This document shows positions 1-64,000 of a stretch of DNA of 64,000 bases, piece by piece. This stretch comes from Bdellovibrio bacteriovorus (lineage in GTDB: Bacteria > Bdellovibrionota > Bdellovibrionia > Bdellovibrionales > Bdellovibrionaceae). The translations under genes and the position numbers were made by a program. The notes under the pieces were generated by a model. That model saw only the letters and a list, made by a program, of their open reading frames with translations, was not told the DNA's origin and searched no databases. Where the stretch lies: NCBI RefSeq assembly GCF_001592745.1, contig NZ_LUKD01000001.1, forward strand, positions 1,632,848-1,696,847. The letters run 5' to 3'. How positions within the stretch are numbered: the first letter of the stretch is position 1; every line of letters starts with the position of its first letter.

Positions 1-2
1 GA

Positions 3-587
3 ATCGTAGTATTGTTATCGATCACTCCTTGGCAGAAAGTTATGGAGCTGAGTACGACGACAGGTTCAAAAGAAGTGGTCTTAGCGGAAGTATCTAAAAC
101 TGGAACTTCGACAACGGTTGAAGATCAACCCCAGTTTGTGGACGAAGGTGTGAAGGAAACTTCAACGCCAGCACCGACCGCTCCTGTGCAAGATACGGCG
201 AAGCCAACGACAAGTCCGACGCCGACAGTGGCGGCGAAGAAAGAAACTCCCGTGGCGGAGGCATCATCAGCAACAAGTCCAGCTACCGGTGGTGGATTTC
301 TTTATCGGGGTGACATCGCGGTTACCAATATCGAAGTTATCGGACCGAAAATCACAGACAAGATCAACGAACTTGGTGGACGTAAAGCCGGGGCCGTGGA
401 ACTGGGCTGGAAGAAAACGGCCACTTCCATGTATTATCACTTCACTATTCCTGAAGCAAAATATCAGGATCTGATGAATTTCTTGGGGACTTACGGAAAG
501 CCTAAGATTTCAAAAGAAAAGCATCCTCGCGTGATGCCCGATGGAATCGTGCGACTTATTATTACTGTGGATGAAGCGAAGAAGTGA
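3..587 (+). CDS. C-terminal part of a membrane-linked, anti-sigma-factor-like protein (5' partial)
   Basis: The reading frame is open to the left edge, so the gene starts outside the window. The first visible residues are hydrophobic (IVVLLSIT) and look like the end of a membrane segment. A Thr/Pro/Ala-rich linker of about 80 residues follows, then a compact domain (about residues 95-191) ending in a pattern like IPEAKYQDLMNFLGTYGK and VMPDGIVRLIITVDEA. This layout resembles the periplasmic C-terminal domain of membrane anti-sigma factors of the DUF2275/DUF4349 kind, an impression from pattern only. The stop overlaps the GTG start of the downstream histidine kinase, so the two are probably co-transcribed. 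A sigma-factor gene upstream would support the call. Confidence 0.5.
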   Translation: MVVLLSITPWQKVMELSTTTGSKEVVLAEVSKTGTSTTVEDQPQFVDEGVKETSTPAPTAPVQDTAKPTTSPTPTVAAKKETPVAEASSATSPATGGGFLYRGDIAVTNIEVIGPKITDKINELGGRKAGAVELGWKKTATSMYYHFTIPEAKYQDLMNFLGTYGKPKISKEKHPRVMPDGIVRLIITVDEAKK

Positions 588-2551
588 AAACCTTAAGAAA
601 AAAACCTAAAAGATCATTACGTACGATTTTGATCGTTTGGTTTGTTCTTTTCTCGGTGGTCCCTTTAGCTTTTGTCACCATCTACTCCATGATCAAATAC
701 GAAAAAGCGATCGATCACGAGTTGTCGCAGCGTTTGAGCGGCAATGCCCGTGAAATCGAAGTGGCGTTAACAGATCTTCGCGCCGGTCTTCAGCAAAAAC
801 GCGATAAATATGTCCGTGATCCTAGCTTGGTTTATCACGTGACGATGGGGGATGGATCGACGTTGCGCTCGTTATCGGGACAGTGGATTCGTTCTGATAA
901 TATTTCAAGTCTGACATTCTTTAACCGTGAAGGGCGCATGCTGGCTTCGGTGTTTAAAGATGATAAAGATGTTATTCGTAGCTTCGTTCCTTCTCAAGAT
1001 GCCGTGTTTTTGTCTGCGAAATACATGGCGCAGGTCAAAGACGAAAATGAAATCGCTTTAGCCGAGTTCGGCGAAAATCAGAAAGTAAATCTGATCTTGA
1101 TATCCAAAGTCACGGGAGCTGGTGGACGTGTTGTCGGCTATGTGGAACAAATCGTGGATATTAATAAAGCGTTCGTTGGCAAAATCAAAAATCGTCTGAA
1201 GCTGGAATTGATTTTCTTTAAAGACTCGGGCCAAGTCGTGGTTGCCAGTCATCCTGATTTCTATCTTTATAAAAAAGATTTCTTTCGTCCTTATTTCCGC
1301 CCTGGCGCGGAACCATTCTTTGATCTCAACATTAGAACTACACCATATGGATTTTTGGTTTATCCACTTGATTGGGGAATCACTAAGTTCTATGTCGCTC
1401 TGGGCGCTTCAAAGAGTGAAGCAAAAGCCGTCCTTAAGAACGTCAACTATGCCTTTATAACGGTTGTTGGCGCCGTCGTTGTTCTTCTAGTGTTAACAAT
1501 TCTTGTGACATCAAGCTGGGTGCTAAAACCCTTATATGATCTTGTTGAGGCCTTGCAGTCATTTGAGTCGCAGGAACAAGCCGTGACCATCCCTGTGAAA
1601 AACGACACCGAGATTGGGCTTTTAACAGAATCTTTTAATGAAATGAGTAAAAAAATCTGGCAAGCCAGATCGGATCTTCGAAAAAAAATCACAGAACTTG
1701 AAGCCGCAAATAAAGAACTTAAAGACACGCAAACAAAACTTGTTCACTCTGCAAAAATGGTGAGCTTGGGTCAGTTGGTCGCCGGTGTTGCGCATGAGCT
1801 GAACAATCCCATCGGATTTATCTATAGCAACATGACTCATCTGAAAGAGTATTCAGAAAAATTGATTCAAATTGCTGAGGTCGCTGAAAAAGACCCGAAA
1901 AAACTTCCCGCAGTAAAAGAAGAGTACGAGTTTGACTATATCGTGAAAGATCTGCCGAAGCTTGTAGCTTCTTGCCAAGATGGGGCTCGTCGCACTCGAG
2001 ATATTGTCTTGGGATTAAGAAATTTTTCGCGCCTGGAAGAAGCAAAACTACAAGAGATCGATGTTCATCAAAGTCTCGATACAACATTGAACTTACTGCA
2101 AGGTGAAATCAAAAATCGCCTAGAAATTCATCGTCAATACGAACCAATACCGATGATTCATTGCTACGCGAGCCAGATAAATCAAGTCTTCATGAACATT
2201 CTTTCCAATGCTGTTCAGGCCATTGAAGGCACGGGACACATTTGGATTTCCACGACGGCTTTGAAAGACTATAAAGGTTCTAAGGACCGCCGCGGTTGGG
2301 TACAAATCTCAATTCAGGACAGTGGAAAAGGAATGTCAGCAGAAACCCTGGAAAAAATCTTCGACCCGTTCTTCACCACAAAAGGGGTGGGGCAGGGGAC
2401 CGGTTTAGGACTGAGTATTTCTTACGGCATTATTCAAAATCACGGAGGAGAAATCCAGGCCCGTTCTGAAGTTGGCGTAGGGACTGAATTTATCGTGATA
2501 ATCCCAGTCTATCCACCGATTCAGGAAAAGAACCCAGCACTTTTGTCCTAA
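584..2551 (+). CDS. Membrane sensor histidine kinase (dCache/HAMP/HisKA/HATPase type)
   Basis: A 655-residue sensor kinase. TM1 spans about residues 13-36, followed by a periplasmic sensing region of about 250 residues and TM2 at about 288-312. A HAMP linker and short coiled coil lead into the dimerisation domain with the phospho-acceptor His404 (motif [12 protein letters not shown]). The ATPase domain shows an N box ([12 protein letters not shown], about 540), a G1 box (DSGKGM) and a G2 box ([15 protein letters not shown]). It should autophosphorylate and pass phosphate to a response regulator, which is not adjacent. The GTG start overlaps the previous stop. It may belong to one transcription unit with the fimbrial genes downstream, but a regulatory link is only inferred. 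Confidence 0.9.
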
Positions 2552-2583
2552 AGCTTTCGTCGAGCTTTTCCGAGAAGAATAGG

Positions 2584-2808
2584 GTGAAAACTCTTTTCTT
2601 CCTTTCAATTTTAATCATTGGAAGTTTCAGCCAAGCCCAAAGCTCGAAAGGACTGCAGCTTGCGGGAACAGTTCCTCTTAAAGCAGAAGTAAAAATTCAG
2701 TATACAAAAACGGGTGTCGCTCACATTCAATCCAAAAGCTCACCTGAACTGCGCACCGAAGTAGATAAAAGAAAACCGGCTTCAATCGTTCGAGTCTCTG
2801 CGCCTTAG
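2584..2808 (+). CDS. Small secreted protein with pilin-like N-terminus
   Basis: A 74-residue product with a clear signal peptide (MKTLFFLSILIIGSFSQAQS). The mature part starts SSKGLQLAGTVPLKAEVKI, which echoes the mature N-terminus of the pilin-like protein at 7014-7499 (SSGTLLLQGTVNVVNDIVV). It is much too short for a complete pilin fold. It starts with GTG, 33 bases after the kinase stop, and the ribosome-binding site is weak. It sits just before the fimbrial chaperone gene. It could be a truncated subunit, a capping peptide or unrelated. Gene status is likely because of the signal peptide; function is unknown. Confidence 0.6.
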   Translation: MKTLFFLSILIIGSFSQAQSSKGLQLAGTVPLKAEVKIQYTKTGVAHIQSKSSPELRTEVDKRKPASIVRVSAP

Positions 2809-2888
2809 AAATTTTTCCTCTCTTAGGACTAGTTGTTAAAAACTGAATAAGTTCACCATTTCCCTGCTATAGCCACTTCGATAAGCTT

Positions 2889-3626
2889 ATGAATATGTTC
2901 AAAAATATTCTGGCTCTGATCGTTTGTTTGGCGGCGATTCCCTCAGTGTCGTTTGCGTTTCGTTTGACTCCGATGGTGATCCACTTTTCACCAAGTGGAA
3001 CAAAAGCAACCCAAGTTCTTACCTTAGAAAATCCCAGTACGGAAAAAGTTCCTATTCAGATTGAAGTCTTCACACGAACAACTGATGCCAAAGGCGAAGA
3101 AGTTCGAACGAAAACAGATGAGTTCAATGTTTATCCGGAACAAGTTGTTCTTCTGCCCAATGAAAAACGAAATGTCAGAGTTACCTGGTCCGGCGAGCTT
3201 AAAGGTGCCGAAGAAAAAGCCTTTCGCATTATCGCTTCTCAACTTCCTGTCGAATTTCGAGATAGAAATGCCAAGCCAAAGGCTAATGGTGTAAACCTCA
3301 ATTTTCTTTTGCAGTATGTGGCTTCCGCCTACGTCACACCCGAGGGTGCGGTCGCAAAGATCAAAGTGAAAGAAGTTAAAAGCCTGGATAAAAAGAAGGT
3401 CCGAGTGACGGTGGCAAATGAAGGTACCGCCCACTTTGTCCTTAAGCCGAAATCCTTAAAGATTTACTCTGGTGAAACTTTGGTTGGGACGGTTTCTCCG
3501 ATCAGCGAATTGGAAAATACGAATTTGTTACCAAAGACTGAAAAGACTGTCGTCGTAAATTCCAATAAAGAAATTTCAGGAAATAATCTGCGCGGAGAAC
3601 TTGAGCTGGCGGAGTCCGGAGATTGA
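2889..3626 (+). CDS. Periplasmic fimbrial chaperone (PapD-like, archaic CsuC type)
   Basis: A 245-residue protein with a signal peptide ending near SVSFAF. The mature protein begins RLTPMVIHFSPSG, as expected for the first strand of a PapD-like chaperone. It contains NPSTEKVPIQIEV and an LLPNEKRNVRVTW segment, the G1 edge strand and surrounding region that donates a strand to pilin subunits. A second Ig-like domain runs from about residue 135. Chaperones of this family hold secreted pilins in the periplasm and deliver them to the usher encoded immediately downstream. The stop overlaps the TTG start of the usher gene, so translation is probably coupled. Confidence 0.85.
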   Translation: MNMFKNILALIVCLAAIPSVSFAFRLTPMVIHFSPSGTKATQVLTLENPSTEKVPIQIEVFTRTTDAKGEEVRTKTDEFNVYPEQVVLLPNEKRNVRVTWSGELKGAEEKAFRIIASQLPVEFRDRNAKPKANGVNLNFLLQYVASAYVTPEGAVAKIKVKEVKSLDKKKVRVTVANEGTAHFVLKPKSLKIYSGETLVGTVSPISELENTNLLPKTEKTVVVNSNKEISGNNLRGELELAESGD

Positions 3627-6040
3627 GATTTCTTTTTAGCTTCCTTCTTTTAATATTCTCTTTGGCATTGCCGGCTTTTGCTCAATCTGTGCGACCGGCG
3701 TTGTCAAAGCCCTATCTTGTGGCGCCCATTGTTTTAGACAATCAAGTGATTGCCCAAGCTTGGGTATTTCCACGTGAGGATAAGAAAAATTTTGCTGTCG
3801 AAGCAAAACCACTTCTTGAAGGCTTACAAAGTCAGCTCAAAGACTCTTTATGGATTAATCTTAAAAACCGCGTCCGCCCAGAGGGTGTGGTGACTTTGCA
3901 GGATCTAGAGGGCGCAGGCCTTTCTGTCTTTTTTGATGAAGCTCGTCTGGAGCTAAAAGTTGATCTTCCATTAAAGCATCGTCGGGGCAATGACTTAGAT
4001 TTAAACTATGCAGAATTAAGCACTCGCCCTTACATGCGACCCGACGCTCATAGCGGATATTTAAACCTAAGAATGCTTCAATCCTTTCAGTACGGAGCGG
4101 GAACCACCGAAGAGAAGCTGCCTTTATCTTCCCAAGTGGATTTAGTTGAGAACATCAAAGGTTTTGTTTTCGAATCGTCGGGTGAATATCTCGAAGGGGA
4201 CGAATATCCGTGGAAACGTCATGACACTCGAATCCGTCATGATGACGAGGAGAGAATGATTCGTTATACCCTCGGGGATTTGACATTGAATTCTCGCGGC
4301 TTTCAAGTGGCTCCGAATCTGGCCGGTTTTTCAGTGGTCAAAGAGTTTTCTATTCAACCCTATAAAACACTTCGTCCTTTAAGCAACACCGAGATCGTGA
4401 TCAAGCGACCTTCCTTTGTTGAAGTTTATGTGAACGGATTTCTTTACAGTCAGCTGCGCTTAGCCCCGGGTGTTTTTAATATTCGAGATTTCCCTTTGGC
4501 GATTGGACAAAATAACGTCAAAGTGAAAATTCGCGATGATTTTGGTCAAGAAGAGCTCTATGACTTTTCGGTTCTTTTTGAAAACACCCTTTTAGGGAAA
4601 GGTGTCCAAGAATTTTCTTACGCCGTCGGATTGCCATGGAGTGAATCAGGGGCAGACCGTGCTTATGACAACACCGGAGCGGCGACCACCTTCTTTCACC
4701 GCGTGGGCGTGACTGATCAATTAACTCTAGGTCTTAATTTTCAAAACTATTTATCTCAATCTATGACGGGTTTGGAAGTTTCGGGTATCAGTCGTTGGGG
4801 ATATCTTTCATTTGATGGTGGATACAGTTCTGTTTCGGAAGACAAGCAAGGATTTGCAGAAAAACTTCGCTATCGCACTTTGGATAGAATGCTTGGACGG
4901 GATGTGCCGGTCGTCCTGACACTCGAAGCTGAAAATCGAGATCCTGATTTCGTTCCGGTTTCGGTTTTTGATACCGGAATTGTGTCTTACGTTCGCCGCT
5001 ATGATTCTCAATTGAACTTTCGCTTTTTTCAAAATTGGTTCTTTGGTGTTGGCTCAGGAACCCTGGAAGTTCCTACCGGAGTCAACGAGCGCCAGTATCG
5101 CTCAAATCTAGTGGTTCCTATAAATAATCAAACTCGCGTTGAACTGAGTTACAGTAAAACGGTCGGGTTGAATGAAGACGATCGTGGTTTGATTTCGTTC
5201 TTCTGGAACGAGGCTCAAGGTAAATACAGCGCCAGCGCGTATTACGACTCTCTTCAGAAAACGACGAACCTGACTGTGAATCGAAACAACATGCACAAAT
5301 ATGATGATGTAAGGGCCTCTGCTTCTTTGCAAGCAAGTGACGGTCAAGAAAGTGCGAACCTTATGGCTGAATACTTGGCGCAGCCTTTCAGTCTGCGCTT
5401 GGAGCACTTCACGACACGTCAAGATTCACAGGACACAAATACCACCTCATTAGGTCTGAATACAGGCATTGCTTGGGTGGGAAATCATGCGGCTTTCACT
5501 CAACCCATTTACGATAGTTTCGTGTTACTTCATTCAAAAATGCTGCCTGAGGGTCAGGAGTTGATGATCAATCCGAATGGAGAAAAAGGAGACGCCCAAC
5601 TAGGACCTCGCCATACTACGGTTTTAAGAGATCAATCGGCGTATTACAAGTACACGGTGAATGTGGATTCAACGTCTCTTCCCATTGGTTATCTTTTAGA
5701 GAAAGAATATTTCAATGTGCAACCAAGCTATCGTAGCGGTGTTCTTATAGAGTTGGATTTAAAAAAGAAGATTATGGTGAAAGGGCGTGTGGTAGATCAA
5801 AAAGGTCAACCCATTGCTTATGTTGCCGGTGATATCCTGAACAATCAGGATCAACTGGTCGACAATACATTCTTTACTAATAAAAATGGTGGATTCTTAA
5901 TTGAGGGTTTAGAGCCGGGCCAATATAAAATTATGACGGACCGTCCTTACTTGGGTCCTCTGATTTTTGAAGTTACCGAAGTGCCGGGCAACTCGCTGGA
6001 TCTTGGAAACATTGTTTTAAAGAAAGAGGACAGTGAATGA
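3623..6040 (+). CDS. Outer membrane fimbrial usher (archaic CsuD type)
   Basis: An 805-residue usher with a signal peptide (LLIFSLALPAFAQS). It has an N-terminal periplasmic domain that recruits chaperone-subunit complexes, and a long beta-barrel region rich in alternating aromatic residues (for example YTLGDLTLNSRGFQ). The plug/middle domain is around VEVYVNGFLYSQLRLAPGVF and IRDFPLAIGQNNVKVKIRDDFG. The C-terminal domain carries a carboxypeptidase-regulatory-like repeat (GRVVDQKGQPIAYVAGDI). It is of normal length for ushers. The start is TTG, within the end of the chaperone gene, with GGAG about 8 bases upstream. The ATGA overlap with the next gene shows a tight chaperone-usher-tip operon. 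The usher assembles and exports the pilus across the outer membrane. Confidence 0.9.
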   Translation: MRFLFSFLLLIFSLALPAFAQSVRPALSKPYLVAPIVLDNQVIAQAWVFPREDKKNFAVEAKPLLEGLQSQLKDSLWINLKNRVRPEGVVTLQDLEGAGLSVFFDEARLELKVDLPLKHRRGNDLDLNYAELSTRPYMRPDAHSGYLNLRMLQSFQYGAGTTEEKLPLSSQVDLVENIKGFVFESSGEYLEGDEYPWKRHDTRIRHDDEERMIRYTLGDLTLNSRGFQVAPNLAGFSVVKEFSIQPYKTLRPLSNTEIVIKRPSFVEVYVNGFLYSQLRLAPGVFNIRDFPLAIGQNNVKVKIRDDFGQEELYDFSVLFENTLLGKGVQEFSYAVGLPWSESGADRAYDNTGAATTFFHRVGVTDQLTLGLNFQNYLSQSMTGLEVSGISRWGYLSFDGGYSSVSEDKQGFAEKLRYRTLDRMLGRDVPVVLTLEAENRDPDFVPVSVFDTGIVSYVRRYDSQLNFRFFQNWFFGVGSGTLEVPTGVNERQYRSNLVVPINNQTRVELSYSKTVGLNEDDRGLISFFWNEAQGKYSASAYYDSLQKTTNLTVNRNNMHKYDDVRASASLQASDGQESANLMAEYLAQPFSLRLEHFTTRQDSQDTNTTSLGLNTGIAWVGNHAAFTQPIYDSFVLLHSKMLPEGQELMINPNGEKGDAQLGPRHTTVLRDQSAYYKYTVNVDSTSLPIGYLLEKEYFNVQPSYRSGVLIELDLKKKIMVKGRVVDQKGQPIAYVAGDILNNQDQLVDNTFFTNKNGGFLIEGLEPGQYKIMTDRPYLGPLIFEVTEVPGNSLDLGNIVLKKEDSE

Positions 6041-6963
6041 GAACGCTGTTTTTTCTAGGCATATTGATGTTTCACGGACACTTTGCATGGGCCTGTGTTT
6101 CCATGCAGCTGCAAACATCGCAAACGGCCATCAACTTCAACAGTTCAACGACGGCGGCTCCAACATTCACAGTCAAAGCGAATACGAATCCCGGTGGCTG
6201 TAACTTCTTTATTACTTTTGATTATGGAAATGCGCCATCGTATTCAAGTCGGTCAATGAACCAGGGATCTGACAAATGGCCGTTTCAAGTTTCCAAGGAT
6301 TCTGCACAACAGAATATTCTAAAGCATTTTCCAGACGTGATGGGAACGAATGATGTTCTGACAGGAACGCTCGCTGAAGGCAGTAACGATCGACAAGTGA
6401 ATGTGACATATTATGCGAAGCTTGATGATTCCAATCCTTGGTTGCGATATGGAAATTACACTGAAACCTTAAACGCGCGTTTGTATCGCGGAAGCCCTAC
6501 GGTTTCAGGATATACACTTATAGATAGTCGCTCGATTGTGTTTAATTATAATGCGCAAAAACGAGCCGATATCTCTGTAACCGCATCTGGTGGTTCTTTT
6601 GACATTGGCGATACGACTGAAACACTGAATTTTGGAAATCTGTCTTCGGGACTATCGCGAACGGCCTTGATAATTCTTAAGTACAATGCGGGCTACACTC
6701 TGTTCGCGTCTTCGCAGAATAATGGACAGTTAAAGCACATCTCGGCAAATCAGTTCATCAATTATGCTCTCACTATTAACGGAACGTCGGTGAATCTTTC
6801 TAACACTGCTACCAATCCCACACAAGTGGCGAGAGTGCTAGGAAGATCTCCCGCCAGTGGAACGGCGCTGCCAGTCGTTGCGACCATTGGTTCCGTGGCC
6901 AGCAATCAGCAGTCGGGAGTTTATACCGATACAATCACTCTGACGGTGCAATCTGCGGAATAA
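6037..6963 (+). CDS. Spore-coat-U-domain fimbrial tip protein (CsuE-like)
   Basis: A 308-residue secreted protein with a signal peptide ending in HFAWA. The mature chain starts CVSMQLQTSQTAINFNSS and contains two similar Ig-like halves. The first half has paired Cys residues; the second starts at about 180 (ADISVTASGGSFDIG) and ends with YTDTITLTVQSAE, a typical donor-strand-like terminus of spore coat U / Csu subunits. Two-domain subunits at the end of an archaic chaperone-usher operon are usually tip adhesins. The start overlaps the usher stop (ATGA), with AGAGGA six bases upstream. A bidirectional terminator follows directly. Confidence 0.75.
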   Translation: MRTLFFLGILMFHGHFAWACVSMQLQTSQTAINFNSSTTAAPTFTVKANTNPGGCNFFITFDYGNAPSYSSRSMNQGSDKWPFQVSKDSAQQNILKHFPDVMGTNDVLTGTLAEGSNDRQVNVTYYAKLDDSNPWLRYGNYTETLNARLYRGSPTVSGYTLIDSRSIVFNYNAQKRADISVTASGGSFDIGDTTETLNFGNLSSGLSRTALIILKYNAGYTLFASSQNNGQLKHISANQFINYALTINGTSVNLSNTATNPTQVARVLGRSPASGTALPVVATIGSVASNQQSGVYTDTITLTVQSAE

Positions 6964-6992
6964 AAAAAGCCAACCTGAGAGGTTGGCTTTTT
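6964..6992. terminator. Bidirectional intrinsic terminator between tip and pilin genes
   Basis: Stem AGCCAACC / GGTTGGCT with a 5-base loop, flanked by A-tract and T-tract, so it works in both directions. It separates the fimbrial operon from the convergent pilin gene. Confidence 0.9.
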
Positions 6993-7013
6993 AGTTTTTA
7001 ATTGTTCGAAAAA

Positions 7014-7499
7014 TTAGTTAGCCTCGATAGCGATCGTCAAAGTATCTTGATAAGTACCAGCTGCCGCGTTTGCATAAGCCGCTACATCCACCGTCACTTC
7101 AGAAGAATCTGTAGTAAGACCAGTCAATGAGCTTACGTTTTTCACAACAACACCCGCAACCGTTGGAGTGACTGCTGCCGCGCCATCATAACCGATTTTA
7201 TAAGTCGTTTTTTGTGCAGAGTTTGTCGTGTGTCTTAATTCGCCGCCAGTAGCAGAAGAAATTTTGATTTTATAACCATTTAAGTTGTTGGAAGTCTCAG
7301 AGACTGTCGCAACATTTTTATTAGTTTCACCCGCAGTGATGTTCAACGAAGTATTGTTCGCCGTGTTTGCGGTAACAACGATATCGTTAACTACGTTGAC
7401 TGTCCCTTGAAGCAATAGGGTGCCTGAAGAGGCTGCCATAGCTGTCGAACCAAGTGCCAATGTCGCCATGACTGCCGTCGCAATTTTAGTGATTCTCAT
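7014..7499 (-). CDS. Major fimbrial subunit, spore-coat-U-like pilin
   Basis: A 161-residue secreted protein with a strong signal peptide (MRITKIATAVMATLALGSTAMA). The mature chain starts ASSGTLLLQGTVNVVNDIVV and ends with YQDTLTIAIEAN, a beta-strand ending like those of Csu-type pilins. It is small, Thr/Val/Ala-rich and lacks cysteines. An upstream in-frame ATG (7517) gives a longer form, but that ATG lies inside the AAAGGA ribosome-binding site of the ATG at 7499, so 7499 is chosen. It is convergent with the chaperone-usher-tip operon and separately transcribed, which allows the abundant subunit to be expressed at a different level. The link is inferred from fold and location. Confidence 0.75.
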   Translation of the reverse strand: MRITKIATAVMATLALGSTAMAASSGTLLLQGTVNVVNDIVVTANTANNTSLNITAGETNKNVATVSETSNNLNGYKIKISSATGGELRHTTNSAQKTTYKIGYDGAAAVTPTVAGVVVKNVSSLTGLTTDSSEVTVDVAAYANAAAGTYQDTLTIAIEAN

Positions 7500-7752
7500 G
7501 TAAAAGATCCTTTCCATATTCGGAGAATTATTGTTTTAACTTTCACAGAATCTTTACTTCATGGGTTGTGCCATTACCGGCGAGCAATTATTTGGAAAAG
7601 GAAACACGTGGATCTGTCTAAGAGTTAGACACTTTACCCAATCTTGCTTTACAGGCCTTTAACTCTGACAGCAGAAGTCTGTGGAGCTGTAATGATTTGA
7701 GGAAGACTCTTTTTGTTAAGAAATCATCTATTTAAGCCGATAAGGGCACTGT

Positions 7753-8370
7753 ATGGCAGCCAAACCGGAACAAAAGGACCAAAAAGAAAGATCGATGCTT
7801 TTGGCACTTCTGCTTTTTTTAGGAGCAGCAGGGCTGATCTTTGCTTCGTTGGGAGAGCCGGATCCTAAGCCTGCGCCTGAAGGTGTTTCCGCAAAATTGA
7901 AATCTGAAAAATATGAAAAGTCCGTGAATAAACATTTGATGCTGACCAATGAGCGCATGGAATTAGAGCGTCAACGTATGGCGGTTGAAAACGCGCGCTT
8001 GCTGAATACGGAGTTCAATAAAACTCACGCGCAACAAGCTTATCAAAATAGCGATAGCCTAGATCTAAGCGTTGATAATCGCGCCGCAGAACTTGCTAAT
8101 GAGTTAGGGCGAGGAGAGAAAAAAGAACAAGCCATGACCCCTGATGAAATTGTTCAGCGTGAACTTTTCAATCAGCAGCAGATGCACGAGTATTCTCAAG
8201 CCTATAAAGAAGAATACGCACGTCAGTTCATCGAAAATGCTCGTCGTGGTGGATACAAAGTCATCTTAAGTGAAGATTTAAGCCGTGTTATTTCCGTGCA
8301 GCCATTGAGACGTGGAAATCCAAATTCCATGGAACTCTTCGGTGGCGGCGGCGACGACTTCCTTCAATAA
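7753..8370 (+). CDS. Hypothetical membrane-anchored coiled-coil protein
   Basis: A 205-residue protein not recognised as a known family. A short basic/charged N-terminus is followed by one transmembrane helix (about 15-33, LLALLLFLGAAGLIFASLG), then a long charged helical region. Heptad-like stretches (ERMELERQRMAVENARLL, and EIVQRELFNQQQMHEYSQAY) suggest a coiled coil. The C-terminus ends with a glycine-rich GGGGDDF. The ATG has AAGGG six bases upstream. It is probably an inner-membrane protein with a periplasmic coiled-coil domain. It stands alone and is tail-to-tail with the next gene with no gap between stops. Confidence 0.75.
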   Translation: MAAKPEQKDQKERSMLLALLLFLGAAGLIFASLGEPDPKPAPEGVSAKLKSEKYEKSVNKHLMLTNERMELERQRMAVENARLLNTEFNKTHAQQAYQNSDSLDLSVDNRAAELANELGRGEKKEQAMTPDEIVQRELFNQQQMHEYSQAYKEEYARQFIENARRGGYKVILSEDLSRVISVQPLRRGNPNSMELFGGGGDDFLQ

Positions 8371-8781
8371 TTAATATAAATACTGAGTTGAACTTCTTCG
8401 CCATTTCTTAAAATGACCATGATCGGCCATGCTGTAGTACTGGGTCTGTGTCACTATTAAATGATCGTTGAGTGGAATCTGAAACATCGTCGCTAGCTGA
8501 TAGATTTTGCGGGTGATGATTAAGTCCTGCTCGGATGGAAGAGCCTGATTGCTGGGATGATTGTGAGCTAGAACGAAAGAGCTCGCGTTACACAAAATGA
8601 GTGTGCGAAAAATATCACGGGGATGAACCAGACAATGATCCGCAGTGCCGCGAAAAATCATTTCCTTCTGCACCATTTCCATTTGTGAATTTAAAGCGAT
8701 GAGCCAAAGCTCCTCTGCATAAGGGTTTATTTGCGCGCGGAGTAATTCGTAGGCCTGCAGGCTTGAGGACACTTCATTCAT
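8371..8781 (-). CDS. Short RadC-family JAMM domain protein
   Basis: A 136-residue protein matching the C-terminal MPN/JAMM domain of RadC (YeeS/YkfG-like). The metal-binding pattern HxH-x7-S-x2-D is complete: His73, His75, Ser83 and Asp86 in AHNHPSNQALPSEQD. Full RadC proteins are about 220 residues and carry an N-terminal helix-hairpin-helix part, which is missing here. The family's biochemical role is unsettled; it is often found near mobile DNA or defence genes, but no such genes are adjacent here. The gene stands alone between two plus-strand genes. Confidence 0.8.
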   Translation of the reverse strand: MNEVSSSLQAYELLRAQINPYAEELWLIALNSQMEMVQKEMIFRGTADHCLVHPRDIFRTLILCNASSFVLAHNHPSNQALPSEQDLIITRKIYQLATMFQIPLNDHLIVTQTQYYSMADHGHFKKWRRSSTQYLY

Positions 8782-8913
8782 AACTGAATAAACTGCAAAT
8801 GAGCCGGTGTTTCAGAACTGGATCTAAGGGTTTTACTGGTTTTTGATTCGGACTTGCGTGTCCGAAATCCTCGACATAGACTTTCTGGGTATCCATTATT
8901 CAGGGAAGGTAAT

Positions 8914-9513
8914 ATGAAAAAGAATCTTACTTTAGCAGCTCTCTCTCTTTCATTCGTGGCGTTGGCTAGTTGTGGACCAAAGGCATTCCAAAAAGGTCAA
9001 TACGACGATGTGAACCGCGAAAACTTGATGAATGATCAATGGTCAGAAACAGACATGCAAAAAGCTGTGACTGATTTAGTTGCTAGCTTGATGAATGCGC
9101 CAGCGATCAACAACGCTAAAAAAATGCCAGTTGTAATGGTGACGGGTCTTCAAAATAAAACAAGTGAGCATATCGACACACAAAGCATCATGGACATGGT
9201 TCGCGTCGAGCTTATGAAGTCCGGTAAAGTCGGTTTCATCGATAAAGAAGCTCGCCAAGATATCTCTGATGAATACAACTACCAAAACTCTGGAATGGTA
9301 GAGCAAGAGTCTAAAAAAGGCCCTGGTGGCCAAATTGGCGCCGACTTCATCATCAACGGTCGCCTTGATTCCATCGTACAAGAAGTTGGTAAAGACAAAT
9401 CTGTGTACTACAAGTTGACTTTGAATCTGACGAACTTGAAAACAAGCATGATCACTTGGTCTGATCAAAAACAAATCCGTAAAACATTTAAGAAAAAAGC
9501 GGTTGGTCTTTAA
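8914..9513 (+). CDS. LpoB-like penicillin-binding-protein activator lipoprotein
   Basis: A 199-residue lipoprotein. The signal peptide ends in a lipobox (VALASC), so the mature N-terminal cysteine should be lipidated. The body matches the LpoB/YcfM family: PVVMVTGLQNKTSEHIDT, then GQIGADFIINGRLDSI and the closing strand MITWSDQKQIRKTFKK. LpoB in enterobacteria is an outer-membrane lipoprotein that activates PBP1B during wall synthesis. The chosen ATG has AGGGAAGG upstream; a longer frame to 8854 lacks support. It is four bases upstream of the COG3014-type gene, the usual partner arrangement. Confidence 0.85.
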   Translation: MKKNLTLAALSLSFVALASCGPKAFQKGQYDDVNRENLMNDQWSETDMQKAVTDLVASLMNAPAINNAKKMPVVMVTGLQNKTSEHIDTQSIMDMVRVELMKSGKVGFIDKEARQDISDEYNYQNSGMVEQESKKGPGGQIGADFIINGRLDSIVQEVGKDKSVYYKLTLNLTNLKTSMITWSDQKQIRKTFKKKAVGL

Positions 9514-9517
9514 TTAG

Positions 9518-10759
9518 ATGAAACTGAATTTGCAAAGACTCACGCCTGTCGTGGGTCTTTTTTTAGCTTTGCATCTTGTCGGCTGCGCGACCTATCAGAA
9601 TAAAGTTCAAGAAGCTCGCGCTGCCATGTCTCGCCGTGATTACGAAAAAGCGATCGCGGATCTTAAGCCGTTGGCTGAAACTCAGAACGACGATCAACTG
9701 GTTTATCTCTTGGATTATGGTGTAGCCTTGCAGGTTGCGGGAAAGCTGAAAGAAAGTAATCAGGTCTTTTTGCAGGCGGACCGTCTTGCGGAGATGGTGG
9801 ACTATCAGTCTGTTTCGCGTATCGCTGGTTCCTTGGCACTTAATGAAGAAATGGTGCAATACAAGGGCGATACTTTTGAAAAGATCTTTATCAATGCTTA
9901 TCTAGCGATGAATTTCCTAGAGCTAAATCAATTGGATGATGCTCTGGTTGAAGCTCGTCGTATCAACGAAAAATATTTAAAGTATCGCGCTGATGAAAAG
10001 AAGACTTTTGAGCTGAATTCATTCAGTAAATATTTGTCGGCTGTCGTTTGGGAAGCCAGCCGAAATTACGATGATGCTTACATCGCCTATGCGGAAGCAT
10101 ATAAAATTGATCCGACTATTTCGACGATTCGTGAGGATCTGATTCGCTCCGCAAAGCTGGCTCGTCGTATGGATACCTATCAGGATTGGAAAAAGAAATT
10201 CCCAGACGTGAAAGAAGACAGCGCTTGGTATGACCGCAGTTTGGGTGAGCTTGTCATTATTTATCAACAAGGTTGGGGTCCTCGAAAAGCACAAAGTCCG
10301 AATGAATACCGCTTTCCAACTTTGGTGCCGGTTTATAGCGAAACTCAAAAAGCGCGTCTGAATATCATCGGTAAAAATTATTTAAGCCGCGAAGTTTATG
10401 ATGTGCAAAGTGCCGCCATTCAAACGTTGAACGAAGACCAAGGTATCTTGATCGCAAAACGTGTGGCCGGAGTTGCCACTAAAGCAGTGTTGTCAGATCA
10501 GGTCCGTCAAAAAGACGAACTCTTGGGGACTTTGACTTGGATTGCTTTGAACGTTGCGGACCGCGCCGACGTTCGTCAATGGTCGACACTCCCGCAGACA
10601 ATTCAAACTATCCGCGTGCCCCTCGCGCCCGGCAAATACACCTTTAATATTGAAGGTCTGAATGTTTCTGGAGCCTCCACGGGGGAGGTATTAGAAAACC
10701 GCGAAATCGAAATTCGCCCAGGTCAGAAAAAGTTCGTGATCTGGCGATCCTTGAAATAA
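9518..10759 (+). CDS. COG3014-type lipoprotein with TPR-like helices
   Basis: A 413-residue lipoprotein with lipobox LHLVGC. The first half contains helical repeats resembling TPRs (RRDYEKAIADLKPLAE; NYDDAYIAYAEAYKIDPT). The second half has a beta-rich domain (GKYTFNIEGLNVSG). This matches the uncharacterised COG3014 lipoproteins that commonly sit beside LpoB-like genes, as here (4-base gap, probable operon). It is likely an outer-membrane-associated partner in cell-envelope synthesis; the exact role is unknown. A bidirectional terminator follows. Confidence 0.75.
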   Translation: MKLNLQRLTPVVGLFLALHLVGCATYQNKVQEARAAMSRRDYEKAIADLKPLAETQNDDQLVYLLDYGVALQVAGKLKESNQVFLQADRLAEMVDYQSVSRIAGSLALNEEMVQYKGDTFEKIFINAYLAMNFLELNQLDDALVEARRINEKYLKYRADEKKTFELNSFSKYLSAVVWEASRNYDDAYIAYAEAYKIDPTISTIREDLIRSAKLARRMDTYQDWKKKFPDVKEDSAWYDRSLGELVIIYQQGWGPRKAQSPNEYRFPTLVPVYSETQKARLNIIGKNYLSREVYDVQSAAIQTLNEDQGILIAKRVAGVATKAVLSDQVRQKDELLGTLTWIALNVADRADVRQWSTLPQTIQTIRVPLAPGKYTFNIEGLNVSGASTGEVLENREIEIRPGQKKFVIWRSLK

Positions 10760-10760
10760 A

Positions 10761-10786
10761 AAAAGCCCCGCAATTGCGAGGCTTTT
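10761..10786. terminator. Bidirectional terminator
   Basis: Hairpin AAAAGCCCCGC / GCGAGGCTTTT with loop AATT and one mismatch. It lies between two convergent genes, with A- and T-tracts on each side. Confidence 0.85.
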
Positions 10787-10812
10787 AAGTAACTTCGAAT
10801 TTACTTCAAATC

Positions 10813-11358
10813 TTAGTTGTTCAACAAAGAAGAACCAGGAAGGTTTGGAGTTTCGTCGTCTTGTTGCAAACCAGGAAGAACAGTCGCTTTTTCAGCAGCT
10901 ACTTTAGCAGTAGTGTCTGTGTTGTAGCGAGTTGCAGCAGTAGCAACGCGGTTTTCCAAGTTTTGTTTAACGCTGTCTGTAGAAGCGTTTTCGATCACTG
11001 TGTTAACTTGTTGCTTAGTCATGTAGTCCTGAGGGAACGCGCCAAGCTTAGCCAAGTAACCAGAGATGCTTCCGTTACCGTTTTGGATGATTTCACGAAG
11101 AGTGAAAAGAGGAGCGTATTGAGATGCTTTCTTTTCTGCTTCGAAAATAATCTGAGTCAAAGTAGCAGCAGTGATATCGTTTTTAGATTTATTATCGATA
11201 ACCATTACTTCTTCGTTCGTGCGGATCATCTTAGCGATATCGTCCAAAGTAACGTAGCAGCTTTGTTGAGTGTCGTAGAGTTTGCGGTTCTGATAGCGCT
11301 TGATGATTTTTACTTTAGAATTTGGCTTCGATGTCATTGTTTCGTTTTGGTTGATCAA
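10813..11358 (-). CDS. PhaR-like polyhydroxyalkanoate synthesis regulator (DNA/PHB-binding domain)
   Basis: A 181-residue protein with the PHB/PHA accumulation regulator DNA-binding domain near the N-terminus (KIIKRYQNRKLYDTQQSCYV, then LDDIAKMI). A second helical segment (TLTQIIFEAEKK) typical of PhaR follows. The C-terminal third is Ala/Thr-rich and low complexity. PhaR proteins repress phasin and PHA genes and can bind the polymer. No PHA synthase is in the window. The start is TTG at 11358, preceded by GGGAGG at good spacing; the ATG seven codons later has no ribosome-binding site. Confidence 0.85.
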   Translation of the reverse strand: MINQNETMTSKPNSKVKIIKRYQNRKLYDTQQSCYVTLDDIAKMIRTNEEVMVIDNKSKNDITAATLTQIIFEAEKKASQYAPLFTLREIIQNGNGSISGYLAKLGAFPQDYMTKQQVNTVIENASTDSVKQNLENRVATAATRYNTDTTAKVAAEKATVLPGLQQDDETPNLPGSSLLNN

Positions 11359-11459
11359 AAGTGCCTCCCAATTTGAAATTTCCCCAAAGTCTCAAGGAGA
11401 TATGGCTGCTAAATGATTCAGCGTCCCCTTGCAGATGGGCGCAACCTATCCCTGCCGCC

Positions 11460-11476
11460 ACCCCTTGTCAAGGGGT
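11460..11476. repeat. 17-bp inverted repeat in the divergent promoter region
   Basis: Arms ACCCCTTG and CAAGGGGT around one T. It lies between the divergently transcribed PhaR-like and pseudopilin-like genes, so an operator is possible. There is no further evidence. Confidence 0.4.
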
Positions 11477-11622
11477 CCTCAAATCAAAAGAAAAGACTCT
11501 AGGCGTTATTTTTTCTGCAAACTGCCATTAGTTTTTTCGAAATTCACAGACCTTTGTCTAAAGTTTTTTCCAAAGCCCGCCGAAATGTATTTATACCAAC
11601 TTTCTTGGCGGGAAGTAATTTA

Positions 11623-12117
11623 ATGAAAAATGAGCAAAAACAAGAGTTTAAGTCCTCTGGAGTCCTGGCCCTACTGGGTCTCGTCGGTTTCTCTACGGCG
11701 ATTATAGCGACCCCTTGGAACCGCCAAATTCAGGATTCTCGCAGCGAACTTGCCCGCCAAAAAGCGGAAGTTGTTGGATATCAAGTCATCCAGATTTACC
11801 GCGAAGCAACAAAATCAGCTGCCAATTCACATATGCCCAAAACCCGTATTCCGGCTTCTGTGGCTGAAGAAACGGCCCTCTCCCCTGAAAATATTCGCAG
11901 TACGGGGACAATGGGGGTGGATCCGTGGGGGCAACCTTATAAGTACCGTATCTTGTCGGGAAACCAAGTCGGTAAGATTCGTATTGTCGTTTGGTCCTCG
12001 GGTCCAAACCAAAAAGTCGACACGACAAATTTAGAAAATGAAGAAATCGCTCTTAAAGAACAGCCTGTTTACTCCGGTGACGATGTAGGAGTCCTTCTGA
12101 GCATGTCTCAGAATTAG
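11623..12117 (+). CDS. Pseudopilin-like (GspG C-terminal-domain-like) single-pass protein
   Basis: A 164-residue protein with a short charged N-terminus and one hydrophobic helix (SSGVLALLGLVGFSTAIIA). The globular domain contains MGVDPWGQPYKYR followed by WSSGPNQKVDT. These two patterns match the C-terminal calcium-binding region of GspG-type pseudopilins. A typical prepilin peptidase site (G before FTLIE) is not visible, so this may be a membrane-anchored relative and not a processed pilin. The ATG at 11623 is preferred over the longer frame because GGGAAG lies upstream. No type II secretion genes are adjacent. Confidence 0.65.
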   Translation: MKNEQKQEFKSSGVLALLGLVGFSTAIIATPWNRQIQDSRSELARQKAEVVGYQVIQIYREATKSAANSHMPKTRIPASVAEETALSPENIRSTGTMGVDPWGQPYKYRILSGNQVGKIRIVVWSSGPNQKVDTTNLENEEIALKEQPVYSGDDVGVLLSMSQN

Positions 12118-12178
12118 AACTCTTTCTGATCACGGCCTAGGTCGCGATGAAGTCCTGATACATCAACAAAATCTCAAA

Positions 12179-12196
12179 ACATGCCGATCAGCATGT
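12179..12196 (+). promoter_or_regulatory. Small inverted repeat before a ribosome-binding site
   Basis: ACATGC / GCATGT with a 6-base spacer, a few bases upstream of the AGGAG of the TPR lipoprotein gene. It could be an operator half-site pair or a weak hairpin in the leader. Confidence 0.3.
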
Positions 12197-12210
12197 AACT
12201 AGGAGATCAG

Positions 12211-14088
12211 ATGTTTTTATTCACTAGGACTTCCTTAATCCCTATTTTGTTGGCGCTGACGGCATGTGCGACGTTCACACAGAACGACGCGGACAAAGCC
12301 ACGTATTATGAAGCGTCATTCGATGACAAAAACAGAGCTCCTGCATCTTTTGCTCCTGCAATCGTGGCGCAAGATGGAAGCGCCAAGTTAGATCCTCTCT
12401 ACATGCGCACTCAAGCAGACTACCATTTCGCAATGGGTGAGGCTTACAGCCTTGACGGCAACTCGCAAAAAGCGATCGAAGCTTTCAAAACCGTGTTGGT
12501 GTACGATCAAGAGTCTCCAGCCGTGAACATGCGTTTGGCAGCTGAATTCCTGAAACAAGGCATGATCTCTGAATCCTTGGTGCAGGCGGAAGAGGCTGTT
12601 AAAAAAGATCCCAAAAATGTAGACGCTCACTTATTGCTTGGCGGTTTGTATTCATCAATGAAGCTTTACCCAAAAGCTTTGGCAGAATACTCGACAGTGA
12701 TGAAACTTCAGCCTTCGAATACGGAAGCTCCACTTTACATTGGTGCTCTTTACTCTGAACAAAAGCAATCAGACAAAGCCGTTCAGTATTTTGAATCCTT
12801 GTTGAAAAATCCTGACTACACGACACCGTACCTAGCTCACTACTACATCGGTCGTGTGCGCATGGAGCAACCGGAAGCGAAATACCAAAAAGCCTCTGAA
12901 GAGTCCTTCAAAAAGACTCTGCAGTTAAAACCTGACTTTGCAGACGCTCTTCTTTCTTTGGGTTCGCTGTATGCCAAACAAAAGAAGGAAGACAAAGCAA
13001 TCGCGATGTACAAAGAGTTCCAGAAGGAAAATACTCCAAGTCCACGTATTGCGGAAGTTCTGGCGCAAATCTATATCGAGCAAGGTGACTACGAAAATGC
13101 CTATGACCAATTGGCTATCGTGGAATCTGAATCAGAAGAACCCCTGAATGTGCGTATGAAGATGGCGTTGATCTTGATCGAACAAAAACGTTACGACCAA
13201 GCGGCGCAAAAATTAGAAGATGTACTGAAAGAAGCTCCGGATTCAGATAAAGTTCGTTTCTATCTTGCAGCGGTTTACGAAGAAACACGCAAAGCTGAAA
13301 AAGCAGTGAAGGAATATCGCAAGATTCCTGCAAACAGCACTTACTATGGTGAGGCTGTTGTGCACGCGGCTTATCTTTTAAAAGGCCTGGGCCGTTTGGA
13401 AGAGGGCTTGGAAGTTGCAGCAAAAGGTTTGAAGGAACGTCAAGATCAGCCGCAAATCTACGCGATGTATGCTTCTTTGCTAGATGAAAAGACAGATTAT
13501 AAAGGCGCCTCAAAAATCTTGGAGCAAGGTTTAGAGAAGTTTCCAGACAACGCGCAACTTCGTTTTTACTACGGCACTATTAATGATCGCTTGGGAAATA
13601 AAGAAGTTGTTGTGACAGAAATGCAAAAGGTTTTGGATCTTGATCCGAACCACGTGCAGGGCTTGAACTATCTTGCTTTCACTTGGGCTGAGATGGGTGT
13701 GCAACTTCCGCAAGCAGAGAAGTTGGCTCGTCGTGCTCTAGAGCTGGAACCAAAAGACGGTTATGTCCTGGATACTTTGGGTTGGATCTTGTACAAGCAG
13801 AACAAGTTCACCGAGTCGATCAAGTTCTTAGAAGCGGCTCACAAGTATCAAGCGACAGTGAGTATCATCGCAGAGCACTTGGGCGACGCTTACTTAAAGC
13901 AATCAATGGTAGAAAAAGCCAAGAAAATGTATCGTAAAGCCGCTGATCTTGAAACGGATAAAAAGAAAGTCGAAGAGATCCGCAGCAAAATCACTGCGAT
14001 CGAAAAGCAAGAGCTTCTTTCGCCAAGAATGCCAGCATCGGCTCCTAAAACAGAAGTGCCGATTGCAGAGCATGATACGACGAAATAA
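12211..14088 (+). CDS. Large TPR-repeat lipoprotein
   Basis: A 625-residue lipoprotein with a lipobox ending LALTAC. From about residue 60 to 600 it is an array of about a dozen tetratricopeptide repeats, for example AEYSTVMKLQPSNTEAPLYI and AEKLARRALELEPKDGYVLD. TPR superhelices bind partner proteins. Lipoproteins of this size in Gram-negative bacteria often serve as envelope scaffolds, e.g. for polysaccharide export or outer-membrane complexes; the partner here is unknown. AGGAG lies seven bases before the ATG. The C-terminal 25 residues are Pro/Ala-rich. A bidirectional terminator follows. Confidence 0.85.
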   Translation: MFLFTRTSLIPILLALTACATFTQNDADKATYYEASFDDKNRAPASFAPAIVAQDGSAKLDPLYMRTQADYHFAMGEAYSLDGNSQKAIEAFKTVLVYDQESPAVNMRLAAEFLKQGMISESLVQAEEAVKKDPKNVDAHLLLGGLYSSMKLYPKALAEYSTVMKLQPSNTEAPLYIGALYSEQKQSDKAVQYFESLLKNPDYTTPYLAHYYIGRVRMEQPEAKYQKASEESFKKTLQLKPDFADALLSLGSLYAKQKKEDKAIAMYKEFQKENTPSPRIAEVLAQIYIEQGDYENAYDQLAIVESESEEPLNVRMKMALILIEQKRYDQAAQKLEDVLKEAPDSDKVRFYLAAVYEETRKAEKAVKEYRKIPANSTYYGEAVVHAAYLLKGLGRLEEGLEVAAKGLKERQDQPQIYAMYASLLDEKTDYKGASKILEQGLEKFPDNAQLRFYYGTINDRLGNKEVVVTEMQKVLDLDPNHVQGLNYLAFTWAEMGVQLPQAEKLARRALELEPKDGYVLDTLGWILYKQNKFTESIKFLEAAHKYQATVSIIAEHLGDAYLKQSMVEKAKKMYRKAADLETDKKKVEEIRSKITAIEKQELLSPRMPASAPKTEVPIAEHDTTK

Positions 14089-14109
14089 TAAGTAAAATAT
14101 TGAAACAAG

Positions 14110-14146
14110 AAAGGGCTGCGGTAAAAACGCGGCCCTTTTACTTTTT
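14110..14146. terminator. Bidirectional terminator
   Basis: An 11-bp stem AAAGGGCTGCG / CGCGGCCCTTT (one G-U) with a 7-base loop and a T-rich tail. It lies between convergent genes. Confidence 0.85.
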
Positions 14147-14749
14147 GACAAACTTAGTTTTCATCTCTGTGTAGGAATAATAACTGCTAAAAAAGAGCAC
14201 GGGAAAAGCCACTAGAAATCCAATTCCCCAAGTCATGCCCGCTACTAAAAGTAAAAGCGCCAAATAAAAACTCACTACGAAATAGTGACGAATGTTTTTC
14301 ATAGAAGCCAGGCCCACGATATCCACGGCTTCTGCTAACCCAGTGCCGGTGTCCAGGCGATATCGTAAAGCATGTGTGAGCACTAAATAAAAGAAAGCCC
14401 CTAAAATAAAAAGACCGAGAGATAAAGGTGCTCCCGAAAGATATTCCTGAGGACTTTGCAAGATTCCAAAAGAGGACCCAATAAGCACGGTTGTAGGAAA
14501 CAAAATCAAACTGGTAACGATAAAAGGAAGTAAGGACTCTTTTATTGTTGAAAGATCTTTCCAGTTCTTTCCTTCAATCCAACGATCCGTGAGATGTTGA
14601 AGGACTAATAGAGCAAAAGCCGTCAACACGGCGCTAACGTAAGGGATATGGCGCAATGAGAATGCGACCACAAAACCAAGGGCTCCAAGAATAAGACTGT
14701 ATTTCCACTGGTTTTTCAGCTGAATCAGCGCTTGTTTAAAAGAATTCAT
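14138..14749 (-). CDS. Hypothetical polytopic inner-membrane protein
   Basis: A 203-residue membrane protein with about five to six hydrophobic helices (for example SLILGALGFVVAFSL, PYVSAVLTAFALLVL, ALLLLVAGMTWGIGFLVAF). Its C-terminal tail is basic. No recognised family motif was found. It is transcribed away from the LolB-like lipoprotein gene, whose start lies 17 bases beyond its own. Its 3' end overlaps the terminator hairpin. Confidence 0.7.
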   Translation of the reverse strand: MNSFKQALIQLKNQWKYSLILGALGFVVAFSLRHIPYVSAVLTAFALLVLQHLTDRWIEGKNWKDLSTIKESLLPFIVTSLILFPTTVLIGSSFGILQSPQEYLSGAPLSLGLFILGAFFYLVLTHALRYRLDTGTGLAEAVDIVGLASMKNIRHYFVVSFYLALLLLVAGMTWGIGFLVAFPVLFFSSYYSYTEMKTKFVKK

Positions 14750-14766
14750 TTCTCTATGCTAAGGCA

Positions 14767-15393
14767 ATGATGACAACTATCAATTATTTTTTGCTGATTG
14801 TATTAACCGCTTTCGTATCTGGTTGTGTCACCAAGACGGTGAAGCAAGGAGCTTATCAAAAAGCTCAATGGGAAACTAAAGCCCTTATAAAGGACGAGAA
14901 GCAGAATAAGACGCAGTCATTAAATATAGATATTTATGCGATCAAAAATGAAAGAGCGCGGTTGGAAATTTCAGCGATGCTGGGATACCAGGTTGCCAGC
15001 TTGGTCATGAGTCCGTCTGAAATTTCCTATGTGATTTATCCGCAGAAAACTTTTTTTTATGGCAGAAATTCAGAGCGTGCGTTCAGTCGTATGATTGATT
15101 TGCCATTGCACCCTATGAATCTTGCCAATATCGCTTTTGATGAGCCTGTGCGCGGCCCCGGCTGGCAATGCACGCTTGCGACGGACGGCTGGATCTCTCA
15201 ATGTGACAATTTACAAAGGAACCTTCGCGTTGTTTGGTCAAATCGAAATGAAGGTGAGAAAAAAGTAGTTATTACGGGCCCGCAATTTGAAATGCAGTGG
15301 CAATTCCCTGCGCCCCAGACTGAAGTCCAGTTTAAAAATGACCTTTTCACATTGAGACAGCCCTCGGGGTTCAAAGCAATACAAATAAATTAA
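14767..15393 (+). CDS. LolB/DUF4292-like outer-membrane lipoprotein
   Basis: A 208-residue lipoprotein with lipobox TAFVSGC. The body alternates short beta strands (LNIDIYAIKNERARLEIS; LGYQVASLVMSPSEISYVIY; FEMQWQFPAP), as in LolB and DUF4292 half-barrel lipoproteins. LolB inserts lipoproteins into the outer membrane; whether this protein does so cannot be told from sequence. Two tandem ATGs exist (14767 and 14770); the second has better spacing to TAAGG. Confidence 0.6.
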   Translation: MMTTINYFLLIVLTAFVSGCVTKTVKQGAYQKAQWETKALIKDEKQNKTQSLNIDIYAIKNERARLEISAMLGYQVASLVMSPSEISYVIYPQKTFFYGRNSERAFSRMIDLPLHPMNLANIAFDEPVRGPGWQCTLATDGWISQCDNLQRNLRVVWSNRNEGEKKVVITGPQFEMQWQFPAPQTEVQFKNDLFTLRQPSGFKAIQIN

Positions 15394-15470
15394 TTAACTC
15401 GTTAACCGTCTAGTATTGAGGCATAATCTTATGGAAGTAGGTGTGTCACCAAGCACCTGAGGGAGAGATT

Positions 15471-17546
15471 ATGGCCTCTAAGTTTGATCTTCAATCGTTG
15501 GTCAGTAACTGGCAGAACTCGAGCACTCACGCTAAAGAGCATTGGAGTGGGACCTTCGAAGAGTATCTCGATCTTGTAAAACAAAATCCTAAAATCACGA
15601 GGAATGCTTATCAGCGCATGTACGACATGATCGTTGAAGAAGGCACCGAAACGTATCTGGATTTCAAAAAAGAAGTCGTCAGATACAAGTTCTTCGATGA
15701 TACCTTCAACAACGGAAAAGATGCCGTCTTCGGCCTCGATGTTCAATTGATGAAATTGGTGAACGTACTTAAAGCGGCCGCTTTGGGGTACGGAACTGAA
15801 AAACGTGTGATCTTGCTTCACGGTCCGGTGGGAAGTGCGAAGTCCACAATCTGCCGCATGTTGAAAAAAGGTCTTGAGCGCTACTCGCACACAAAATCAG
15901 GTGCAATGTACACGTTTGAATGGATTGATGAAAAATTAGAACTTGATGGCATTCTAGGTAAAGGTGTGAAGGTGTTCCCTTCGCCGATGAACGAAGAGCC
16001 TTTGCTCCTAATTCCCGAAGAGCTTCGTCAAAGTGTGTATGAGTCCTTGAATAAAGGACAAGAAGGTTCTTACCGCGTGCATGTTGATGGGGAGCTCAGC
16101 CCTCCTTCACGCTTTATCTTCAAACAATTGATGGAAAAATACGATGGCAACTTGATGAAAGTTCTTGAGCACGTTCGTGTGAGAAGACTCTTCATCTCGG
16201 AAGCAGATCGTATTGGTATCGGTACTTTCCAACCTAAAGACGAAAAGAATCAGGACTCTACAGAGCTTACGGGCGATATCAATTATCGCAAGATTGCTGA
16301 ATATGGATCTGATTCGGATCCTCGTGCATTTAACTTTGACGGGGAGTTCAACGTTGCTAATCGCGGTATGATTGAGTTCGTCGAGGTTCTTAAACTTGAC
16401 GTGGCTTTCTTGTACGACCTTTTGGGAGCGTCACAAGAACACAGAGTTAAACCTAAGAAATTCGCTCAAACTCATATCGATGAAGTGATTATCGGACACA
16501 CGAATGAACCAGAATACCGTCGTCTTCAAGACAACGAATTCATGGAAGCTCTTCGTGACCGTACAGTGAAGATCGATATTCCTTATATCACTCGTTGGAG
16601 AGACGAAATCAACATCTACAAGCGTGATTTCAATTCTCAAAAAGTCCGTGGTTTAAGTATTGCGCCTCACACGGTTGAGATGGCGGCGATGTGGGCTATT
16701 CTGACTCGTTTGGAAAAGCCGAAGAAAGCCAACCTCACTCGTTTACAAAAACTAAAACTCTACAATGGTAAGACGTTACCGAATTACACCGAAGACAACG
16801 TGCGTGAGCTTCGTAAAGAAGCCAATCGCGAAGGTCTTGAAGGTATTTCGGCTCGTTATATCCAGGATAAACTTTCTAATGCCCTGGTTGCGGCTCAACA
16901 GTCCAATAAAGGCTCTGTGAATCCGTTCATGGTGTTTAAGGAACTTGAATCCGGTCTTAAGAATCACTCGTTGATTTCTAACGAAGAGCTTAAGAGCGAA
17001 TACAAAGAACTTCTAGGCGTGGTTCTTCAGGAATACGAAGAAATCATTAAAGCGGAAGTTCAAAGAGCGATCAGCGCCGATGAAAGCGCGATGCAAAGAC
17101 TTTGCGCGAACTACATCGACAATGTGAAAGCTTACACTCAACGTGAAAAAGTACGTAATCAGTTCACGGGCAATGATGAAGAGCCGGATGAGCGTTTGAT
17201 GCGATCTATTGAAGAGAAAATTGAGATCCCTGAATCTCGTAAAGATGATTTCCGTCGTGAGATCATGAATTACATCGGGGCGTTGGCTTTGGAAGGCAAG
17301 AAGTTCAATTACAAAATGAACGAACGTCTTCATAAAGCGATTGAATTGAAACTCTTTGAGGATCAAAAAGACAGCATCAAACTTACGACTTTAGTGAGCA
17401 ACGTTGCTGATAAAGATACTCAAGAAAAAATTGATATCGTTAAAACTCGTCTCATCAAGGACTTCGGGTACGATGAAATCTCTGCGACGGACGTTCTACA
17501 CTACGTTGCAAGTATCTTCGCCCGCGGGGATGTAAAGAATAAATAA
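15471..17546 (+). CDS. prkA: PrkA/YeaG-family AAA+ serine protein kinase
   Basis: A 691-residue member of the PrkA family. The N-terminal AAA+ domain has Walker [13 protein letters not shown] (about 114-125) and follows the family order (YSPYVEK-type context is in the partner gene). The C-terminal kinase-like region is long and helical. PrkA/YeaG kinases respond to starvation and stress; some members may act as proteases. The ATG at 15471 has GGGAGAG just upstream and replaces a longer unsupported frame. The stop overlaps the next start (TAATG), giving the conserved prkA-yeaH-spoVR operon. Confidence 0.93.
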
Positions 17547-18643
17547 TGTCGATTCGGGAAGACAATAACAGGTTCAGAGAAATCGTTAAGGGCAAGGTCA
17601 AAGAAGATCTTCGCAAGTATGTCTCCCAGGGCGAAATGATTGGGAAGCGAGAGGAGGAGTACGTTAAAATTCCTCTTCCTCGCATTGATATTCCTAACTT
17701 CCGTTACGGTCCTAAGCAACAGGGCGGTGTCGGTCAAGGGGAAGGTCAACCCGGTCAAGACGTCGGCGATCCAGGTGAAGGTGGGCAAGGACAGGCCGGA
17801 GAAGCTCCTGGAGAGCATCTTTTGGAAGTCGAACTTTCCATGGAAGAGTTGGCAGATATTCTTGGTGAGAAGTTACAACTTCCGCGCATTGAGCCTAAAG
17901 GTGCAAAGAATATTGAATCCTTAAAGACGAAGTTTACGGGACTTGCTCCGGTGGGGCCTGAAGGTCTTCGTCATTTTAAATCTTCTTATAAAAGAGCTTT
18001 AAAACGTATGGTGGGTGCTGGCACCTACAACCCGGAAGAGCCGCTAGTGTTGCCGATCCGCAGAGATATGCAATACAAGTCCTTCAAAAAAGTGAATCAA
18101 CCGCAAACCCAAGCCGTGGTGATTTACATGATGGACGTGTCAGGCAGTATGGGTGACGAGCAAAAAGAAATCGTTCGTCTGGAAAGCTTCTGGATCAACA
18201 CGTGGTTAAAGAAACATTATAAGGGTTTAGAGACTCGTTTCATTATTCACGATGCCGCCGCGAAAGAAGTGGACGAAGATACTTTCTTTAGAACCAGTGA
18301 ATCAGGCGGAACCTTGATCAGCTCTGCTTATAAGCTCTGTCAGGAAATCATCCTGAAAGACTATCCCGTTCATGAGTGGAATATTTATCCCTTCCATTTC
18401 AGTGACGGTGATAACTGGTCGGGTGAAGACACCCGTTTGTGTATTAAGATGATGACTGAATTCTTCCTTCCGAACTGCAACGTCTTTAGCTACGGGCAGG
18501 TGGAAAGTAAATACGGAAGTGGTCAGTTCCTTAAAGATTTACAAAAAGAATTTGGCAACGACGAAAGACTCACTCTGAGCCAAATCGAAAACCGCGACAA
18601 GATCCTTGATTCTATCAAGGACTTCTTGGGTAAAGGCCGCTAA
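17546..18643 (+). CDS. YeaH/YhbH-family VWA-domain protein (DUF444)
   Basis: A 365-residue DUF444 protein. The N-terminal third carries a Gly/Gln-rich linker ([17 protein letters not shown]). The C-terminal half is a von Willebrand A-like domain with the metal-binding [10 protein letters not shown] motif and a later SGGTLISSA element. YeaH is the co-operonic partner of YeaG/PrkA in stress adaptation. One base overlaps the prkA stop, so translation is coupled. The spoVR gene follows after 41 bases. Confidence 0.92.
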
Positions 18644-18684
18644 ACGAAAAGGGACCACATGCCTTTTTCCAACGGAGATGAGTT

Positions 18685-20211
18685 ATGGCGAATTTAACTC
18701 CCGAATTAGAAGCAGAAAGAAAAAGAATCTGTCAGATTGCGAAAGACGCAGGGCTGGATTTTTTTGAAACTATTTTCGAGTTGATCACTTATGATCAAAT
18801 CAACCAATTTGCGGCTTACGGCGGTTTTCCCGTTCGTTACCCACATTGGAAATTCGGGATGGAGTACGAGCATCTTTCAAAGAGCTACGAGTACGGTCTA
18901 TCAAAAATCTATGAAATGGTGATCAACACAGATCCTTGCTATGCCTACTTAATGGAAGGCAACGCGATGATGGATCAAAAGCTCGTGATGGCTCACGTGT
19001 ATGGTCACTGCGATTTCTTTAAGAACAATATCTGGTTTTCAAAAACGAATCGTAAAATGATGGACCAGATGGCGAACCATGCGACGCGCATTCGTCGCTA
19101 CATGGATCGTTACGGATATGAAACTGTGGAAAGCTTCATTGATGTTTGCCTTAGTTTAGAAAATTTGATCGATCGCTACAGTCCGTATGTGGAAAAGTCT
19201 GTGGCTAAGCCGGCAGAGTCACGTCCACAAGAGCCTAATTATCTTTTGCGAGTGGATCGCTCTTACATGCGCGACTATATCAATCCGCCATCTTTTGTCG
19301 AAGAACAAAAAAAGAAGGCAGAGGAAGAGGCGCAACACCGCGCTCAACGCTTCCCGCAAGAGCCTGAAAAAGACATTCTAAATTTCTTTATTCACCATGC
19401 TCCGTTGACAGACTGGCAGCAAGACGTACTTTCGATCATCCGCGATGAAGCTTACTACTTCTCTCCTCAAGGGATGACGAAAACCATGAATGAAGGTTGG
19501 GCTTCGTATTGGCATTCGCACTTGATGACGACGAAGATCTTAAATGATTCTGAAATCATCGACTTTGCCGATCATCATAGTGGAACGATGGCGATGGCAC
19601 CGAACGGCTACAATCCTTACAAGGTGGGCATTGAGCTGTTCCGCGATATCGAAGAAAGATGGAACAAAGGTCAATTCGGTCGCGAATGGGAAGAATGCGA
19701 CGACGTCCGTGAGCGTAAGAACTGGAACAGGGACTTGCGTTTAGGACGTGAAAAAATCTTTGAAGTTCGTAAAGTCTGTAACGACGTTACGTTCATTGAC
19801 CAATTCCTGACAGAAGACTTCTGCGTTCGTAACAAATTGTTCGTATACAAGTTCAATAAGAAGACAGGTAAGTTTGAGGTCGATACCAAAGACTTCAAGG
19901 CTATTAAAGCTCAATTATTGTTCCATATGACAAACTTCGGTCAGCCGATCATTCGCATCGAAGATGCCAATTTCGAAAATCGCGGCGAACTTTTGCTGAC
20001 ACATCTGCATGAAGGCATTGATATGCAACCGGACTTCATGAGCGAGACCCTTAAAAACGTCTTCAAGATGTGGAAGCGACCAGTAAACTTGGCGACAATC
20101 ATGGATGAAACCCCGCAGCTTTTTAGATTCGACGGAAAGGAGTATACACAGCATAAGTTGGGTGAAGAACCCACTCCGAATCCATCGAATTCAGAAAGCT
20201 CCGGTTCATGA
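18685..20211 (+). CDS. spoVR: SpoVR/YcgB-family protein
   Basis: A 508-residue protein of full SpoVR length. Conserved stretches include QINQFAAYGGFPVRYPHW, VYGHCDFFKNNIWF, MNEGWASYWHSHLM and ANGYNPYKVGIELFRDIEERW. In Bacillus SpoVR affects spore cortex formation; in non-sporulating bacteria its relatives are linked to PrkA and YeaH in stress responses. It is the third gene of that operon here. GGAGA lies six bases before the ATG. The stop overlaps the next start (ATGA). The C-terminus is a short Pro/Ser-rich tail. Confidence 0.93.
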   Translation: MANLTPELEAERKRICQIAKDAGLDFFETIFELITYDQINQFAAYGGFPVRYPHWKFGMEYEHLSKSYEYGLSKIYEMVINTDPCYAYLMEGNAMMDQKLVMAHVYGHCDFFKNNIWFSKTNRKMMDQMANHATRIRRYMDRYGYETVESFIDVCLSLENLIDRYSPYVEKSVAKPAESRPQEPNYLLRVDRSYMRDYINPPSFVEEQKKKAEEEAQHRAQRFPQEPEKDILNFFIHHAPLTDWQQDVLSIIRDEAYYFSPQGMTKTMNEGWASYWHSHLMTTKILNDSEIIDFADHHSGTMAMAPNGYNPYKVGIELFRDIEERWNKGQFGREWEECDDVRERKNWNRDLRLGREKIFEVRKVCNDVTFIDQFLTEDFCVRNKLFVYKFNKKTGKFEVDTKDFKAIKAQLLFHMTNFGQPIIRIEDANFENRGELLLTHLHEGIDMQPDFMSETLKNVFKMWKRPVNLATIMDETPQLFRFDGKEYTQHKLGEEPTPNPSNSESSGS

Positions 20212-20570
20212 AAAATACTCGCTTAGTTTTTAGCACTGATCCAAAAGAGAACGTTCGTTGTCCTAAATGTAAACAGCTTCAGGCCGAGTGCAACTGCGTG
20301 CCTGAGGACTCTGTGACGGACGGGCAATATACTGTCATCTTTCGCCTTGAAAAGGGCGGTAGAGGCGGAAAAACGGTCACTGTGATGGACGGCTTTCCTA
20401 GAAACGAGGAGTTCCTTAAGAATCTTGCTAAGGAACTTAAAGCAAAGTGCGGCGTTGGTGGCACTCACATTCTTTCCCCAAAAAGTGGTATAATCGAAAT
20501 TCAAGGTGACAAACGCGACCAACTTAAGAAAATACTTGAGTCCAAGCGCATTAAATATAAGGGTGTTTAA
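20208..20570 (+). CDS. SUI1/YciH-family translation factor with N-terminal zinc ribbon
   Basis: A 120-residue protein with an N-terminal CPKCKQLQAECNC cluster followed by the SUI1 core: FRLEKGGRGGKTVTVMDGF and CGVGGTHILSPKSGIIEIQG. YciH-type proteins resemble eIF1 and can influence start-site fidelity under stress. It overlaps spoVR by four bases (ATGA) and so appears to be translated from the stress operon, an arrangement worth noting. Identity is clear; the bacterial function is only partly known. Confidence 0.9.
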   Translation: MKNTRLVFSTDPKENVRCPKCKQLQAECNCVPEDSVTDGQYTVIFRLEKGGRGGKTVTVMDGFPRNEEFLKNLAKELKAKCGVGGTHILSPKSGIIEIQGDKRDQLKKILESKRIKYKGV

Positions 20571-20625
20571 AACTGGACCCCATGCAGCTTGTCTTTTCGT
20601 TTTGATCGGGAGATAGTTTTCAAAT

Positions 20626-21345
20626 ATGAATATGTTTACTTCCAGCAATCCTTTGCGAGGTGCGGATTTGGCAGCAAAAAAGATTGTTATAGTTGATGAC
20701 TACGAAGAGAGCTGTAAGCTTTTGGCTGAAATTCTCAGTGCGACGTACGAGTGCACCTACACTTCTGACAGCAACTCTGCGGTAAAACTTATTAATGAAA
20801 AAAGACCTGATCTTATTTTGTTAGATTACAAAATGCCTGGTTTGATGGGCGTTGATGTGTGCCGTATGGTGCGCGAAAGCGAAACAACGAAGAACACGCC
20901 CATCATTTTCGTATCAGGTGCGGCTACGATCGATGAAAGAATCAAAGCTTTCGAGACCGGAGCAGATGACTTTATTTCTAAGCCTTTCCACGTGAAAGAG
21001 TTGATTTTGCGAATCAAAGCTCGTCTTTCAGAAAAAGAGCCGGAAGCGGCTTCTGAGCTGACAGCTTCCAATTTGAAAATGAATCTTTTGTCTCGTCAGG
21101 TTTTCGTTGATGGTGAAGAGGTTGGTTTAACACCGAAGCAATTCGATATTTTGAAAATGCTTGTGGCGGCTAAAAACAATCTAGTCACTCGTGAAAAATG
21201 TCTGACAGAGATTTGGGGAGACACGGAAGTGACTTCTCGTAACGTGGATTCTCAGATCAACTATCTGAAACGTAAGATCAGTAAGTTCAATGGTCGTATC
21301 GTGGCGGTTCCTTCGCTGGGTTACCGTTTGGAATCACCGGAATAA
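20626..21345 (+). CDS. OmpR-family response regulator
   Basis: A 239-residue regulator. The receiver domain has acidic residues VDDYEES, the phospho-acceptor in LLDYKMPGLMG, a Ser/Thr in FVSGA and the conserved Lys in ISKPF. A winged-helix DNA-binding domain follows (LTPKQFDILKMLVAAKN, SRNVDSQINYLKRKI, GYRLE). It lies 55 bases after the SUI1-like gene and may be in the same unit. The cognate kinase is not adjacent. A terminator follows. Confidence 0.92.
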   Translation: MNMFTSSNPLRGADLAAKKIVIVDDYEESCKLLAEILSATYECTYTSDSNSAVKLINEKRPDLILLDYKMPGLMGVDVCRMVRESETTKNTPIIFVSGAATIDERIKAFETGADDFISKPFHVKELILRIKARLSEKEPEAASELTASNLKMNLLSRQVFVDGEEVGLTPKQFDILKMLVAAKNNLVTREKCLTEIWGDTEVTSRNVDSQINYLKRKISKFNGRIVAVPSLGYRLESPE

Positions 21346-21365
21346 GTTTTTAGAAAAATTAAAAG

Positions 21366-21393
21366 AAAAAGCCGGATGAACTCCGGCTTTTTT
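21366..21393. terminator. Bidirectional terminator
   Basis: Stem GCCGGA / TCCGGC with a 5-base loop and A5/T6 flanks. It lies between convergent genes. Confidence 0.9.
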
Positions 21394-21401
21394 ATTTCAA
21401 A

Positions 21402-22418
21402 CTATCCTGTCTTTTGTTTTTTCTTTGTGAGTTCTCCGCAAAGCAGCTTCATGCGATCAAACTCTTTCGTTGAAACAATGGTGCGTGGTCCATTTCTTTG
21501 TTCGGCAGCCATTTGATTCATCTGCACAACACGCTCACGACTTGGTGGGTGTGTGCTCATGGCGTCTGCCAATGAAGAGAGCATTTTATTCTGTTCGCCT
21601 TTGGACTGTTCTTCCATCTTAAGAAGCTTTTCATAGAAAAGACCGACCTTGTCTTTATCGTAGCCAGCAGCTACGGAAGTTCTAAAGCCAATACGGTCTG
21701 CTTCCATTTCATCTTCCCGCGAATTTGCCATAAAGGCATATTTCTGAACTAACAAGCCGCCGCCGGCTCCGGCTGCAAGCCCATACGCCGTCGCTTTCTG
21801 CATGCATTGATCATCACCTTGGTTGCACAGAAGCTTCCCAATGCCATATCCCAAAGCGCCACCCAGAATTCCACCGCCCGCAGCGTACATCCAAGACTTA
21901 CCTTCGGCTTTTTTCGCGGCATCCATGCGTTGAGCGGTGTGACGTGCTTTCACGTGACCGACTTCGTGCCCGATGACCCCTGCAAGTTCGGCTTCGGAAT
22001 CCGCCATCGCGATCAGTGGGGCTGTCACAAAGATAGTTCCTGCGGGAAGGGCAAATGCATTCACGTAACCTACGTCGACAACTGTGAAGTTGTAGTTATA
22101 GGGATTTCCCTGAAGATTGTTCGCCGTCACTATCTTACGACCCAACTGAGAAATGTAAGACTGAAGCTGTGGGTTTTGCACAGGCGGATAGTCTTTGCGC
22201 ATTTGCGGCAAAGCTTCCTTAGTCAGATTTCGTTCTTGATCGTATGTCAAAGTGGTTTCATCACCGCGCAGATTCCCCTCGCGTTGGCGGTGCTGTTCGG
22301 TCGAGCACGCCGCCATTAAAAGGGGAATGGAAGTCAGAAAAGTTCTTCTTCCCATTGGGGTGCTAATCCATTGATCTAAGACTTCATCGAGTTTTAATAG
22401 AGCTTCTTTTTGATTCAT
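21402..22418 (-). CDS. M48-family metallopeptidase lipoprotein with Tat-like signal
   Basis: A 338-residue zinc peptidase. The active-site HEVGH is at 151-155 and the third ligand in EDEMEAD is about Glu237. The signal region has a twin arginine (GRRTFLTS, Arg24-Arg25) followed by a hydrophobic stretch and lipobox LMAAC (Cys38). A Gly-rich hydrophobic segment sits at about 178-225, as in BepA/LoiP-like M48 proteins that act on misassembled outer-membrane proteins. The ATG at 22418 was chosen over a GTG at 22454; neither has a strong ribosome-binding site. The 23 residues before the twin arginine are long for a Tat signal n-region. Confidence 0.85.
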   Translation of the reverse strand: MNQKEALLKLDEVLDQWISTPMGRRTFLTSIPLLMAACSTEQHRQREGNLRGDETTLTYDQERNLTKEALPQMRKDYPPVQNPQLQSYISQLGRKIVTANNLQGNPYNYNFTVVDVGYVNAFALPAGTIFVTAPLIAMADSEAELAGVIGHEVGHVKARHTAQRMDAAKKAEGKSWMYAAGGGILGGALGYGIGKLLCNQGDDQCMQKATAYGLAAGAGGGLLVQKYAFMANSREDEMEADRIGFRTSVAAGYDKDKVGLFYEKLLKMEEQSKGEQNKMLSSLADAMSTHPPSRERVVQMNQMAAEQRNGPRTIVSTKEFDRMKLLCGELTKKKQKTG

Positions 22419-22530
22419 ATAAAAACTAAAGCAAACGCCTTTCTGAAGAGCCACATTTTCTTTCGTGAAAACAGGCGAAAGTCCAGGTCAAACCCCTTGG
22501 GCCCGGGCGTAAAAATTCCGAAAAAGAAGC

Positions 22531-23469
22531 ATGCGTTTTATGTACGTATTGCTATTTCTTTTTAGTTTCCATTTTTCTTGGGCCATCACCCCCGAAGAAG
22601 CCTGTCAGTTTAAGGAAGCCGTTCAAGCAGCGCCAGATGATTTTTCATCCCGCGATCGCATGATGGCGGAAGAGCTTTGCAGTGCCGCTGGTCACTACGA
22701 AGAACCTTTGCTGCCGGATCAGAACGCTTCAAAAAAAGTCGGCACCTCGGCGGCGATGACGGACTATTCCGAGTTCTATCAGTCACTTTCAAAGTCCTTA
22801 AACAGTTTAAATAAACCCGAGATCTGCGACCCGAAGGAAAACGCTCCGAAAGGCGTCGTTTATCCGACGATGACTTTAGCAAAAACGGCTGCCGGGAACA
22901 TTCCGGTGTCTGTGTTGACGGAAGACGAAGCTAAAAAGATTTTCTCTGAATTTTCTAAAGACGAAAGATATGCTTTCGGTGCAACTCAAAACGGGTGCTA
23001 CGCCCGCGCCCATATTTTTGCGCAACAGATGGAGAAAAAAGGTATTCGCGTCGCCAAGATGTTTTTAGAAGGGGAGCTCATCATTCCTGAAGAGAAGCGA
23101 CAATATCCCGAAAACTACATGTGGAATTACCATGTGGCCCCCGTTGTCGCCGTTCAAACCAAAAAGGGAATTGAGTTGCATGTTTTAGATCCGGCTCTGT
23201 ATGACAAGCCGGTACCGGTGAAGCAGTGGACAGATAAACTTTTGACGACTCCACAAGCGAAGAAAGAAGCTCTTGCGTACATCACTGATCGTTTTAATTT
23301 AGGGCCTTTACGTGGCGAAACTTTGCCCTCGGCCAAGAACGAACCCAATCGTTTGAAATGGCATGCTGCGGACACAGTTCAATCTGAGCAAGAATTAGAG
23401 GCTCGTCGTGAAGAACAAAGTATGTTGGCTTATGAGCGAGAGCAGTTAAAGCGCGAGAAGGGACTTTAA
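22531..23469 (+). CDS. Secreted protein-glutaminase-like enzyme
   Basis: A 312-residue secreted protein with signal peptide ending SFHFSWA. The region 150-225 has the order of the bacterial protein glutaminase fold (PF18626-like, from memory). It has Cys156 in NGCYARAHIFAQQM, His201 in MWNYHVAPVVAV and Asp220 in HVLDPALYDK, a Cys-His-Asp triad. Enzymes of this family deamidate protein-bound glutamine. The C-terminal part is charged and helical. A predator could use it on prey proteins, but that is speculation. It is followed after one base by a small secreted protein, suggesting an operon. Confidence 0.75.
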   Translation: MRFMYVLLFLFSFHFSWAITPEEACQFKEAVQAAPDDFSSRDRMMAEELCSAAGHYEEPLLPDQNASKKVGTSAAMTDYSEFYQSLSKSLNSLNKPEICDPKENAPKGVVYPTMTLAKTAAGNIPVSVLTEDEAKKIFSEFSKDERYAFGATQNGCYARAHIFAQQMEKKGIRVAKMFLEGELIIPEEKRQYPENYMWNYHVAPVVAVQTKKGIELHVLDPALYDKPVPVKQWTDKLLTTPQAKKEALAYITDRFNLGPLRGETLPSAKNEPNRLKWHAADTVQSEQELEARREEQSMLAYEREQLKREKGL

Positions 23470-23470
23470 G

Positions 23471-23746
23471 ATGAAATTCATTCTAGTGACGTTGCTTCTG
23501 TTTTCTCAAATCTCATGGGCGCAGACATCTACGCCGAAGTCGCAATCATTTACCGACAAAGTATATAAGATTGAAAACGTGAACGAAAAAGTGCGCGTGT
23601 CCTTTAAGCTTCATCCCAGCATTTATGAACTGACGGGTAACGAGCCGTTTATGGATAATCTCAAACAAAGTTTGAAATTAAAAAAACCAGTGAAGTTTTC
23701 CATCGATCAAAAGACACGCAAAATTATTGATGTGAAAGGGCCTTAG
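23471..23746 (+). CDS. Small secreted hypothetical protein
   Basis: A 91-residue protein with signal peptide ending SQISWAQ. The mature part is basic, with short beta-like segments (VRVSFKLHPSIYEL; KPVKFSIDQKTRKIIDVK), somewhat like small periplasmic metal-binding (CusF-like) folds, but no metal ligand pattern was identified. It starts one base after the glutaminase-like gene, so it could be its partner or inhibitor; no direct evidence. Its stop is adjacent to that of the convergent helicase gene. Confidence 0.7.
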   Translation: MKFILVTLLLFSQISWAQTSTPKSQSFTDKVYKIENVNEKVRVSFKLHPSIYELTGNEPFMDNLKQSLKLKKPVKFSIDQKTRKIIDVKGP

Positions 23747-23756
23747 TTAGCCCTTT
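23735..23756. terminator. Hairpin spanning two convergent stop codons
   Basis: Stem AAAGGGC / GCCCTTT with an 8-base loop that contains both stop codons of the convergent genes. There is no long T-tract, so termination efficiency is uncertain. Confidence 0.5.
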
Positions 23757-25306
23757 CTGCCAAATCCAAAAAATCTTCTTTTAGGTTTTTGACCTTCTGA
23801 TTTTTTTCCACCGCTGTTAGATCCGCCACTATTTTTGTGGGGAGCTGCTTTGTGGGGTTTTCCACTGTGGCTTCCGCTATGGGAGCTTGCACTTTTCGAA
23901 GCTTCTGCTCTGTGAGGTTTGTTTCCCCCGTGAGAAGCATCACTTTTTCCTGAATCGTGTCTGTGTGGTTTATTTCCTCCGCCATGAGCAGGGCTTTTCG
24001 GTGCGCCTTTTTTAGAATCTGCGTGATGTGGTTTACCACCACCGCCACCAAAGGAGCGCTTCGGTTTTTGACCAGCGCGATTCTTGGCCTTGTTCTCTAG
24101 GCGTTGACCTTCAAGAATGGCTTTCGCTTTACCCGCACTCATGACTTGAGCTTTCTCAACAGCTTCAGAGTGATAAGGTTGATTCTTCACGACCGGAACC
24201 GGCTGACGAGTGACTTTCTCAATCGCGTACATGAAGGATTTTTCTTCCGCTGTACAGAAAGAGATCGCCGCTCCCGAAGCCCCGGCACGCGCCGTTCTTC
24301 CGATACGGTGAACGTAGCTTTCAGGAATATGGGGAACTTCAAGATTGATAACGTGAGTGATACCTTCGATGTCGATACCACGCGCAGCGATGTCCGTAGC
24401 AACAAGAACGCGAACGTCCCCGTTGCGGAAATCTTCTAGGGCTCTTTGGCGAGCGTTTTGAGATTTATCACCATGGATGCCCGCCGCCGTGATGTTCGCT
24501 TTGACAAGTTTATCTACGACACGATTTGCCCCGTGTTTCATTTGCACGAAGACCAGAACTTTATAAAGATCATTGTCGTTTAGAAGATGAATCAATAGAT
24601 CCAATTTATCTTTCTTCTCAACGTACATCACTTTTTGATCCACTTTTTCTGCCGTCGAAGACGTCGGCGTTACTTCCACTTTTTCTGGATTTACTAAAAT
24701 GCTGTGCGCGAGTTTAGAAATCTCAGGTGGCATCGTTGCCGAAAAGAATAAGTTATGACGTTTCTTAGGAAGCAAAGGCAGAATGCGTTTAATATCCTGC
24801 ATGAATCCCATATCCAGCATACGATCGGCTTCATCCAGGACAAAGATTTCCACTTTATCCAAACGTAAAAACTTTTGAGAAAATAAATCTAACAAGCGGC
24901 CCGGAGTCGCAACCAGAATATCAACACCCGCTTGCAAAGCTCTGACTTGCGGGTTTTGTCCTACGCCACCATAGATGACGGCATGTTTTAGCTTTAAGTG
25001 CTTGCTGTAAGCTTCAATATTTTCGTGAATTTGAATCGCCAACTCACGTGTCGGAGTTAAGATCAAAGCGCGCGGGCATTTTGCCTCGGGACGCGTATGA
25101 TGTTTTGCTAGGTTCTGCAAGATCGGCAAACTAAACGCGGCCGTTTTTCCAGTTCCTGTTTGGGCAATACCCAAAAGGTCTTTCCCTTGCAAAAGAATAG
25201 GGATGGCTGCCAACTGAATGGGAGTTGGATTTTCATATCCTGCTTCTTTTAACGCAAATTGAAGAGGGGCTATTAAGGGAAGATCGGTAAATTTTGTCGT
25301 TGTCAT
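23747..25306 (-). CDS. DEAD-box RNA helicase (RhlE-like) with low-complexity basic tail
   Basis: A 519-residue helicase. Motifs in order: Q motif (NPTPIQLAAIPILL), Walker A AQTGTGKT, PTRELA, DEAD (VLDEADRMLDMGF), SAT (FSATMP) and HRIGRTARAG. Residues from about 390 onward form a Gly/His/Lys/Ser-rich tail with several copies of NKPHR-like units, likely to bind RNA. It remodels RNA in ribosome assembly or decay. The ATG at 25306 is used because a longer frame would overlap the upstream TadA-Nudix gene. It is the last gene of a minus-strand terC-tadA-helicase run. Confidence 0.9.
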   Translation of the reverse strand: MTTTKFTDLPLIAPLQFALKEAGYENPTPIQLAAIPILLQGKDLLGIAQTGTGKTAAFSLPILQNLAKHHTRPEAKCPRALILTPTRELAIQIHENIEAYSKHLKLKHAVIYGGVGQNPQVRALQAGVDILVATPGRLLDLFSQKFLRLDKVEIFVLDEADRMLDMGFMQDIKRILPLLPKKRHNLFFSATMPPEISKLAHSILVNPEKVEVTPTSSTAEKVDQKVMYVEKKDKLDLLIHLLNDNDLYKVLVFVQMKHGANRVVDKLVKANITAAGIHGDKSQNARQRALEDFRNGDVRVLVATDIAARGIDIEGITHVINLEVPHIPESYVHRIGRTARAGASGAAISFCTAEEKSFMYAIEKVTRQPVPVVKNQPYHSEAVEKAQVMSAGKAKAILEGQRLENKAKNRAGQKPKRSFGGGGGKPHHADSKKGAPKSPAHGGGNKPHRHDSGKSDASHGGNKPHRAEASKSASSHSGSHSGKPHKAAPHKNSGGSNSGGKKSEGQKPKRRFFGFGRKG

Positions 25307-25335
25307 GAAAGGCCGTTGTAACAGCCTAAAGGCCT

Positions 25336-26268
25336 TTAGCGCAAGGCGGATTTCTTTTGAGCGGTTTTCAGCAATTTTTGCACTGCCCACAGGATGTCTT
25401 TGTTATATGCAAAGATCTGTGAAGCATCTTTTGTTCTCATCCAGGCAACACCTTTGTGATAATCGGCATCGTCCACTTTATGAGGGGGAGTCCATTCCTG
25501 ATCTAACTCTGCCAAATAGAACACAGTTCGACAGGCGTGCACTTTTCCATTCCAAGGGAAGTCGTACTTTCTTTCAAAGGCCGTTTCTTCAATAATGCGG
25601 ACCTTATAACCTGTTTCTTCCAGACATTCGCGGGCGGCGGCTTCGGGAAGGCTTTCACCAGGCTCAATCGCGCCCCCAGGTAAAAAGAAATAAGGGGCTT
25701 GTGACGTTGGATCTACGGCATGAAATCCCAGAATTTGATTTTTGTGAACCACCACAACGGAGGTTCGTTCACGATAGACCTTTTCGGATTTCTCTGTCTT
25801 TTTTTCTTCACGGCGGTCTTGAAAGAAGCCTTGCAGAAGGGCCGCGCACTCTTCAGCTAGAACACCGCCAGCCACTTCCACTTGATGATTTAGTCGAGCG
25901 TCGTTCAGTACTTGGTAAAGGCTTTGAACCGCGCCACCTTTAGGATCCGAAGCGCCATAGACCACGCGTTTTATTCGAGCTTGTTGAATCGCTCCGGCGC
26001 ACATCACACAAGGCTCTAGCGTGACATACAAAGTGCAATCACTCAGTCGCCAGCTTTGTTTTTTTTGTGAAGCTTTATGAAGGGCAAAGAGTTCAGCATG
26101 TCCCAAAGGAGTCTGCTGTCGCTCACGAGTATTGATTGCCCAAGAAACCAGGCCTTCAGGTCCAACAAGAAGAGCGGCAATAGGAACTTCTCCTTTGTCC
26201 GCTGCTTTACGCGCAAGATTTAAAGCCTTGCGCATCCAATATGAGTCTTGTTGGGAGATAGAGGACAC
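25336..26268 (-). CDS. tadA: Fusion of tRNA adenosine deaminase (TadA) and Nudix hydrolase
   Basis: A 310-residue two-domain protein. Residues 1-150 are a TadA/cytidine-deaminase domain with zinc ligands in HAE (57-59) and PCVMC (Cys87, Cys90), the pattern of the enzyme that makes inosine-34 in tRNA-Arg. After a charged linker (about 150-165), residues 166-310 are a Nudix domain with a complete Nudix box, Gly199 to Tyr221 (EPGESLPEAAARECLEETG). Nudix enzymes hydrolyse nucleoside diphosphate derivatives. The GTG start overlaps the terC stop by one base, with GAGGAAA upstream. Confidence 0.9.
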   Translation of the reverse strand: MSSISQQDSYWMRKALNLARKAADKGEVPIAALLVGPEGLVSWAINTRERQQTPLGHAELFALHKASQKKQSWRLSDCTLYVTLEPCVMCAGAIQQARIKRVVYGASDPKGGAVQSLYQVLNDARLNHQVEVAGGVLAEECAALLQGFFQDRREEKKTEKSEKVYRERTSVVVVHKNQILGFHAVDPTSQAPYFFLPGGAIEPGESLPEAAARECLEETGYKVRIIEETAFERKYDFPWNGKVHACRTVFYLAELDQEWTPPHKVDDADYHKGVAWMRTKDASQIFAYNKDILWAVQKLLKTAQKKSALR

Positions 26269-27020
26269 TATTTTTCCTCGGCCACTCTTTCACGAAGCTT
26301 AACGTGATCCTTCACACTCGCTTTACGCATGCGAATGTTCAACATCTCAACACCGACGGAGAATGCCATCGCGAAGTAAACATATCCTTTTGGAATGTGA
26401 ACTTCTAAAGCCTCGACAATCAAAGTGAAACCGATCATCAGAAGGAAGCTCAACGCTAAAATTTTCAATGAAGGATGGGAATCAACGAAATCGCTGATGC
26501 TTTTCGCAGAGAAAATCATAACTGCGGTCGAAGCTAGAACCGCCGCGATCATCACGGACAATTCTTTCACCATACCTACGGCAGTGATAACAGAGTCTAA
26601 CGAGAATACGATGTCCAAAAGAAGAATCTGGATGATCACCGCACCGAAAGAATGCGCGACGTTCTTAGACTGACTTCCATCAACGCCCTCAAGCTTGTGA
26701 TGAATTTCAGCCGTACTTTTAACGATAAGAAACAAACCACCCAGAAGCAGAATCAAGTCGCGACCTGAAATCTCTTGGCCCAGGGCAGAGAAAATAGGCT
26801 CTGTAAGACCGATGATCCAAGACAAAGAGAACAAAAGCAAAATACGAGTCAAAACCGCAAGACCCAAGCCCGTCATGCGCGCTTTTTGCTGTTGGTCTTT
26901 AGGAAGTTTGCCAGCAAGAATCGAAATAAAGATAACGTTGTCGATTCCGAGCACAAGTTCCAAAGCGAACAATGTACCAAAGGCAATCCAGATTTGAGGG
27001 TTCGAAAGCATTTCCATCAT
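26268..27020 (-). CDS. TerC-family integral membrane protein
   Basis: A 250-residue polytopic membrane protein of the TerC/YjbE family. It has the typical acidic membrane motifs in LGIDNVIFISILAGKLP (near the N-terminus) and LLLDIVFSLDSVITAVGM (middle). About seven hydrophobic helices are visible. Family members take part in metal-ion (manganese) efflux or tellurium resistance. The start (ATG at 27020) is followed closely by a second Met. It is the first gene of the run terC-tadA-helicase on the minus strand. Confidence 0.9.
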   Translation of the reverse strand: MMEMLSNPQIWIAFGTLFALELVLGIDNVIFISILAGKLPKDQQQKARMTGLGLAVLTRILLLFSLSWIIGLTEPIFSALGQEISGRDLILLLGGLFLIVKSTAEIHHKLEGVDGSQSKNVAHSFGAVIIQILLLDIVFSLDSVITAVGMVKELSVMIAAVLASTAVMIFSAKSISDFVDSHPSLKILALSFLLMIGFTLIVEALEVHIPKGYVYFAMAFSVGVEMLNIRMRKASVKDHVKLRERVAEEK

Positions 27021-27059
27021 AGTGGTAAAACTCCTTTATGAGCTAAAGGAGTTTATAAA

Positions 27060-28121
27060 CTACTTTGTGGCTTTTGGGTATTTAAGATCTCTTTGGTAGA
27101 ACGCTTCTAGCCAAGATTTTTTGGGAAATAAAACATCCCATTTCTTTTCTAACGAGTAAGCCATGTACGGCGTTTGCACGCGGTAGTTCCATTCACCTTG
27201 GAGGCTAAGCACATGGAAAGTGAAGCTCTCAGCAAAGTCTTCATAAGGTGAAACGGCCGCATAAGTTGAAACGAAGTTTGTCTGATCCAGTTGTCGATAG
27301 AAGCTTTCCATGTCGGCGACTGTCAGGCGTTCATTACAACCATAAAAACAAAGCTTATCCCAAAGTGGAAAACGTTGTGCATCCTGTGGATACATCGGGT
27401 TTTTCCAGCTTAAAGCACCAAAAGAATTTGCCGCGGGAACCATTTTCCCAAACTCGACCGGATCCCACTTGCTCAAATCACAAGTTTCATTCGCAGGGCA
27501 GACAAATTCATTCGCGGAATTTGCAAAATCTAAAATATGACCGATTTCGTGAATGAAAATATATTGAAGCGCGGACAAGCTATGCGGAAGGATAACTTCG
27601 ACTCGCGGTCCATCTGGTAAGTGTACAAAAGGAGGGGCGATAATGCCGAAAGCTTTTTGCTCTTTCCAACCGAAGACGGAAGTCGCGTCGTATGCTGTTT
27701 CTAAAAGTGTACGGCGAACCCCGATAAAAGAACCTTCGACCTCGCCTTTTTCGTTGGCGCGAATGATACCCGCATAGGCTAAAGACTCCACATCACTTTC
27801 AACGAAAATAGCATCAAGTCCGCAAAAAGCCTTTTGCAGCTTTTCGGGCAAAATATCGTAGATCTTTTCAATGGGGGCGGCGAAGTTTTCGGACCCGCTA
27901 AGACACTGGCGGGGGCCATTCGGTGAAGATGAGTTATCCACCAAACAGATCACTTGTTTGATGCGGTCTCGGCAGCTAACTGAATTCAACGGAGTGAATC
28001 TTTGGCTAGGGGTGCGTTCAATTTGGAATTCTGAGGGCTTCAGGATGTAAAAATCCTCCCAGGCAAAGGCCGCCGGAGTTAAGGATAAGACCAGTAATAT
28101 CAAACAGATAAGATTTCTCAT
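27060..28121 (-). CDS. Secreted zinc-metalloprotease-like protein
   Basis: A 353-residue secreted protein with signal peptide LLVLSLTPAAFA. A zinc-binding HExxH motif is present in YIFIHEIGHILDFANSA. A Cys-rich stretch (FVCPANETCDLSKWD) and a further FGCNERLTVAD-type region follow. The family is not recognised, but the motif and secretion signal suggest a periplasmic or secreted peptidase. The ATG at 28121 has GAGGGGTG upstream, whereas the longer frame does not have a signal peptide at its N-terminus. It is divergent from rpsU. Confidence 0.7.
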   Translation of the reverse strand: MRNLICLILLVLSLTPAAFAWEDFYILKPSEFQIERTPSQRFTPLNSVSCRDRIKQVICLVDNSSSPNGPRQCLSGSENFAAPIEKIYDILPEKLQKAFCGLDAIFVESDVESLAYAGIIRANEKGEVEGSFIGVRRTLLETAYDATSVFGWKEQKAFGIIAPPFVHLPDGPRVEVILPHSLSALQYIFIHEIGHILDFANSANEFVCPANETCDLSKWDPVEFGKMVPAANSFGALSWKNPMYPQDAQRFPLWDKLCFYGCNERLTVADMESFYRQLDQTNFVSTYAAVSPYEDFAESFTFHVLSLQGEWNYRVQTPYMAYSLEKKWDVLFPKKSWLEAFYQRDLKYPKATK

Positions 28122-28216
28122 AAACACCCCTCGATGAATTTTTCCCGTGCTTTCCCTGGCTGCGCAATAAAAAAGCACATTGGAAATAATAATTCATCGC
28201 GTTAAGACCCCGAGAC

Positions 28217-28245
28217 TTGCGCCTTTTATGCCGCTTTGTTATACA
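28217..28245 (+). promoter_or_regulatory. Candidate sigma-70 promoter for rpsU
   Basis: TTGCGC and TATACA separated by 17 bases, about 40 bases upstream of the rpsU start. The -10 box is good and the -35 box partial. Confidence 0.4.
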
Positions 28246-28285
28246 CTCATCTCTCATTTTCCACATCGAAGGGCAGGTGATTGTC

Positions 28286-28486
28286 GTGGCAATGGTTAAG
28301 ATCAAAGACGGTGAGTCTTTTGAATCTGCTTTCAGAAAATTCAAAAAATCTTGCGAAAAAGCAGGAATTCTTTCTGAAGTTAAAAAACGTGAACACTTTG
28401 AAAAGCCCTCAGTAAGACTTAAAAAGAAGTCTCTTGCAGCTCGTAAACGCGCTGTAAAAAAATCGAGAAAAGGCTGGAACGACTAG
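28286..28486 (+). CDS. rpsU: 30S ribosomal protein S21
   Basis: A 66-residue protein with the full S21 signature: [18 protein letters not shown], the central [11 protein letters not shown] and a basic C-terminal tail ([14 protein letters not shown]). It is part of the small subunit near the 3' end of 16S rRNA and needed for initiation. An AGGTGAT ribosome-binding site aligns best with the GTG at 28286; the ATG at 28292 is two codons later. rpsU just upstream of dnaG and rpoD is the classic macromolecular synthesis order, here with a yqeY-like gene inserted, which is also common. Confidence 0.95.
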
Positions 28487-28513
28487 TCCTTCCTTTGCGA
28501 AGATAGTTTTTCA

Positions 28514-28544
28514 AGAGGCGGCCCAAAAGGTCGCCTCTGTTCTT
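28514..28544 (+). terminator. Hairpin after rpsU (partial terminator)
   Basis: Stem AGAGGCGGCC / GGTCGCCTCT (one G-U) followed by a short T-rich run. It could attenuate transcription between rpsU and the yqeY-dnaG-rpoD genes. Confidence 0.55.
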
Positions 28545-28633
28545 ACAGACAGACTGTTGAATAAGACCCATCCGACTTCATTGAACTTCTTGCGGCTGCG
28601 CCTTTTTGAACAGTCTTACTCTCGGAGGTATCG

Positions 28634-29080
28634 ATGGAAATCAAAGATCAAATCACTGCGGATATCAAAGCCGCGATGCTCGCGAAAGACAGTGCTAAGT
28701 TGGGAGCTCTTCGTATGCTCCAAGCCGCGATCAAAAACCGTGAAATCGACATGCGCCCGAACCCAATCACAGGTGATGAAGTTCTTGGCGTAGTTAAAAA
28801 ACTTGTTAAGCAAAGAAAAGAATCTATCGAGCAGTTTCAACAAGCAGGTCGTCAAGACCTTGTAGATCAAGAATCTGCAGAGTTGAAAGTTCTTGAAGTT
28901 TATTTGCCAGCACAAATGAGCCGTGAACAAATCGAAGCTCTTGTAACTGAAGTGATTGCAGCTACTGGCGCGAAAACTGTGAAAGACATGGGACCTGTGA
29001 TGAAAGAAGTCATCGCTCGTTCTGGCGGTGCGGCTGATAACAAAGTAGTAAGCGAAGTAATCAAATCTAAACTTGCGTAA
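28634..29080 (+). CDS. GatB/YqeY-domain protein
   Basis: A 148-residue YqeY-family protein. Conserved segments are LGALRMLQAAIKNREID, VVKKLVKQRKESIEQF, ELKVLEVYLPAQMS and a C-terminal VMKEVIARSGGAADNKVVSEV. The domain also occurs at the tail of GatB, where it contacts tRNA during transamidation; the role of the free protein is unclear. GGAGG at good spacing before the ATG indicates strong translation. It sits in the rpsU-yqeY-dnaG-rpoD cluster found in many bacteria. Confidence 0.93.
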   Translation: MEIKDQITADIKAAMLAKDSAKLGALRMLQAAIKNREIDMRPNPITGDEVLGVVKKLVKQRKESIEQFQQAGRQDLVDQESAELKVLEVYLPAQMSREQIEALVTEVIAATGAKTVKDMGPVMKEVIARSGGAADNKVVSEVIKSKLA

Positions 29081-29088
29081 GAAGGTTC

Positions 29089-30948
29089 ATGAGATTTTCT
29101 CAAGACTTTATCGAGAGAGTTTCCGAGGCCAATAACCTCGTCGATATCATCTCTCAATATACTCAGTTAAAACCAAGTGGTAGCGGCCTTATGGGCCGCT
29201 GTCCATTTCCTGATCACGTCGAAAAGACGGCGTCGTTCTCTGTTTCTGAGACGAAACAAGTCTATCACTGCTTCGGCTGTCACAAGAGTGGAAATATGTT
29301 TTCATTCTTACGTGATTACCAGGGTATGAGTTTTCCTGAAGCGGTCGAGTATCTTGCTAATCGCGCTAGCATTCCAATGCCAGCTCCTGAAAAGAACGAA
29401 GGAGCTCAAGACCAAGTCGCTGAAAAAAAGAAGTTGTTGTTAAAAGTAAATAAGCTCGCAGCTCATTACTTTTCAGAGCAACTTCACCGTGTTCCTAACG
29501 ATCATCCGGTGAAAAAATATATCGCCAGCCGTGGCCTTTCTAAAGAAGTCATCGAGACTTTCGGGATTGGCTATGCGGTTGCCGAATGGGATGGGCTAGA
29601 AAAGCATTTAGCTTCTCACAACATCTCTATGGCCTTGGCCGAAGAAGCGCGTCTGGTAAAGGCTCGCACGAATAAATCCGGTTACTTTGATATCTTCCGT
29701 GATCGTTTGATGTTCCCGATTTTCTCGGCGATGGGTGAGCCTATTGCTTTCGGTGGACGTTATTTAGAGAAGAAAGAAAACGAACCGAAGTACCTGAATT
29801 CTCCTGAAACACCGGTCTTTATTAAGGGGAAAGTGCTTTACGGACTTTCTCAGACCGCTCGTTATATCCGCAGTGATGACATGGCCCTTATTGTAGAGGG
29901 GTACATGGATTTAGTTTCTTTATATCAGGCGGGTATTCGTAACGTCGTTGCGACAATGGGAACGGCTTTGACGCCGGATCATGGGAAAATGCTTAAACGC
30001 ATGACCAAAAACGTGGTGGCGATGTTTGACGGCGACTCTGCCGGAATGGAAGCCGCCGAACGCAGTCTACCGATTCTACTAGCTGCCGATTTGTATCCAA
30101 AGGGCCTGACGCTTCCGAACAGCATGGACCCTGACGATTACGTGAAAAAGTATGGGGCGGAAGCCTTGAAGGCCGAGCTTGATAAGGCTCCAGACCTTTT
30201 TGTGATGATTTTAGCGCGTTGGATGGAAGGTTATCGGGGCGAGGCTTCGGAAAAAGTGAAGCTCGCAGATAAGCTAAAACCTTTATTTGAGGTCATCCCG
30301 GACTTGCGCTTAAGAGATCTGTATTTGGCCGAGGCCGCCCAAAAAATGAGCGTAACTCTGCCCTGGTTGCGTCAAGCTGTCGGAATACAGGGAAGTGGTC
30401 CTGTTTCTTCGCAAAACCGTTCGGCTATGACTAGGACGGTGCAGCCAAGCCCGCAGACTAACCCTCAAGGCCCGGCTCCCGTGTCCCAATCAGTAGAGGG
30501 TGGCAAAATCTCCCTTAAAGGAGCCTCTAAAGCTGAACTTCTGCTATTAGGATTGGTACTCAAAAGTCGTGCCAATTTTGATCAATTTGTGAATGAAAAA
30601 TTGCTTGAGAGCGTCGCCCACGACGGAGTGAAAAAGATCCTAGAAAAGGCGACGGATGTGTATAGACAAGATCTTAATAAGTTTGATAAGTTGACCAGTC
30701 TGCTTGTCTCTTACGTCGATCAGCCTGAATATTTATTTCAAGCCGGTCCACAAGCTGAAACCGAGCCAGGGTTCGATGAAGAGGCCGAGATGAAGCTCTT
30801 GCGTGATTGCTTTAAACGCGTGCGTGAAAATTTCTTAAGAGAGCAAGCAAAGCAATTGGCGCGAGATCTTAAAAACGAACCTAGTTCGGAAAAGTTGGAA
30901 CAGATTATGAATATTCAGAGAAACCGAATCTCTCTGAATAAAGGGTAA
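29089..30948 (+). CDS. dnaG: DNA primase
   Basis: A 619-residue primase. The N-terminal CHC2 zinc domain reads [15 protein letters not shown] with a second pair in [10 protein letters not shown]; two extra residues separate the first Cys and His compared with the enterobacterial form. The Toprim catalytic core has [16 protein letters not shown] and [19 protein letters not shown] Pro/Gln/Ser-rich linker (about 440-475) leads to the C-terminal helicase-binding domain. It synthesises RNA primers at the replication fork. It is 12-15 bases upstream of rpoD, in one operon. Confidence 0.97.
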
Positions 30949-30962
30949 AAGGCGGGGTATTG

Positions 30963-32792
30963 ATGAAACCGAACCTACCAAACAAACAAGAGAAAGAGCC
31001 CGTAAAGGTTCTTTCCCTGCAAGAACAAGAAACGTTGATTAAAGAAGAAATTCAACGATTTCTGAAGCTTGCGAAGGAAAAAGGCGCGTTGACTATTGAA
31101 GAGATCAACGACCTTCTTCCGCCTGAAATTATCGCTCCTTCGGTGCTCGATGCATTCATGCACGCGCTTGAGGGTGGTGGTGTAGTAATTTCAGACTTGT
31201 CTGAAACTTCGAAAGAAGAAGAGGGCGAAGGAGCATTCCTTGAAAGCCCGGATTCTGAAGACGAAGAAATAGATGATGAAGAAAAAGCCGAAAGCGAAGA
31301 CGTAAAGGGTAATGACCCTGTTCGTCTTTATTTGCGTAAAATGGGTAGCGTCTCTCTTTTAACTCGTGAGGGTGAAGTTGAGATTGCCCGTCGTATTGAA
31401 AAAGGGGAGCGTGAAATCGTTCGTGCGATCCTTTTGTCACCTCTAGGTACGTACGAGATCATTCAACTTGGTAAACGTCTTGATGAAGGCCGTATCAAAG
31501 TTAAATCGATCTTCCGTGGTCTTGAGGACGAAGACACTCAGTACGATGAAAAAGAGTACATCGATAAGATTCATGAACTTATCGGTAAAGTGACTGAGTA
31601 CCAAAAAGGTGCTGAGAAGCTTTTCATGGTTCTTCGTAAAGAAGAAACCAATACTCCAGCTCGTCAAGCCGCTATGAAAGAACTTGTTGTGATGAACGAT
31701 AAGTTGATGGCGAACTTCGAGTCTGTGAACTTCAACCGTAAAACTATCAATCGCGTTGTGATCAAGTTCAAAAACTTGGTGAACCGTATCGGAACTCTTC
31801 GTCGTCGTATCAAAGACGGTGTTGAGCGTACGTTCTCTAAAGACGTTGCAGCTATGGCTGAGCGTATGAAGTTGATCGATGCGAACGAAAAAGAATTAAC
31901 AAGAATGACTCGCGACACGGGTTTGAACTATCAAAAGTTCAAGTCTTACGTGTTACAGGCTCAAGAAGCTGAAAAACGTATCAAGCGTTTGGACTCTGAG
32001 ACTGAGATGAACCACAACTGGGTTAAGGAAACTTACACAGCGATCTGGAAAGGTGAGCGTGAGGCCGATGCAGCGAAATCTGAATTGGTTGAAGCAAACT
32101 TGCGTCTGGTGGTTTCTATCGCGAAGAAGTACACGAACCGCGGTCTTCAATTCTTGGATCTAATCCAAGAAGGTAACATCGGTTTGATGAAAGCCGTTGA
32201 TAAGTTCGAATACCGTCGTGGTTACAAGTTCTCGACTTATGCGACATGGTGGATCCGTCAAGCGATCACTCGCGCGATTGCCGATCAAGCTCGTACAATC
32301 CGTATCCCTGTGCACATGATCGAGACCATCAACAAGCTTGTTCGTACATCTCGTTATCTTATCCAGGAACTAGGCCGTGAGCCGACCCCTGAAGAGATCG
32401 CAGATAAGATGGACATGCCGGTTGATAAAGTTCGCAAAGTTTTGAAAATCGCTAAAGAACCAATCTCTTTGGAAACTCCAGTGGGTGAAGAAGAAGATTC
32501 ACACTTAGGTGACTTTATCGAAGACAAAAAGGTTATCAATCCTGCAGAAGCGATTGTGAACCTGAACTTGGCTGAGCAAACTCGCCGTGTTCTTTCGACT
32601 TTGACTCCAAGAGAAGAAAAAGTTCTTCGTATGCGTTTCGGTATCGGTGAAGAATCCGACCACACTCTTGAAGAGGTTGGTCAAGACTTCAACGTGACTC
32701 GTGAACGTATCCGTCAGATCGAGGCGAAAGCTCTTCGTAAGCTTCGTCATCCTTCACGCTCGAACAAGCTTAAGGCGTTCGTTGATAGCTAG
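30963..32792 (+). CDS. rpoD: RNA polymerase sigma-70 (housekeeping) factor
   Basis: A 609-residue primary sigma factor. Region 1.1 is N-terminal, with an acidic stretch ([17 protein letters not shown]). Region 1.2 ([20 protein letters not shown]), a large non-conserved insert, region 2 ([48 protein letters not shown]), region 3 and region 4 ([32 protein letters not shown]) are all present. The ATG at 30963 follows an in-frame TTG. It directs most promoter recognition. A strong terminator follows. Confidence 0.97.
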
Positions 32793-32823
32793 AGCGCGTT
32801 CTTAAAACTAATTTAAGCTCTTT

Positions 32824-32858
32824 AAAGGGGACTTTTTTCGGAAAGTCCCCTTTTTTTT
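32824..32858 (+). terminator. Strong intrinsic terminator after rpoD
   Basis: 12-bp stem AAAGGGGACTTT / AAAGTCCCCTTT with a 6-base loop and a T8 tail. Confidence 0.95.
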
Positions 32859-32917
32859 AGAATCTTTTTCATCTTTTATATTCCTGACAAATCGTTCGGA
32901 AATTTTCTTGTATGATC

Positions 32918-32939
32918 CCTCCAGTTTTAAAACTGGAGG
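32918..32939 (+). promoter_or_regulatory. 22-bp perfect palindrome overlapping promoter and ribosome-binding site
   Basis: Two 11-base arms (CCTCCAGTTTT and its complement) meet without a spacer. A -10-like TATGAT (32911-32916) lies just upstream, and the right arm supplies the GGAGG of the downstream gene. It fits a repressor operator at the transcription start, or an RNA hairpin that hides the ribosome-binding site. Confidence 0.6.
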
Positions 32940-32944
32940 TTAAA

Positions 32945-33406
32945 ATGAAATCAGTTCTTTTCGTGGCTGTTTTGCTTTTGTCTCACTCCGCTTTCGCTAT
33001 TGATTCCGCTGACAAAGTCATTAAGTCCGTTGAATGTTCCGCTGAAAAAACGCCTGATTTGGTTCAGTACACAGGCAACGACACGGTGGCGACCGTGTAT
33101 CTAAAAGCTGAACGTGCGACCCCTGACGAGCCGTTGCGTATCAATTATACCGAAGAGTTTTGGGCAACGACGGGCAATGGCCCTCAACACCGCGTGCTCA
33201 CGGTTCGTGACGTCGCTTGTACAACACTTTGGTATCGCTCTCGTGCTTCATCCTTTGTCGGACGTGCCCACTATGAATTGACCTGCTATGAAGGCGGCTC
33301 TCTTGTGCGCCTGGATTTAGATTCTAAGGCCAAGAACGGAGTTTACTTAGGTGTTGCCGGTCTGACAGGTCGTTTTGCTTTGGCTTGTTCGTACACGAAG
33401 TTTTAA
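32945..33406 (+). CDS. Secreted hypothetical protein under a palindromic control site
   Basis: A 153-residue protein with signal peptide (VLLLSHSAFA). The mature part is beta-rich with several Cys (VECSAEKT, DVACTTLWYR, ELTCYEGG, LACSYTKF) that could form disulfides in the periplasm. Family not recognised. The ATG at 32945 is preceded by GGAGG at five bases, which is the right arm of the palindrome described separately. It stands alone between two strong terminators, so its expression is probably set by that palindrome. Confidence 0.7.
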   Translation: MKSVLFVAVLLLSHSAFAIDSADKVIKSVECSAEKTPDLVQYTGNDTVATVYLKAERATPDEPLRINYTEEFWATTGNGPQHRVLTVRDVACTTLWYRSRASSFVGRAHYELTCYEGGSLVRLDLDSKAKNGVYLGVAGLTGRFALACSYTKF

Positions 33407-33436
33407 TTTATCGCTGATTTAACTCTACACAGCGTC

Positions 33437-33466
33437 AAAAGGGTCCCCATCGGGACCCTTTTTTAT
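33437..33466 (+). terminator. Strong intrinsic terminator
   Basis: Stem AAAAGGGTCCC / GGGACCCTTTT with a 4-base loop and a T-rich tail. Confidence 0.93.
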
Positions 33467-33543
33467 TTTTAAACGGTGGCTGCTATCATGTGCGGTTGAT
33501 AGTGTTCATTAGGTTTGATACGGTAAAGTCATCTCAGACTTCC

Positions 33544-33620
33544 GGGGGGCTAGCTTAGTTGGTTAAAGCACGGTGCTCATAACACTGGGATCGGGGGTTC
33601 AAGTCCCTCGCCCCCTACCA
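33544..33620 (+). tRNA. tRNA with CAU anticodon (Met or Ile2)
   Basis: A 77-base cloverleaf with encoded CCA. Acceptor stem GGGGGGC / GCCCCCT (first pair G-U), D arm GCTTAGTTGGTTAAAGC, anticodon loop CTCATAA, variable GGATC and T arm with loop TTCAAGT. CAU could be elongator Met or the Ile tRNA whose C34 is modified by TilS; the sequence alone does not decide. It is the last core feature before the accessory island. Confidence 0.93.
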
Positions 33621-33762
33621 TTTTCTACTTCAGATTTTCAGCTTTCGCAGATTTTTAATAAAAACAAATAACATTACACAGTTAGCCGTAAGAGGCCCCG
33701 GTGTTCCGCTTTCCTTTTAAATCACTTCAAAACACTGCAATTGCGGAAGTTTGTAGGAAGGC

Positions 33763-33789
33763 TTGTAGTACTTTTAAAAAGTACTACAA
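33763..33789. promoter_or_regulatory. 27-bp perfect inverted repeat (operator candidate)
   Basis: 13-base arms, left arm TTGTAGTACTTTT, around one central A, about 50 bases before the 33841 gene. It fits a binding site for a dimeric repressor; as a hairpin with no proper loop it is a poorer terminator. The half-site TGTAGT recurs upstream of the 36830 gene. Confidence 0.6.
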
Positions 33790-33840
33790 CGTGATTTATT
33801 GAATAATGATTTTCTCATTGTTGTTTGAAGGCAGGTGAAA

Positions 33841-36297
33841 ATGGGTCCAATGCTTTTGATAGATAAGTCTTTAGTAAATGGCTTAGGAAGAAGCCATATC
33901 CCACTTCTCCATCGCTCTTATCATGTTGTGATTTCCCCAACATTAATACGTGAAATTTTGGGCGATTTGGTCAAAGAGGACGGAGATAAAGATCCCCAGG
34001 AAACAGTTTCTTTACTTGCCGGTCGCACGACAGATGGCAGTGCGTTTGTTCTCTCTGATTATAGAAAAATGGCTTTTGCATCACTGACTGGAGAAGAGGT
34101 CCCTCTTACTGGGCAAATACCTTCTTTTGAAGCGGTAACTGTGCGTAATAAAAGAGGGGAGCTTGGGTATATTCTCGAGCAGCCAAAAGAAATTGAACTG
34201 TTAAGAAAATGGAAATCCAAGCAATTTAGTGCACAAGAATTTGAGACAGCTCAATACATTAGAAATGCGGGAACTTTTGATTCCAGTACTCTAAAAAAGA
34301 ACTGTAAGGAAATTTTAAAGAGCCGTCCTGGATTTCAATCTTTAGATAAATTGGTTGAGTGGGTTGATTCTGATTTCATTGGTACTATGACTAAGCAGGA
34401 GAAGTTTATTAGCGCGGTAAACTTACTTGGGCTATTGCCTCATCAAAAGAAGAGGGTATTTGAGGCTTGGAATAGAGAGTCTTGTCCTCCACTCGAGGTT
34501 TATTCCCCTTATGTTAATTTTATTCAGAGAGCCGTCTACATTTACAACTTTGGCATTGCTTCAGAAAAGTTGCCCTCCGGTAAATCTGCAAAATCGCACG
34601 TCGATTTAGAATATATTTTATATTTACCCTTCTGTATGGCATTTGCTTCAGGTGATCGCTTTCATCAAAAGATATCACCGTTTTTGATGAGGCCCGACCA
34701 GACATTTCTCTACAAGGATGATGTACAAAAAGATTTAAAGATTATCGACTCGTTAAGCGATGGAGATGACCCTAGAGAAAAGCTTGCAGAGTTCGATGCG
34801 TCCTTAACTCTAACCTCTTGGTTGGAACACCTAGATGGGATCGGCAGGGCTTCGCAAAAGAACTCTTCCCGTGAAAACAGTGCCGACGAACTGAGTATAT
34901 CAGAAATCATGGGTATGATCGATAATAGCTATGTAGTTTCGGATGGGAAGAGATACAAAGAATCAAAATTTCATCAGTCTATAAAGGAGCTAGATTTAGA
35001 GCAGAGAAACCACATTCTGCTGGATCTTGTAGAGCATGAGCTTGGTATAAAACAAGGGCTCTCGTTCAAGGAACGACGAGAAACCTTTGGGGTTGAGAAC
35101 GTAAAAAGATTTTACAGTTCTTACGCGGATATCTGGCCTCCGGACACCGACTATCTGTCGATGTTAAGGCAACCCTCAGGAAAAAATAGAGCATGTGTGT
35201 ATATTGATTTTTCTACCGAACCTGTTTCAAGGGTGATTCCATTTTTGCCAATTTATTTCGATTCTTTTCTGATGGTTGATCCCGCTCTTCATCCATGGAG
35301 CATGAAGCCTGAGATGAATCCCATCGCGAGTCCAGAGAAATTTATCCTAGATACCTATGAATATCTAAATAGTGTGATATTCGTAATGCCACAGATTTTA
35401 ATGAAGAGACTTAGTTTTGTTCCCGATCCTTCTAACTTTAATTCGACAGTTCGAGAAGATTTAGTAGGTCGGGCGAAAAAGAGAGTAAAATCATCGACTC
35501 CTAGTGCGCGGGACCTTGAAACACTCCAGAGGAAATCTCGCCGCATGATCGCTGATTGGCTAGCTTGTCTTCCGGAGGATAAGTTTAAAGAGCAGATTAA
35601 AATGTATGACCCTTCTCTTTCTGAAATGCAAATTATTGATTGTATGAATTACTTCCGAGAGGAGAGAAGAAAAGATCCGAGGCATCTGCCAAATTTTGAC
35701 TTATCTAAAAAAGGAAGTATTCAGTTTTGGCGTACAGGTGGCAACTTAGAACAAATGATGTTGGTTAGCGAGCTGACGAGCTCTGTTCCGATTTTTGAAA
35801 GCGATATGAGACTGGCAGAAGTATGCGAAATATCAGATCCGCAATCAGAATTTCATGATTCCCTGACGTTCGATGTTCCTCTTTTTGTATCTAATGATCC
35901 ATTTCTAGCAGAGATTATTCGAGATCTTGATCCGTTTACAGAAATGAGAAAATTAATAAATGATTTGCTTAGGTGGAAAGAAAAACCTGTTATTAAAATA
36001 CCAGCTGAATTGTCTAAAGATTTAGTAGGATGTGCGCAAGCTTTGGAAAAGCATTTAGATGAAATAGGAAAAGCCATTCATCTGGCATTTTCTGAAGACA
36101 ATCACAAAATGGAAGAGAATTTCTTCGCGGACTCTCATGCGATTTTACGGTTTCACGTAAGAACCCTTAATCAGCTTGGTATTGACATCAAAAGGAAAAA
36201 TTCCGAATTGATTGGTAGTGCTGATAACAACGCCAACGTTTTTGTATTTGCAGAAGTGATTCTGCGTGATGGATTTGTGTATCGGGACTTTGTCTAG
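33841..36297 (+). CDS. Large hypothetical protein with N-terminal PIN-like domain
   Basis: An 818-residue cytoplasmic protein without signal peptide or membrane segment. The N-terminus (MLLIDKSLVNGL) and a later block at about 250-275 (HVDLEYILYLPFCMAFASGD) resemble the acidic pockets of PIN-like nucleases split over about 260 residues. The second half has another pattern, LTSSVPIFESDMRLAEVCE near 640, and many conserved-looking aromatic residues. No known family was recognised. The ATG at 33841 has AGG five bases upstream. AT-rich codons and the tRNA-proximal position suggest horizontal acquisition. The nuclease idea is weakly supported. Confidence 0.75.
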   Translation: MGPMLLIDKSLVNGLGRSHIPLLHRSYHVVISPTLIREILGDLVKEDGDKDPQETVSLLAGRTTDGSAFVLSDYRKMAFASLTGEEVPLTGQIPSFEAVTVRNKRGELGYILEQPKEIELLRKWKSKQFSAQEFETAQYIRNAGTFDSSTLKKNCKEILKSRPGFQSLDKLVEWVDSDFIGTMTKQEKFISAVNLLGLLPHQKKRVFEAWNRESCPPLEVYSPYVNFIQRAVYIYNFGIASEKLPSGKSAKSHVDLEYILYLPFCMAFASGDRFHQKISPFLMRPDQTFLYKDDVQKDLKIIDSLSDGDDPREKLAEFDASLTLTSWLEHLDGIGRASQKNSSRENSADELSISEIMGMIDNSYVVSDGKRYKESKFHQSIKELDLEQRNHILLDLVEHELGIKQGLSFKERRETFGVENVKRFYSSYADIWPPDTDYLSMLRQPSGKNRACVYIDFSTEPVSRVIPFLPIYFDSFLMVDPALHPWSMKPEMNPIASPEKFILDTYEYLNSVIFVMPQILMKRLSFVPDPSNFNSTVREDLVGRAKKRVKSSTPSARDLETLQRKSRRMIADWLACLPEDKFKEQIKMYDPSLSEMQIIDCMNYFREERRKDPRHLPNFDLSKKGSIQFWRTGGNLEQMMLVSELTSSVPIFESDMRLAEVCEISDPQSEFHDSLTFDVPLFVSNDPFLAEIIRDLDPFTEMRKLINDLLRWKEKPVIKIPAELSKDLVGCAQALEKHLDEIGKAIHLAFSEDNHKMEENFFADSHAILRFHVRTLNQLGIDIKRKNSELIGSADNNANVFVFAEVILRDGFVYRDFV

Positions 36298-36779
36298 AGG
36301 TTCACAGATAAAGAAGATGTCATTGGAAGCCCTCAGGGAGGATAAGATATCCTATTTTGACCCAATACGCTTCGCGCGCCTTTACCCATATGGACGTAGT
36401 GGGGCCTTGTAGAAGAAAAATTTACTACCTACAAAGACACGTACAGAAAGTTTTTTTTAAGTATTTGCGTGGGGCATTTAATTTCGCAGTTAATAACGAA
36501 ATAATTTTAAAGACACTATTTAAATTTATTAGTCTTCCTGCACTCAAAGCTGCTGCACAAGCACTTGTAGGAAATTTTCTATGCATTGCTCTTTATTGTT
36601 GTCGTTCCTTTGTTCAACATATGTAATGGGAAATCAATAGCATATGCGCAATAAAGGCTCTCAATTTTGATTTCCTCAAATCAAATACATCTTTGTTTTT
36701 CATGCTAAATCATGGCATTTGAAGAATCTTGTAGTGACTTACTGTCTAGTTTTTTTGATAACTACCGTTTTTGTAGTTC
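36298..36779. other. Non-coding AT-rich stretch between accessory genes
   Basis: About 480 bases with no convincing gene. An 89-codon open frame at 36357-36626 has no ribosome-binding site and an odd composition (Cys/Phe/Leu-rich) and is not called. The right end holds CTTGTAGTGACT and AACTAC...GTAGTT half-sites that lead into the palindrome at 36780. Confidence 0.5.
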
Positions 36780-36795
36780 ACAAACTATAGTTTGT
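36780..36795. promoter_or_regulatory. 16-bp perfect palindrome (operator candidate)
   Basis: ACAAACTATAGTTTGT, about 35 bases before the TTG start of the next gene. A second inverted repeat, AACTAC / GTAGTT (about 36760-36778), lies just upstream. Confidence 0.55.
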
Positions 36796-36829
36796 ATAGA
36801 TCCGCGGGTTGCGTGTTTTGGAGGATAGT

Positions 36830-38323
36830 TTGAAGAATTATATTAAAATTCCTAAAGAGTCTTGGAAGAGACGGGGGCGTCGCTATTTCAGTGGTAAGGT
36901 TTTAAAACTTTTCTCAAAGTATAATTTGGGTTTTCAGATTGAGGCCGTTGAATCAATTAAGAGCTATGCCCGATATGCCCGTAAAGATAAATGGAACAAT
37001 GCTGTTCCTCCGGAGACAGACCTCCGATTAGATACGATTAGCCTCCCTATTATTATCACCTATGCCGAATGGCTGCGTGTACATTCGCGGCTGCCGAAGC
37101 TCTTTAGCGAATTCCCACAGAAAGAGGGATTTCCGCGTAATTCACTTAGGGAGGTATATGAGCGTATTCAGAAAATTACTGAATCATCTGTTCAAGTGCG
37201 GTCTTCATCACCTATTGGATACATCCAAATTCCGGAAAGCGACGACTTATTTAGGTTAACCAAAATAGTGAAAATTGACGTTGTTTCTTTTTTTAAGGGA
37301 CATATTGGAATTGTTTTTACATGTTCGGTCGGTTCTAGCCTTCATGCTGAGATTGAGGAGCTTCTCCGAACTCATTTCTATTCAGATGTGTATTTGTATG
37401 CTCCCCCTTTAAAACGAATTTTCAGAACGTGGGGAATGCAAGCTGGAAACGGTACAATACACAAACAAAAAGTATTGAAAGAAAAAATCAACACTGTGAA
37501 AAATGAGTTACTTGGTTTTTTTAAAGGATACCTTGGATTAGGCGTGGCGCAATCAAGAGCATTGATTCCCTCATTAGATATATGGCACTTTGACTGTGGA
37601 ACCTTAATGAAGCCATATCAACAAGAATTTTGGTCTGTTCTGGACCATACGCCTCGGAAGTTCTCCTATTATCGGTCTGAAAAAGGAAAGTACTCTCTTA
37701 CTTTGCCCGATCTAAGTGAGTTCGACGCATCGGTAAAAATCGTAGCTAATCTTGACCGTATTAAGCCTGGAACTGGAGAGCGAAAGAGCGTCCATGAAGC
37801 GAGAAGTAATCTTGAATTTTTTAATACCGACTTTTCGCTTTTATGGTTCTACTATTTTCATAATTACCAGTTAGTGGAGACTATAGGAAGCGAGATGCAT
37901 CATGCTGCCGAGAAATCTAGTTTTTGGAGTTTGAAAAATTTTAAGCTTCGTGACTATCTTTTGGAAATCGAATTTCGATTAGATACTCTAGCCAAAGACT
38001 TCGATTTAGATTTCCAATACAGGGAGATAGGGTCGGACTTTCTAAATTGTGAGTCTTTGCGAAGACGGAAAAAAGTTCGTCTGGACGATGAAATTAAAAA
38101 CGGAATTTTGTTTCAAAAAGAGAAGCTTGAAAGGTCGGTTCAATCATTGCGTAAGTTTTTGGATAATGCTGTTGAAACAAGAATTGCCAATATAAATATT
38201 TTAACCCAGATTCTGGTTTTAATTCTGGGGCTAGTTACTGTTTATGATCAATCAGAAAAAACGCGAGAGGCTATTTTGTCTATTTGGGAAAGCGTTACTT
38301 TTTGGTTTATAATTCTTTTTTAA
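36830..38323 (+). CDS. Hypothetical protein with C-terminal coiled coil and membrane anchor
   Basis: A 497-residue protein, family unrecognised. It starts with basic residues (IKIPKESWKRRGRR). It has a mixed alpha/beta middle including a Ser/Gly block FTCSVGSSLHAEIEELL and WHFDCGTLMKPYQQEFW. Near 435-460 is a charged helix (QKEKLERSVQSLRKFLDN), then one or two C-terminal hydrophobic helices (ILVLILGLVTVY and VTFWFIILF). The CorA-like end suggests a membrane-tethered multimer. A TTG at 36830 is chosen because GGAGG is exactly five bases upstream; a longer TTG at 36809 is not supported. It is low GC and likely mobile; a membrane effector role is only a guess. Confidence 0.75.
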   Translation: MKNYIKIPKESWKRRGRRYFSGKVLKLFSKYNLGFQIEAVESIKSYARYARKDKWNNAVPPETDLRLDTISLPIIITYAEWLRVHSRLPKLFSEFPQKEGFPRNSLREVYERIQKITESSVQVRSSSPIGYIQIPESDDLFRLTKIVKIDVVSFFKGHIGIVFTCSVGSSLHAEIEELLRTHFYSDVYLYAPPLKRIFRTWGMQAGNGTIHKQKVLKEKINTVKNELLGFFKGYLGLGVAQSRALIPSLDIWHFDCGTLMKPYQQEFWSVLDHTPRKFSYYRSEKGKYSLTLPDLSEFDASVKIVANLDRIKPGTGERKSVHEARSNLEFFNTDFSLLWFYYFHNYQLVETIGSEMHHAAEKSSFWSLKNFKLRDYLLEIEFRLDTLAKDFDLDFQYREIGSDFLNCESLRRRKKVRLDDEIKNGILFQKEKLERSVQSLRKFLDNAVETRIANINILTQILVLILGLVTVYDQSEKTREAILSIWESVTFWFIILF

Positions 38324-38556
38324 ATACCAAATGTCAGTCGATATTAGGGATGAACTATACTAATTCTATGCCTCGACGAGAGTGTCCCTATTGCTCGAAA
38401 TGGCTAGTAATGATTATCAAATGAAACATCAAAATTTTTCTTACTTCCACTTGGCAAAAAACTCGTACTTAGCAATTACATGGTCTTCAGGTGATTCGCA
38501 TAATTTCTTTCCGGTGTTTTTCCAGGTGAACAAATCGTTTTATTAATTGGCAGAGG
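38324..38556. other. AT-rich intergenic stretch with a short zinc-finger-like frame
   Basis: Mostly non-coding. A short frame, 38368-38424, starts MPRRECPYCSKWLVMIIK and has one CxxC knuckle. It is too short to be a full gene and may be the remnant of a zinc-finger protein. Confidence 0.35.
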
Positions 38557-38577
38557 TACTTAATACGCTATTAAGTA
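38557..38577. promoter_or_regulatory. 21-bp inverted repeat (operator candidate)
   Basis: 9-base arms TACTTAATA / TATTAAGTA around CGC, four bases before the ATG of a 34-codon frame (38582-38686) and 261 bases before the nuclease-like gene. Confidence 0.5.
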
Positions 38578-38581
38578 TAAG

Positions 38582-38686
38582 ATGAAATCCAAAAAGGAAG
38601 ATAGCTATTCGGTTGACCGACTAGATGAAGAATCGCTTTGCAAACCCCTGTTTTTCAAACAGTCAACTACGCATTTTAGCGTCTGA
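38582..38686 (+). CDS. Possible 34-residue peptide
   Basis: Frame MKSKKEDSYSVDRLDEESLC continuing to a TGA; charged, no signal peptide. There is no good ribosome-binding site because the inverted repeat occupies the upstream position. It could be a small regulator or chance. Reported only because of its position between the repeat and the nuclease-like gene. Confidence 0.25.
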   Translation: MKSKKEDSYSVDRLDEESLCKPLFFKQSTTHFSV

Positions 38687-38837
38687 ACCAGGTCTGAGTG
38701 CCTTCAGAGCTTCTTCAAAGTACGATCTATTGGAAAAAGGGGTATGATATTCAAACAACGAACGTTTTAGGTGAAATTATACCACGGAATGTCTGATGCG
38801 CAGATTTGAACTTTTTGAATAGGTTGAAAGAAAGAGC

Positions 38838-39671
38838 ATGGCGCGGTTTGTAAAGAGATACTTAAGTCATTTAGTCGTCTGTATAGGCAGCCTTCATAAG
38901 GCTTTAACTAAAAGGCGCAGTGTGCCTAGTTTTGCCTATCAGTTAGATCCTTTTTTTGGTCGTGTAGAATTGTCCGGTAAAAAGAATTTTCAACCCAATT
39001 TTTTAATAGAAAGAGACGGGAGAATTATTCTAAGGATTCGTTTGTCGGTGAAAAATGAAAGATTAAAAGAGGAGATAATTGCTAAGCATTTTCTTAAGTA
39101 TCTTCATCAAGAGGGTGAAAGAGGGCGAAGCTTTGAGATATTGAAACGGGACAAACCATGGGACTTTGAAATTCAAAGTGATTCCGGATTATTTAATATC
39201 GAAATAACGTCAATTGCAGATAACGAACGGCATTTTATTTGGTTAAATGATCAGGATAAAATGGGGGGACTTCTCAGTAATAAGGCCCCTACAGAACGAG
39301 ATTTTGATATTATAAAAAAGCACGTTAATACTGAGTTTCGGGAGCGGATCAGAAAGAATTTTGCGGAGATTGGTTTCGGTGGAAAATATATTCTAATAGG
39401 CTCTCATCCAGGTATTCAAGGAACATACGAAGACATGATTTTTACGGCTATACAAAAGAAAGCCTTAAAACCGCATTCAGGTAAAGAGAGTACAATAATC
39501 CTAATTGAGAATCGAACCTCTGGGATGAATCCAGAGGATATACTACGCCTTCGTGCGAACCTGGGCAGCAAATTACGGTCTTTACCTTTCTCTGAAATCT
39601 GGATTTATACCGGTTGCTATTCGGATGATGACGGCAACAATTCGTCATTCGTTCTTAATAAATTAAAGTAA
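38838..39671 (+). CDS. Hypothetical protein with restriction-endonuclease-like core
   Basis: A 277-residue protein. After a basic N-terminus it contains KPWDFEIQSDSGLFNIEITSIAD at about 113-135. The D-x(10+)-E-x-T order and the flanking strands recall the PD-(D/E)xK nuclease fold; this is a weak match. The C-terminal part (YILIGSHPGI, STIILIENRTSG) has further alternating strands. The ATG is preceded by GAAAGAAAG. It is AT-rich like its neighbours and is the last gene of the accessory island. It could act on nucleic acid in defence or mobility, but no direct evidence is available. Confidence 0.7.
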   Translation: MARFVKRYLSHLVVCIGSLHKALTKRRSVPSFAYQLDPFFGRVELSGKKNFQPNFLIERDGRIILRIRLSVKNERLKEEIIAKHFLKYLHQEGERGRSFEILKRDKPWDFEIQSDSGLFNIEITSIADNERHFIWLNDQDKMGGLLSNKAPTERDFDIIKKHVNTEFRERIRKNFAEIGFGGKYILIGSHPGIQGTYEDMIFTAIQKKALKPHSGKESTIILIENRTSGMNPEDILRLRANLGSKLRSLPFSEIWIYTGCYSDDDGNNSSFVLNKLK

Positions 39672-39878
39672 GGGACCTTTTAGGTTAGTAATCTTTGGAT
39701 TTATGTGGACATGTAATTAAATTATTAAATATTTAATTCTCTGAGCCAAAAAGCTCCTCTCTTCTTTAGTGCTCCCTAATGGTGACTTGGGTGACGGGTT
39801 TTAATTATTTCGAGACGAGAAATTTGACTCTGTTACGAGTTGGGATCATTGATTTAACTTGTTGGAGAAGTGATCTTT

Positions 39879-40226
39879 ATGAAGACTTTGATTTTTTCGT
39901 TTTTGATGATGGGTCTTTTTGGTTCTTTGGCGGTTCAGGCGGATCCGGTTAGGGCTTTGTGTTCGACTACTATTAAGTGTGCTAATGGCACTGCTACTTG
40001 TACGGCGGATCCTCAGCAGTCGGGGGGGACTTCTTTGGAGGCGGCTTCTTGTGGGGCGGTGTCTGGGAAGTACCGAAGTTGTAAGTATACGGCGTCGATG
40101 GAGTCTAGAAACGACATTGTGAAGCGGGAACGGTTTGTTTGCTGTAACGCTAATGGTGATGCGGTTTCTTTCTCTGAAAGAGCCAGCGTTGATGAAAGCT
40201 GTGCTTCTCCGGGTGTTGTTCAGTAA
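39879..40226 (+). CDS. Small secreted cysteine-rich protein
   Basis: A 115-residue protein with signal peptide (LMMGLFGSLAVQA). The mature chain has eight cysteines (ALCSTTIKCANGTATC, AASCGAV, YRSCKYTA, FVCCNANGD, DESCAS), consistent with several disulfides and an extracytoplasmic location. The family is not recognised. The ATG at 39879 has GGAGAAG upstream; a GTG nine bases earlier has poor spacing. Codon use is T-rich and Gly-rich, different from most core genes. It marks the right end of the island. Confidence 0.75.
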   Translation: MKTLIFSFLMMGLFGSLAVQADPVRALCSTTIKCANGTATCTADPQQSGGTSLEAASCGAVSGKYRSCKYTASMESRNDIVKRERFVCCNANGDAVSFSERASVDESCASPGVVQ

Positions 40227-40308
40227 TTATCCTAAACAATCAGCTAAAATTTGATGTCTTGTCTTCGTTGGCCTTGAAGTTCCTTCTTAAACTTCTTACA
40301 ACTGAAGT

Positions 40309-40848
40309 ATGGGATATTACATAGTGTTTTTACGAGCGGTGACTCCTACTGGGAAAAATAAAGTTCCTATGGCGGAGTTTCGCAAGCTTCTTGAGCAGAA
40401 TAAGTTTTCTGATGTACGGACTTATATTGCTAGTGGGAATGTTCTTCTTAGAACTTCCTTGGAAGCTCGTGAAGTTGAGAAAAAGGTACGGGCTCTTATC
40501 AAAAAGAACTTTGGTGGGGATTTGGATACTTTTGCTCTGACGCCGGACGAGCTCGCGCGTGTTCTTAAAGAGAGTCCTTTTAAAAAGCCCGACGGAAAGA
40601 CGCACTACTACACTTTGCTTTCCGATATGCCCAGTGCTTCTGCTCAGAAGGCGTTTTCCGTAATTGATTTTTCTCCCGATAAGATCGTACTTAAGAAAAA
40701 AGTGGTCTATGCAGAGTATCGCACTCTGATTAGTGAATCTAAGTTTAATAACAACTATTTTGAAAAGAAGCTTTCGGTACGAGGGACGACTCGTAATTTT
40801 AATACGATGTCGAAGCTTCTTGAAATAGCACGCGAGATGGTTGGATAG
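40309..40848 (+). CDS. DUF1697-family protein
   Basis: A 179-residue protein of the DUF1697 family (YIVFLRAVTPTGKNKVPMAE, RTYIASGNVLLRTS, TRNFNTMSKLLEIA). Members are soluble and of unknown function; structures show an RRM-like fold (from memory). It is followed after five bases by a YdeI/OmpD-associated gene, so both are probably co-transcribed. No catalytic residues are known. Confidence 0.9.
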   Translation: MGYYIVFLRAVTPTGKNKVPMAEFRKLLEQNKFSDVRTYIASGNVLLRTSLEAREVEKKVRALIKKNFGGDLDTFALTPDELARVLKESPFKKPDGKTHYYTLLSDMPSASAQKAFSVIDFSPDKIVLKKKVVYAEYRTLISESKFNNNYFEKKLSVRGTTRNFNTMSKLLEIAREMVG

Positions 40849-40853
40849 ATTCG

Positions 40854-41414
40854 ATGCAGATTAAATTCTTTAAAAGTAAAAATGAACTTCATAAGTGGCT
40901 TCAGAAGAATCACGATAAGGCTTCTGAGGTCTGGATTGGTTTTTACAAAAAGGATTCCGGCAAGAAAGGCATCACGAACCAAGAGGCGTTGGATGAAGCG
41001 CTTTGTTTTGGATGGATTGATGGGATTCGTAAGGCTGTCGATGAGATCAGTTACTGCAATCGATATACTCCCCGTACGGCGCGCAGTAAATGGTCTAAGA
41101 TTAATACCGAACATGTGCAGCGTTTGATGAAAGATGGCCTGATGCAGCCTGCGGGCTTAGCGGCGGTGAAGGCTGCGAAAGCGGATGGTCGTTGGGATGC
41201 GGCTTATGCTTCGCCGAAGAATTCCGAAGTGCCGGAAGAGTTTCTTAAACAACTCAAAAAGAATAAGAAGGCGAGTGCGGCATTCAAAAAGTTAGATAGA
41301 AGAAATCTTTTTTCAATCTCGTACCGACTGCAAAACGCAAAAAAACAGGAAACCCGCGATCGGATGATTCAAAAGTTCATAGATAAGTTAGAACAGGGTG
41401 AGCCTATCGTATAA
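40854..41414 (+). CDS. YdeI/OmpD-associated family protein
   Basis: A 186-residue protein with the family's conserved N-terminal segments: WLQKNHDKASEVWIGFYKK, ALDEALCFGWIDGIRKAVD and YTPRTARSKWSKINTEHV. The C-terminal half is basic and helical. Such proteins have been linked to bacteriocin resistance and are often next to DUF1697 genes, as here. A bidirectional terminator follows. Confidence 0.9.
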   Translation: MQIKFFKSKNELHKWLQKNHDKASEVWIGFYKKDSGKKGITNQEALDEALCFGWIDGIRKAVDEISYCNRYTPRTARSKWSKINTEHVQRLMKDGLMQPAGLAAVKAAKADGRWDAAYASPKNSEVPEEFLKQLKKNKKASAAFKKLDRRNLFSISYRLQNAKKQETRDRMIQKFIDKLEQGEPIV

Positions 41415-41446
41415 AAAAAAGGCTGCGGATCTCGCAGCCTTTTTTA
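41413..41446. terminator. Bidirectional terminator
   Basis: Stem GGCTGCG / CGCAGCC with a 5-base loop, A8 before and T6 after. It lies between convergent genes. Confidence 0.93.
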
Positions 41447-41471
41447 TTTCATTCCATTTTTTAGGAAAGAA

Positions 41472-41711
41472 CTATTTGCAGTCGCTGCTGATAGCTTTTT
41501 CTGCGTTTTGGTATTTAGCGTAAAGCTCTTCGTATTGGCCCATGTAAAGCTCAAGAGTGTCAGAGTTTCTTGTTTCTCTCATTTTCTCTCTCAACCAGTT
41601 CAATTCTTTTGCAAGATTGTTTTTGTAGTCTACTAGTTGGCCGCAAGAAAGGCCGTAAGCGTGAGAAGTGGATACTGCAAAAACCAAAGCTAAAGCGATA
41701 AGTGCTTTCAT
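41472..41711 (-). CDS. Small secreted helical protein
   Basis: A 79-residue protein with signal peptide ending VSTSHA. The mature part is helical and charged (LAKELNWLREKMRETR), with one Cys near the start (LSCGQLVDY) and one at the end (SSDCK), a possible disulfide hairpin. GGAGA upstream of the ATG supports translation. Function unknown; probably periplasmic. Confidence 0.75.
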   Translation of the reverse strand: MKALIALALVFAVSTSHAYGLSCGQLVDYKNNLAKELNWLREKMRETRNSDTLELYMGQYEELYAKYQNAEKAISSDCK

Positions 41712-41820
41712 GGAATCTCCTTAATTGTGTTTATAATGCCTGGGGAACTTACTCAGAGCCCTCTGAAAGCGCAAGATTTGGGGCAGAGAGAATAAAATTT
41801 ACAGTCTGAGAAAGCCCGTA

Positions 41821-42933
41821 TTAGTTTTCAGCGTTAATTACGGGCAAAGAAAAGAAGATCGATGTTCCGTGATTAGGCTTGGAGTCGGCCCATATTTGGC
41901 CTCCGTGCAGCTCGACGACTTTGCGACACGTGGCCAGTCCAATTCCTGAGCCAGAGAGCTGTTTGCCCGAGTTCAATGTCGTGTACAGACCAAAAATAGT
42001 GTCCTTTTCCTTTGGGTCGAATCCGATTCCCTGATCTTTAATGCAAAATACCCACGAACTTTGTTCAGGTCGGCTTTGCACGGTGACTTTGATGCGTGAA
42101 GGCTTTGTACCTCGAAACTTGATCGAGTTAGAAAAAATATTCTGGAATACCTGCACCAGAAGTTCAAAATCACCATACACAGAAGGAAGCTCATCAGATT
42201 CTATCTGAGTTTGTGTCTCTTGAATGGCGCTGTGTAAGTTTTGAATTGAAATTTTTAGGACATCGTTGAGATCCACTTTCTCAAAAGGAATGTTTTTTCC
42301 CGAAAGGCGAGCATAGCTTAACAAGCGGTCGATAAGCTTGCGCATTCTTTCTGCGGCACCCTCAATAATTGGAATATATTCGTTACCTGGCAAAGCCTGT
42401 CCTAACTCTTCTTCCAACAAACTTAAGTACCCTGAAATTGTCGCTAGCGGAGACTTAAGATCATGAGCTGCAACACCAGCAAACTGTTCTAGACTTCTAT
42501 TACTGGTTTCGGCCTTCGTCAGGGCATCTTCGGTTCTTTGGCCCTTTGTGGTCACAAACTCTGTGACTGCCAGCGAGATCACGGCGTCGATGGCCTCATC
42601 GACTTTATTTCTAGCCTCATAGCTAAGCTCATTTTGTTTTTGCAGTTCTTCATTAACGGCTTTGCGTAGCAGACTGAATTCTTTTAAAAGTTGTGGAAGA
42701 GGAAAACTAGTCAGTGCGGCTTTCGCTCTTCCGTAGGGTGCCGACATGCCATCGGTTTCTAAATGACGGAATGTGAAACGACTGTCTGAGTTTATGTAGC
42801 TAAGTAGATCATCCAGAAAAGGAGGAACAGCATCCAGAAGAGCATCAGAGTTGTTCGTCACAGATGATTCTTTTGAAAGCATCTCCGTCAGTCGGTTCGT
42901 TACATTCTTCTTAATTGTTTCAGTCTCTCTCAC
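41821..42933 (-). CDS. Cytoplasmic sensor histidine kinase
   Basis: A roughly 370-residue kinase without a membrane segment. The HisKA domain has the acceptor histidine in GVAAHDLKSPLATISGYLSL. The ATPase domain shows NIFSNSIKFRG, CIKDQGIGFDP and GSGIGLATCRKVVELHGG. The N-terminal 150 residues have no clear sensory fold. Two GTG starts are possible; 42933 has AAGGGAG ten bases upstream, 42954 has none. No response regulator is adjacent, so it is an orphan kinase. The HDLKSPL box is of the kind seen in phytochrome-like and cytosolic PAS kinases. Confidence 0.88.
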   Translation of the reverse strand: MRETETIKKNVTNRLTEMLSKESSVTNNSDALLDAVPPFLDDLLSYINSDSRFTFRHLETDGMSAPYGRAKAALTSFPLPQLLKEFSLLRKAVNEELQKQNELSYEARNKVDEAIDAVISLAVTEFVTTKGQRTEDALTKAETSNRSLEQFAGVAAHDLKSPLATISGYLSLLEEELGQALPGNEYIPIIEGAAERMRKLIDRLLSYARLSGKNIPFEKVDLNDVLKISIQNLHSAIQETQTQIESDELPSVYGDFELLVQVFQNIFSNSIKFRGTKPSRIKVTVQSRPEQSSWVFCIKDQGIGFDPKEKDTIFGLYTTLNSGKQLSGSGIGLATCRKVVELHGGQIWADSKPNHGTSIFFSLPVINAEN

Positions 42934-43229
42934 CTGATCATGTCTCCCTTTCACTCTTTTTTATAACATCATGAAATCTTCAGAAACAGAGAGGTTGTGA
43001 AAAGACTTAGTGCCGGACTCGACTTTGTTTTCGCACAAATAACATGAGACTGAATATTTTTCGTCTCAAACACGTCCTCTTCGATCTGAGCTCGATTTGA
43101 ACGTTTCGATTTTGGTTATATCTAATTGAGGGGGAGTGTGTTCTACTAACGGCAACAAGTCGTTCACATCCTTCATTAGATTCCCTTTTGTCTTTTGCGA
43201 ATGGCCCCTAGCTTTTTATGGAGGCAATT

Positions 43230-43535
43230 ATGGGAAGAAAATTATACGTCGGAAACCTTTCATTCACAGTGGATTCAGAGCAACTAGGCACTGTCTTTTC
43301 AGAGGCAGGAAGCGTGGCTTCCGTCAATGTACTGACCGATCGTGAAACAGGTCGAAGCAAAGGTTTTGCGTTTGTCGAGATGTCGACAGATGAAGAGGCA
43401 CAGGACGCGATTCATAAATTAAACGGCATTGCCTTGTCAGGTCGTCCCTTGAATGTTTCTGAAGCGCGTCCTCAAGAAAATCGTTTCTCATCTAATAGAC
43501 GTGGTGGCGCCTTCGGGTCTCGCCGTTCTTATTAG
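43230..43535 (+). CDS. RRM-domain RNA-binding protein
   Basis: A 101-residue single RRM protein with RNP2 LYVGNLSF and RNP1 KGFAFVEM, followed by a short Arg/Gly/Ser tail (SSNRRGGAFGSRRSY). Proteins like this (Rbp-type) act as RNA chaperones in cold stress. GGAGG lies five bases before the ATG at 43230, so the longer frame from 43218 is rejected. The upstream leader of nearly 280 bases may allow post-transcriptional control, as in cold-shock genes. Confidence 0.93.
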   Translation: MGRKLYVGNLSFTVDSEQLGTVFSEAGSVASVNVLTDRETGRSKGFAFVEMSTDEEAQDAIHKLNGIALSGRPLNVSEARPQENRFSSNRRGGAFGSRRSY

Positions 43536-43609
43536 TCACAGAATTTCAAAATTAATTTCCTAGTCGGTGTTGCCCACCGGCTAGTTTTCTATTCGTAAAG
43601 CAAGGTACT

Positions 43610-43831
43610 ATGGCAAAAGATGATTTGGTAAATGTCGAAGGTAAAGTCGTCGATCTTTCTGGCGGTGGTGTTTATTCAGTGACTCTGGAAAATGGAGTCT
43701 TGGTCAAGGCACGCCTTTGTGGAAAAATGAAAAAATTCAATATCAAGGTTGTCGTCGGCGATCGCGTCAGTGTCGGAGTGTCGCCTTACGATCCTAGTCA
43801 CGGGCTGATTCTTCACCGTCACAAATTCTAG
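43610..43831 (+). CDS. infA: Translation initiation factor IF-1
   Basis: A 73-residue S1/OB-fold protein with typical IF-1 segments (VEGKVVDLSGGGVYSVTLENG, KMKKFNIKVVVGDRVSVG, SPYDPSHGLILHRHKF). It binds the ribosomal A site during initiation. It stands after the RRM gene with a gap of about 75 bases, without clear operon links. AAGG precedes the ATG. Confidence 0.9.
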   Translation: MAKDDLVNVEGKVVDLSGGGVYSVTLENGVLVKARLCGKMKKFNIKVVVGDRVSVGVSPYDPSHGLILHRHKF

Positions 43832-43841
43832 TGGTGAAATT

Positions 43842-43976
43842 CTATTGAGTTCCGATAATACCCATAGAGGCCGGCGAACGGGCTTCTTCGGTGCGGGCGC
43901 AATTTGAATAGAAAAAGCAAAGAACCAAATAAATCACGGATAGAGCCAGAAAGCCTCTTATCTTATTATTTTTCAT
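43842..43976 (-). CDS. 44-residue small lipoprotein
   Basis: A short frame: hydrophobic signal (RGFLALSVIYLVLCFF), lipobox-like YSNC and a 19-residue mature tail (ARTEEARSPASMGIIGTQ). GGGAG is eight bases before the ATG. Size and layout resemble small anchor lipoproteins. Its 3' end is only ten bases from the infA stop (convergent). Confidence 0.6.
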   Translation of the reverse strand: MKNNKIRGFLALSVIYLVLCFFYSNCARTEEARSPASMGIIGTQ

Positions 43977-44158
43977 TCCATGAACTCCCTGGCTCAGTTC
44001 TGCAAAGATCTATTTTTATTTTTGCAAAGAATGAGATTTTCTACTCGTAAAAAAAGTGAATAGCCTCATCTTGAGTCGGGGTTTCACGAAAGATTTTTTC
44101 TTAGTTTTGCTAAGGACTTATCCGTCTTTAGGATGTCTCGCAATTAGAATGGCGCAAA

Positions 44159-44557
44159 TCACTTAATTTTGCGCAGCTTGCTCTCATTTTCTATGGCCCA
44201 ATCAAACAGCACGGAAAGTGTGGGCATAAGGCTTCGGCCAAACGGGGTGAGCGAGTACTCCACTCGGGGAGGAATTTCGGGATAGACCTCTCGTGAAATA
44301 AAGCCCCACTCTTCTAAAGACTTTAAAGTTTGAGCGAGCATCTTTGGCGAGATGGTCGGTATTTGCTTTTGAAGTTCATTATAGCGTTTGGTCCGTTCAA
44401 GAAGGGCGACAAGAACAATCATTGTCCATTTGTCGCCCAGGAATCGTGCCGCTACGCTAAAGATACATGTTTCATCGAACAGGGGTTTTTTAATGACACG
44501 CTCTAAGGTCGTTTCAACCTTATGGTTAAGCACTTCTTTTTCAGTTCTTTTGTTCAT
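44159..44557 (-). CDS. HxlR-family transcriptional regulator
   Basis: A 132-residue winged-helix regulator: DKWTMIVLVALLERTKRYNELQ, ISPKMLAQTLKSLEEWG and VEYSLTPFGRSLMP are the family blocks. The family's sensing Cys is present (CIFSVAARF). It is 20 bases downstream of the SnoaL-like gene, so it probably regulates or is co-expressed with it. Aldehyde or reactive-electrophile sensing is typical for HxlR relatives. Confidence 0.9.
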   Translation of the reverse strand: MNKRTEKEVLNHKVETTLERVIKKPLFDETCIFSVAARFLGDKWTMIVLVALLERTKRYNELQKQIPTISPKMLAQTLKSLEEWGFISREVYPEIPPRVEYSLTPFGRSLMPTLSVLFDWAIENESKLRKIK

Positions 44558-44577
44558 TTAAAAAACCCCTGGGCACG

Positions 44578-45030
44578 CTACATATTTGCTGTAGCCCCGT
44601 CGTATTTATTGTTCTCTCCGAGCGCCGTTTGTAAAACCAGTGGATTCCAAAAATCCTTGTAGCTGTCGATCTTTCCGTTTGTTGTTTTCACGACGGAAAT
44701 ATACGTTTGATTGTACGGGCGTCCGTTCGTGACCATCTTACCAAAACCTTTAAATTCAGCAATCACAAGGTTTGGATCTTCAGTCAGATGATATGTGGGT
44801 TTTGTAAACTCAATCTTCAAGTAATTCGGGAAGTGGCGGATGTATTCGTGAATTGCTTCATTGCCGCTGACCTGGGCTGGGTATTCCTTAAGGCCGAAGG
44901 GAAATTCCAAGACGCCGCCTTCGTTCCATAGAGCCATCCAGGCACTGATATTCCCTGTAGAAAGATACTCAAGATGCTTTTCGAAAGTCTCTTGCGCTTT
45001 TGTTCTGATTGATTCGTTTTGTGTTTTCAT
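44578..45030 (-). CDS. SnoaL-like (NTF2-fold) protein
   Basis: A 150-residue protein with the NTF2/SnoaL-like pattern: FEKHLEYLSTGNISAWMALW, GGVLEFPFG and FWNPLVLQTALG near the C-terminus. Family members include small-molecule isomerases and ligand-binding proteins. The ATG at 45030 has AAAGGAT upstream. It is upstream of hxlR in one likely operon. Confidence 0.85.
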   Translation of the reverse strand: MKTQNESIRTKAQETFEKHLEYLSTGNISAWMALWNEGGVLEFPFGLKEYPAQVSGNEAIHEYIRHFPNYLKIEFTKPTYHLTEDPNLVIAEFKGFGKMVTNGRPYNQTYISVVKTTNGKIDSYKDFWNPLVLQTALGENNKYDGATANM

Positions 45031-45338
45031 GTGCGATATCCTTTCTTTTAGTGAGTCGCTTTCTGAAGGATAGTTGAAATCTAAAATATTGGAAGTACGC
45101 ACCTTTTTGTGCTTTGGTTACGAAAAGGAAAGTAATGAGGCCATTTCGATCTGAAGCTAAAACCCAAGAGCGCCTGCGTTAAATTTACAGGACGAATAGC
45201 TGTACAAAAGGTGTCAGCCAAATTTGTCCTTGGCCATTTTGATTCTCATCTTGGTTCGCTAATACCGATGGAGTTGCAGATAACAGGGCGTACCTTTTGC
45301 TCTTTCATAAGCTGGATATTCCTTTGAAAGGAAGACTT

Positions 45339-47009
45339 ATGAAAGCAAAAGCGGTTGTCTCAAAATGGATCATAGTTTTTTCAGCACTGACGGCGGTTCA
45401 AGCGAACGCGGAAGTTTTTGAAAATTCGGGATACCGTCTTGATACTTCTGTGCTCTGTGACGGTCTTCCCCAAGCCCCGGTGGCGACTCTAGAGGGATTG
45501 TGTGTTGGTGTTCTAGCTGGAAAAAAAGAGGGATTTAAAATGCCTCGTTACGCCGTGCAATCTAAAGAAGGCGTGATCTATGTCACTGAAATGGGTGGCT
45601 GGGCTTTCGGTCGCGGAACTGTGTATGCTGTTTATCGTGGAAAAGATTCTTCTGGCGTCGAAAAAACAGCGGTGGTTAATCTTTTTCCTACAAAGAAACT
45701 CACGATGCCTAATGGGATCATTATTGATCCCGAGGGGCGCCTTTATGTTGGAACGCCGACAGCCGTGGTGCGCTTTCAACCCAGAGACCCAAAGACGGGA
45801 CAATTTAATATTGATACCGCAACTGAAGTTGTCGTGAATGACTTTGCTCAGTCTATTTTCCGTAAAGGAGAATACGCAAGTGCGGGCAGCTATAATGCTT
45901 TGGAAAATCGCTTGAAGAACAAACATCCTCTTATTCAAATGGCCGCCAATCGGGACTTCACGGAAATGTATATAAATGTCGGTGCCCCTTCAGATGACTG
46001 CGGTTCTGGTATAAAAACCATCGACGAAAATGGAAAATGCATTCAGTCTGAAAGTGCCCTTGCGAGTGCCGCCGTTTGGAAAGTAACACTCAGTAATGAC
46101 ACTCAAAGAAAAGCGGTGAGGGTTATTCCTTTTTCGCGCGGCTTAAGAAACTCTATGGCGTTAACCGTGCATCCAATTTCAGGCCTGGTCCTTCAAGGTG
46201 AAAACGGCTTGGATCTTCCGGATGAAGAACGCCCTTATGAAGAGTTAAATATTCTAGAAGAAGGAAAACACTACGGTTGGCCTTATTGCCATTCGCGCGG
46301 GGAAGTCGCTCCAGGATTTAAAAATAAAGTTACCGGTGAAATGTGTGCGAAGAATTTCGCTTTACCAAAAATCTTTATGCCTGCTCACACGGCTCCTCTG
46401 GGTCTTCTTTACTACAAAGGGGAACTGCTGCCTCAATTGAAGAACAAACTTTTAGTCGGATGGCACGGATATCAAAAGTACGGTCAGCGAATCGTCGCTT
46501 ATCCCGTTGATGAATTGGGAACACCGACCGATAGCCAATACCAAGAGGTGGTATTTGGTTGGAAGGCACAAGAGGGAGTTCGTCCTCGCGGCGCCCCCAC
46601 AGGCTTAACCGCCTTGAATGACGGTTCGGTTCTTGTTTTGGATGATAAAAACGGAGCTCTTTTAAGAATTTCCTCTGGTAAAAAAGCAGATGAGATTTCT
46701 GAAGATCCGTCAAAGTCGCATATTTCCGAAAAAACTTTGCAGGCTTTTGAGCCACTTGTCCCCCTTGTGAAAAAGAACTGTGCTATGTGCCACTCGCAAT
46801 TTCAGAAGGCGACCGCAAAAGAAATGGTGCTTGAGATGAAGGGCACCATGCTCAATCTTTCAAGCCCTGCGGAAAGTTCTTTCTGGCTCAGAATGAAGGC
46901 CAAAGAGATGCCACCAGAAATGATTCGTCCCACGCTGAACTTTCACGATAAAGACTTTGATGAAGTTCTTCCCAAGGTAGAGGCCTTCATCAATACGTTG
47001 CAAAAGTAA
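45339..47009 (+). CDS. Sorbosone-dehydrogenase-like beta-propeller fused to a cytochrome c-type heme motif
   Basis: A 556-residue secreted protein with signal peptide ending VQANA. The body has repeats typical of six-bladed PQQ/glucose-sorbosone dehydrogenases: MPNGIIIDPEGRLYVGTPTA, RGLRNSMALTVHPISG and GWPYCHSRGEVAPGF. The C-terminal 90 residues contain one heme site (NCAMCHSQF) and a later Met (KEMPPEMIRP), like a cytochrome c domain. It would oxidise a sugar or alcohol in the periplasm and pass electrons to heme. The ATG has AAAGGAAG upstream. The substrate cannot be read from the sequence. Confidence 0.85.
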   Translation: MKAKAVVSKWIIVFSALTAVQANAEVFENSGYRLDTSVLCDGLPQAPVATLEGLCVGVLAGKKEGFKMPRYAVQSKEGVIYVTEMGGWAFGRGTVYAVYRGKDSSGVEKTAVVNLFPTKKLTMPNGIIIDPEGRLYVGTPTAVVRFQPRDPKTGQFNIDTATEVVVNDFAQSIFRKGEYASAGSYNALENRLKNKHPLIQMAANRDFTEMYINVGAPSDDCGSGIKTIDENGKCIQSESALASAAVWKVTLSNDTQRKAVRVIPFSRGLRNSMALTVHPISGLVLQGENGLDLPDEERPYEELNILEEGKHYGWPYCHSRGEVAPGFKNKVTGEMCAKNFALPKIFMPAHTAPLGLLYYKGELLPQLKNKLLVGWHGYQKYGQRIVAYPVDELGTPTDSQYQEVVFGWKAQEGVRPRGAPTGLTALNDGSVLVLDDKNGALLRISSGKKADEISEDPSKSHISEKTLQAFEPLVPLVKKNCAMCHSQFQKATAKEMVLEMKGTMLNLSSPAESSFWLRMKAKEMPPEMIRPTLNFHDKDFDEVLPKVEAFINTLQK

Positions 47010-47858
47010 TTAGGATTTCGTGACAGACAAGATAAATTTTTTACCCGCTTCGGAAAGTGCAGTGAAACGCACGCCGTAGCGGATATAAATATCGTTGGCG
47101 CCCGGCAGTTTTACTTTTCGAACTGAAACCACAATGCCTTTGGCGTCAAACTTACTGTCTTGCAGTTTGTCGTCAAATTTAATCATTAGCTCGTCATTTA
47201 AGTCACACTTAGCGGCGCGAACCAAAAAGCCTAAGCCGGTTTTAGAGATATCGGCACAGAAGACCTGAAAACCTGTTCCCTTTTTTGAAAGGGCGACGAA
47301 AACCTTTCCACAGTTAAAGCGTTGCGATTTTCGACGAATATGGACGTCGGGAAGATCTTCATTTGAAGCTCTTTTATAATCTTCTAATGATTTCGGCGAG
47401 AACTCGTCCCAATTGATAACGGGCTGCCAAGGGCCGTGCGGATTCTTCGAGATCAAGCTCTGTTCAGAAAGCTTTTGAGAATGAATAAGTTCAAGCACAT
47501 CCAAGTATTTTAAACGCTGGTCTGAGTGGTCTTTTTCGTACCAGTAAACGGGAGTTAAAATTGGAAAATTATCGGGAGTGATAAATTCAGGGAGATCTAA
47601 TTTCTCGTTCGATTCTTGATCCGATATCAAGCCAACCGCCAGATGATCGCCATACTCAGATGAAGTGTTAGATTCATTTGAAGGATCTAAATCGGAAAAA
47701 TCAGGATGCTGGGCTAGCATCATCCATTCGCCCGTCTGATTATTCAAAATCATATCAAACAAACTGATTTTTCCAGAGCGAACGCCATCAATGATATTCT
47801 TCTCTGATAACGGCCCTAGTTTTTGTTTACCTGTAGTTAGGTAGTAGTTGGCTGCCAA
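47010..47858 (-). CDS. GYF-domain and PilZ-domain protein
   Basis: A 282-residue cytoplasmic protein. The N-terminal GYF_2 domain reads YYLTTGKQKLGPLSEKNI and GEWMMLAQHPDF. The C-terminal PilZ domain has RRKSQRFNC and ADISKTGLGFLV, matching the RxxxR and D/NxSxxG cyclic-di-GMP sites. PilZ proteins respond to c-di-GMP, which in predatory bacteria controls attack and growth phases. It begins with TTG, with GGGGGAAG upstream, and its stop is adjacent to that of the convergent dehydrogenase gene. Confidence 0.85.
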   Translation of the reverse strand: MAANYYLTTGKQKLGPLSEKNIIDGVRSGKISLFDMILNNQTGEWMMLAQHPDFSDLDPSNESNTSSEYGDHLAVGLISDQESNEKLDLPEFITPDNFPILTPVYWYEKDHSDQRLKYLDVLELIHSQKLSEQSLISKNPHGPWQPVINWDEFSPKSLEDYKRASNEDLPDVHIRRKSQRFNCGKVFVALSKKGTGFQVFCADISKTGLGFLVRAAKCDLNDELMIKFDDKLQDSKFDAKGIVVSVRKVKLPGANDIYIRYGVRFTALSEAGKKFILSVTKS

Positions 47859-48020
47859 GACGCTTCCCCCAGTCCCAAGACATTCAAATTAAGTGGAGTA
47901 TCGCTATCTTTAAGTTTGAGGCATCTTCCTGTTAATTCACAAGCGCTTTCTTTTTCTGAGACGGCGGCAGGCCCAAAGTTGGAAGCAAGAAGAGCCGAAG
48001 CTCTCCTTGCGAACATGAGA

Positions 48021-48635
48021 TTAGCCAGCTTCTTTTAAAAGCTTTTTTCGGGCGGGGATGACGTGATCGATGACTCCAAAGATCTTGGATTCTTCCGCAC
48101 TCATATAATGATCTCGCTCCATCGTCTTTGCCAGGAAATCTGCCTTCTTACCGGTGTGAAGGGAGTATATCTCGGTCATCCTTTTCTTCGTACGGACCAA
48201 CTCTTTTGCGTGGATCTCGATATCGGTCACTTGTCCGCCCAACCCTCCATCACCCAGATGCGGTTGATGCAGTAAAATTCGGCTGTTAGGCATCGCGAAG
48301 CGTTTCCCTGGGGTGCCTGCCGTTAAGAGCAAAGAACCCATGCTTGCCGCCAAACCCAAACAATATGTGGCAATGTCGCATTTTACGAATTGCATGATGT
48401 CGTAGATGGCCATCCCAGCAGTGACGGATCCACCCGGGGAATTAATATAAAGATGGATATCCTTATCTGGATCGTTCACCTCCAGAAATAAAATCTGGGC
48501 GATCAAAGAGGTTGCGACCTCGTCGGTGACAGCCGAGCCCAAGATGATGATACGGTCTTTGAGCAGGCGAGAATAAATATCGTAACTGCGTTCTCCAGCG
48601 GATGTTTGTTCGATTACGTACGGATTGATAGGCAT
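48021..48635 (-). CDS. clpP: ATP-dependent Clp protease proteolytic subunit
   Basis: A 204-residue ClpP. Nucleophile Ser98 is in [10 protein letters not shown] and His123 in LLHQPHLG. The usual Asp position reads Thr171 (KTMERDHYM), a change I recall from alphaproteobacterial ClpP too. The N-terminus [19 protein letters not shown] is standard. It forms the tetradecameric protease chamber used by ClpX/ClpA. clpX is not adjacent. AAGGGAAA lies before the ATG, and an inverted repeat is 67 bases upstream. Confidence 0.95.
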
Positions 48636-48701
48636 AGTGTTTCCCTTCTTTTTTTAAATTTCTTTTGCAGAACTGGGGCCGAACATTCAGTCCGAAGAGC
48701 C

Positions 48702-48718
48702 TGTTTCAGCCTGAAACA
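48702..48718. promoter_or_regulatory. 17-bp inverted repeat upstream of clpP
   Basis: Arms TGTTTCAG / CTGAAACA around one C, between the divergent clpP and parvulin genes. Operator candidate. Confidence 0.45.
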
Positions 48719-48840
48719 AGCACAAACCCAAGTCGCAAATAACGAAGGGTGATGATCTTCCAAAAAAATTCTTATACGTTGGATAAGGCGAAAAAAAGCT
48801 TTCGGGTGACATTTTTGAAAACGACAAGTAGTGTGTGACT

Positions 48841-49113
48841 ATGAAAATCCGCGCCAGCCACATTCTTGTGAAGCATCAGTATGAAGCCGAAGATGTTCTT
48901 CGCGCCTTGAGTTCCGGAAAAAGTTTTGAGGAATTGGCGAAACGTTGTTCGACGTGCCCTTCTGCGGCCCAGGGTGGAGACCTTGGAACTTTTGGTCCAG
49001 GTCGCATGGATGAAGACTTCGAAGACGCGGCCTTTGCTCTAAAGGTCGGGGAAATATCGTCTAAACCTGTGCGCACACGTTTTGGCTTTCATATAATTAA
49101 GCGCACTGCCTAA
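48841..49113 (+). CDS. Parvulin-type peptidyl-prolyl isomerase
   Basis: A 90-residue single-domain parvulin: MKIRASHILVKHQYEAEDV, FEELAKRCSTCPSAAQGGDLG and RTRFGFHIIKRT. No signal peptide, so cytoplasmic (PpiC-like). It speeds proline isomerisation in folding. The ATG at 48841 matches the family's usual start; the GTG six bases earlier is less likely. Divergent from clpP. Confidence 0.93.
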   Translation: MKIRASHILVKHQYEAEDVLRALSSGKSFEELAKRCSTCPSAAQGGDLGTFGPGRMDEDFEDAAFALKVGEISSKPVRTRFGFHIIKRTA

Positions 49114-49215
49114 AGAAAACCCCTCCCAAAGTTTTGTTCTTTGTTGGGAAATACGTACTCCGTAGATTTTCGCCGAGGTTCGAGAAAAGATATTCGAAAC
49201 ACTCTCGGGGGATAC

Positions 49216-50022
49216 ATGCATAAATTCGGAATTTTGAACGTTTTGGTTTTAATGATGGCGTCTTTTGCGCAAGCAGAGGTCGTGAAGGACAACTCTTTTC
49301 TTATGGAAGAGGCTTACAATCAAGAGCCGGGTGTTGTTCAATTTATTCAAACTTATCAGTATCTAAATCCTTCGCATGATTGGACTTATAACTTCACAAG
49401 TGAAATCCCTATAACGGATGAAACTCATCAATTCTCTTTTGTTGTTCCGGTGATGAAACAAACGGGCGAGGCGGGTGAAAGCGATCAAACTCAGGTCGGC
49501 GACATTCTACTGAACTATCGCTATCAACTTTTGAACACGCCGACTCTCGCTATGGCTCCGCGCTTTACTTTAATTGCGCCAACAGGTGATTACAAAAAGG
49601 GATTCGGGACAGGCGTTGCTGGATTACAGTTCAACCAGGCCGTTTCGATCACGATCAATGATCGCTGGACAAATCATTGGAATGCGGGTTTCACCTTCAC
49701 TCCTGATGCTAAAGACGTCAATGGAGACACGGCAACGACCTTTGGGTTCAACTTTGGATCCAGCGTCGTTTACAATTACACTCCAAAAACAAACCTGCTT
49801 TGTGAGTTTGTATTTAACAGCAATGAATCTGTGATCGGTCCTGATATGAAAGCCGCCGCATCAACATATTACGTGGTGCCGGGCATCCGTACAGCTTTTG
49901 AGGCTGGAGAAGAAACTGAAATCGTTCCTGGCATCGGTGCTTTGTTGGGAATTGGCCCTTCCGCGGAAGAACACGAAACTGGTGTGATTCTTTATTTATC
50001 AATCGAATCAAAACTCTGGTAA
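49216..50022 (+). CDS. Outer-membrane beta-barrel protein
   Basis: A 268-residue protein with signal peptide MMASFAQA. The mature part is made of alternating beta strands ([58 protein letters not shown]) and ends in LSIESKLW, an aromatic C-terminus typical of outer-membrane barrels. The pattern matches the transporter-like barrels of the MetA/phenol degradation family. The chemoreceptor gene follows after seven bases, perhaps co-transcribed. The substrate is unknown. Confidence 0.8.
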
Positions 50023-50029
50023 GGGTGAT

Positions 50030-51448
50030 ATGGGTTTAACCCTTAAAAAACAACTTTGGTTGCTGTGTGGCGGATTTTTGATTGTACTATCTGGCGTCGC
50101 TACACTTTCTTTCGTTAACTCCACCAAGCTGATGAATCAGTTTGATAACGTCGCCAATGTGCAACTGCCCGCAGTTCGCAATATGACGTTAGCGGATATG
50201 ATGCATGATGGATTGAGGTCTGTAGTTTTGGCGTCATTGCTTGCCGCTGAAAACAATCCGGAGCAGTTGAAAGAGATCAAAACAGAAGCGCAGGAAAAGT
50301 CCGAGGAATTTCAACAATACCTTGAAGCTCTAGAAAAGCTTCCTTTAAATGATAACACTCGAAATGCGATTCTAGAAACCAAGCCGGAAATGATGAACTA
50401 CATTGCATCCACAAATAAGATTGTGGATCTAGCCATCGCCGAAGGTTACCGTGCTGCGCTGGTGGAGCTTCCTAAGTTTGAAGCTTCGTTTAAAGTTCTC
50501 GAAGGCAAAATGGAAACTTTGGGTGAGTTGATTGAAAAAGATGCGGCTACGGCGCATGAATCCGGTGCGGCCTTCCGCATGATCAACTTATTGATTTCCA
50601 TCATCGGTGGTTTGTTCTGTTTGGTGATGGGCATCTGGGTGACAGTGAGTTTGGTGCGTCGAATGACTGGCTTTGCTACACGCATTGAAGGCACGGGGAA
50701 CTCTTTAGAAAACACGAGCACGCATTTGAATAAAGCCAGTCAGGATTTGGCTTCAGGAGCGACTCAGTCGGCCGCTTCACTTGAAGAAACAGTCGCTTCG
50801 CTTGAAGAGCTATCCAGCATGGTGAAGTCTAACTCTGAAAATGCCAAAGCGGCTTCGGGATTATCTCAAGAAAGTTTTGATGCTTCCAAAGCGGGAGCTG
50901 AGTCTGTACAAAAACTTATAACTTCGATGGATGCTTTAAGAGCTTCAGCAACGAAGATCGAGGAAGTCAGCCAAGTCATTGATGACATTGCTTTCCAAAC
51001 AAATCTTTTAGCCTTGAATGCCTCTGTGGAAGCAGCCCGTGCCGGAGAAATGGGAAAAGGATTTGCGGTTGTTGCGGATGCGGTTCGCAGCCTTGCGCAA
51101 AGAAGTGCAGATTCTGCTAAAAATATTTCAAAGATGATTCAAGAAAGCGTGCGCCAGATTCATGAAGGTGGCGAAATCGCGAATCAAAGTGGTGAGCTTT
51201 TAAATAAATTTTTAGCTTCGGCTCAAAAAGTTTTAGAAATTAACAATGAAATTGCTGGCGCCAGTCATGAACAAGCCCGCGGTATCTCATTAATCAGTGA
51301 AGCTATGAATAAACTAGATCAGGCTTCGCAGAAAAATGCTCAAGTGGCTCAAGAGGTCGCGCAGACCAGCGATCAAATGTCACACTTGTCCCAAGGTATG
51401 CAGGACTTAGTGGTTGAGTTGAAGGATTTAGTCGGTCAGCAAACTTGA
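50030..51448 (+). CDS. Methyl-accepting chemotaxis protein
   Basis: A 472-residue chemoreceptor. TM1 ([19 protein letters not shown]) is N-terminal, the periplasmic four-helix region spans about 35-185, and TM2 ([18 protein letters not shown]) is near 188-210. HAMP follows, then the signalling domain with its tip [20 protein letters not shown]. It signals to CheA/CheW, which are not in the window. It sits seven bases after the barrel gene, which suggests the barrel may affect its ligand supply. AAGGGTG precedes the ATG. Confidence 0.95.
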
Positions 51449-51523
51449 GTTTGCACAAATTAACAGTCCTTAATATGACCCCTCCGAAAAGTTTCTTCAG
51501 TATGGATCTTTTCGGAGGAGCCC

Positions 51524-52723
51524 ATGTCAGCACAATCCATTCTTGTGACCGCATTTTTTCTTTTCAACTCAAATGCCGTCCATGCAGTTGAAGTTAAGCC
51601 ACAGATACTGCTTCCCATTCCGGAATCGAGCCAGAGCATTCCGACGAAAAAAATTATTCTTAGCGAAGGAAAAATGATTCGTTATGAGGTGAATGGCATT
51701 CTTGAAGCAAAAGCGGAACTCCCTGCCGGCGCGCAAATTGAAATTCCGCTAGAGTACACAAAGAAGTATCTGCCTTTTCGAAATTCTAAAGGAAACCTAG
51801 AAAGATCTAGCACGGGTTTCATCCATCCCATTCGCATTCTTTCCGTGCCCGCAGATTATCAAGATGAGTTCACCGCAGAAAAGATCAATGACTTCAATAC
51901 CACGGCCGGTGGTTTATCTATCTTTGCTTCTATTATTGAAGATATCGAAGGGACCGAAGGCCACTTCGCCGTTCATACCACGTCAGAACCTAATGAAGCA
52001 TTTCTTGAGTACTTTCATGCCGACGGAAGACCGAAATTTCGCTATTCAAAATCCATTCGTAAAAGATTTGGCTCACGACTCAATCACATGGTGGATGGCA
52101 AATCGTTATCTTCCGAAGAAAGAGAAAAGTGGCGCAGCATTTACTCTGAACTAAAAAGAGCGGCGACACGTACAGAGCCTTCAGAAAAGTCCTATATGAT
52201 GATTGATTCTAAACTGGCTCAGCGTCTTTCAGCGCAGTTTGAAAAAACGGGTGCCATCTCTACGCGGGGAGCTTGGACCATCGCCACTCGAGCCACGGCT
52301 GTTCGTCATGGTTTTGAAAGTGTTCCGTGCGCCGAGTTTCAGTCCGAAGTTTTAAGGCAGGCTTATCAACGCGCAGGTTATCGAGTCACTGATGACTTTA
52401 ATGAAAACAAAAAGAATCCATTGATCTGGCATCACACGGCGGCGGTGGTGAACTTCTCTGCAGCACTTTATCGAGCTGGTTGGATTCCGTGGGATGCTTC
52501 TGTTTATCGTCCCATCACTGGTAGCTTTATCATGCACCAAGTTGGAAAATCACCAGGCCACACATACATATCCGCAGGTGAAGACGGAATGATTGTCGTT
52601 GATAATGGTTCACCTCAGGGAAAGGATCTTCGCAAATCCAGTGCTCGTGTGCTGTCTATGATGTATCAGTCAGGCGTCTTCTTTTTACCGCCGGGAATCA
52701 ACCCGCCCGCTTGGTCAGAGTAA
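51524..52723 (+). CDS. Secreted hypothetical protein with possible NlpC/CHAP-like C-terminal domain
   Basis: A 399-residue secreted protein (signal peptide to NAVHA). The C-terminal third has a Cys in PCAEFQSEVLRQAYQRAG, then IWHHTAAVV, and a His in GHTYISAGEDGMIVVDNGS, the order of Cys/His peptidases of the NlpC/CHAP type. The N-terminal half (AGAQIEIPLEYTKKYLPF) may be an SH3-like or wall-binding module. A cell-wall hydrolase would suit a predator, but the match is weak. GGAGGAG lies four bases before the ATG. Its last 26 bases overlap the convergent EamA gene. Confidence 0.65.
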   Translation: MSAQSILVTAFFLFNSNAVHAVEVKPQILLPIPESSQSIPTKKIILSEGKMIRYEVNGILEAKAELPAGAQIEIPLEYTKKYLPFRNSKGNLERSSTGFIHPIRILSVPADYQDEFTAEKINDFNTTAGGLSIFASIIEDIEGTEGHFAVHTTSEPNEAFLEYFHADGRPKFRYSKSIRKRFGSRLNHMVDGKSLSSEEREKWRSIYSELKRAATRTEPSEKSYMMIDSKLAQRLSAQFEKTGAISTRGAWTIATRATAVRHGFESVPCAEFQSEVLRQAYQRAGYRVTDDFNENKKNPLIWHHTAAVVNFSAALYRAGWIPWDASVYRPITGSFIMHQVGKSPGHTYISAGEDGMIVVDNGSPQGKDLRKSSARVLSMMYQSGVFFLPPGINPPAWSE

Positions 52724-53588
52724 GAATATTTCCTAAAAGACAAAGAACGACGCCGGTAATAATATACGGCGTCCACACAAAGTTTTCAAAAAAACTGGAA
52801 AGAGTGATCGCGATCACCGGAGAAATAACGCTGGTGTAGGCCGCTTTTTCAGCACCGATTTTTCCTGCCAAAGATAAATAAGCCCCAAAAGCGATGACTG
52901 AGCCGAATAGCGCCAAGTAAAGAAGCGCACTTAAGAAACGTGCGTTCAGTGGTATAGCTAAGCTATCGCCATGAATAAGTGCTACGAGTAACGTGAAAAT
53001 GCTTCCGTAAAGCATTCCCCAGGTGTTTGTGATTAAGACGGGAATACGCAATTGATAACTTTTTTGCGCGACCATGTTTCCAATCGAAGCGGACATGGTC
53101 GCAAAAAATCCGATCACAAGACCAAGAATGGTTTTTGAATTCGTATCAAAATGCAGAATCTCGTTAAGAAAAATAAAAACAATTCCTAGGCCACCTAAGA
53201 GTGAGCCCACAATCACACTGCGATTGATGGGTTTTTTGAAGAAAACCCTCATGCCGAACATATTATAATAAATCAAAAGCGTGAAGGTCAGCGCGACCAT
53301 CCCAGAGCTGATCATTGTTTCCGCGATATAGGTCAGCATGTAGTTCACGGAAAACATGAAAATTCCCTGAAGGGCGAAAAGAACATGTTCTCGACGCTGA
53401 TACTTAAGATTCTGTTTTTTAAAGAAGCAAAAACCAAAGAGCAGAGCCGCGGCTAATAAGAATCGCCAGAAGACCGAAGTTATCGGAGAGGCTGCATCGA
53501 CTTGAAATGTGATCACAAGGTAAGTGGAACCCCAGATCAACGTGCAGATGGTATACAGAATTAGGTTATCGAATCGCGCGGTCTTCAT
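52698..53588 (-). CDS. EamA/DMT-family transporter
   Basis: A 296-residue inner-membrane protein with about ten helices in two EamA repeats (WGSTYLVITFQVDAASPIT in the first; YLALFGSVIAFGAYLSLAGKI in the second). Members export metabolites or drugs; the substrate is unknown. It overlaps the convergent gene by 26 bases at its 3' end, with no terminator between them. Confidence 0.92.
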   Translation of the reverse strand: MKTARFDNLILYTICTLIWGSTYLVITFQVDAASPITSVFWRFLLAAALLFGFCFFKKQNLKYQRREHVLFALQGIFMFSVNYMLTYIAETMISSGMVALTFTLLIYYNMFGMRVFFKKPINRSVIVGSLLGGLGIVFIFLNEILHFDTNSKTILGLVIGFFATMSASIGNMVAQKSYQLRIPVLITNTWGMLYGSIFTLLVALIHGDSLAIPLNARFLSALLYLALFGSVIAFGAYLSLAGKIGAEKAAYTSVISPVIAITLSSFFENFVWTPYIITGVVLCLLGNILTLTKRAG

Positions 53589-53731
53589 GAACTATATGTA
53601 ACAAAAACGGACTTCGGGGTCACTCCGCATTTGTATGTGAACACACGCTTTCAATCGATCTTTAACTGATAGTTCACTCAAGCCATAATGTAAGTGAGTT
53701 TCGTTCGTAGAAATATCAAAAGGAGGTCCCA

Positions 53732-53908
53732 ATGCTTAGAGCCGCGATTATCTTCTTCATCATCGCAATCGTCGCTTTTATCTTCGGAGCTTCAGGAATC
53801 GCAGGTATGTCGATGGAAATCGGCCGCCTACTGTTGATGGTATTCCTGGCTTTGGCGGTAATCACTTTCCTTATCAATCTTATCGGTGGGAAACGGGGAC
53901 ACAGGTGA
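53732..53908 (+). CDS. DUF1328 (YtjA-type) small membrane protein
   Basis: A 58-residue protein with two hydrophobic helices: AIIFFIIAIVAFIFGASGIA and LLLMVFLALAVITFLINL, ending GGKRGHR. This matches the DUF1328 family of small inner-membrane proteins. AGGAGG lies seven bases before the ATG, so it is well translated. Role unknown. Confidence 0.9.
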   Translation: MLRAAIIFFIIAIVAFIFGASGIAGMSMEIGRLLLMVFLALAVITFLINLIGGKRGHR

Positions 53909-53934
53909 CGTCGTTGTTATAGCTTAAGAAATTA

Positions 53935-53958
53935 AAAAGCCCCAGTAATGGGGCTTTT
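53935..53958. terminator. Bidirectional terminator
   Basis: Stem AAAAGCCCC / GGGGCTTTT with a 6-base loop, between convergent genes. Confidence 0.9.
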
Positions 53959-53975
53959 GCTTTTAACGAAGCTTC

Positions 53976-54377
53976 TTAGTCTTCGTCGTCTTCGTAATCT
54001 TCATCATCCTCATCGTCGTCATCATCATCATCTTCGTCTTCATCCTCGTCATCGTAATCTTCATCAGCTTCGATGCGGATCAACCAACCCTCTTCGTAAG
54101 GGTCTTCCATGATAATAGATGGATCTTCAACAACTTGAGTGTTCACTTCAATCACAGTTCCAGACACTGGAGAGTAGATATCCAACGGACCATCGTCAGT
54201 CTCTAAAGTACCAATGACAACGTCAGCGTCGATTTTTTCTTGCTCAGCCGGAAGCTCAACAGAAGAGATCTCTTCAAAATCTTCCAAACCGTCTTCGTTG
54301 ATGCCGATAGTGATAACACCATCTTCCTGACGGATCCAAAGATAACCCATAAAATTTCTTACGTCGTCTGATGCCAT
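53976..54377 (-). CDS. GcvH-like (lipoyl-domain fold) protein without lipoyl lysine, acidic tail
   Basis: A 133-residue protein. The domain aligns with glycine cleavage H proteins: TIGINEDGLEDFEEISSVELP, ETDDGPLDIYSPVSGTVIEVN and DPYEEGWLIRIE. In GcvH the lipoylated lysine lies three residues after the conserved Glu (ESVKAASD); here that position is Asp62. It therefore cannot be lipoylated at the standard site. The last about 30 residues are almost all Asp/Glu (DDEDEDEDDDDDDDEDDED). It is about 100 bases downstream of glnA on the same strand, after a hairpin. Function is unknown; a regulatory or scaffold role is a guess. Confidence 0.75.
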   Translation of the reverse strand: MASDDVRNFMGYLWIRQEDGVITIGINEDGLEDFEEISSVELPAEQEKIDADVVIGTLETDDGPLDIYSPVSGTVIEVNTQVVEDPSIIMEDPYEEGWLIRIEADEDYDDEDEDEDDDDDDDEDDEDYEDDED

Positions 54378-54438
54378 TGTCTTTTCCTAAGTTGTGTATT
54401 TTTAGAGATTATTCCCTAACCAGGGAAAGATGTCCAGC

Positions 54439-54460
54439 GGGAGCAAGCAAGCTTGCCCCC
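54439..54460 (-). terminator. Hairpin between glnA and the GcvH-like gene
   Basis: Arms GCAAGC / GCTTGC with flanking G/C pairs and a 2-base loop. It has no T-tract, so it may be a processing or stability element rather than a terminator. Confidence 0.45.
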
Positions 54461-54480
54461 ACTTCTTTTGAATAGCGCAA

Positions 54481-55905
54481 TTAACAGTCGTAGTACAAGT
54501 GGAATTCGTACGGAACAGGTCTTTGCTGAACCGGACGCACTTCTTTGTCGATTTTGTACTGGATCCAAGTTTCGATCAGATCTTCACTGAACACGTCGCC
54601 CTTTTTTAAGAAGCTGCAGTTATCGCGAAGATTATTCAAACTTTCTTCCAAAGTTCCAGGGACAGAAGGAATTGCCGCTGCCTCTTGCGGAGGAAGGCCG
54701 TAAATATCTTTATCAAGTGGATCACCTGGGTGAATCTTATTGATAATACCATCAAGGCCCGCCATCAAGATCGCCGCCTCAGCAAGATAGATATTTGCCG
54801 TTGGATCTGGAGTACGGAATTCAATACGACGCGCTTTTGGATTTGGTCCTGAATTCGGGATACGCATTGCTGCAGAACGGTTTTTAAAGCTGTAAGCCAA
54901 TTTTGTTGGTGCTTCGAAACCTGGAACCAGACGTTTATAAGAGTTTGTCGTTGGATTGATAATGCCGCAAAGAGCAGGAGCATGTTTCAAAACGCCGCCA
55001 ATATAGTAAAGCGCCATTTCAGAAAGACCCGCATATTTGTTACCCGCGAAAAGATTTTTTCCATCCTTCCACAAAGACATATGAATGTGCATTCCAGAGC
55101 CGTTATCACCGAAAACAGGTTTTGGCATGAACGTCGCTGTTTTGCCGTAGCGTTTTGCCACGTTTTTAACGATGTATTTAAACCACATCATTTTATCGCC
55201 CATGTTCAAAGCTGTATCGAAGCGGAAGTTGATCTCGCCTTGACCTGCAGAAGCTACTTCGTGGTGATGACGTTCCACTTGCATTCCGCATCTTTCAAGT
55301 TCCAAGCAGATCTCGGTGCGTAGATCTTGTTGTGTGTCTGTTGGAAGAGCTGGGAAGTAACCTTCTTTGCTACGTACTTTGTAACCCAAGTTACGGCCGC
55401 CTTCATCGCGACCCGTGTTCCAAACAGCCTCTTCGCTGTCGATCATATAGAAAGCGGAGTTGCTGGTTTGTTCATAACGAACATCATCAAAGATAAAGAA
55501 TTCAGCTTCAGGACCGAAGTAAGCCGTATCGGCAATGCCTGTTGACTGCATGTAAGCGATCGCTTTTTTAACCAGCTGACGAGGGTCGCGGTTGTAAGGC
55601 TGCAGAGTCTCTGGCAAACAGACGTCACAGATAAGTGAAAGAGTTGGAACCTGCATGAATGGATCCATCATGGCTGTGCTTGGATCCGGCAAGATGATCA
55701 TATCAGATTCTTCAATACCTCTCCATCCGCGGATAGAACTTCCGTCAAAGCCGAAGCCGTTTTCGAAAGTTTCATCAGTCAATTGATGAAGGGGAACAGT
55801 TAAGTGTTGCCAAGTTCCGATCATGTCACAGAACTTGAGATCTACCATCTTTGCGCCTTTTTCATTGGCGAACTTCAGTACGTCTTTACCAGTCATCTGG
55901 GTCAT
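54481..55905 (-). CDS. glnA: Glutamine synthetase type I
   Basis: A 474-residue GS-I. Conserved pieces: [19 protein letters not shown]-like start of the active site, [27 protein letters not shown] (ATP/glutamate region), and the adenylylation loop [16 protein letters not shown] with a Tyr. It makes glutamine from glutamate and ammonia. The ATG at 55905 has GGAGG five bases upstream. It is the downstream partner of glnB. The C-terminus ends HLYYDC. Adenylylation control is expected but the adenylyltransferase is not in the window. Confidence 0.96.
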
Positions 55906-55937
55906 TTGGGCCTCCGAGCCTTGCTTAAAAAACAATC

Positions 55938-56351
<414 letters not shown>

Positions 56352-56510
56352 TTAATTTTTTTAATTGCTAATAACGCAAAACAGAAACTGTCACTTCTTG
56401 GAAAAAAAGAGCAACTGCTCAGAAAGCGGCTTGCGGTGCCCTGTGGTTTTTGGTACACACGGGACCTCTTTTAGGAAAAGCCACTATTGTTGTCGTACTC
56501 GGGGGGGATA

Positions 56511-57113
56511 ATGACTACAACACGTTTTTTCGTCTACGGATCTTTCTGTGAAGGCATGGTTCACTTTAACAAGATCCAAAATTTCTTGGAATCTTCAGTA
56601 CTTGCGCGCGTTAAAGCGACGGCTTACCGATTAAAAGTAGGCTTTCCGGCTATCGTTAAAGCCGGCAGTGACCTGGTTCCAGGTCAGCTAGTGGAACTGA
56701 AAAGCTCAGAGTTGCTTTTGAGCCTCATGGATGAGTTCCACGGCTACAACCGCCACGATCCAGATCAGAGTCTTTATTCTAGAGAAGAAGTGGATGTGTA
56801 TCCAGAAGGCTCATCGGCTCCAGTCCGCGCTTGGATTTACTTCCTAAATCCATTAAAACTTCCGGTGAATGCCGCTGTGATTCCTGGCGGAGACTGGAAA
56901 CGTTCTCTGGAAGAACATCCATCTTTGACGTCAAAGCTTTCAGAAAAGCAAGTCACGTACATTCAAAAGCTAGGAAAATCGACTGGCCGAGAGATTGTTC
57001 CTATTGACCTGACTTTGTATCGCGAACTCATGAACTTAGAGCTGATCGTCGATAAAGGTCGTCGTTTAGCTTTATCCAAACTTGGCCAAGAGGTTTATAA
57101 GCATCTTGCCTAG
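56511..57113 (+). CDS. Gamma-glutamylcyclotransferase-like protein
   Basis: A 200-residue protein with the GGCT-fold start FFVYGSFCEGMVHFNKI, then FPAIVKAGSDLVPGQLVELK and DEFHGYNRHDP. Members include gamma-glutamylcyclotransferases and gamma-glutamylamine cyclotransferases. The C-terminal 80 residues extend beyond the usual GGCT length and may form an extra helical domain. The ATG has GGGGGG four bases upstream. The last bases overlap the trmL start. Confidence 0.85.
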   Translation: MTTTRFFVYGSFCEGMVHFNKIQNFLESSVLARVKATAYRLKVGFPAIVKAGSDLVPGQLVELKSSELLLSLMDEFHGYNRHDPDQSLYSREEVDVYPEGSSAPVRAWIYFLNPLKLPVNAAVIPGGDWKRSLEEHPSLTSKLSEKQVTYIQKLGKSTGREIVPIDLTLYRELMNLELIVDKGRRLALSKLGQEVYKHLA

Positions 57114-57591
57114 TTCTGATTCGCAAAAACTTTTCCGCATTGTTCTGATCGAGCCCGAAATTCCGCAAAACACCGGAAACATCGGGCGCACCTGTGTTGC
57201 CACCAACTGCGAACTGCACTTGGTTGGCAAAATGGGTTTTGAAATCAACGACACCAACTTAAAACGCGCCGGCCTTGATTACTGGCCCCATCTTTCTTGG
57301 CATCGCCACGCCACGTTTGAAGACTGGTGGAGCAAAGTCGAAGACACATCCCGCATCTGGCTCTTCACAACAAAAACAAAACGCACATATTTCGAACCCA
57401 AATTCCAACCAGGCGACTGGTTCGTCTTCGGAAAAGAAACAAAAGGCCTAGATCCTGACCTCTTACTAAAATACCCAAACCAAACAGTAACAATCCCCAT
57501 GATCGGCGAAGGAGCGCGCAGCCTAAACCTCGCTACTAGCGTTGCTATTGCTGCTTACGAAGGGGTTCGTCAGGTTAACTATTCGAAGTAG
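57106..57591 (+). CDS. trmL: tRNA (cytidine/uridine-34-2'-O)-methyltransferase (SpoU family)
   Basis: A 161-residue single-domain SPOUT enzyme: IPQNTGNIGRTCVATNCELHL, FGKETKGLDPDLL and ARSLNLATSVAIAAYEG form the knotted SAM site. It methylates the wobble base of tRNA-Leu. The start is ambiguous; TTG at 57106 (eight-base overlap with the upstream stop) is chosen over TTG at 57082. A long palindromic element begins 21 bases after its stop. Confidence 0.9.
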   Translation: MPSSDSQKLFRIVLIEPEIPQNTGNIGRTCVATNCELHLVGKMGFEINDTNLKRAGLDYWPHLSWHRHATFEDWWSKVEDTSRIWLFTTKTKRTYFEPKFQPGDWFVFGKETKGLDPDLLLKYPNQTVTIPMIGEGARSLNLATSVAIAAYEGVRQVNYSK

Positions 57592-57611
57592 AGTTTGTCC
57601 TTCGCACGACG

Positions 57612-57783
57612 GATTTGCGCTTGGAAAGTGGGCTTAGCCTTAACCGCTGAGTCGCTTCGGCGGGCACGCCCTCCAGGCTCAGTCGGTGCCGAGCCTTTGG
57701 CTCGGTTCGCGCCATCGTGGCGCCACCGAAGGCCCTTCTTCGGACTCATCGCTTAAGGCTAAGCCCACTTCCAAGCGCAAATC
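57612..57783. repeat. Palindromic element A (conserved core, self-complementary arms)
   Basis: Outer arms of 32 and 31 bases, left arm starting GATTTGCGCTTGGAAAG; the right arm is its complement with one deletion. A core of about 110 bases has three internal hairpins, including CCGAGCC-TTT-GGCTCGG and GCGCCA-TCG-TGGCGC. Its core is homologous, inverted, to element B. No protein gene is supported. Confidence 0.8.
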
Positions 57784-58063
57784 TGGTGTAAAGAAAATCT
57801 TTTTCGGAAAAGAACTGATGTACTTGTATGCGAGAATTTAGAAATGCGTAGGAGTTTTCTGTAAGCTTCCGCGAGTGGTTTTTCTGGCCTTCGGCGTTTT
57901 TTAAAAAGCGCTATGAGTATTAATTAAAAAATTTTAAAAGACGAAACCAACTTAATTTTAGTCATCAAAATATCCCATGATTATTTGCTGCTGCTTCTGA
58001 CGCAAAGACGAAGACGGGGAATGAAGAGGAAAAATAAAGTTCCACAAAGTTAGCTTATGCGAG
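57784..58063. other. Intergenic stretch between two palindromic elements
   Basis: About 280 AT-rich bases without a supported gene. A GCG-TTTTTTAAAAA-CGC self-complementary run lies at about 57896. It probably carries part of the secA promoter region. Confidence 0.5.
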
Positions 58064-58216
58064 CCTTCTTGGAGGGGAATTTAGGTGGTGTGTCTCCGAA
58101 GAGAGGCCTTTGCCGGCGCCACGATGGCGCGAACCGCACAAAGTGCGGCGGCAACTGAGCCCGGATGGCGTGCCGAACGAAGCGAGAAACACCACCTAAA
58201 TTCCCCTCCAAGAAGG
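58064..58216. repeat. Palindromic element B (conserved core, self-complementary arms)
   Basis: Perfect 28-base arms, left arm starting CCTTCTTGGAGGGGAATTT. The core is inverted relative to element A and shares the run GCGCCATCGTGGCGCC and the block CTCGCTTCG...GGCACGCC. Its internal hairpin is CCGCAC-TTT-GTGCGG. Arms are unrelated to those of element A. Confidence 0.85.
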
Positions 58217-58333
58217 CGTCGTCCGAAGCCAACCTTTCGTCGAGGAAATGTATCTTTTCCGAATGAATGACGCAGACTAGTTATGGCACGTTACCTTGCC
58301 GCCTTAATGGATTTGGGTCTATTCTCTAAGACT

Positions 58334-61009
58334 ATGATTACACAAGCGCTTACAAAAATTTTCGGTACGAAGCATGATCGTGAAATGAAGAAGATCCAGC
58401 CTACAGTGGATCGTATCAATGCCCTAGAGCCAAAGATGGCGGCTCTCACGGATGAACAACTTAAAGCAAAGACTCCTGAGTTCCAAGAGCGTCTTCGAAA
58501 AGGCGAAACTGTTGATGATATTTTGCCAGAGGCGTTTGCGGTTTGTCGTGAAGCTTCGAAGCGTGTTTTGGGAATGCGCCATTACGATGTTCAGATGATC
58601 GGTGGTATCGTTCTGAATCGCGGTAACATTGCCGAGATGAGAACGGGTGAAGGTAAGACGCTTGTGGCGACTTTGCCGGTTTATTTGAATGCGCTTACTG
58701 GTAAGGGTGTGCATCTTGTGACAGTGAATGACTACCTAGTACGTCGTGACGCAGAATGGATGGGTCGTCTTTACGGTTGGTTGGGTCTTACGACAGGTAT
58801 CATCGTTCATGGTTTGAACGACCAACAACGTAAGCAAATGTACGCTTGTGATATCACTTACTGCACGAACAATGAATTGGGCTTCGACTATCTTCGTGAC
58901 AACATGAAGTTTGATTTGAATGACTACGTTCAACGTGGTCACAACTTCGCGATCGTGGATGAGTGTGACTCCATCCTTGTCGACGAAGCTCGTACGCCGC
59001 TGATCATTTCAGGTCCTGCGGAATCTTCAACGGATAAATATTATGCCGTGAACGCGATCATCCCTCACTTGAAGCGTGATGTTCACTTCACGATGGAAGA
59101 AAAAACGAAAACAGCTTCTTTGACGGACGAAGGTAACGCGAAAGTTGAAGAGTTGATGGGTCTTTCAAATCTTTACGATCCACAAAACATCGAAATTCTT
59201 CACCACGTTTACCAAGGTTTGAAAGCTTACTACCTTTATCGTCGTGACGTAGAATACATGATCAAAGATGGCGAAATCGTGATCGTGGATGAGTTCACGG
59301 GCCGTTTGATGCCGGGTCGTCGTTGGAGTGATGGTCTTCACCAAGCGATCGAAGCTAAAGAAGGCGTTGAAGTTAAATCTGAAAACCAAACTTTGGCGAC
59401 AATCACTTTCCAAAACTACTTCCGTATGTACACGAAGCTTTCAGGTATGACGGGTACGGCGGATACAGAAGCGGTTGAGTTCAAAAAAATCTACAATCTT
59501 GATGTGAATGTGATTCCAACAAACAGACCTATTCAGCGTAAAGACCAAGAAGACGTTGTGTATAAGTCTGAAAAAGCAAAATACAAAGCGATCACTGCCG
59601 ACATCAAAGAGCGTATCGCCAAAGGTCAGCCGATCCTTGTTGGTACCGAGTCTATTGAAAAATCTGAATCTTTAAGCGCGTATCTTCGTAAAGAAGGTAT
59701 TAAGCACGAAGTTCTTAATGCGAAACAACACGAACGCGAAGCAGAGATCGTAGCGCAAGCCGGTCGTAAGGGCGCTGTGACTATTGCTACGAACATGGCC
59801 GGTCGTGGTACCGACATCATGCTGGGTGGTAACGCAGAAATGTTGGCAAAAGCTTCTGTAGGCAATGATGATTCACCAGAATTCCAAGAAGCCTTGGCAA
59901 AAGTTAAACCTCAAGTTGAAAAAGAGCGTGCGGAAGTGCGTGAACTTGGCGGTCTTTATATCATCGGTACGGAAAGACACGAATCTCGTCGTATCGACAA
60001 TCAGCTTCGTGGTCGTGCTGGTCGTCAAGGGGACCCAGGTGAGTCTCGCTTCTATCTATCTCTAGAAGATAAATTGATGAGAATCTTCAATGGTGAGCGT
60101 ATCCAGAAAATCATGGAAATGCTGAACATTCCTGAAGATGAACCTATCACAGCGAAAATGGTGACAAACGCCATTGAAGGTGCGCAACGCAAAGTCGAAG
60201 GTCACAACTTTGATATTCGTAAAAACTTGATGGAGTACGACTCTGTCATGAACGCGCAAAGAAACGCGATCTATGGCATGCGCCGTAAGGTCTTAGAAGG
60301 CCAAGAGATCGAAAGAACCACTTTGGACTGGTTGGGTGACGTCGTTTCTAATCTTCTTGATACTTACGCTCCAGAGGGCGGCAAGAAAGAAGATTGGAGC
60401 ATGGATGGTTTGAACAATTCTCTTGTTCAAAGCTTCGGTTTCAAAATTGATTTTGCTAACATGCCAATCAACTCTGATACGGTGACAGACGCTGTGAAAA
60501 ACGGTGTTAAAGAAGTTTTTGAAAAACAAAAATCTTCAATGGGTCCTTTCTTTGAACAAGTTCAAAAAATGATTCTTCTTCAAAGCATCGACCATCACTG
60601 GAAGAACCACCTTTACGTGATCGATAAATTAAAAGAAGGTATCGGTCTTCGTGGTTATGCTCAGAAAGATCCTTTGATCGAGTATAAAAAAGAAGCCTTT
60701 AAAGCTTTTGAAAACTTGAATAACACGATCAAGAGCGATGCGATCGAAAAAATCATGCGTGTTCAATTGGTAGCGCAGCAATCAGAAGAACAAGTTCTTG
60801 AAAGCTTGCGCCCGGAAGAAGCGGATCTGGATGAGTTGGATTATTCTTCTCCTTCAGAAACTGACATTGGTCACACTCTTCCAGAAGTTGAGACTTCGGC
60901 AGATGCACCAACACGTAAGATGACTTTCCAAAGCGGACCTCGTGATGATCGTCCGATGAATCGTGAAGAACGTCGTCGCCTTGAAAAACAAGGTAAAGGA
61001 AAAAGATAA
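58334..61009 (+). CDS. secA: Preprotein translocase ATPase SecA
   Basis: An 891-residue SecA: Walker A region [32 protein letters not shown], preprotein-binding and helical scaffold parts, [18 protein letters not shown], and [20 protein letters not shown]. It drives proteins through SecYEG. The C-terminus ends [17 protein letters not shown] without the usual zinc-binding SEC-C motif (CxCxSGxxxxxC[HC]). The ATG at 58334 ([11 protein letters not shown]) matches the family start; two earlier Met codons have no ribosome-binding site. Confidence 0.97.
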
Positions 61010-61885
61010 TTGATCCCTTGTCCGAGTTGCCAGTCACCGGTAGAGATTCTTGATAAGCATTTGGGGACGTTATTCACGTGCCCCCATTGCAACGCAGTTT
61101 ACTTTATCGATTGGAACGGACAGCCTGAGATGGCGGAGCACGAACCCGAGGCGCCGCCGGAACCCGAAATACAACCGGGTACTGAGTTTGAAGGTGGTGC
61201 GGATTTTCAAGCCGGCACCTCTTTCGAAAATCCAACCCCGCAAGACTTCAATGCGTATGGCGTAAATCCGGTTGAGCCCGCACAAGACTTTTCTGCCGGC
61301 GCTGAGCCGACGGTTTATCAAGGACAGATTCCGCAAGAAGTTCCTGAAGAAAATACTCCACAGGAAGATCCTTATTTAACTCCAGCGGACGAGATTCCTC
61401 CGGGCAGTGAATTTGAAGTTCCAGGTGGTGATAATTATCAAACTTCGGATTCTTCTTACGATACGCCGGTAGAGGCTCCTGTCGAGACGCCTTTAGAAGA
61501 ACCGTCAGAGCCTATTGAAGAGGTTCCTTACGATTTCTCTCAGACTTTAGATCGCATGCCGGAGTCGACCACGAATGTGGCGACGCCCGATACTCCTGAT
61601 TTCTCGGACGTGACTGATTTTGCCAATGCCGACACCTTGGCTGGCCCAATGACTTATGCCGTGATCATTGAGGGTATAGAGTCCAGCCACCTGGTAATGC
61701 AGCTTAAAGAGGCTATGACGGATTCCCGCTTTGGTTGGGATGTGACTGAACTTCTAAATCAAATTGGTCAGGGAAGACTGGTCCTAAAAGGTTTGTCTCC
61801 GGCTAAAGCCAGCGTCCTAATCAACCGAATTAAATATCTGCCTTTTAAAATTTCTTGGAGGCAAGATGTACTCTCTGGTTCTTAA
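61010..61885 (+). CDS. Zinc-ribbon protein with long acidic/proline-rich middle
   Basis: A 291-residue protein. The N-terminal zinc ribbon is CPSCQSPVEIL...CPHCNAVYF with four Cys. Residues about 40-200 are Pro/Glu/Gly/Ser-rich and probably disordered. The C-terminal about 80 residues are folded (TYAVIIEGIESSHLVMQL; GRLVLKGLSPAKASVLINRI). It begins with TTG directly after the secA stop, so it is translationally linked. Family unknown. Confidence 0.7.
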   Translation: MIPCPSCQSPVEILDKHLGTLFTCPHCNAVYFIDWNGQPEMAEHEPEAPPEPEIQPGTEFEGGADFQAGTSFENPTPQDFNAYGVNPVEPAQDFSAGAEPTVYQGQIPQEVPEENTPQEDPYLTPADEIPPGSEFEVPGGDNYQTSDSSYDTPVEAPVETPLEEPSEPIEEVPYDFSQTLDRMPESTTNVATPDTPDFSDVTDFANADTLAGPMTYAVIIEGIESSHLVMQLKEAMTDSRFGWDVTELLNQIGQGRLVLKGLSPAKASVLINRIKYLPFKISWRQDVLSGS

Positions 61886-62465
61886 AATTTCGTTGAGCTT
61901 TTTGACACTATCTTCGGTGGCGGTGGCTAATGAAGCTCCGGCTGCTGAACATGGCGAAGCCCCTAAAGAAGGTGCAAAAGCCGAAGCTCCTCCGAAAGAA
62001 ATCAAATCCAGTGAAGATTCTTATGCCGTTGTACAAGCACGCGTGCAGGCTTTAGAAGCCAAAGTGCGTTCTGCCGAAACAGAAATTCAGAAGCTCATCA
62101 CTGAGAAACAACAAACAAAAGACTCTGCGCGTGTTGCCGAGATCATCAATCAGATGAAAACGTTGCATAAAGATCTGAACACGAACGTGAAAGAATACGA
62201 TCAACAGCGGGCTCTTTTGAAATACCGTTATCCAGAAAAAGGTCAAACGGAGAAGCGCGAGTACGAGCGCATCGAAGTGAAATCCATTGAAGAAATGGAA
62301 ACTCAGCTGAGCTTGGGGAACTCCGTGAAAAAGACTTTGCAAAAGGTGCGCATTCAATACGAGAAGCCTAACAAAAATGAAATGGGACACACGGTTGCCG
62401 AAGAAAAGAAAAAGTCCCCAGAGTCCGCGCCAAGTATCGTTGATCCGGTCATCCTAAAGAAGTAA
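61866..62465 (+). CDS. Secreted coiled-coil protein
   Basis: A 199-residue protein with signal peptide LSSVAVA. The middle is a strong coiled coil (VQALEAKVRSAETEIQKL; DLNTNVKEYDQQRALLKYR), about residues 60-120. It ends in a charged tail. GGAGGCAAG precedes the ATG, which lies inside the end of the zinc-ribbon gene. Probably periplasmic; partner unknown. Confidence 0.75.
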   Translation: MYSLVLKISLSFLTLSSVAVANEAPAAEHGEAPKEGAKAEAPPKEIKSSEDSYAVVQARVQALEAKVRSAETEIQKLITEKQQTKDSARVAEIINQMKTLHKDLNTNVKEYDQQRALLKYRYPEKGQTEKREYERIEVKSIEEMETQLSLGNSVKKTLQKVRIQYEKPNKNEMGHTVAEEKKKSPESAPSIVDPVILKK

Positions 62466-62531
62466 TAGTTCCTATATTGACTCTTATTTTGGACGTTATT
62501 TAATACTCCTCAGGGACACTGAGGGGTTTCA

Positions 62532-63494
62532 ATGAAACAATTTTCTTTCTTAATTGTATCGGCGTTAACGATCACAGCTTGTTCAGGTGGAGGCGGCTCC
62601 GGATCCGAAGCGCCGGTTGATCAATTCCGTCCTTTTGAAAAGCCAGCCAATGCGATGACGGCGGCGGATGTTACCTACTATACGGATCTCAACAAAGCCT
62701 TAATAAAAATCGTTCCCGCACCCAATGCTATCTTCACCTCTGTTGTCAGCGGGGCATCCGCAAAAACAGTGGAGGTTGAAGAAAGGCAAAAGTCCATCGA
62801 AAAACTTTCACCGGAAGGTGTGGCTCTTTTAAAGAGAATCAAAAAAGAATGTGAAGTCTTTCCCGCTTTCGGGGCACAGTGGGGAGATACACAAATTCGT
62901 GAAGGTTCAGTTTCGGGTGAACGGGCCCAGATGTCGATTGCAGCAAAAGGATGTCCGCTCAGCTTCGTCGAAGAAGGTGAAGCTATCACTCGCGTAAATA
63001 GCGTGCGCGCTGATAAATCTTCGCAAGTTGCAGAAATTTCAAATCAAGTGACTCTTAAACAGAAAGTGTTCAGTGTAATTCAAGATCCAAAACTGCGCGA
63101 ATCCACGAAGGTGGAACAATATACGTTAGAGCTGATTTCTGTAGGTAACGCCGACGTTAAAATTGAAAAAGAAAAGATGTCGATGATTATGAAAATCAGT
63201 GGAGCGGGACGCGTGGCTGTAAAGCTGGCAGATGGCGACACCGTCAGTGGACCACTTAAGCTACAGATGAGCGTAAATAGCGCGACCGGTGAAATGCAGA
63301 TGCAGTATCTTATGGACTTACAGACCTTGCGCGGAGCTTTGCGCATCGTCGCAGTTGCTTCGCAGGCGCAGACGGAGCTTTACATTAATGGAGAAAAAGC
63401 GGACCCAGCAGGGTTTGGCGATGCCATCAATCCGAAAAAAGGTCTGGGCCAAGCTCCACAGGCTTTCCGTAAGTTTTATTCCTTGTTGAAGTAA
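62532..63494 (+). CDS. Hypothetical lipoprotein
   Basis: A 320-residue lipoprotein with lipobox TITAC followed by a Gly/Ser linker (SGGGGSGSEAP). The body is beta-rich (ERAQMSIAAKGCPLSFV; RVAVKLADGDTVSGPLKLQM) and ends KFYSLLK. Two Cys may form a disulfide (KKECEVFP and KGCPLS). Family not recognised. GAGGGG is seven bases before the ATG. Confidence 0.75.
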   Translation: MKQFSFLIVSALTITACSGGGGSGSEAPVDQFRPFEKPANAMTAADVTYYTDLNKALIKIVPAPNAIFTSVVSGASAKTVEVEERQKSIEKLSPEGVALLKRIKKECEVFPAFGAQWGDTQIREGSVSGERAQMSIAAKGCPLSFVEEGEAITRVNSVRADKSSQVAEISNQVTLKQKVFSVIQDPKLRESTKVEQYTLELISVGNADVKIEKEKMSMIMKISGAGRVAVKLADGDTVSGPLKLQMSVNSATGEMQMQYLMDLQTLRGALRIVAVASQAQTELYINGEKADPAGFGDAINPKKGLGQAPQAFRKFYSLLK

Positions 63495-63519
63495 TTATGA
63501 CATAGATTGGGACGACCGC

Positions 63520-63548
63520 TTGACGGAAAAGCGTTCTTCCCCGATGAT
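63520..63548 (+). promoter_or_regulatory. Candidate promoter for leader ORF and rsgA
   Basis: TTGACG and GATGAT separated by 17 bases. The -35 box is good, the -10 box weak (4/6). Confidence 0.45.
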
Positions 63549-63577
63549 AGTTTTATATCCACGAACCAGGAGGGCCT

Positions 63578-63631
63578 ATGATTGTAAAATTCAATAAATC
63601 AAACAACAGCTCTCTGGGTCTATTCGCTTAG
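63578..63631 (+). CDS. 17-residue leader ORF before rsgA
   Basis: Frame MIVKFNKSNNSSLGLFA with a strong AGGAGG upstream. It is followed by paired inverted repeats, AGCTCTC (63608)/GAGAGCT and CTTAG/CTAAG, before rsgA. It may be a translated leader peptide for attenuation control. Confidence 0.45.
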   Translation: MIVKFNKSNNSSLGLFA

Positions 63632-63708
63632 TTTTAAATTCCTAAGACAATTCAAATCCACGAGAGCTCCATTTTTCTATTAACTTGAAAAACTATTGGA
63701 GTTTTTGC

Positions 63709-64000
63709 GTGAATTCATACTCACACCTCAATTCTTGGGGATGGGATTTATTTTTTGAACTACAAATTGAAAACAAAGAAGACGATCTGAAGTTGGCGCG
63801 CGTGATTGGTCAGGAAAGAGACCTTTACCGTGTGACATTTGGTGAATCGACCAGTCTTTTGGCGCAAGTATCAGGACGCTTTCGCCATGATTTTGCAAAT
63901 GCGCCCGGCGCGTTTCCCGCCGTGGGCGACTGGGTGCTTTGCCGTATGGAAGAGCATCAAGACAAAGCTCTTATCCAAAAAGTTTTAGACCGTCGCACGT
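63709..64000 (+). CDS. rsgA: Ribosome small-subunit GTPase RsgA (3' partial)
   Basis: The first 97 residues are visible; the rest lies outside the window. The start is GTG with GGAG about ten bases upstream. The N-terminal OB-fold segment (ARVIGQERDLYRV, AQVSGRFRHDFANAPGAFPAVGDWVL and KVLDRRT) matches RsgA, a GTPase that checks 30S subunit assembly. The circularly permuted GTPase motifs would follow beyond the edge. Confidence 0.88.
   Translation, partial: MNSYSHLNSWGWDLFFELQIENKEDDLKLARVIGQERDLYRVTFGESTSLLAQVSGRFRHDFANAPGAFPAVGDWVLCRMEEHQDKALIQKVLDRRT

What the first reader, a model, noticed from the sequence alone, without database searches (positions are those of the whole stretch)
22531..23469. 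Secreted protein-glutaminase-like enzyme in a possible predator
Cys156-His201-Asp220 in the family's order with a signal peptide. Deamidation of prey proteins would be a new predatory activity. The one-base gap to a small secreted protein suggests a partner or inhibitor.
Basis: partly seen in the sequence, partly recalled or inferred. Interest (0 to 1): 0.6.

Follow-up and report, generated by a model that had tools for sequence, protein, structure and literature searches.

The report
Deamidase with separately encoded pro-domain
A bacterium of a predatory genus makes a secreted protein-deamidating enzyme whose safety catch, elsewhere built into the same protein, seems to be made as a separate small protein by the next gene, an arrangement found widely in its phylum.

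Summary
The 312-aa protein at 22531-23469 is a protein-glutaminase homologue (Pfam PF18626, E 1.1e-26) with Cys156, His201 and Asp220 as stated and a likely Sec signal peptide. The new result is the small secreted protein one base downstream (23471-23746, 91 aa). Its family profile finds, as best hits among all PDB sequences, the PRO region of Chryseobacterium protein-glutaminase (3a56, E 1.5e-5; residues 31-90). Its predicted fold also ranks the pro-forms first (Foldseek; VIA-align Z 9.9, 1.8 A over 69 residues, 3a54 residues 21-92). So the zymogen appears split: catalytic domain and pro-domain are separate adjacent genes. A profile built from other loci found the partner directly downstream in 30 of 69 distinct enzymes from a public genome collection. 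In Bdellovibrionota it is a separate downstream gene; in several other phyla it is fused N-terminally. One relative has it fused C-terminally. Most likely the partner is a pro-domain acting in trans: it plugs the active site in the periplasm until removed. Inhibition is inferred, not shown; a co-fold did not settle docking. Nothing ties it specifically to predation. New variant of a known kind; SpeB-Spi is the nearest precedent.

The parts
22531..23469 (+). Gene of a secreted protein-glutaminase-family enzyme (312 aa)
   Evidence: Pfam PF18626 E 1.1e-26; PDB protein-glutaminases E 7.4e-9 to 1.8e-5; orthologues in the genus
22531..22584 (+). Likely Sec signal peptide of the enzyme (aa 1-18, MRFMYVLLFLFSFHFSWA)
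   Evidence: read from sequence; no predictor run
22585..22890 (+). N-terminal extension of the enzyme (aa 19-120), without detectable pro-domain
   Evidence: partner/pro-domain profile gives no hit in this ORF
22930..23238 (+). Catalytic domain match (aa 134-236)
   Evidence: PF18626 profile 1-105 of 106
22996..22998 (+). Cys156 codon, catalytic nucleophile
   Evidence: invariant in the 12 sequences of alignment A2; position checked
23131..23133 (+). His201 codon, catalytic
   Evidence: invariant in A2; position checked
23188..23190 (+). Asp220 codon, catalytic
   Evidence: invariant in A2; position checked
23471..23746 (+). Gene of the small secreted partner (91 aa): trans-encoded pro-domain / inhibitor
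   Evidence: family profile best hits in PDB are pro-regions 3a56/3a54; model pLDDT 87.7, Foldseek ranks 1-3, VIA-align Z 9.9
23471..23521 (+). Likely Sec signal peptide of the partner (aa 1-17, MKFILVTLLLFSQISWA)
   Evidence: read from sequence
23537..23743 (+). Beta-barrel pro-domain (aa 23-91)
   Evidence: aligned to 3a54 residues 21-92, rmsd 1.8 A, 69 residues
23612..23626 (+). Plug motif H48-P49-S50-I51-Y52; P49 aligns with Ala47 of pro-protein-glutaminase
   Evidence: profile alignment; residue columns over 55 downstream partners

Best explanation
The two genes encode one zymogen in two pieces. The first makes a Sec-exported protein-glutaminase-type enzyme (side-chain deamidation of protein glutamine by a Cys-His-Asp triad); the second makes its pro-domain as a separate Sec-exported protein. 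In the periplasm the small beta-barrel binds the enzyme and lays its H-P/A-x-x-Y strand into the active-site cleft, a small residue (Pro49 here, usually Ala) taking the place of the substrate glutamine, so the enzyme is silent until the partner is digested or lost. Shown here: family of the enzyme, homology of the partner to the pro-region, conserved same-strand adjacency, one natural fusion. Inferred: binding, inhibition, help in folding, release mechanism, and any role on prey.
For: (1) NCBIfam NF040782 (protein-glutaminase preproenzyme) is hit by the enzyme at 168-255 and by the partner at 52-110 (E 0.019), i.e. in the pro-region. (2) Profile of 24 partners against all PDB sequences: 3a56 E 1.5e-5 and 3a54 E 6.4e-5, both at residues 31-90; next, unrelated, 0.12. 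(3) Partner model pLDDT 87.7, about 95 over the domain; Foldseek ranks 1-3 of 350,542 chains are pro-protein-glutaminase, rank 6 is 8z3i; VIA-align 3a54 Z 9.9, 1.8 A, 69 residues, chain 21-92. (4) The profile, built without them, finds a partner directly downstream (E<=1e-3) in 30 of 69 distinct enzymes of genome contigs. (5) Of 87 partner hits among 3705 ORFs in enzyme loci, 63 lie directly downstream, 20 are fused, 4 elsewhere on the same strand, 0 on the opposite strand; commonest gaps -4 (19) and -1 (8) of 55. (6) L063 is a natural enzyme + C-terminal partner fusion. (7) The same profile, not iterated, lands N-terminal of the catalytic domain in L157, L173 and L193 (E<=7e-4). (8) The column aligned with Ala47 is A 41, P 10, S 4 of 55, never Gln; 3a54 is titled the A47Q1 mutant. 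(9) Cleaved propeptide co-purifies with a mature protein-glutaminase, and pro-form activity is about 17-fold lower (PMC13139226, passages).
Against: No binding or inhibition was measured. The co-fold of a relative's pair, read through its stops as one chain, had confident domains but pTM 0.63 with a disordered linker: docking is unresolved. The barrel is a common OB-type fold: SilF scores Z 8.7 and AB5-toxin B subunits about 8. Foldseek E 3.5e-3 is modest, and the single window partner sequence alone did not find 3a54. 73 of 161 distinct enzymes have neither a cis nor an adjacent trans pro-domain, plus 8 undecided at contig edges, so the partner is not universal. Two paired enzymes lack the catalytic His (L132, L136). 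One cis pro-form (Bacteroides helcogenes) is active unprocessed (PMC13139226), so inhibition may be partial. The 21 adjacent seed members of A1 were picked by adjacency and motif, so adjacency among those is by construction.
Confidence: 0.8

Rival explanations
1. The partner is mainly a folding chaperone (steric foldase) for the enzyme, needed to reach the active fold; inhibition is a by-product or absent.
For: Pro-domains of secreted enzymes often act as intramolecular chaperones (recalled); adjacent, co-exported genes fit.
Against: A small non-Gln residue is kept at the column aligned with the residue mutated to Gln in 3a54, which points to active-site occupation. Many relatives do without any detected pro-domain.
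Confidence: 0.12
2. The partner is a binding or delivery subunit that carries the enzyme to a target, as OB-fold B subunits do in AB toxins.
For: OB-type barrel; B subunits of AB5 toxins score Z about 8.
Against: Closest in both sequence and fold is the pro-region of the same enzyme family, and the same domain is cis N-terminal in other phyla. Similarity to B subunits is at the level of a common fold.
Confidence: 0.04
3. The partner is a periplasmic metal-binding protein of the CusF/SilF kind, co-transcribed by chance.
For: SilF is the next best fold after the 3a54/3a56 pro-forms (Z 8.7).
Against: No Trp and a single Met in the mature part, whereas CusF/SilF bind metal with Trp, Met and His (recalled); the sequence profile finds pro-protein-glutaminase, not CusF; adjacency recurs across the phylum.
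Confidence: 0.02

Closest known systems
Protein-glutaminase of Chryseobacterium proteolyticum (EC 3.5.1.44; PDB 2zk9, 3a54, 3a56) and Flavobacterium FBPG (8z3i)
   Same: Catalytic family and triad; pro-region homologous to the partner
   Different: There the pro-region (114 aa, PMC6132073, passages) is in the same chain before the mature enzyme; here it is a separate gene placed after the enzyme gene
SpeB-Spi of Streptococcus pyogenes
   Same: Inhibitor resembling the propeptide, encoded next to the enzyme (Spi is called a propeptide analogue in PMC2873492, passages)
   Different: Different enzyme family (C10 protease, which keeps its own cis propeptide as recalled); here no cis pro-domain is detected in the paired enzyme
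Staphopain-staphostatin, and Bacteroides fragilis Bfp-Bfi
   Same: Secreted cysteine enzyme with an adjacent co-transcribed inhibitor; staphostatin is a beta-barrel that lies in the cleft in a substrate-like manner (PMC2873492, PMC7863939; passages)
   Different: Staphostatins are lipocalin-like and Bfi proteins show no significant identity to propeptides (PMC2873492)
CusF/SilF periplasmic metal chaperones
   Same: OB-type barrel fold
   Different: Metal-site residue make-up absent; no sequence match in the profile search

Membership tests
Protein-glutaminase family (PF18626) - enzyme | Match to the Pfam model above its cut-off | tested here: met
   93.6 bits against 25
Protein-glutaminase family (PF18626) - enzyme | Cys-His-Asp triad in order in GCxxRA / HVA / DP contexts | tested here: met
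   C156, H201, D220; aligned with 8z3i and 2zk9
Protein-glutaminase family (PF18626) - enzyme | Protein-glutaminase fold | tested here: inconclusive
   Sequence matches to solved structures; a relative's enzyme was modelled and gives 8z3i Z 19.1; the window enzyme itself was not modelled
Protein-glutaminase family (PF18626) - enzyme | Pro-region N-terminal in the same chain | tested here: not met
   No pro-domain hit in the enzyme ORF; it lies in the next gene
Protein-glutaminase family (PF18626) - enzyme | Deamidation of protein-bound glutamine | not testable with these tools
   needs purified enzyme
NCBIfam NF040782 equivalog (Chryseobacterium-type protein-glutaminase) | Score above 250 bits | tested here: not met
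   46.7 bits
Protein-glutaminase pro-domain - partner | Sequence homology to the pro-region | tested here: met
   family profile: 3a56 E 1.5e-5, residues 31-90
Protein-glutaminase pro-domain - partner | Same fold as the pro-region | tested here: met
   Foldseek ranks 1-3; Z 9.9, 1.8 A over 69 residues
Protein-glutaminase pro-domain - partner | Sits in the active-site cleft | tested here: inconclusive
   co-fold of a relative's pair, pTM 0.63
Protein-glutaminase pro-domain - partner | Inhibits the enzyme | not testable with these tools
   needs assay
Spi-type propeptide analogue | Adjacent gene, propeptide-like, inhibits the neighbouring enzyme | tested here: inconclusive
   adjacency and propeptide homology met; inhibition untested; homology to Spi itself not tested
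CusF/SilF | OB barrel with a Trp/Met/His metal site | tested here: not met
   fold similar but no Trp and one Met in the mature part; metal ligands recalled

The most novel reading that the evidence does not exclude
In Bdellovibrionota the protein-glutaminase zymogen is broken into two genes and the freed pro-domains have become a family of periplasmic inhibitors: some paired with their enzyme, others standing alone (one in the window's own genome) and acting on unlinked paralogues. This inhibitor set would let a predator keep deamidases silent inside itself and arm them only after release into prey, where digestion of the partner by prey or predator proteases switches them on.
Probability: 0.2. 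Interest if true: 0.75.

Novelty: new variant of a known kind. Interest (0 to 1): 0.57.

Why it matters
A zymogen split into two genes makes pro-domain function directly testable: enzyme and pro-domain can be titrated against each other with no cleavage step. It gives a likely function to a family of small secreted proteins that no Pfam model names above cut-off for the window member and that is widespread in Bdellovibrionota, and it offers a natural inhibitor for an enzyme class used in food processing. If the enzymes reach prey, protein deamidation would be an activity to look for in predation.

Tried and rejected
Single-sequence phmmer of the window partner against PDB found nothing useful (best 0.72); the family profile was needed. 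Pfam scans of the 24 members of A1 gave only weak, scattered matches (best E 0.011; most families in one member); NCBIfam showed the protein-glutaminase model in 4 of 24 members and one-off weak hits otherwise. AF2 co-fold of a relative's pair did not decide docking; Foldseek and VIA-align on that model aligned mainly the enzyme part or the partner part, so they do not speak to docking. A MAFFT alignment of unpaired enzyme and partner rows was misplaced and discarded; 5 of 10 partner rows were misplaced in the next trial and left out of A3. The first classification script was wrong (it dropped partners whose start overlaps the enzyme's stop) and was replaced; its counts are not used. Co-occurrence of the standalone partner with the unpaired paralogue clade in 24 genus genomes, tallied by hand (13 both, 2 enzyme only, 4 partner only, 5 neither), gives Fisher p 0.06, uncorrected for kinship: a lead only. 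Literature: no paper in the library holds both 'protein glutaminase' and Bdellovibrio; nothing on a trans-encoded pro-region was seen in the listings; this library lacks most subscription papers. Hashizume 2011 (structures of the pro-forms) is not held; only its title was seen, its content is recalled. The N-terminal extension (aa 19-120) was not explained. The tree is a 'quick' one with many open forks; it was not used to count how often the split arose.

Full report
OBSERVATION. The enzyme ORF (22531-23469, 312 aa) and the small ORF (23471-23746, 91 aa) are present, same strand, one base apart. Cys156, His201 and Asp220 are correct. The enzyme scores 93.6 bits against PF18626 (cut-off 25; E 1.1e-26) and matches solved protein-glutaminases over residues 149-248 (8z3i E 7.4e-9, 2zk9 8e-6). 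A profile of 12 family members finds the same structures at E 2.8e-28 to 1.9e-25. It falls below the NCBIfam equivalog cut-off for Chryseobacterium-type enzymes (46.7 of 250 bits), so it is a family member, not an equivalog of the industrial enzyme. Both proteins begin with a hydrophobic stretch ending in SWA, read here as Sec signal peptides by eye.

ORGANISM. Genus Bdellovibrio: genus-mates G014 and G003 hold contigs (8118 and 6507 bases, with the same genes) that the public collection lists as Bdellovibrio sp. DR_7_2.37 and RX1_metabat.bin.37. Genus and phylum names were looked up.

THE CLUE. One NCBIfam model, the protein-glutaminase preproenzyme, was hit by both proteins in different parts: the enzyme at positions 168-255, the small protein weakly (E 0.019) at 52-110. 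The literature gives 21 aa signal, 114 aa pro and 185 aa mature for that enzyme (PMC6132073, passages), so 52-110 lies in the pro-region.

TEST 1, SEQUENCE. Alignment A1 holds 24 partners: 21 next to enzymes and 3 standing alone. Its profile against all PDB sequences gives 3a56 (E 1.5e-5) and 3a54 (6.4e-5), both pro-protein-glutaminase, both at chain residues 31-90; the third hit is unrelated at 0.12. The aligned motif is FkkHaaiYel against FMLTAQFYEI, with A at chain residue 47. 3a54 has Q there and is titled the A47Q1 mutant. By the title of its paper the pro-forms were 'converted into enzyme-substrate complex' (title seen; paper not held; details recalled), so this residue should lie where a substrate glutamine would. 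In 55 downstream partners that column is Ala 41, Pro 10, Ser 4, never Gln; the Tyr three on is kept in 52 of 55. In the window it is Pro49, with Tyr52. The cis sequences align with a one-residue shift there, so their column is not counted.

TEST 2, FOLD. AF2 of the window partner: mean pLDDT 87.7, pTM 0.70, 24 rows; strands 24-37, 40-45, 51-54, helix 61-70, strands 73-79, 84-89. Foldseek against 350,542 chains: ranks 1-3 are 3a56_A, 3a56_B, 3a54_A (E 3.5e-3 to 4.4e-3, prob 1.00, TMq 0.62-0.64); rank 6 is 8z3i. VIA-align: 3a54 Z 9.9, rmsd 1.8 A, 69 residues, chain residues 21-92; 3a56 9.7; SilF 8.7; 8z3i 8.5; AB5-toxin B subunits about 8. The fold is a common OB-type barrel, so fold alone would not decide; sequence and fold agree on the same stretch of the same protein.

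TEST 3, NEIGHBOURHOOD. In 161 distinct enzyme catalytic domains (92 from genome-search loci, 69 from genome contigs), the pro-domain is a downstream gene in 55 (23 and 32), an upstream hit at a contig edge in 1, fused N-terminally in 23 (all in genome contigs), fused C-terminally in 1, absent in 73, undecided at contig or locus ends in 8 (iterated profile, E<0.05). Without iteration, A1, built only from genome-search loci, finds a directly downstream partner at E<=1e-3 in 30 of the 69 independent genome contigs enzymes (counted by hand) and an N-terminal fused one at E<=1e-3 in 3 (L157, L173, L193). Among 3705 ORFs in the enzyme loci there are 87 hits at E<1e-3 with the iterated profile: 63 directly downstream, 19 fused N-terminally, 1 C-terminally, 4 elsewhere on the same strand (two are second tandem partners), 0 on the opposite strand (these counts include loci fetched twice). 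Commonest spacings are -4 (19) and -1 (8) of 55, typical of translational coupling. By NCBI phylum name, the 32 downstream cases of genome contigs are 27 Bdellovibrionota, 1 Myxococcota, 1 Bacteroidota, 1 Gemmatimonadota, 2 unnamed; the 23 fused cases are 13 Pseudomonadota, 3 Actinomycetota, 2 Bacteroidota, 1 Thermodesulfobacteriota, 1 Planctomycetota, 3 unnamed, none Bdellovibrionota. The 80 loci were the best matches to a Bdellovibrionota query out of 247, so these are not population frequencies. 13 of 55 paired enzymes have 10 to 90 residues before the catalytic domain, too few for a signal peptide plus a 70-residue pro-domain.

TEST 4, FUSION. L063 (G029) encodes enzyme and C-terminal partner in one 339-aa ORF. 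An assembly error is not excluded.

TEST 5, CO-FOLD. The enzyme-partner pair of L133 (Bacteriovorax sp., partner 12 bases downstream and in frame) was folded as one chain, reading both intervening stops as Ser. Both domains were confident but pTM was 0.63 and residues 182-200 were under 50. The enzyme part matches 8z3i (Z 19.1) and 3a54 (Z 18.0). This neither supports nor refutes docking.

MECHANISM. Best reading: trans-encoded pro-domain. Both proteins are exported; the barrel binds the catalytic domain and its H-P-S-I-Y strand fills the cleft, Pro49 replacing the glutamine side chain; the enzyme wakes when the partner is digested or lost. That a free pro-domain can stay bound is suggested by the Bacteroides helcogenes enzyme, where a band taken as the cleaved 12-kDa propeptide co-purifies with the 21-kDa mature enzyme and the pro-form is about 17-fold less active (PMC13139226, passages). 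The same paper reports that this pro-form is active unprocessed, so inhibition may be incomplete. The precedent for a propeptide-like inhibitor next to its enzyme is SpeB-Spi, and for adjacent inhibitors staphostatins and B. fragilis Bfi (PMC2873492, PMC7863939, passages).

GENOME CONTEXT. The window's genome holds three PF18626 enzymes above cut-off (C1:157968, C1:1391126 and the window's) and two partner genes at E<0.01 (window; C1:1050085-1050396, minus). The two other enzymes have no adjacent partner (L079, L120). Partner genes occur in 19 of 24 genus genomes; the window-type pair in 9 of 24. Whether the standalone partner serves unlinked enzymes is an open lead.

PREDATION. No result bears on it. 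The enzyme family is common in non-predators. The split arrangement is concentrated in Bdellovibrionota, which includes predators, and one entry labelled Micavibrio sp. (L192) also has it, but common descent would explain most of this as well.

VERDICT. Observation confirmed; enzyme identity confirmed at family level; partner identified as a trans-encoded pro-domain homologue with good confidence; inhibition and biological role untested. New variant of a known kind.

Noticed in passing
G000:C1:1050085-1050396 (L205), also L049, L060: A standalone partner-like secreted gene (105 aa) with no enzyme beside it; in the neighbourhoods looked at it lies by a 137-138 aa secreted coiled-coil-like gene and an aroB-like gene. 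Similar second-locus hits occur in 17 of 24 genus genomes.
   Followed up: partly
L132:2264-3010 and L136:2258-3010: Two paired enzymes of Bacteriovorax-type bacteria have Leu or Asn instead of the catalytic His (SYLVAP, GYNVAP): possible pseudoenzymes that keep the partner.
   Followed up: no
L164:3010-3555 and L171:3001-3554: Two tandem partner genes follow one enzyme gene.
   Followed up: no
window 21402-22454 (-): A secreted M48-type metalloprotease gene (HEVGH) is divergent from the enzyme, 76 bases away; by the coordinates the same divergent neighbour is seen in L001-L003 but in none of L004-L008.
   Followed up: partly
G006:C1 (3,782,950 bases): Contig length equals that recalled for B. 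bacteriovorus HD100; this genome lacks the window-type pair but has two other enzyme-family matches and a partner-like gene at 3409129-3409437.
   Followed up: no
window 27060-28178 (-): A secreted protein with a HEIGH zinc-protease motif lies about 3.3 kb downstream.
   Followed up: no

Follow-up and report, generated by a model that had tools for sequence, protein, structure and literature searches.

Dispersed in the genomes of predatory Bdellovibrio we identified an apparently undescribed family of non-coding hairpins, in which a stem of 20-45 bp lies beneath a conserved multi-hairpin core of ~90 nt. On the strength of sequence comparisons, we favour with moderate confidence the reading that these are dispersed, non-autonomous hairpins whose core is under selection and whose arms may be kept complementary mainly by the copying of one arm to the other at the DNA level.

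Two convergent elements between trmL and secA

Two members of the family face each other in the window, the 64,000-nt stretch of Bdellovibrio bacteriovorus DNA under study. Element A (57612-57783, + strand) and element B (58063-58217, - strand) form, with the spacer between them, a block of ~630 bp located between trmL (57082-57591, +), so named because its translation is that of a TrmL-like SPOUT tRNA methyltransferase, and the downstream gene secA (58283-61009, +). Only 21 bp separate the stop codon of the trmL-like gene from the start of element A. The preliminary description had given the same extent for A and had placed B at 58064-58216, which we corrected by one base at either end.

Element A consists of a left arm (57612-57653, +; GATTTGCGCTTGGAAAGTGGGCTTAGCCTTAACCGCTGAGTC), a folded core (57654-57742, +) and a right arm that is the complement of the left (57743-57783, +). 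Its arms were delimited from inverted repeats and the arm table, and its core from a covariance model (CM) hit (G000:C1:1690486-1690605), the consensus structure and covariation. The parts of the core are a GGC/GCC helix, a GCC-TCC-GGC hairpin, a TCGGTG/CACCGA helix with two hairpins, and GGTTCGCGCCATCGTGGCGCC. The spacer between the convergent elements (57784-58062) is non-coding and AT-rich, with a sequence not common to the spacers of other pairs. Element B carries its core in inverted orientation (58097-58183, -; CM hit G000:C1:1690928-1691045, minus strand, 129 bits) between two arms defined by an inverted repeat, at 58063-58096 (-; the right arm in element orientation) and 58184-58217 (-; the left arm).

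The cores of A and B match at 88 % over 42 nt as an inverted repeat and at 78 % over ~90 nt when the core of A is matched as DNA to B, so that the first impression of two palindromes with a common core once B is inverted proved correct. Their arms are unrelated in sequence, and each pair is self-complementary, as had also been reported: the arms of A form 39 Watson-Crick pairs over 42 columns, with one bulge and two mismatches, and those of B pair at 33 of 34 positions, including 28/28 of the outer 28 bases. Predicted folding energies were -117.7 kcal/mol for A (z -12.6) and -100.6 kcal/mol for B (z -10.6), values equalled by no shuffled sequence in either case.

Distribution and anatomy of the family

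A DNA search of this genome returned 20 matches to the element, A's own arms included, and a search with a covariance model built from 17 copies identified 23 copies, A and B among them. The same approach found the element in 22 of the 24 Bdellovibrio genomes sampled, at 3-29 copies each, and no copies in the 16 genomes searched from the rest of the order; G006, almost certainly B. bacteriovorus HD100, has 12. Across the 192 genomes of the phylum that were searched, members were also present in one genome of a sister genus (G164) and in three distant genomes of family f16. These members share the layout of the Bdellovibrio copies, with a long stem of paired arms and the motif CGCCATCC.GGCTC. 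The exact core pattern was found among named genome records in Bdellovibrio MAGs only. Rfam 15 gave no family above the gathering threshold, its MIR918 match being spurious (29.6 bits vs 268), and left the element unmatched at the other loci searched. Phage and plasmid collections and a pattern search of viral contigs gave no match, and a literature search found no described palindromic repeat of Bdellovibrio. In a distant member of the phylum (G162; loci L115, L123 and L130), the outermost flanks form an extra near-perfect inverted repeat of ~25 bp that differs between copies, the inner stem being mostly conserved.

Arm analyses were carried out on 168 copies from the genus. The arms have a median length of 32 bp and are 94 % Watson-Crick paired. 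Their outer end often reads GATTTG...CAAATC, a recurring end of 6-8 bp beyond which the rest of the arm is unrelated between copies, and in many copies the left flank reads GCTTCGAGCGACG and the right flank TGTGCTG. The core is made up of a short GGC/GCC helix, the GCC-TCC-GGC hairpin and a 6-bp helix bearing two hairpins. The last hairpin of the core is missing altogether from the copy at L104:3066-3169 and is lengthened in L227:1327-1477 by a nested self-complementary insertion. Taken over all copies and in element orientation, G and T make up 65 % of the left arm. The element is not followed by a T-tract.

Covariation between the arms, which the preliminary description had singled out for checking, was strong, with scores of 0.69 and 0.79 in alignments of 66 and 84 copies; controls reached ≤ 0.14 when slid and 0.15-0.17 when shuffled. 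All paired positions of the arms are variable on both sides, and 96-97 % of alignment cells pair in these CM-fitted alignments, which are biased towards the model; the arms were independently re-derived by plain complementarity. Within a genome, inner arms of different copies are identical at a level of 0.475, hardly above the 0.432 of shuffled sequence, and the cores at 0.77. The further copies with paired yet diverse arms for which the preliminary description had called are thus present in number, in the form of the 168 copies of the genus. Outside the elements, the arms of this genome gave chance matches only (E about 5), in agreement with the earlier view that they are not plain flanking sequence. 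Guides or copies of genes were also considered for the arms and were rejected, the arms being without any other genomic match.

Copies sit just 3′ of genes and avoid divergent promoter regions: by counts made from simple ORF calls, 116 of 158 copies have an upstream gene that runs in their own direction, and only 8 of the 158 lie between divergent genes. Close neighbours, 100-600 bp apart, were convergent in 16 of 16 pairs, with no case of a direct or divergent arrangement. The loci concerned are positions 57612-58217 of the window, L102, L172, L188-L190, L250, L251, L268, L285 and L286, and HD100 has two further convergent pairs (1191842+/1192166- and 2138246+/2138528-). The spacers of such pairs are non-coding, AT-rich and unrelated save between orthologous pairs.

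One HD100 copy, at 1,339,139-1,339,257 (+) (L284:1140-1258), falls inside APsRNA6 on the same strand. APsRNA6 is an attack-phase transcript of HD100 (1,338,787-1,339,441, +) whose promoter contains a FliA motif (PMC3627812). As a check on the HD100 coordinates, a c-di-GMP-I riboswitch was found to fall within the published coordinates of merRNA. It follows from the published HD100 data that at least one copy is transcribed in the element-sense direction. Upstream of the element, APsRNA6 also contains an ORF of 92 codons, and its end lies close to a second, degenerate copy in convergent orientation; the transcript may therefore be an mRNA whose 3′ UTR includes the element.

Origin of arm complementarity

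We compared the arms at the 21 loci common to this genome (G000) and G001, which is ~92 % identical to it. The arms of A and B are the same as those of their G001 orthologues except for one bulged A. Over all G000/G001 orthologues, 44 double changes, altering both sides of a pair, stand against 24 single changes, and the double changes comprise 17 of transition type and 27 of transversion type. The degree of change varied between loci, from one double change in L086/L106 and three, two of them adjacent, in L041/L079, to several in L095/L075, where there are paired indels too. Indels paired across both arms were also seen in L100/L184 (38 vs 36 bp), L111/L087 and L107/L185; in the most diverged arms alignment is uncertain and indel counts are inflated. 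At L098/L081, L109/L083 and L097/L084 the arms have been nearly or largely replaced and the new pair is complementary again. The trmL-secA locus of G007 likewise retains its convergent pair with wholly different arms. Some of the whole-arm replacements could represent homologous import from a diverged strain, since the flanks beside L098 are diverged as well. The left arm of L101 (L101:2991-3111) is identical to that of L078 (L078:3023-3143), whereas its right arm differs by several bases; the arms of L078 match each other. The L101 mosaic is possibly a conversion intermediate or a recombinant. Paired change at fixed loci, together with covariation, supports the proposal of the preliminary description that the arms are regenerated or selected as pairs.

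Distinct mismatches among 2445 arm pairs were dominated by C·T (87), followed by A·C (41), G·U (22) and G·A (6), the rarer classes being T·T (6), C·C (6), G·G (1) and A·A (0). When 128 terminator-like hairpins from the same loci were scored, with the equal penalty for all mismatches that was applied to the arms, G·U was the commonest class (36), ahead of A·C (17), C·T (5) and G·A (4). Selection on an RNA helix would give a spectrum of the terminator type; that of the arms differs, which argues against an RNA helix as the cause. The scarcity of G·U and of A·C, its equivalent on the opposite strand, points to pairing at the DNA level, and the surplus of C·T relative to G·A shows that it is one strand that counts. 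This asymmetry could arise if C·T is poorly corrected or if G·A is tolerated on the opposite strand. By lineage group the ratio of C·T to G·A is strong in two (32:3 and 49:2) and weak in G000/G001 (6:1); the f16 copies gave 13:1.

The mismatch spectrum and the paired indels are the reasons for which we favour a DNA-level process in the upkeep of the arms. In the mechanism we propose, one strand, when single-stranded during replication, transcription or transposition, would fold into the hairpin, and a mutation or indel in one arm would be copied to the other by intrastrand template switching or by mismatch repair within the hairpin (quasipalindrome correction). A single event would then bring new sequence into both arms, which would drift fast and stay paired. 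The core would be held by selection, either through recognition by a dispersing protein or through a function at the 3′ ends of genes. Template switching has been documented to create perfect stems and to preserve them (PMC8794818). At the level of pattern, our data agree with the one-step homogenisation and paired indels expected of quasipalindrome correction. Among the points on the other side, single-step copying across a folded core of ~90 nt exceeds the typical length of a quasipalindrome event, and the C·T excess is weak in G000/G001 alone (6 vs 1).

The main rival to copying is selection for a hairpin or cruciform of Watson-Crick-paired DNA, in which one strand, as ssDNA, must adopt a strict fold so that a recombinase, transposase or nucleoid protein can bind it; the arms would be selected as pairs, with any sequence allowed, and no copying would take place. 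Such selection could yield much of the same pattern. A hairpin of one DNA strand suits the scarce G·U and the imbalance of 87 C·T to 6 G·A, and dispersal and the uniformly convergent close pairs (16/16) suit a recombination substrate. However, paired indels and adjacent multi-base paired changes would each require two independent hits between genomes that are ~92 % identical, and neither a Y1 transposase nor a reverse transcriptase tracks the element. We regard this alternative as rather unlikely.

Compensatory mutation in a functional transcript of the element strand, such as a 3′-UTR stabiliser, a terminator or a regulatory RNA, is likewise an unlikely source of the pairing. Strong covariation of both stem and core, the position of most copies behind a co-directional gene and of few between divergent ones, and the same-strand copy within APsRNA6 all speak for such an RNA. 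Yet G·U, the usual tolerated intermediate, occurs at just 22 of the 2445 arm pairs and is near zero in most core helices, whereas it abounds in the terminators found at these loci. Double changes show no bias towards the route between G-C and A-U, paired indels are not accounted for, and the T-tract of a terminator is lacking behind the element. The core could have a role as RNA under copying as well as under DNA-hairpin selection, but such a role leaves the arms unexplained. The suggestion that these are ordinary repeats of the MITE or REP type, small, intergenic and present in many copies, with arms captured from flanking or target sequence on insertion, is very improbable, because the arms are absent from element-free sites and from elsewhere in the genome and still change pairwise at fixed loci after insertion.

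Dispersal, related systems and significance

The sites occupied by the element are mostly non-orthologous between species and lineage-specific; among the fetched copies, this genome shares 0-4 loci with any genome other than G001. The A-spacer-B block is absent from G009, where the flanks are 81-89 % identical and no copy of an arm remains at the site, and G009 also lacks elements at the L098 and L095 loci. Element-free sites in G009 and G018 are imprecise, with no clean boundary or target duplication readable. Dispersal over non-orthologous sites favours mobility at some time. The preliminary description had left three readings of the family side by side, a mobile palindrome, a structured RNA and a DNA cruciform; a DNA-level process for the arms and past mobility are now favoured, and a host function is possible.

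Several specific routes of dispersal were considered. A, spacer and B do not form one transposon with cargo, the spacers being non-coding and unrelated between pairs, although the block as a whole is absent from G009. Nor does the arm represent target sequence duplicated on insertion, the element-free sites being without an arm copy. Reverse transcriptase (PF00078) is absent from G000, G001, G005, G007 and most element carriers, and mobility by a retron, DGR or group II intron was set aside on that account. Y1 (RAYT-like) transposase genes number 1-10 in most genomes, with none in G008 (12 elements) or G013 (14 elements), and a link to RAYT was judged inconsistent, as Y1 genes do not track element copies. 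G012 shares with G022 the highest number of copies, 29, and has ten Y1 genes, the most in the genomes sampled for Y1, a coincidence not seen in other genomes. More speculatively, the family may be a selfish or domesticated DNA hairpin with obligately convergent neighbours, a mobile palindrome in which the conserved core would organise a strand-specific single-stranded fold and the arms, private to each copy, would be continually re-templated from each other, possibly by dedicated machinery; we put this forward tentatively, as a possibility on the unlikely side.

In integron attC sites a single strand folds and the paired sequence is free, with conserved outer ends and a variable middle. The Bdellovibrio element has the reverse layout, its middle being conserved and its stem free, and it lacks the attC end boxes RYYYAAC/GTTRRRY, ending instead in GATTTG/CAAATC. 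It also differs from MITEs, which have conserved terminal inverted repeats, in having only the 6-8 bp of GATTTG/CAAATC in common. Fungal mitochondrial double-hairpin elements (DHE) are small dispersed intergenic hairpin repeats, and we are not aware of any account in which a conserved multi-hairpin core is carried by a wholly free, re-paired stem. The RHE of sponge mitochondria (PMC2800124) are similar in being small, dispersed, intergenic and hairpin-forming. REP and REPIN sequences with their RAYTs (PMC3733652, PMC3116915) are also palindromic, intergenic and multi-copy, and Y1 transposases are present in Bdellovibrio; however, REPs measure 20-40 bp and carry a conserved GTAG or CGTC tag, compared with ~150-170 bp and free arms here, and neither tag was found in the columns conserved across alignments of 17 and 150 copies. 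The perfect inverted repeats of Nematomorpha mitochondria, for which repeat conversion has been proposed, resemble the element in that their arms remain identical while the sequence changes (PMC6649704). They have no common core and lie within coding genes, unlike the Bdellovibrio elements with their conserved core and location between genes.

Quasipalindrome correction in E. coli and yeast (PMC7202029, PMC3820800, PMC8794818) is similar in that one arm templates the other, imperfect repeats become perfect and multi-base compensatory changes arise in one step. It is known, however, from scattered mutation hotspots or short stems of rRNA and miRNA, whereas in Bdellovibrio all copies of a dispersed family would be subject to it, over arms of ~32 bp placed around a folded core of ~90 nt and to the point of complete arm divergence.

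Compensatory change in a stem is usually read as proof of a functional RNA. In the 168-copy set, stems covary at nearly every pair without G·U intermediates and with both arms altering length together, a combination expected if copying between DNA arms is at work. The family thus cautions that covariation alone is insufficient evidence of RNA function. Selection and template switching can be set against each other directly in HD100, a cultivable predator with 12 copies. For the predatory bacteria that carry it, the family represents an unannotated, recurrent feature at the 3′ ends of genes.
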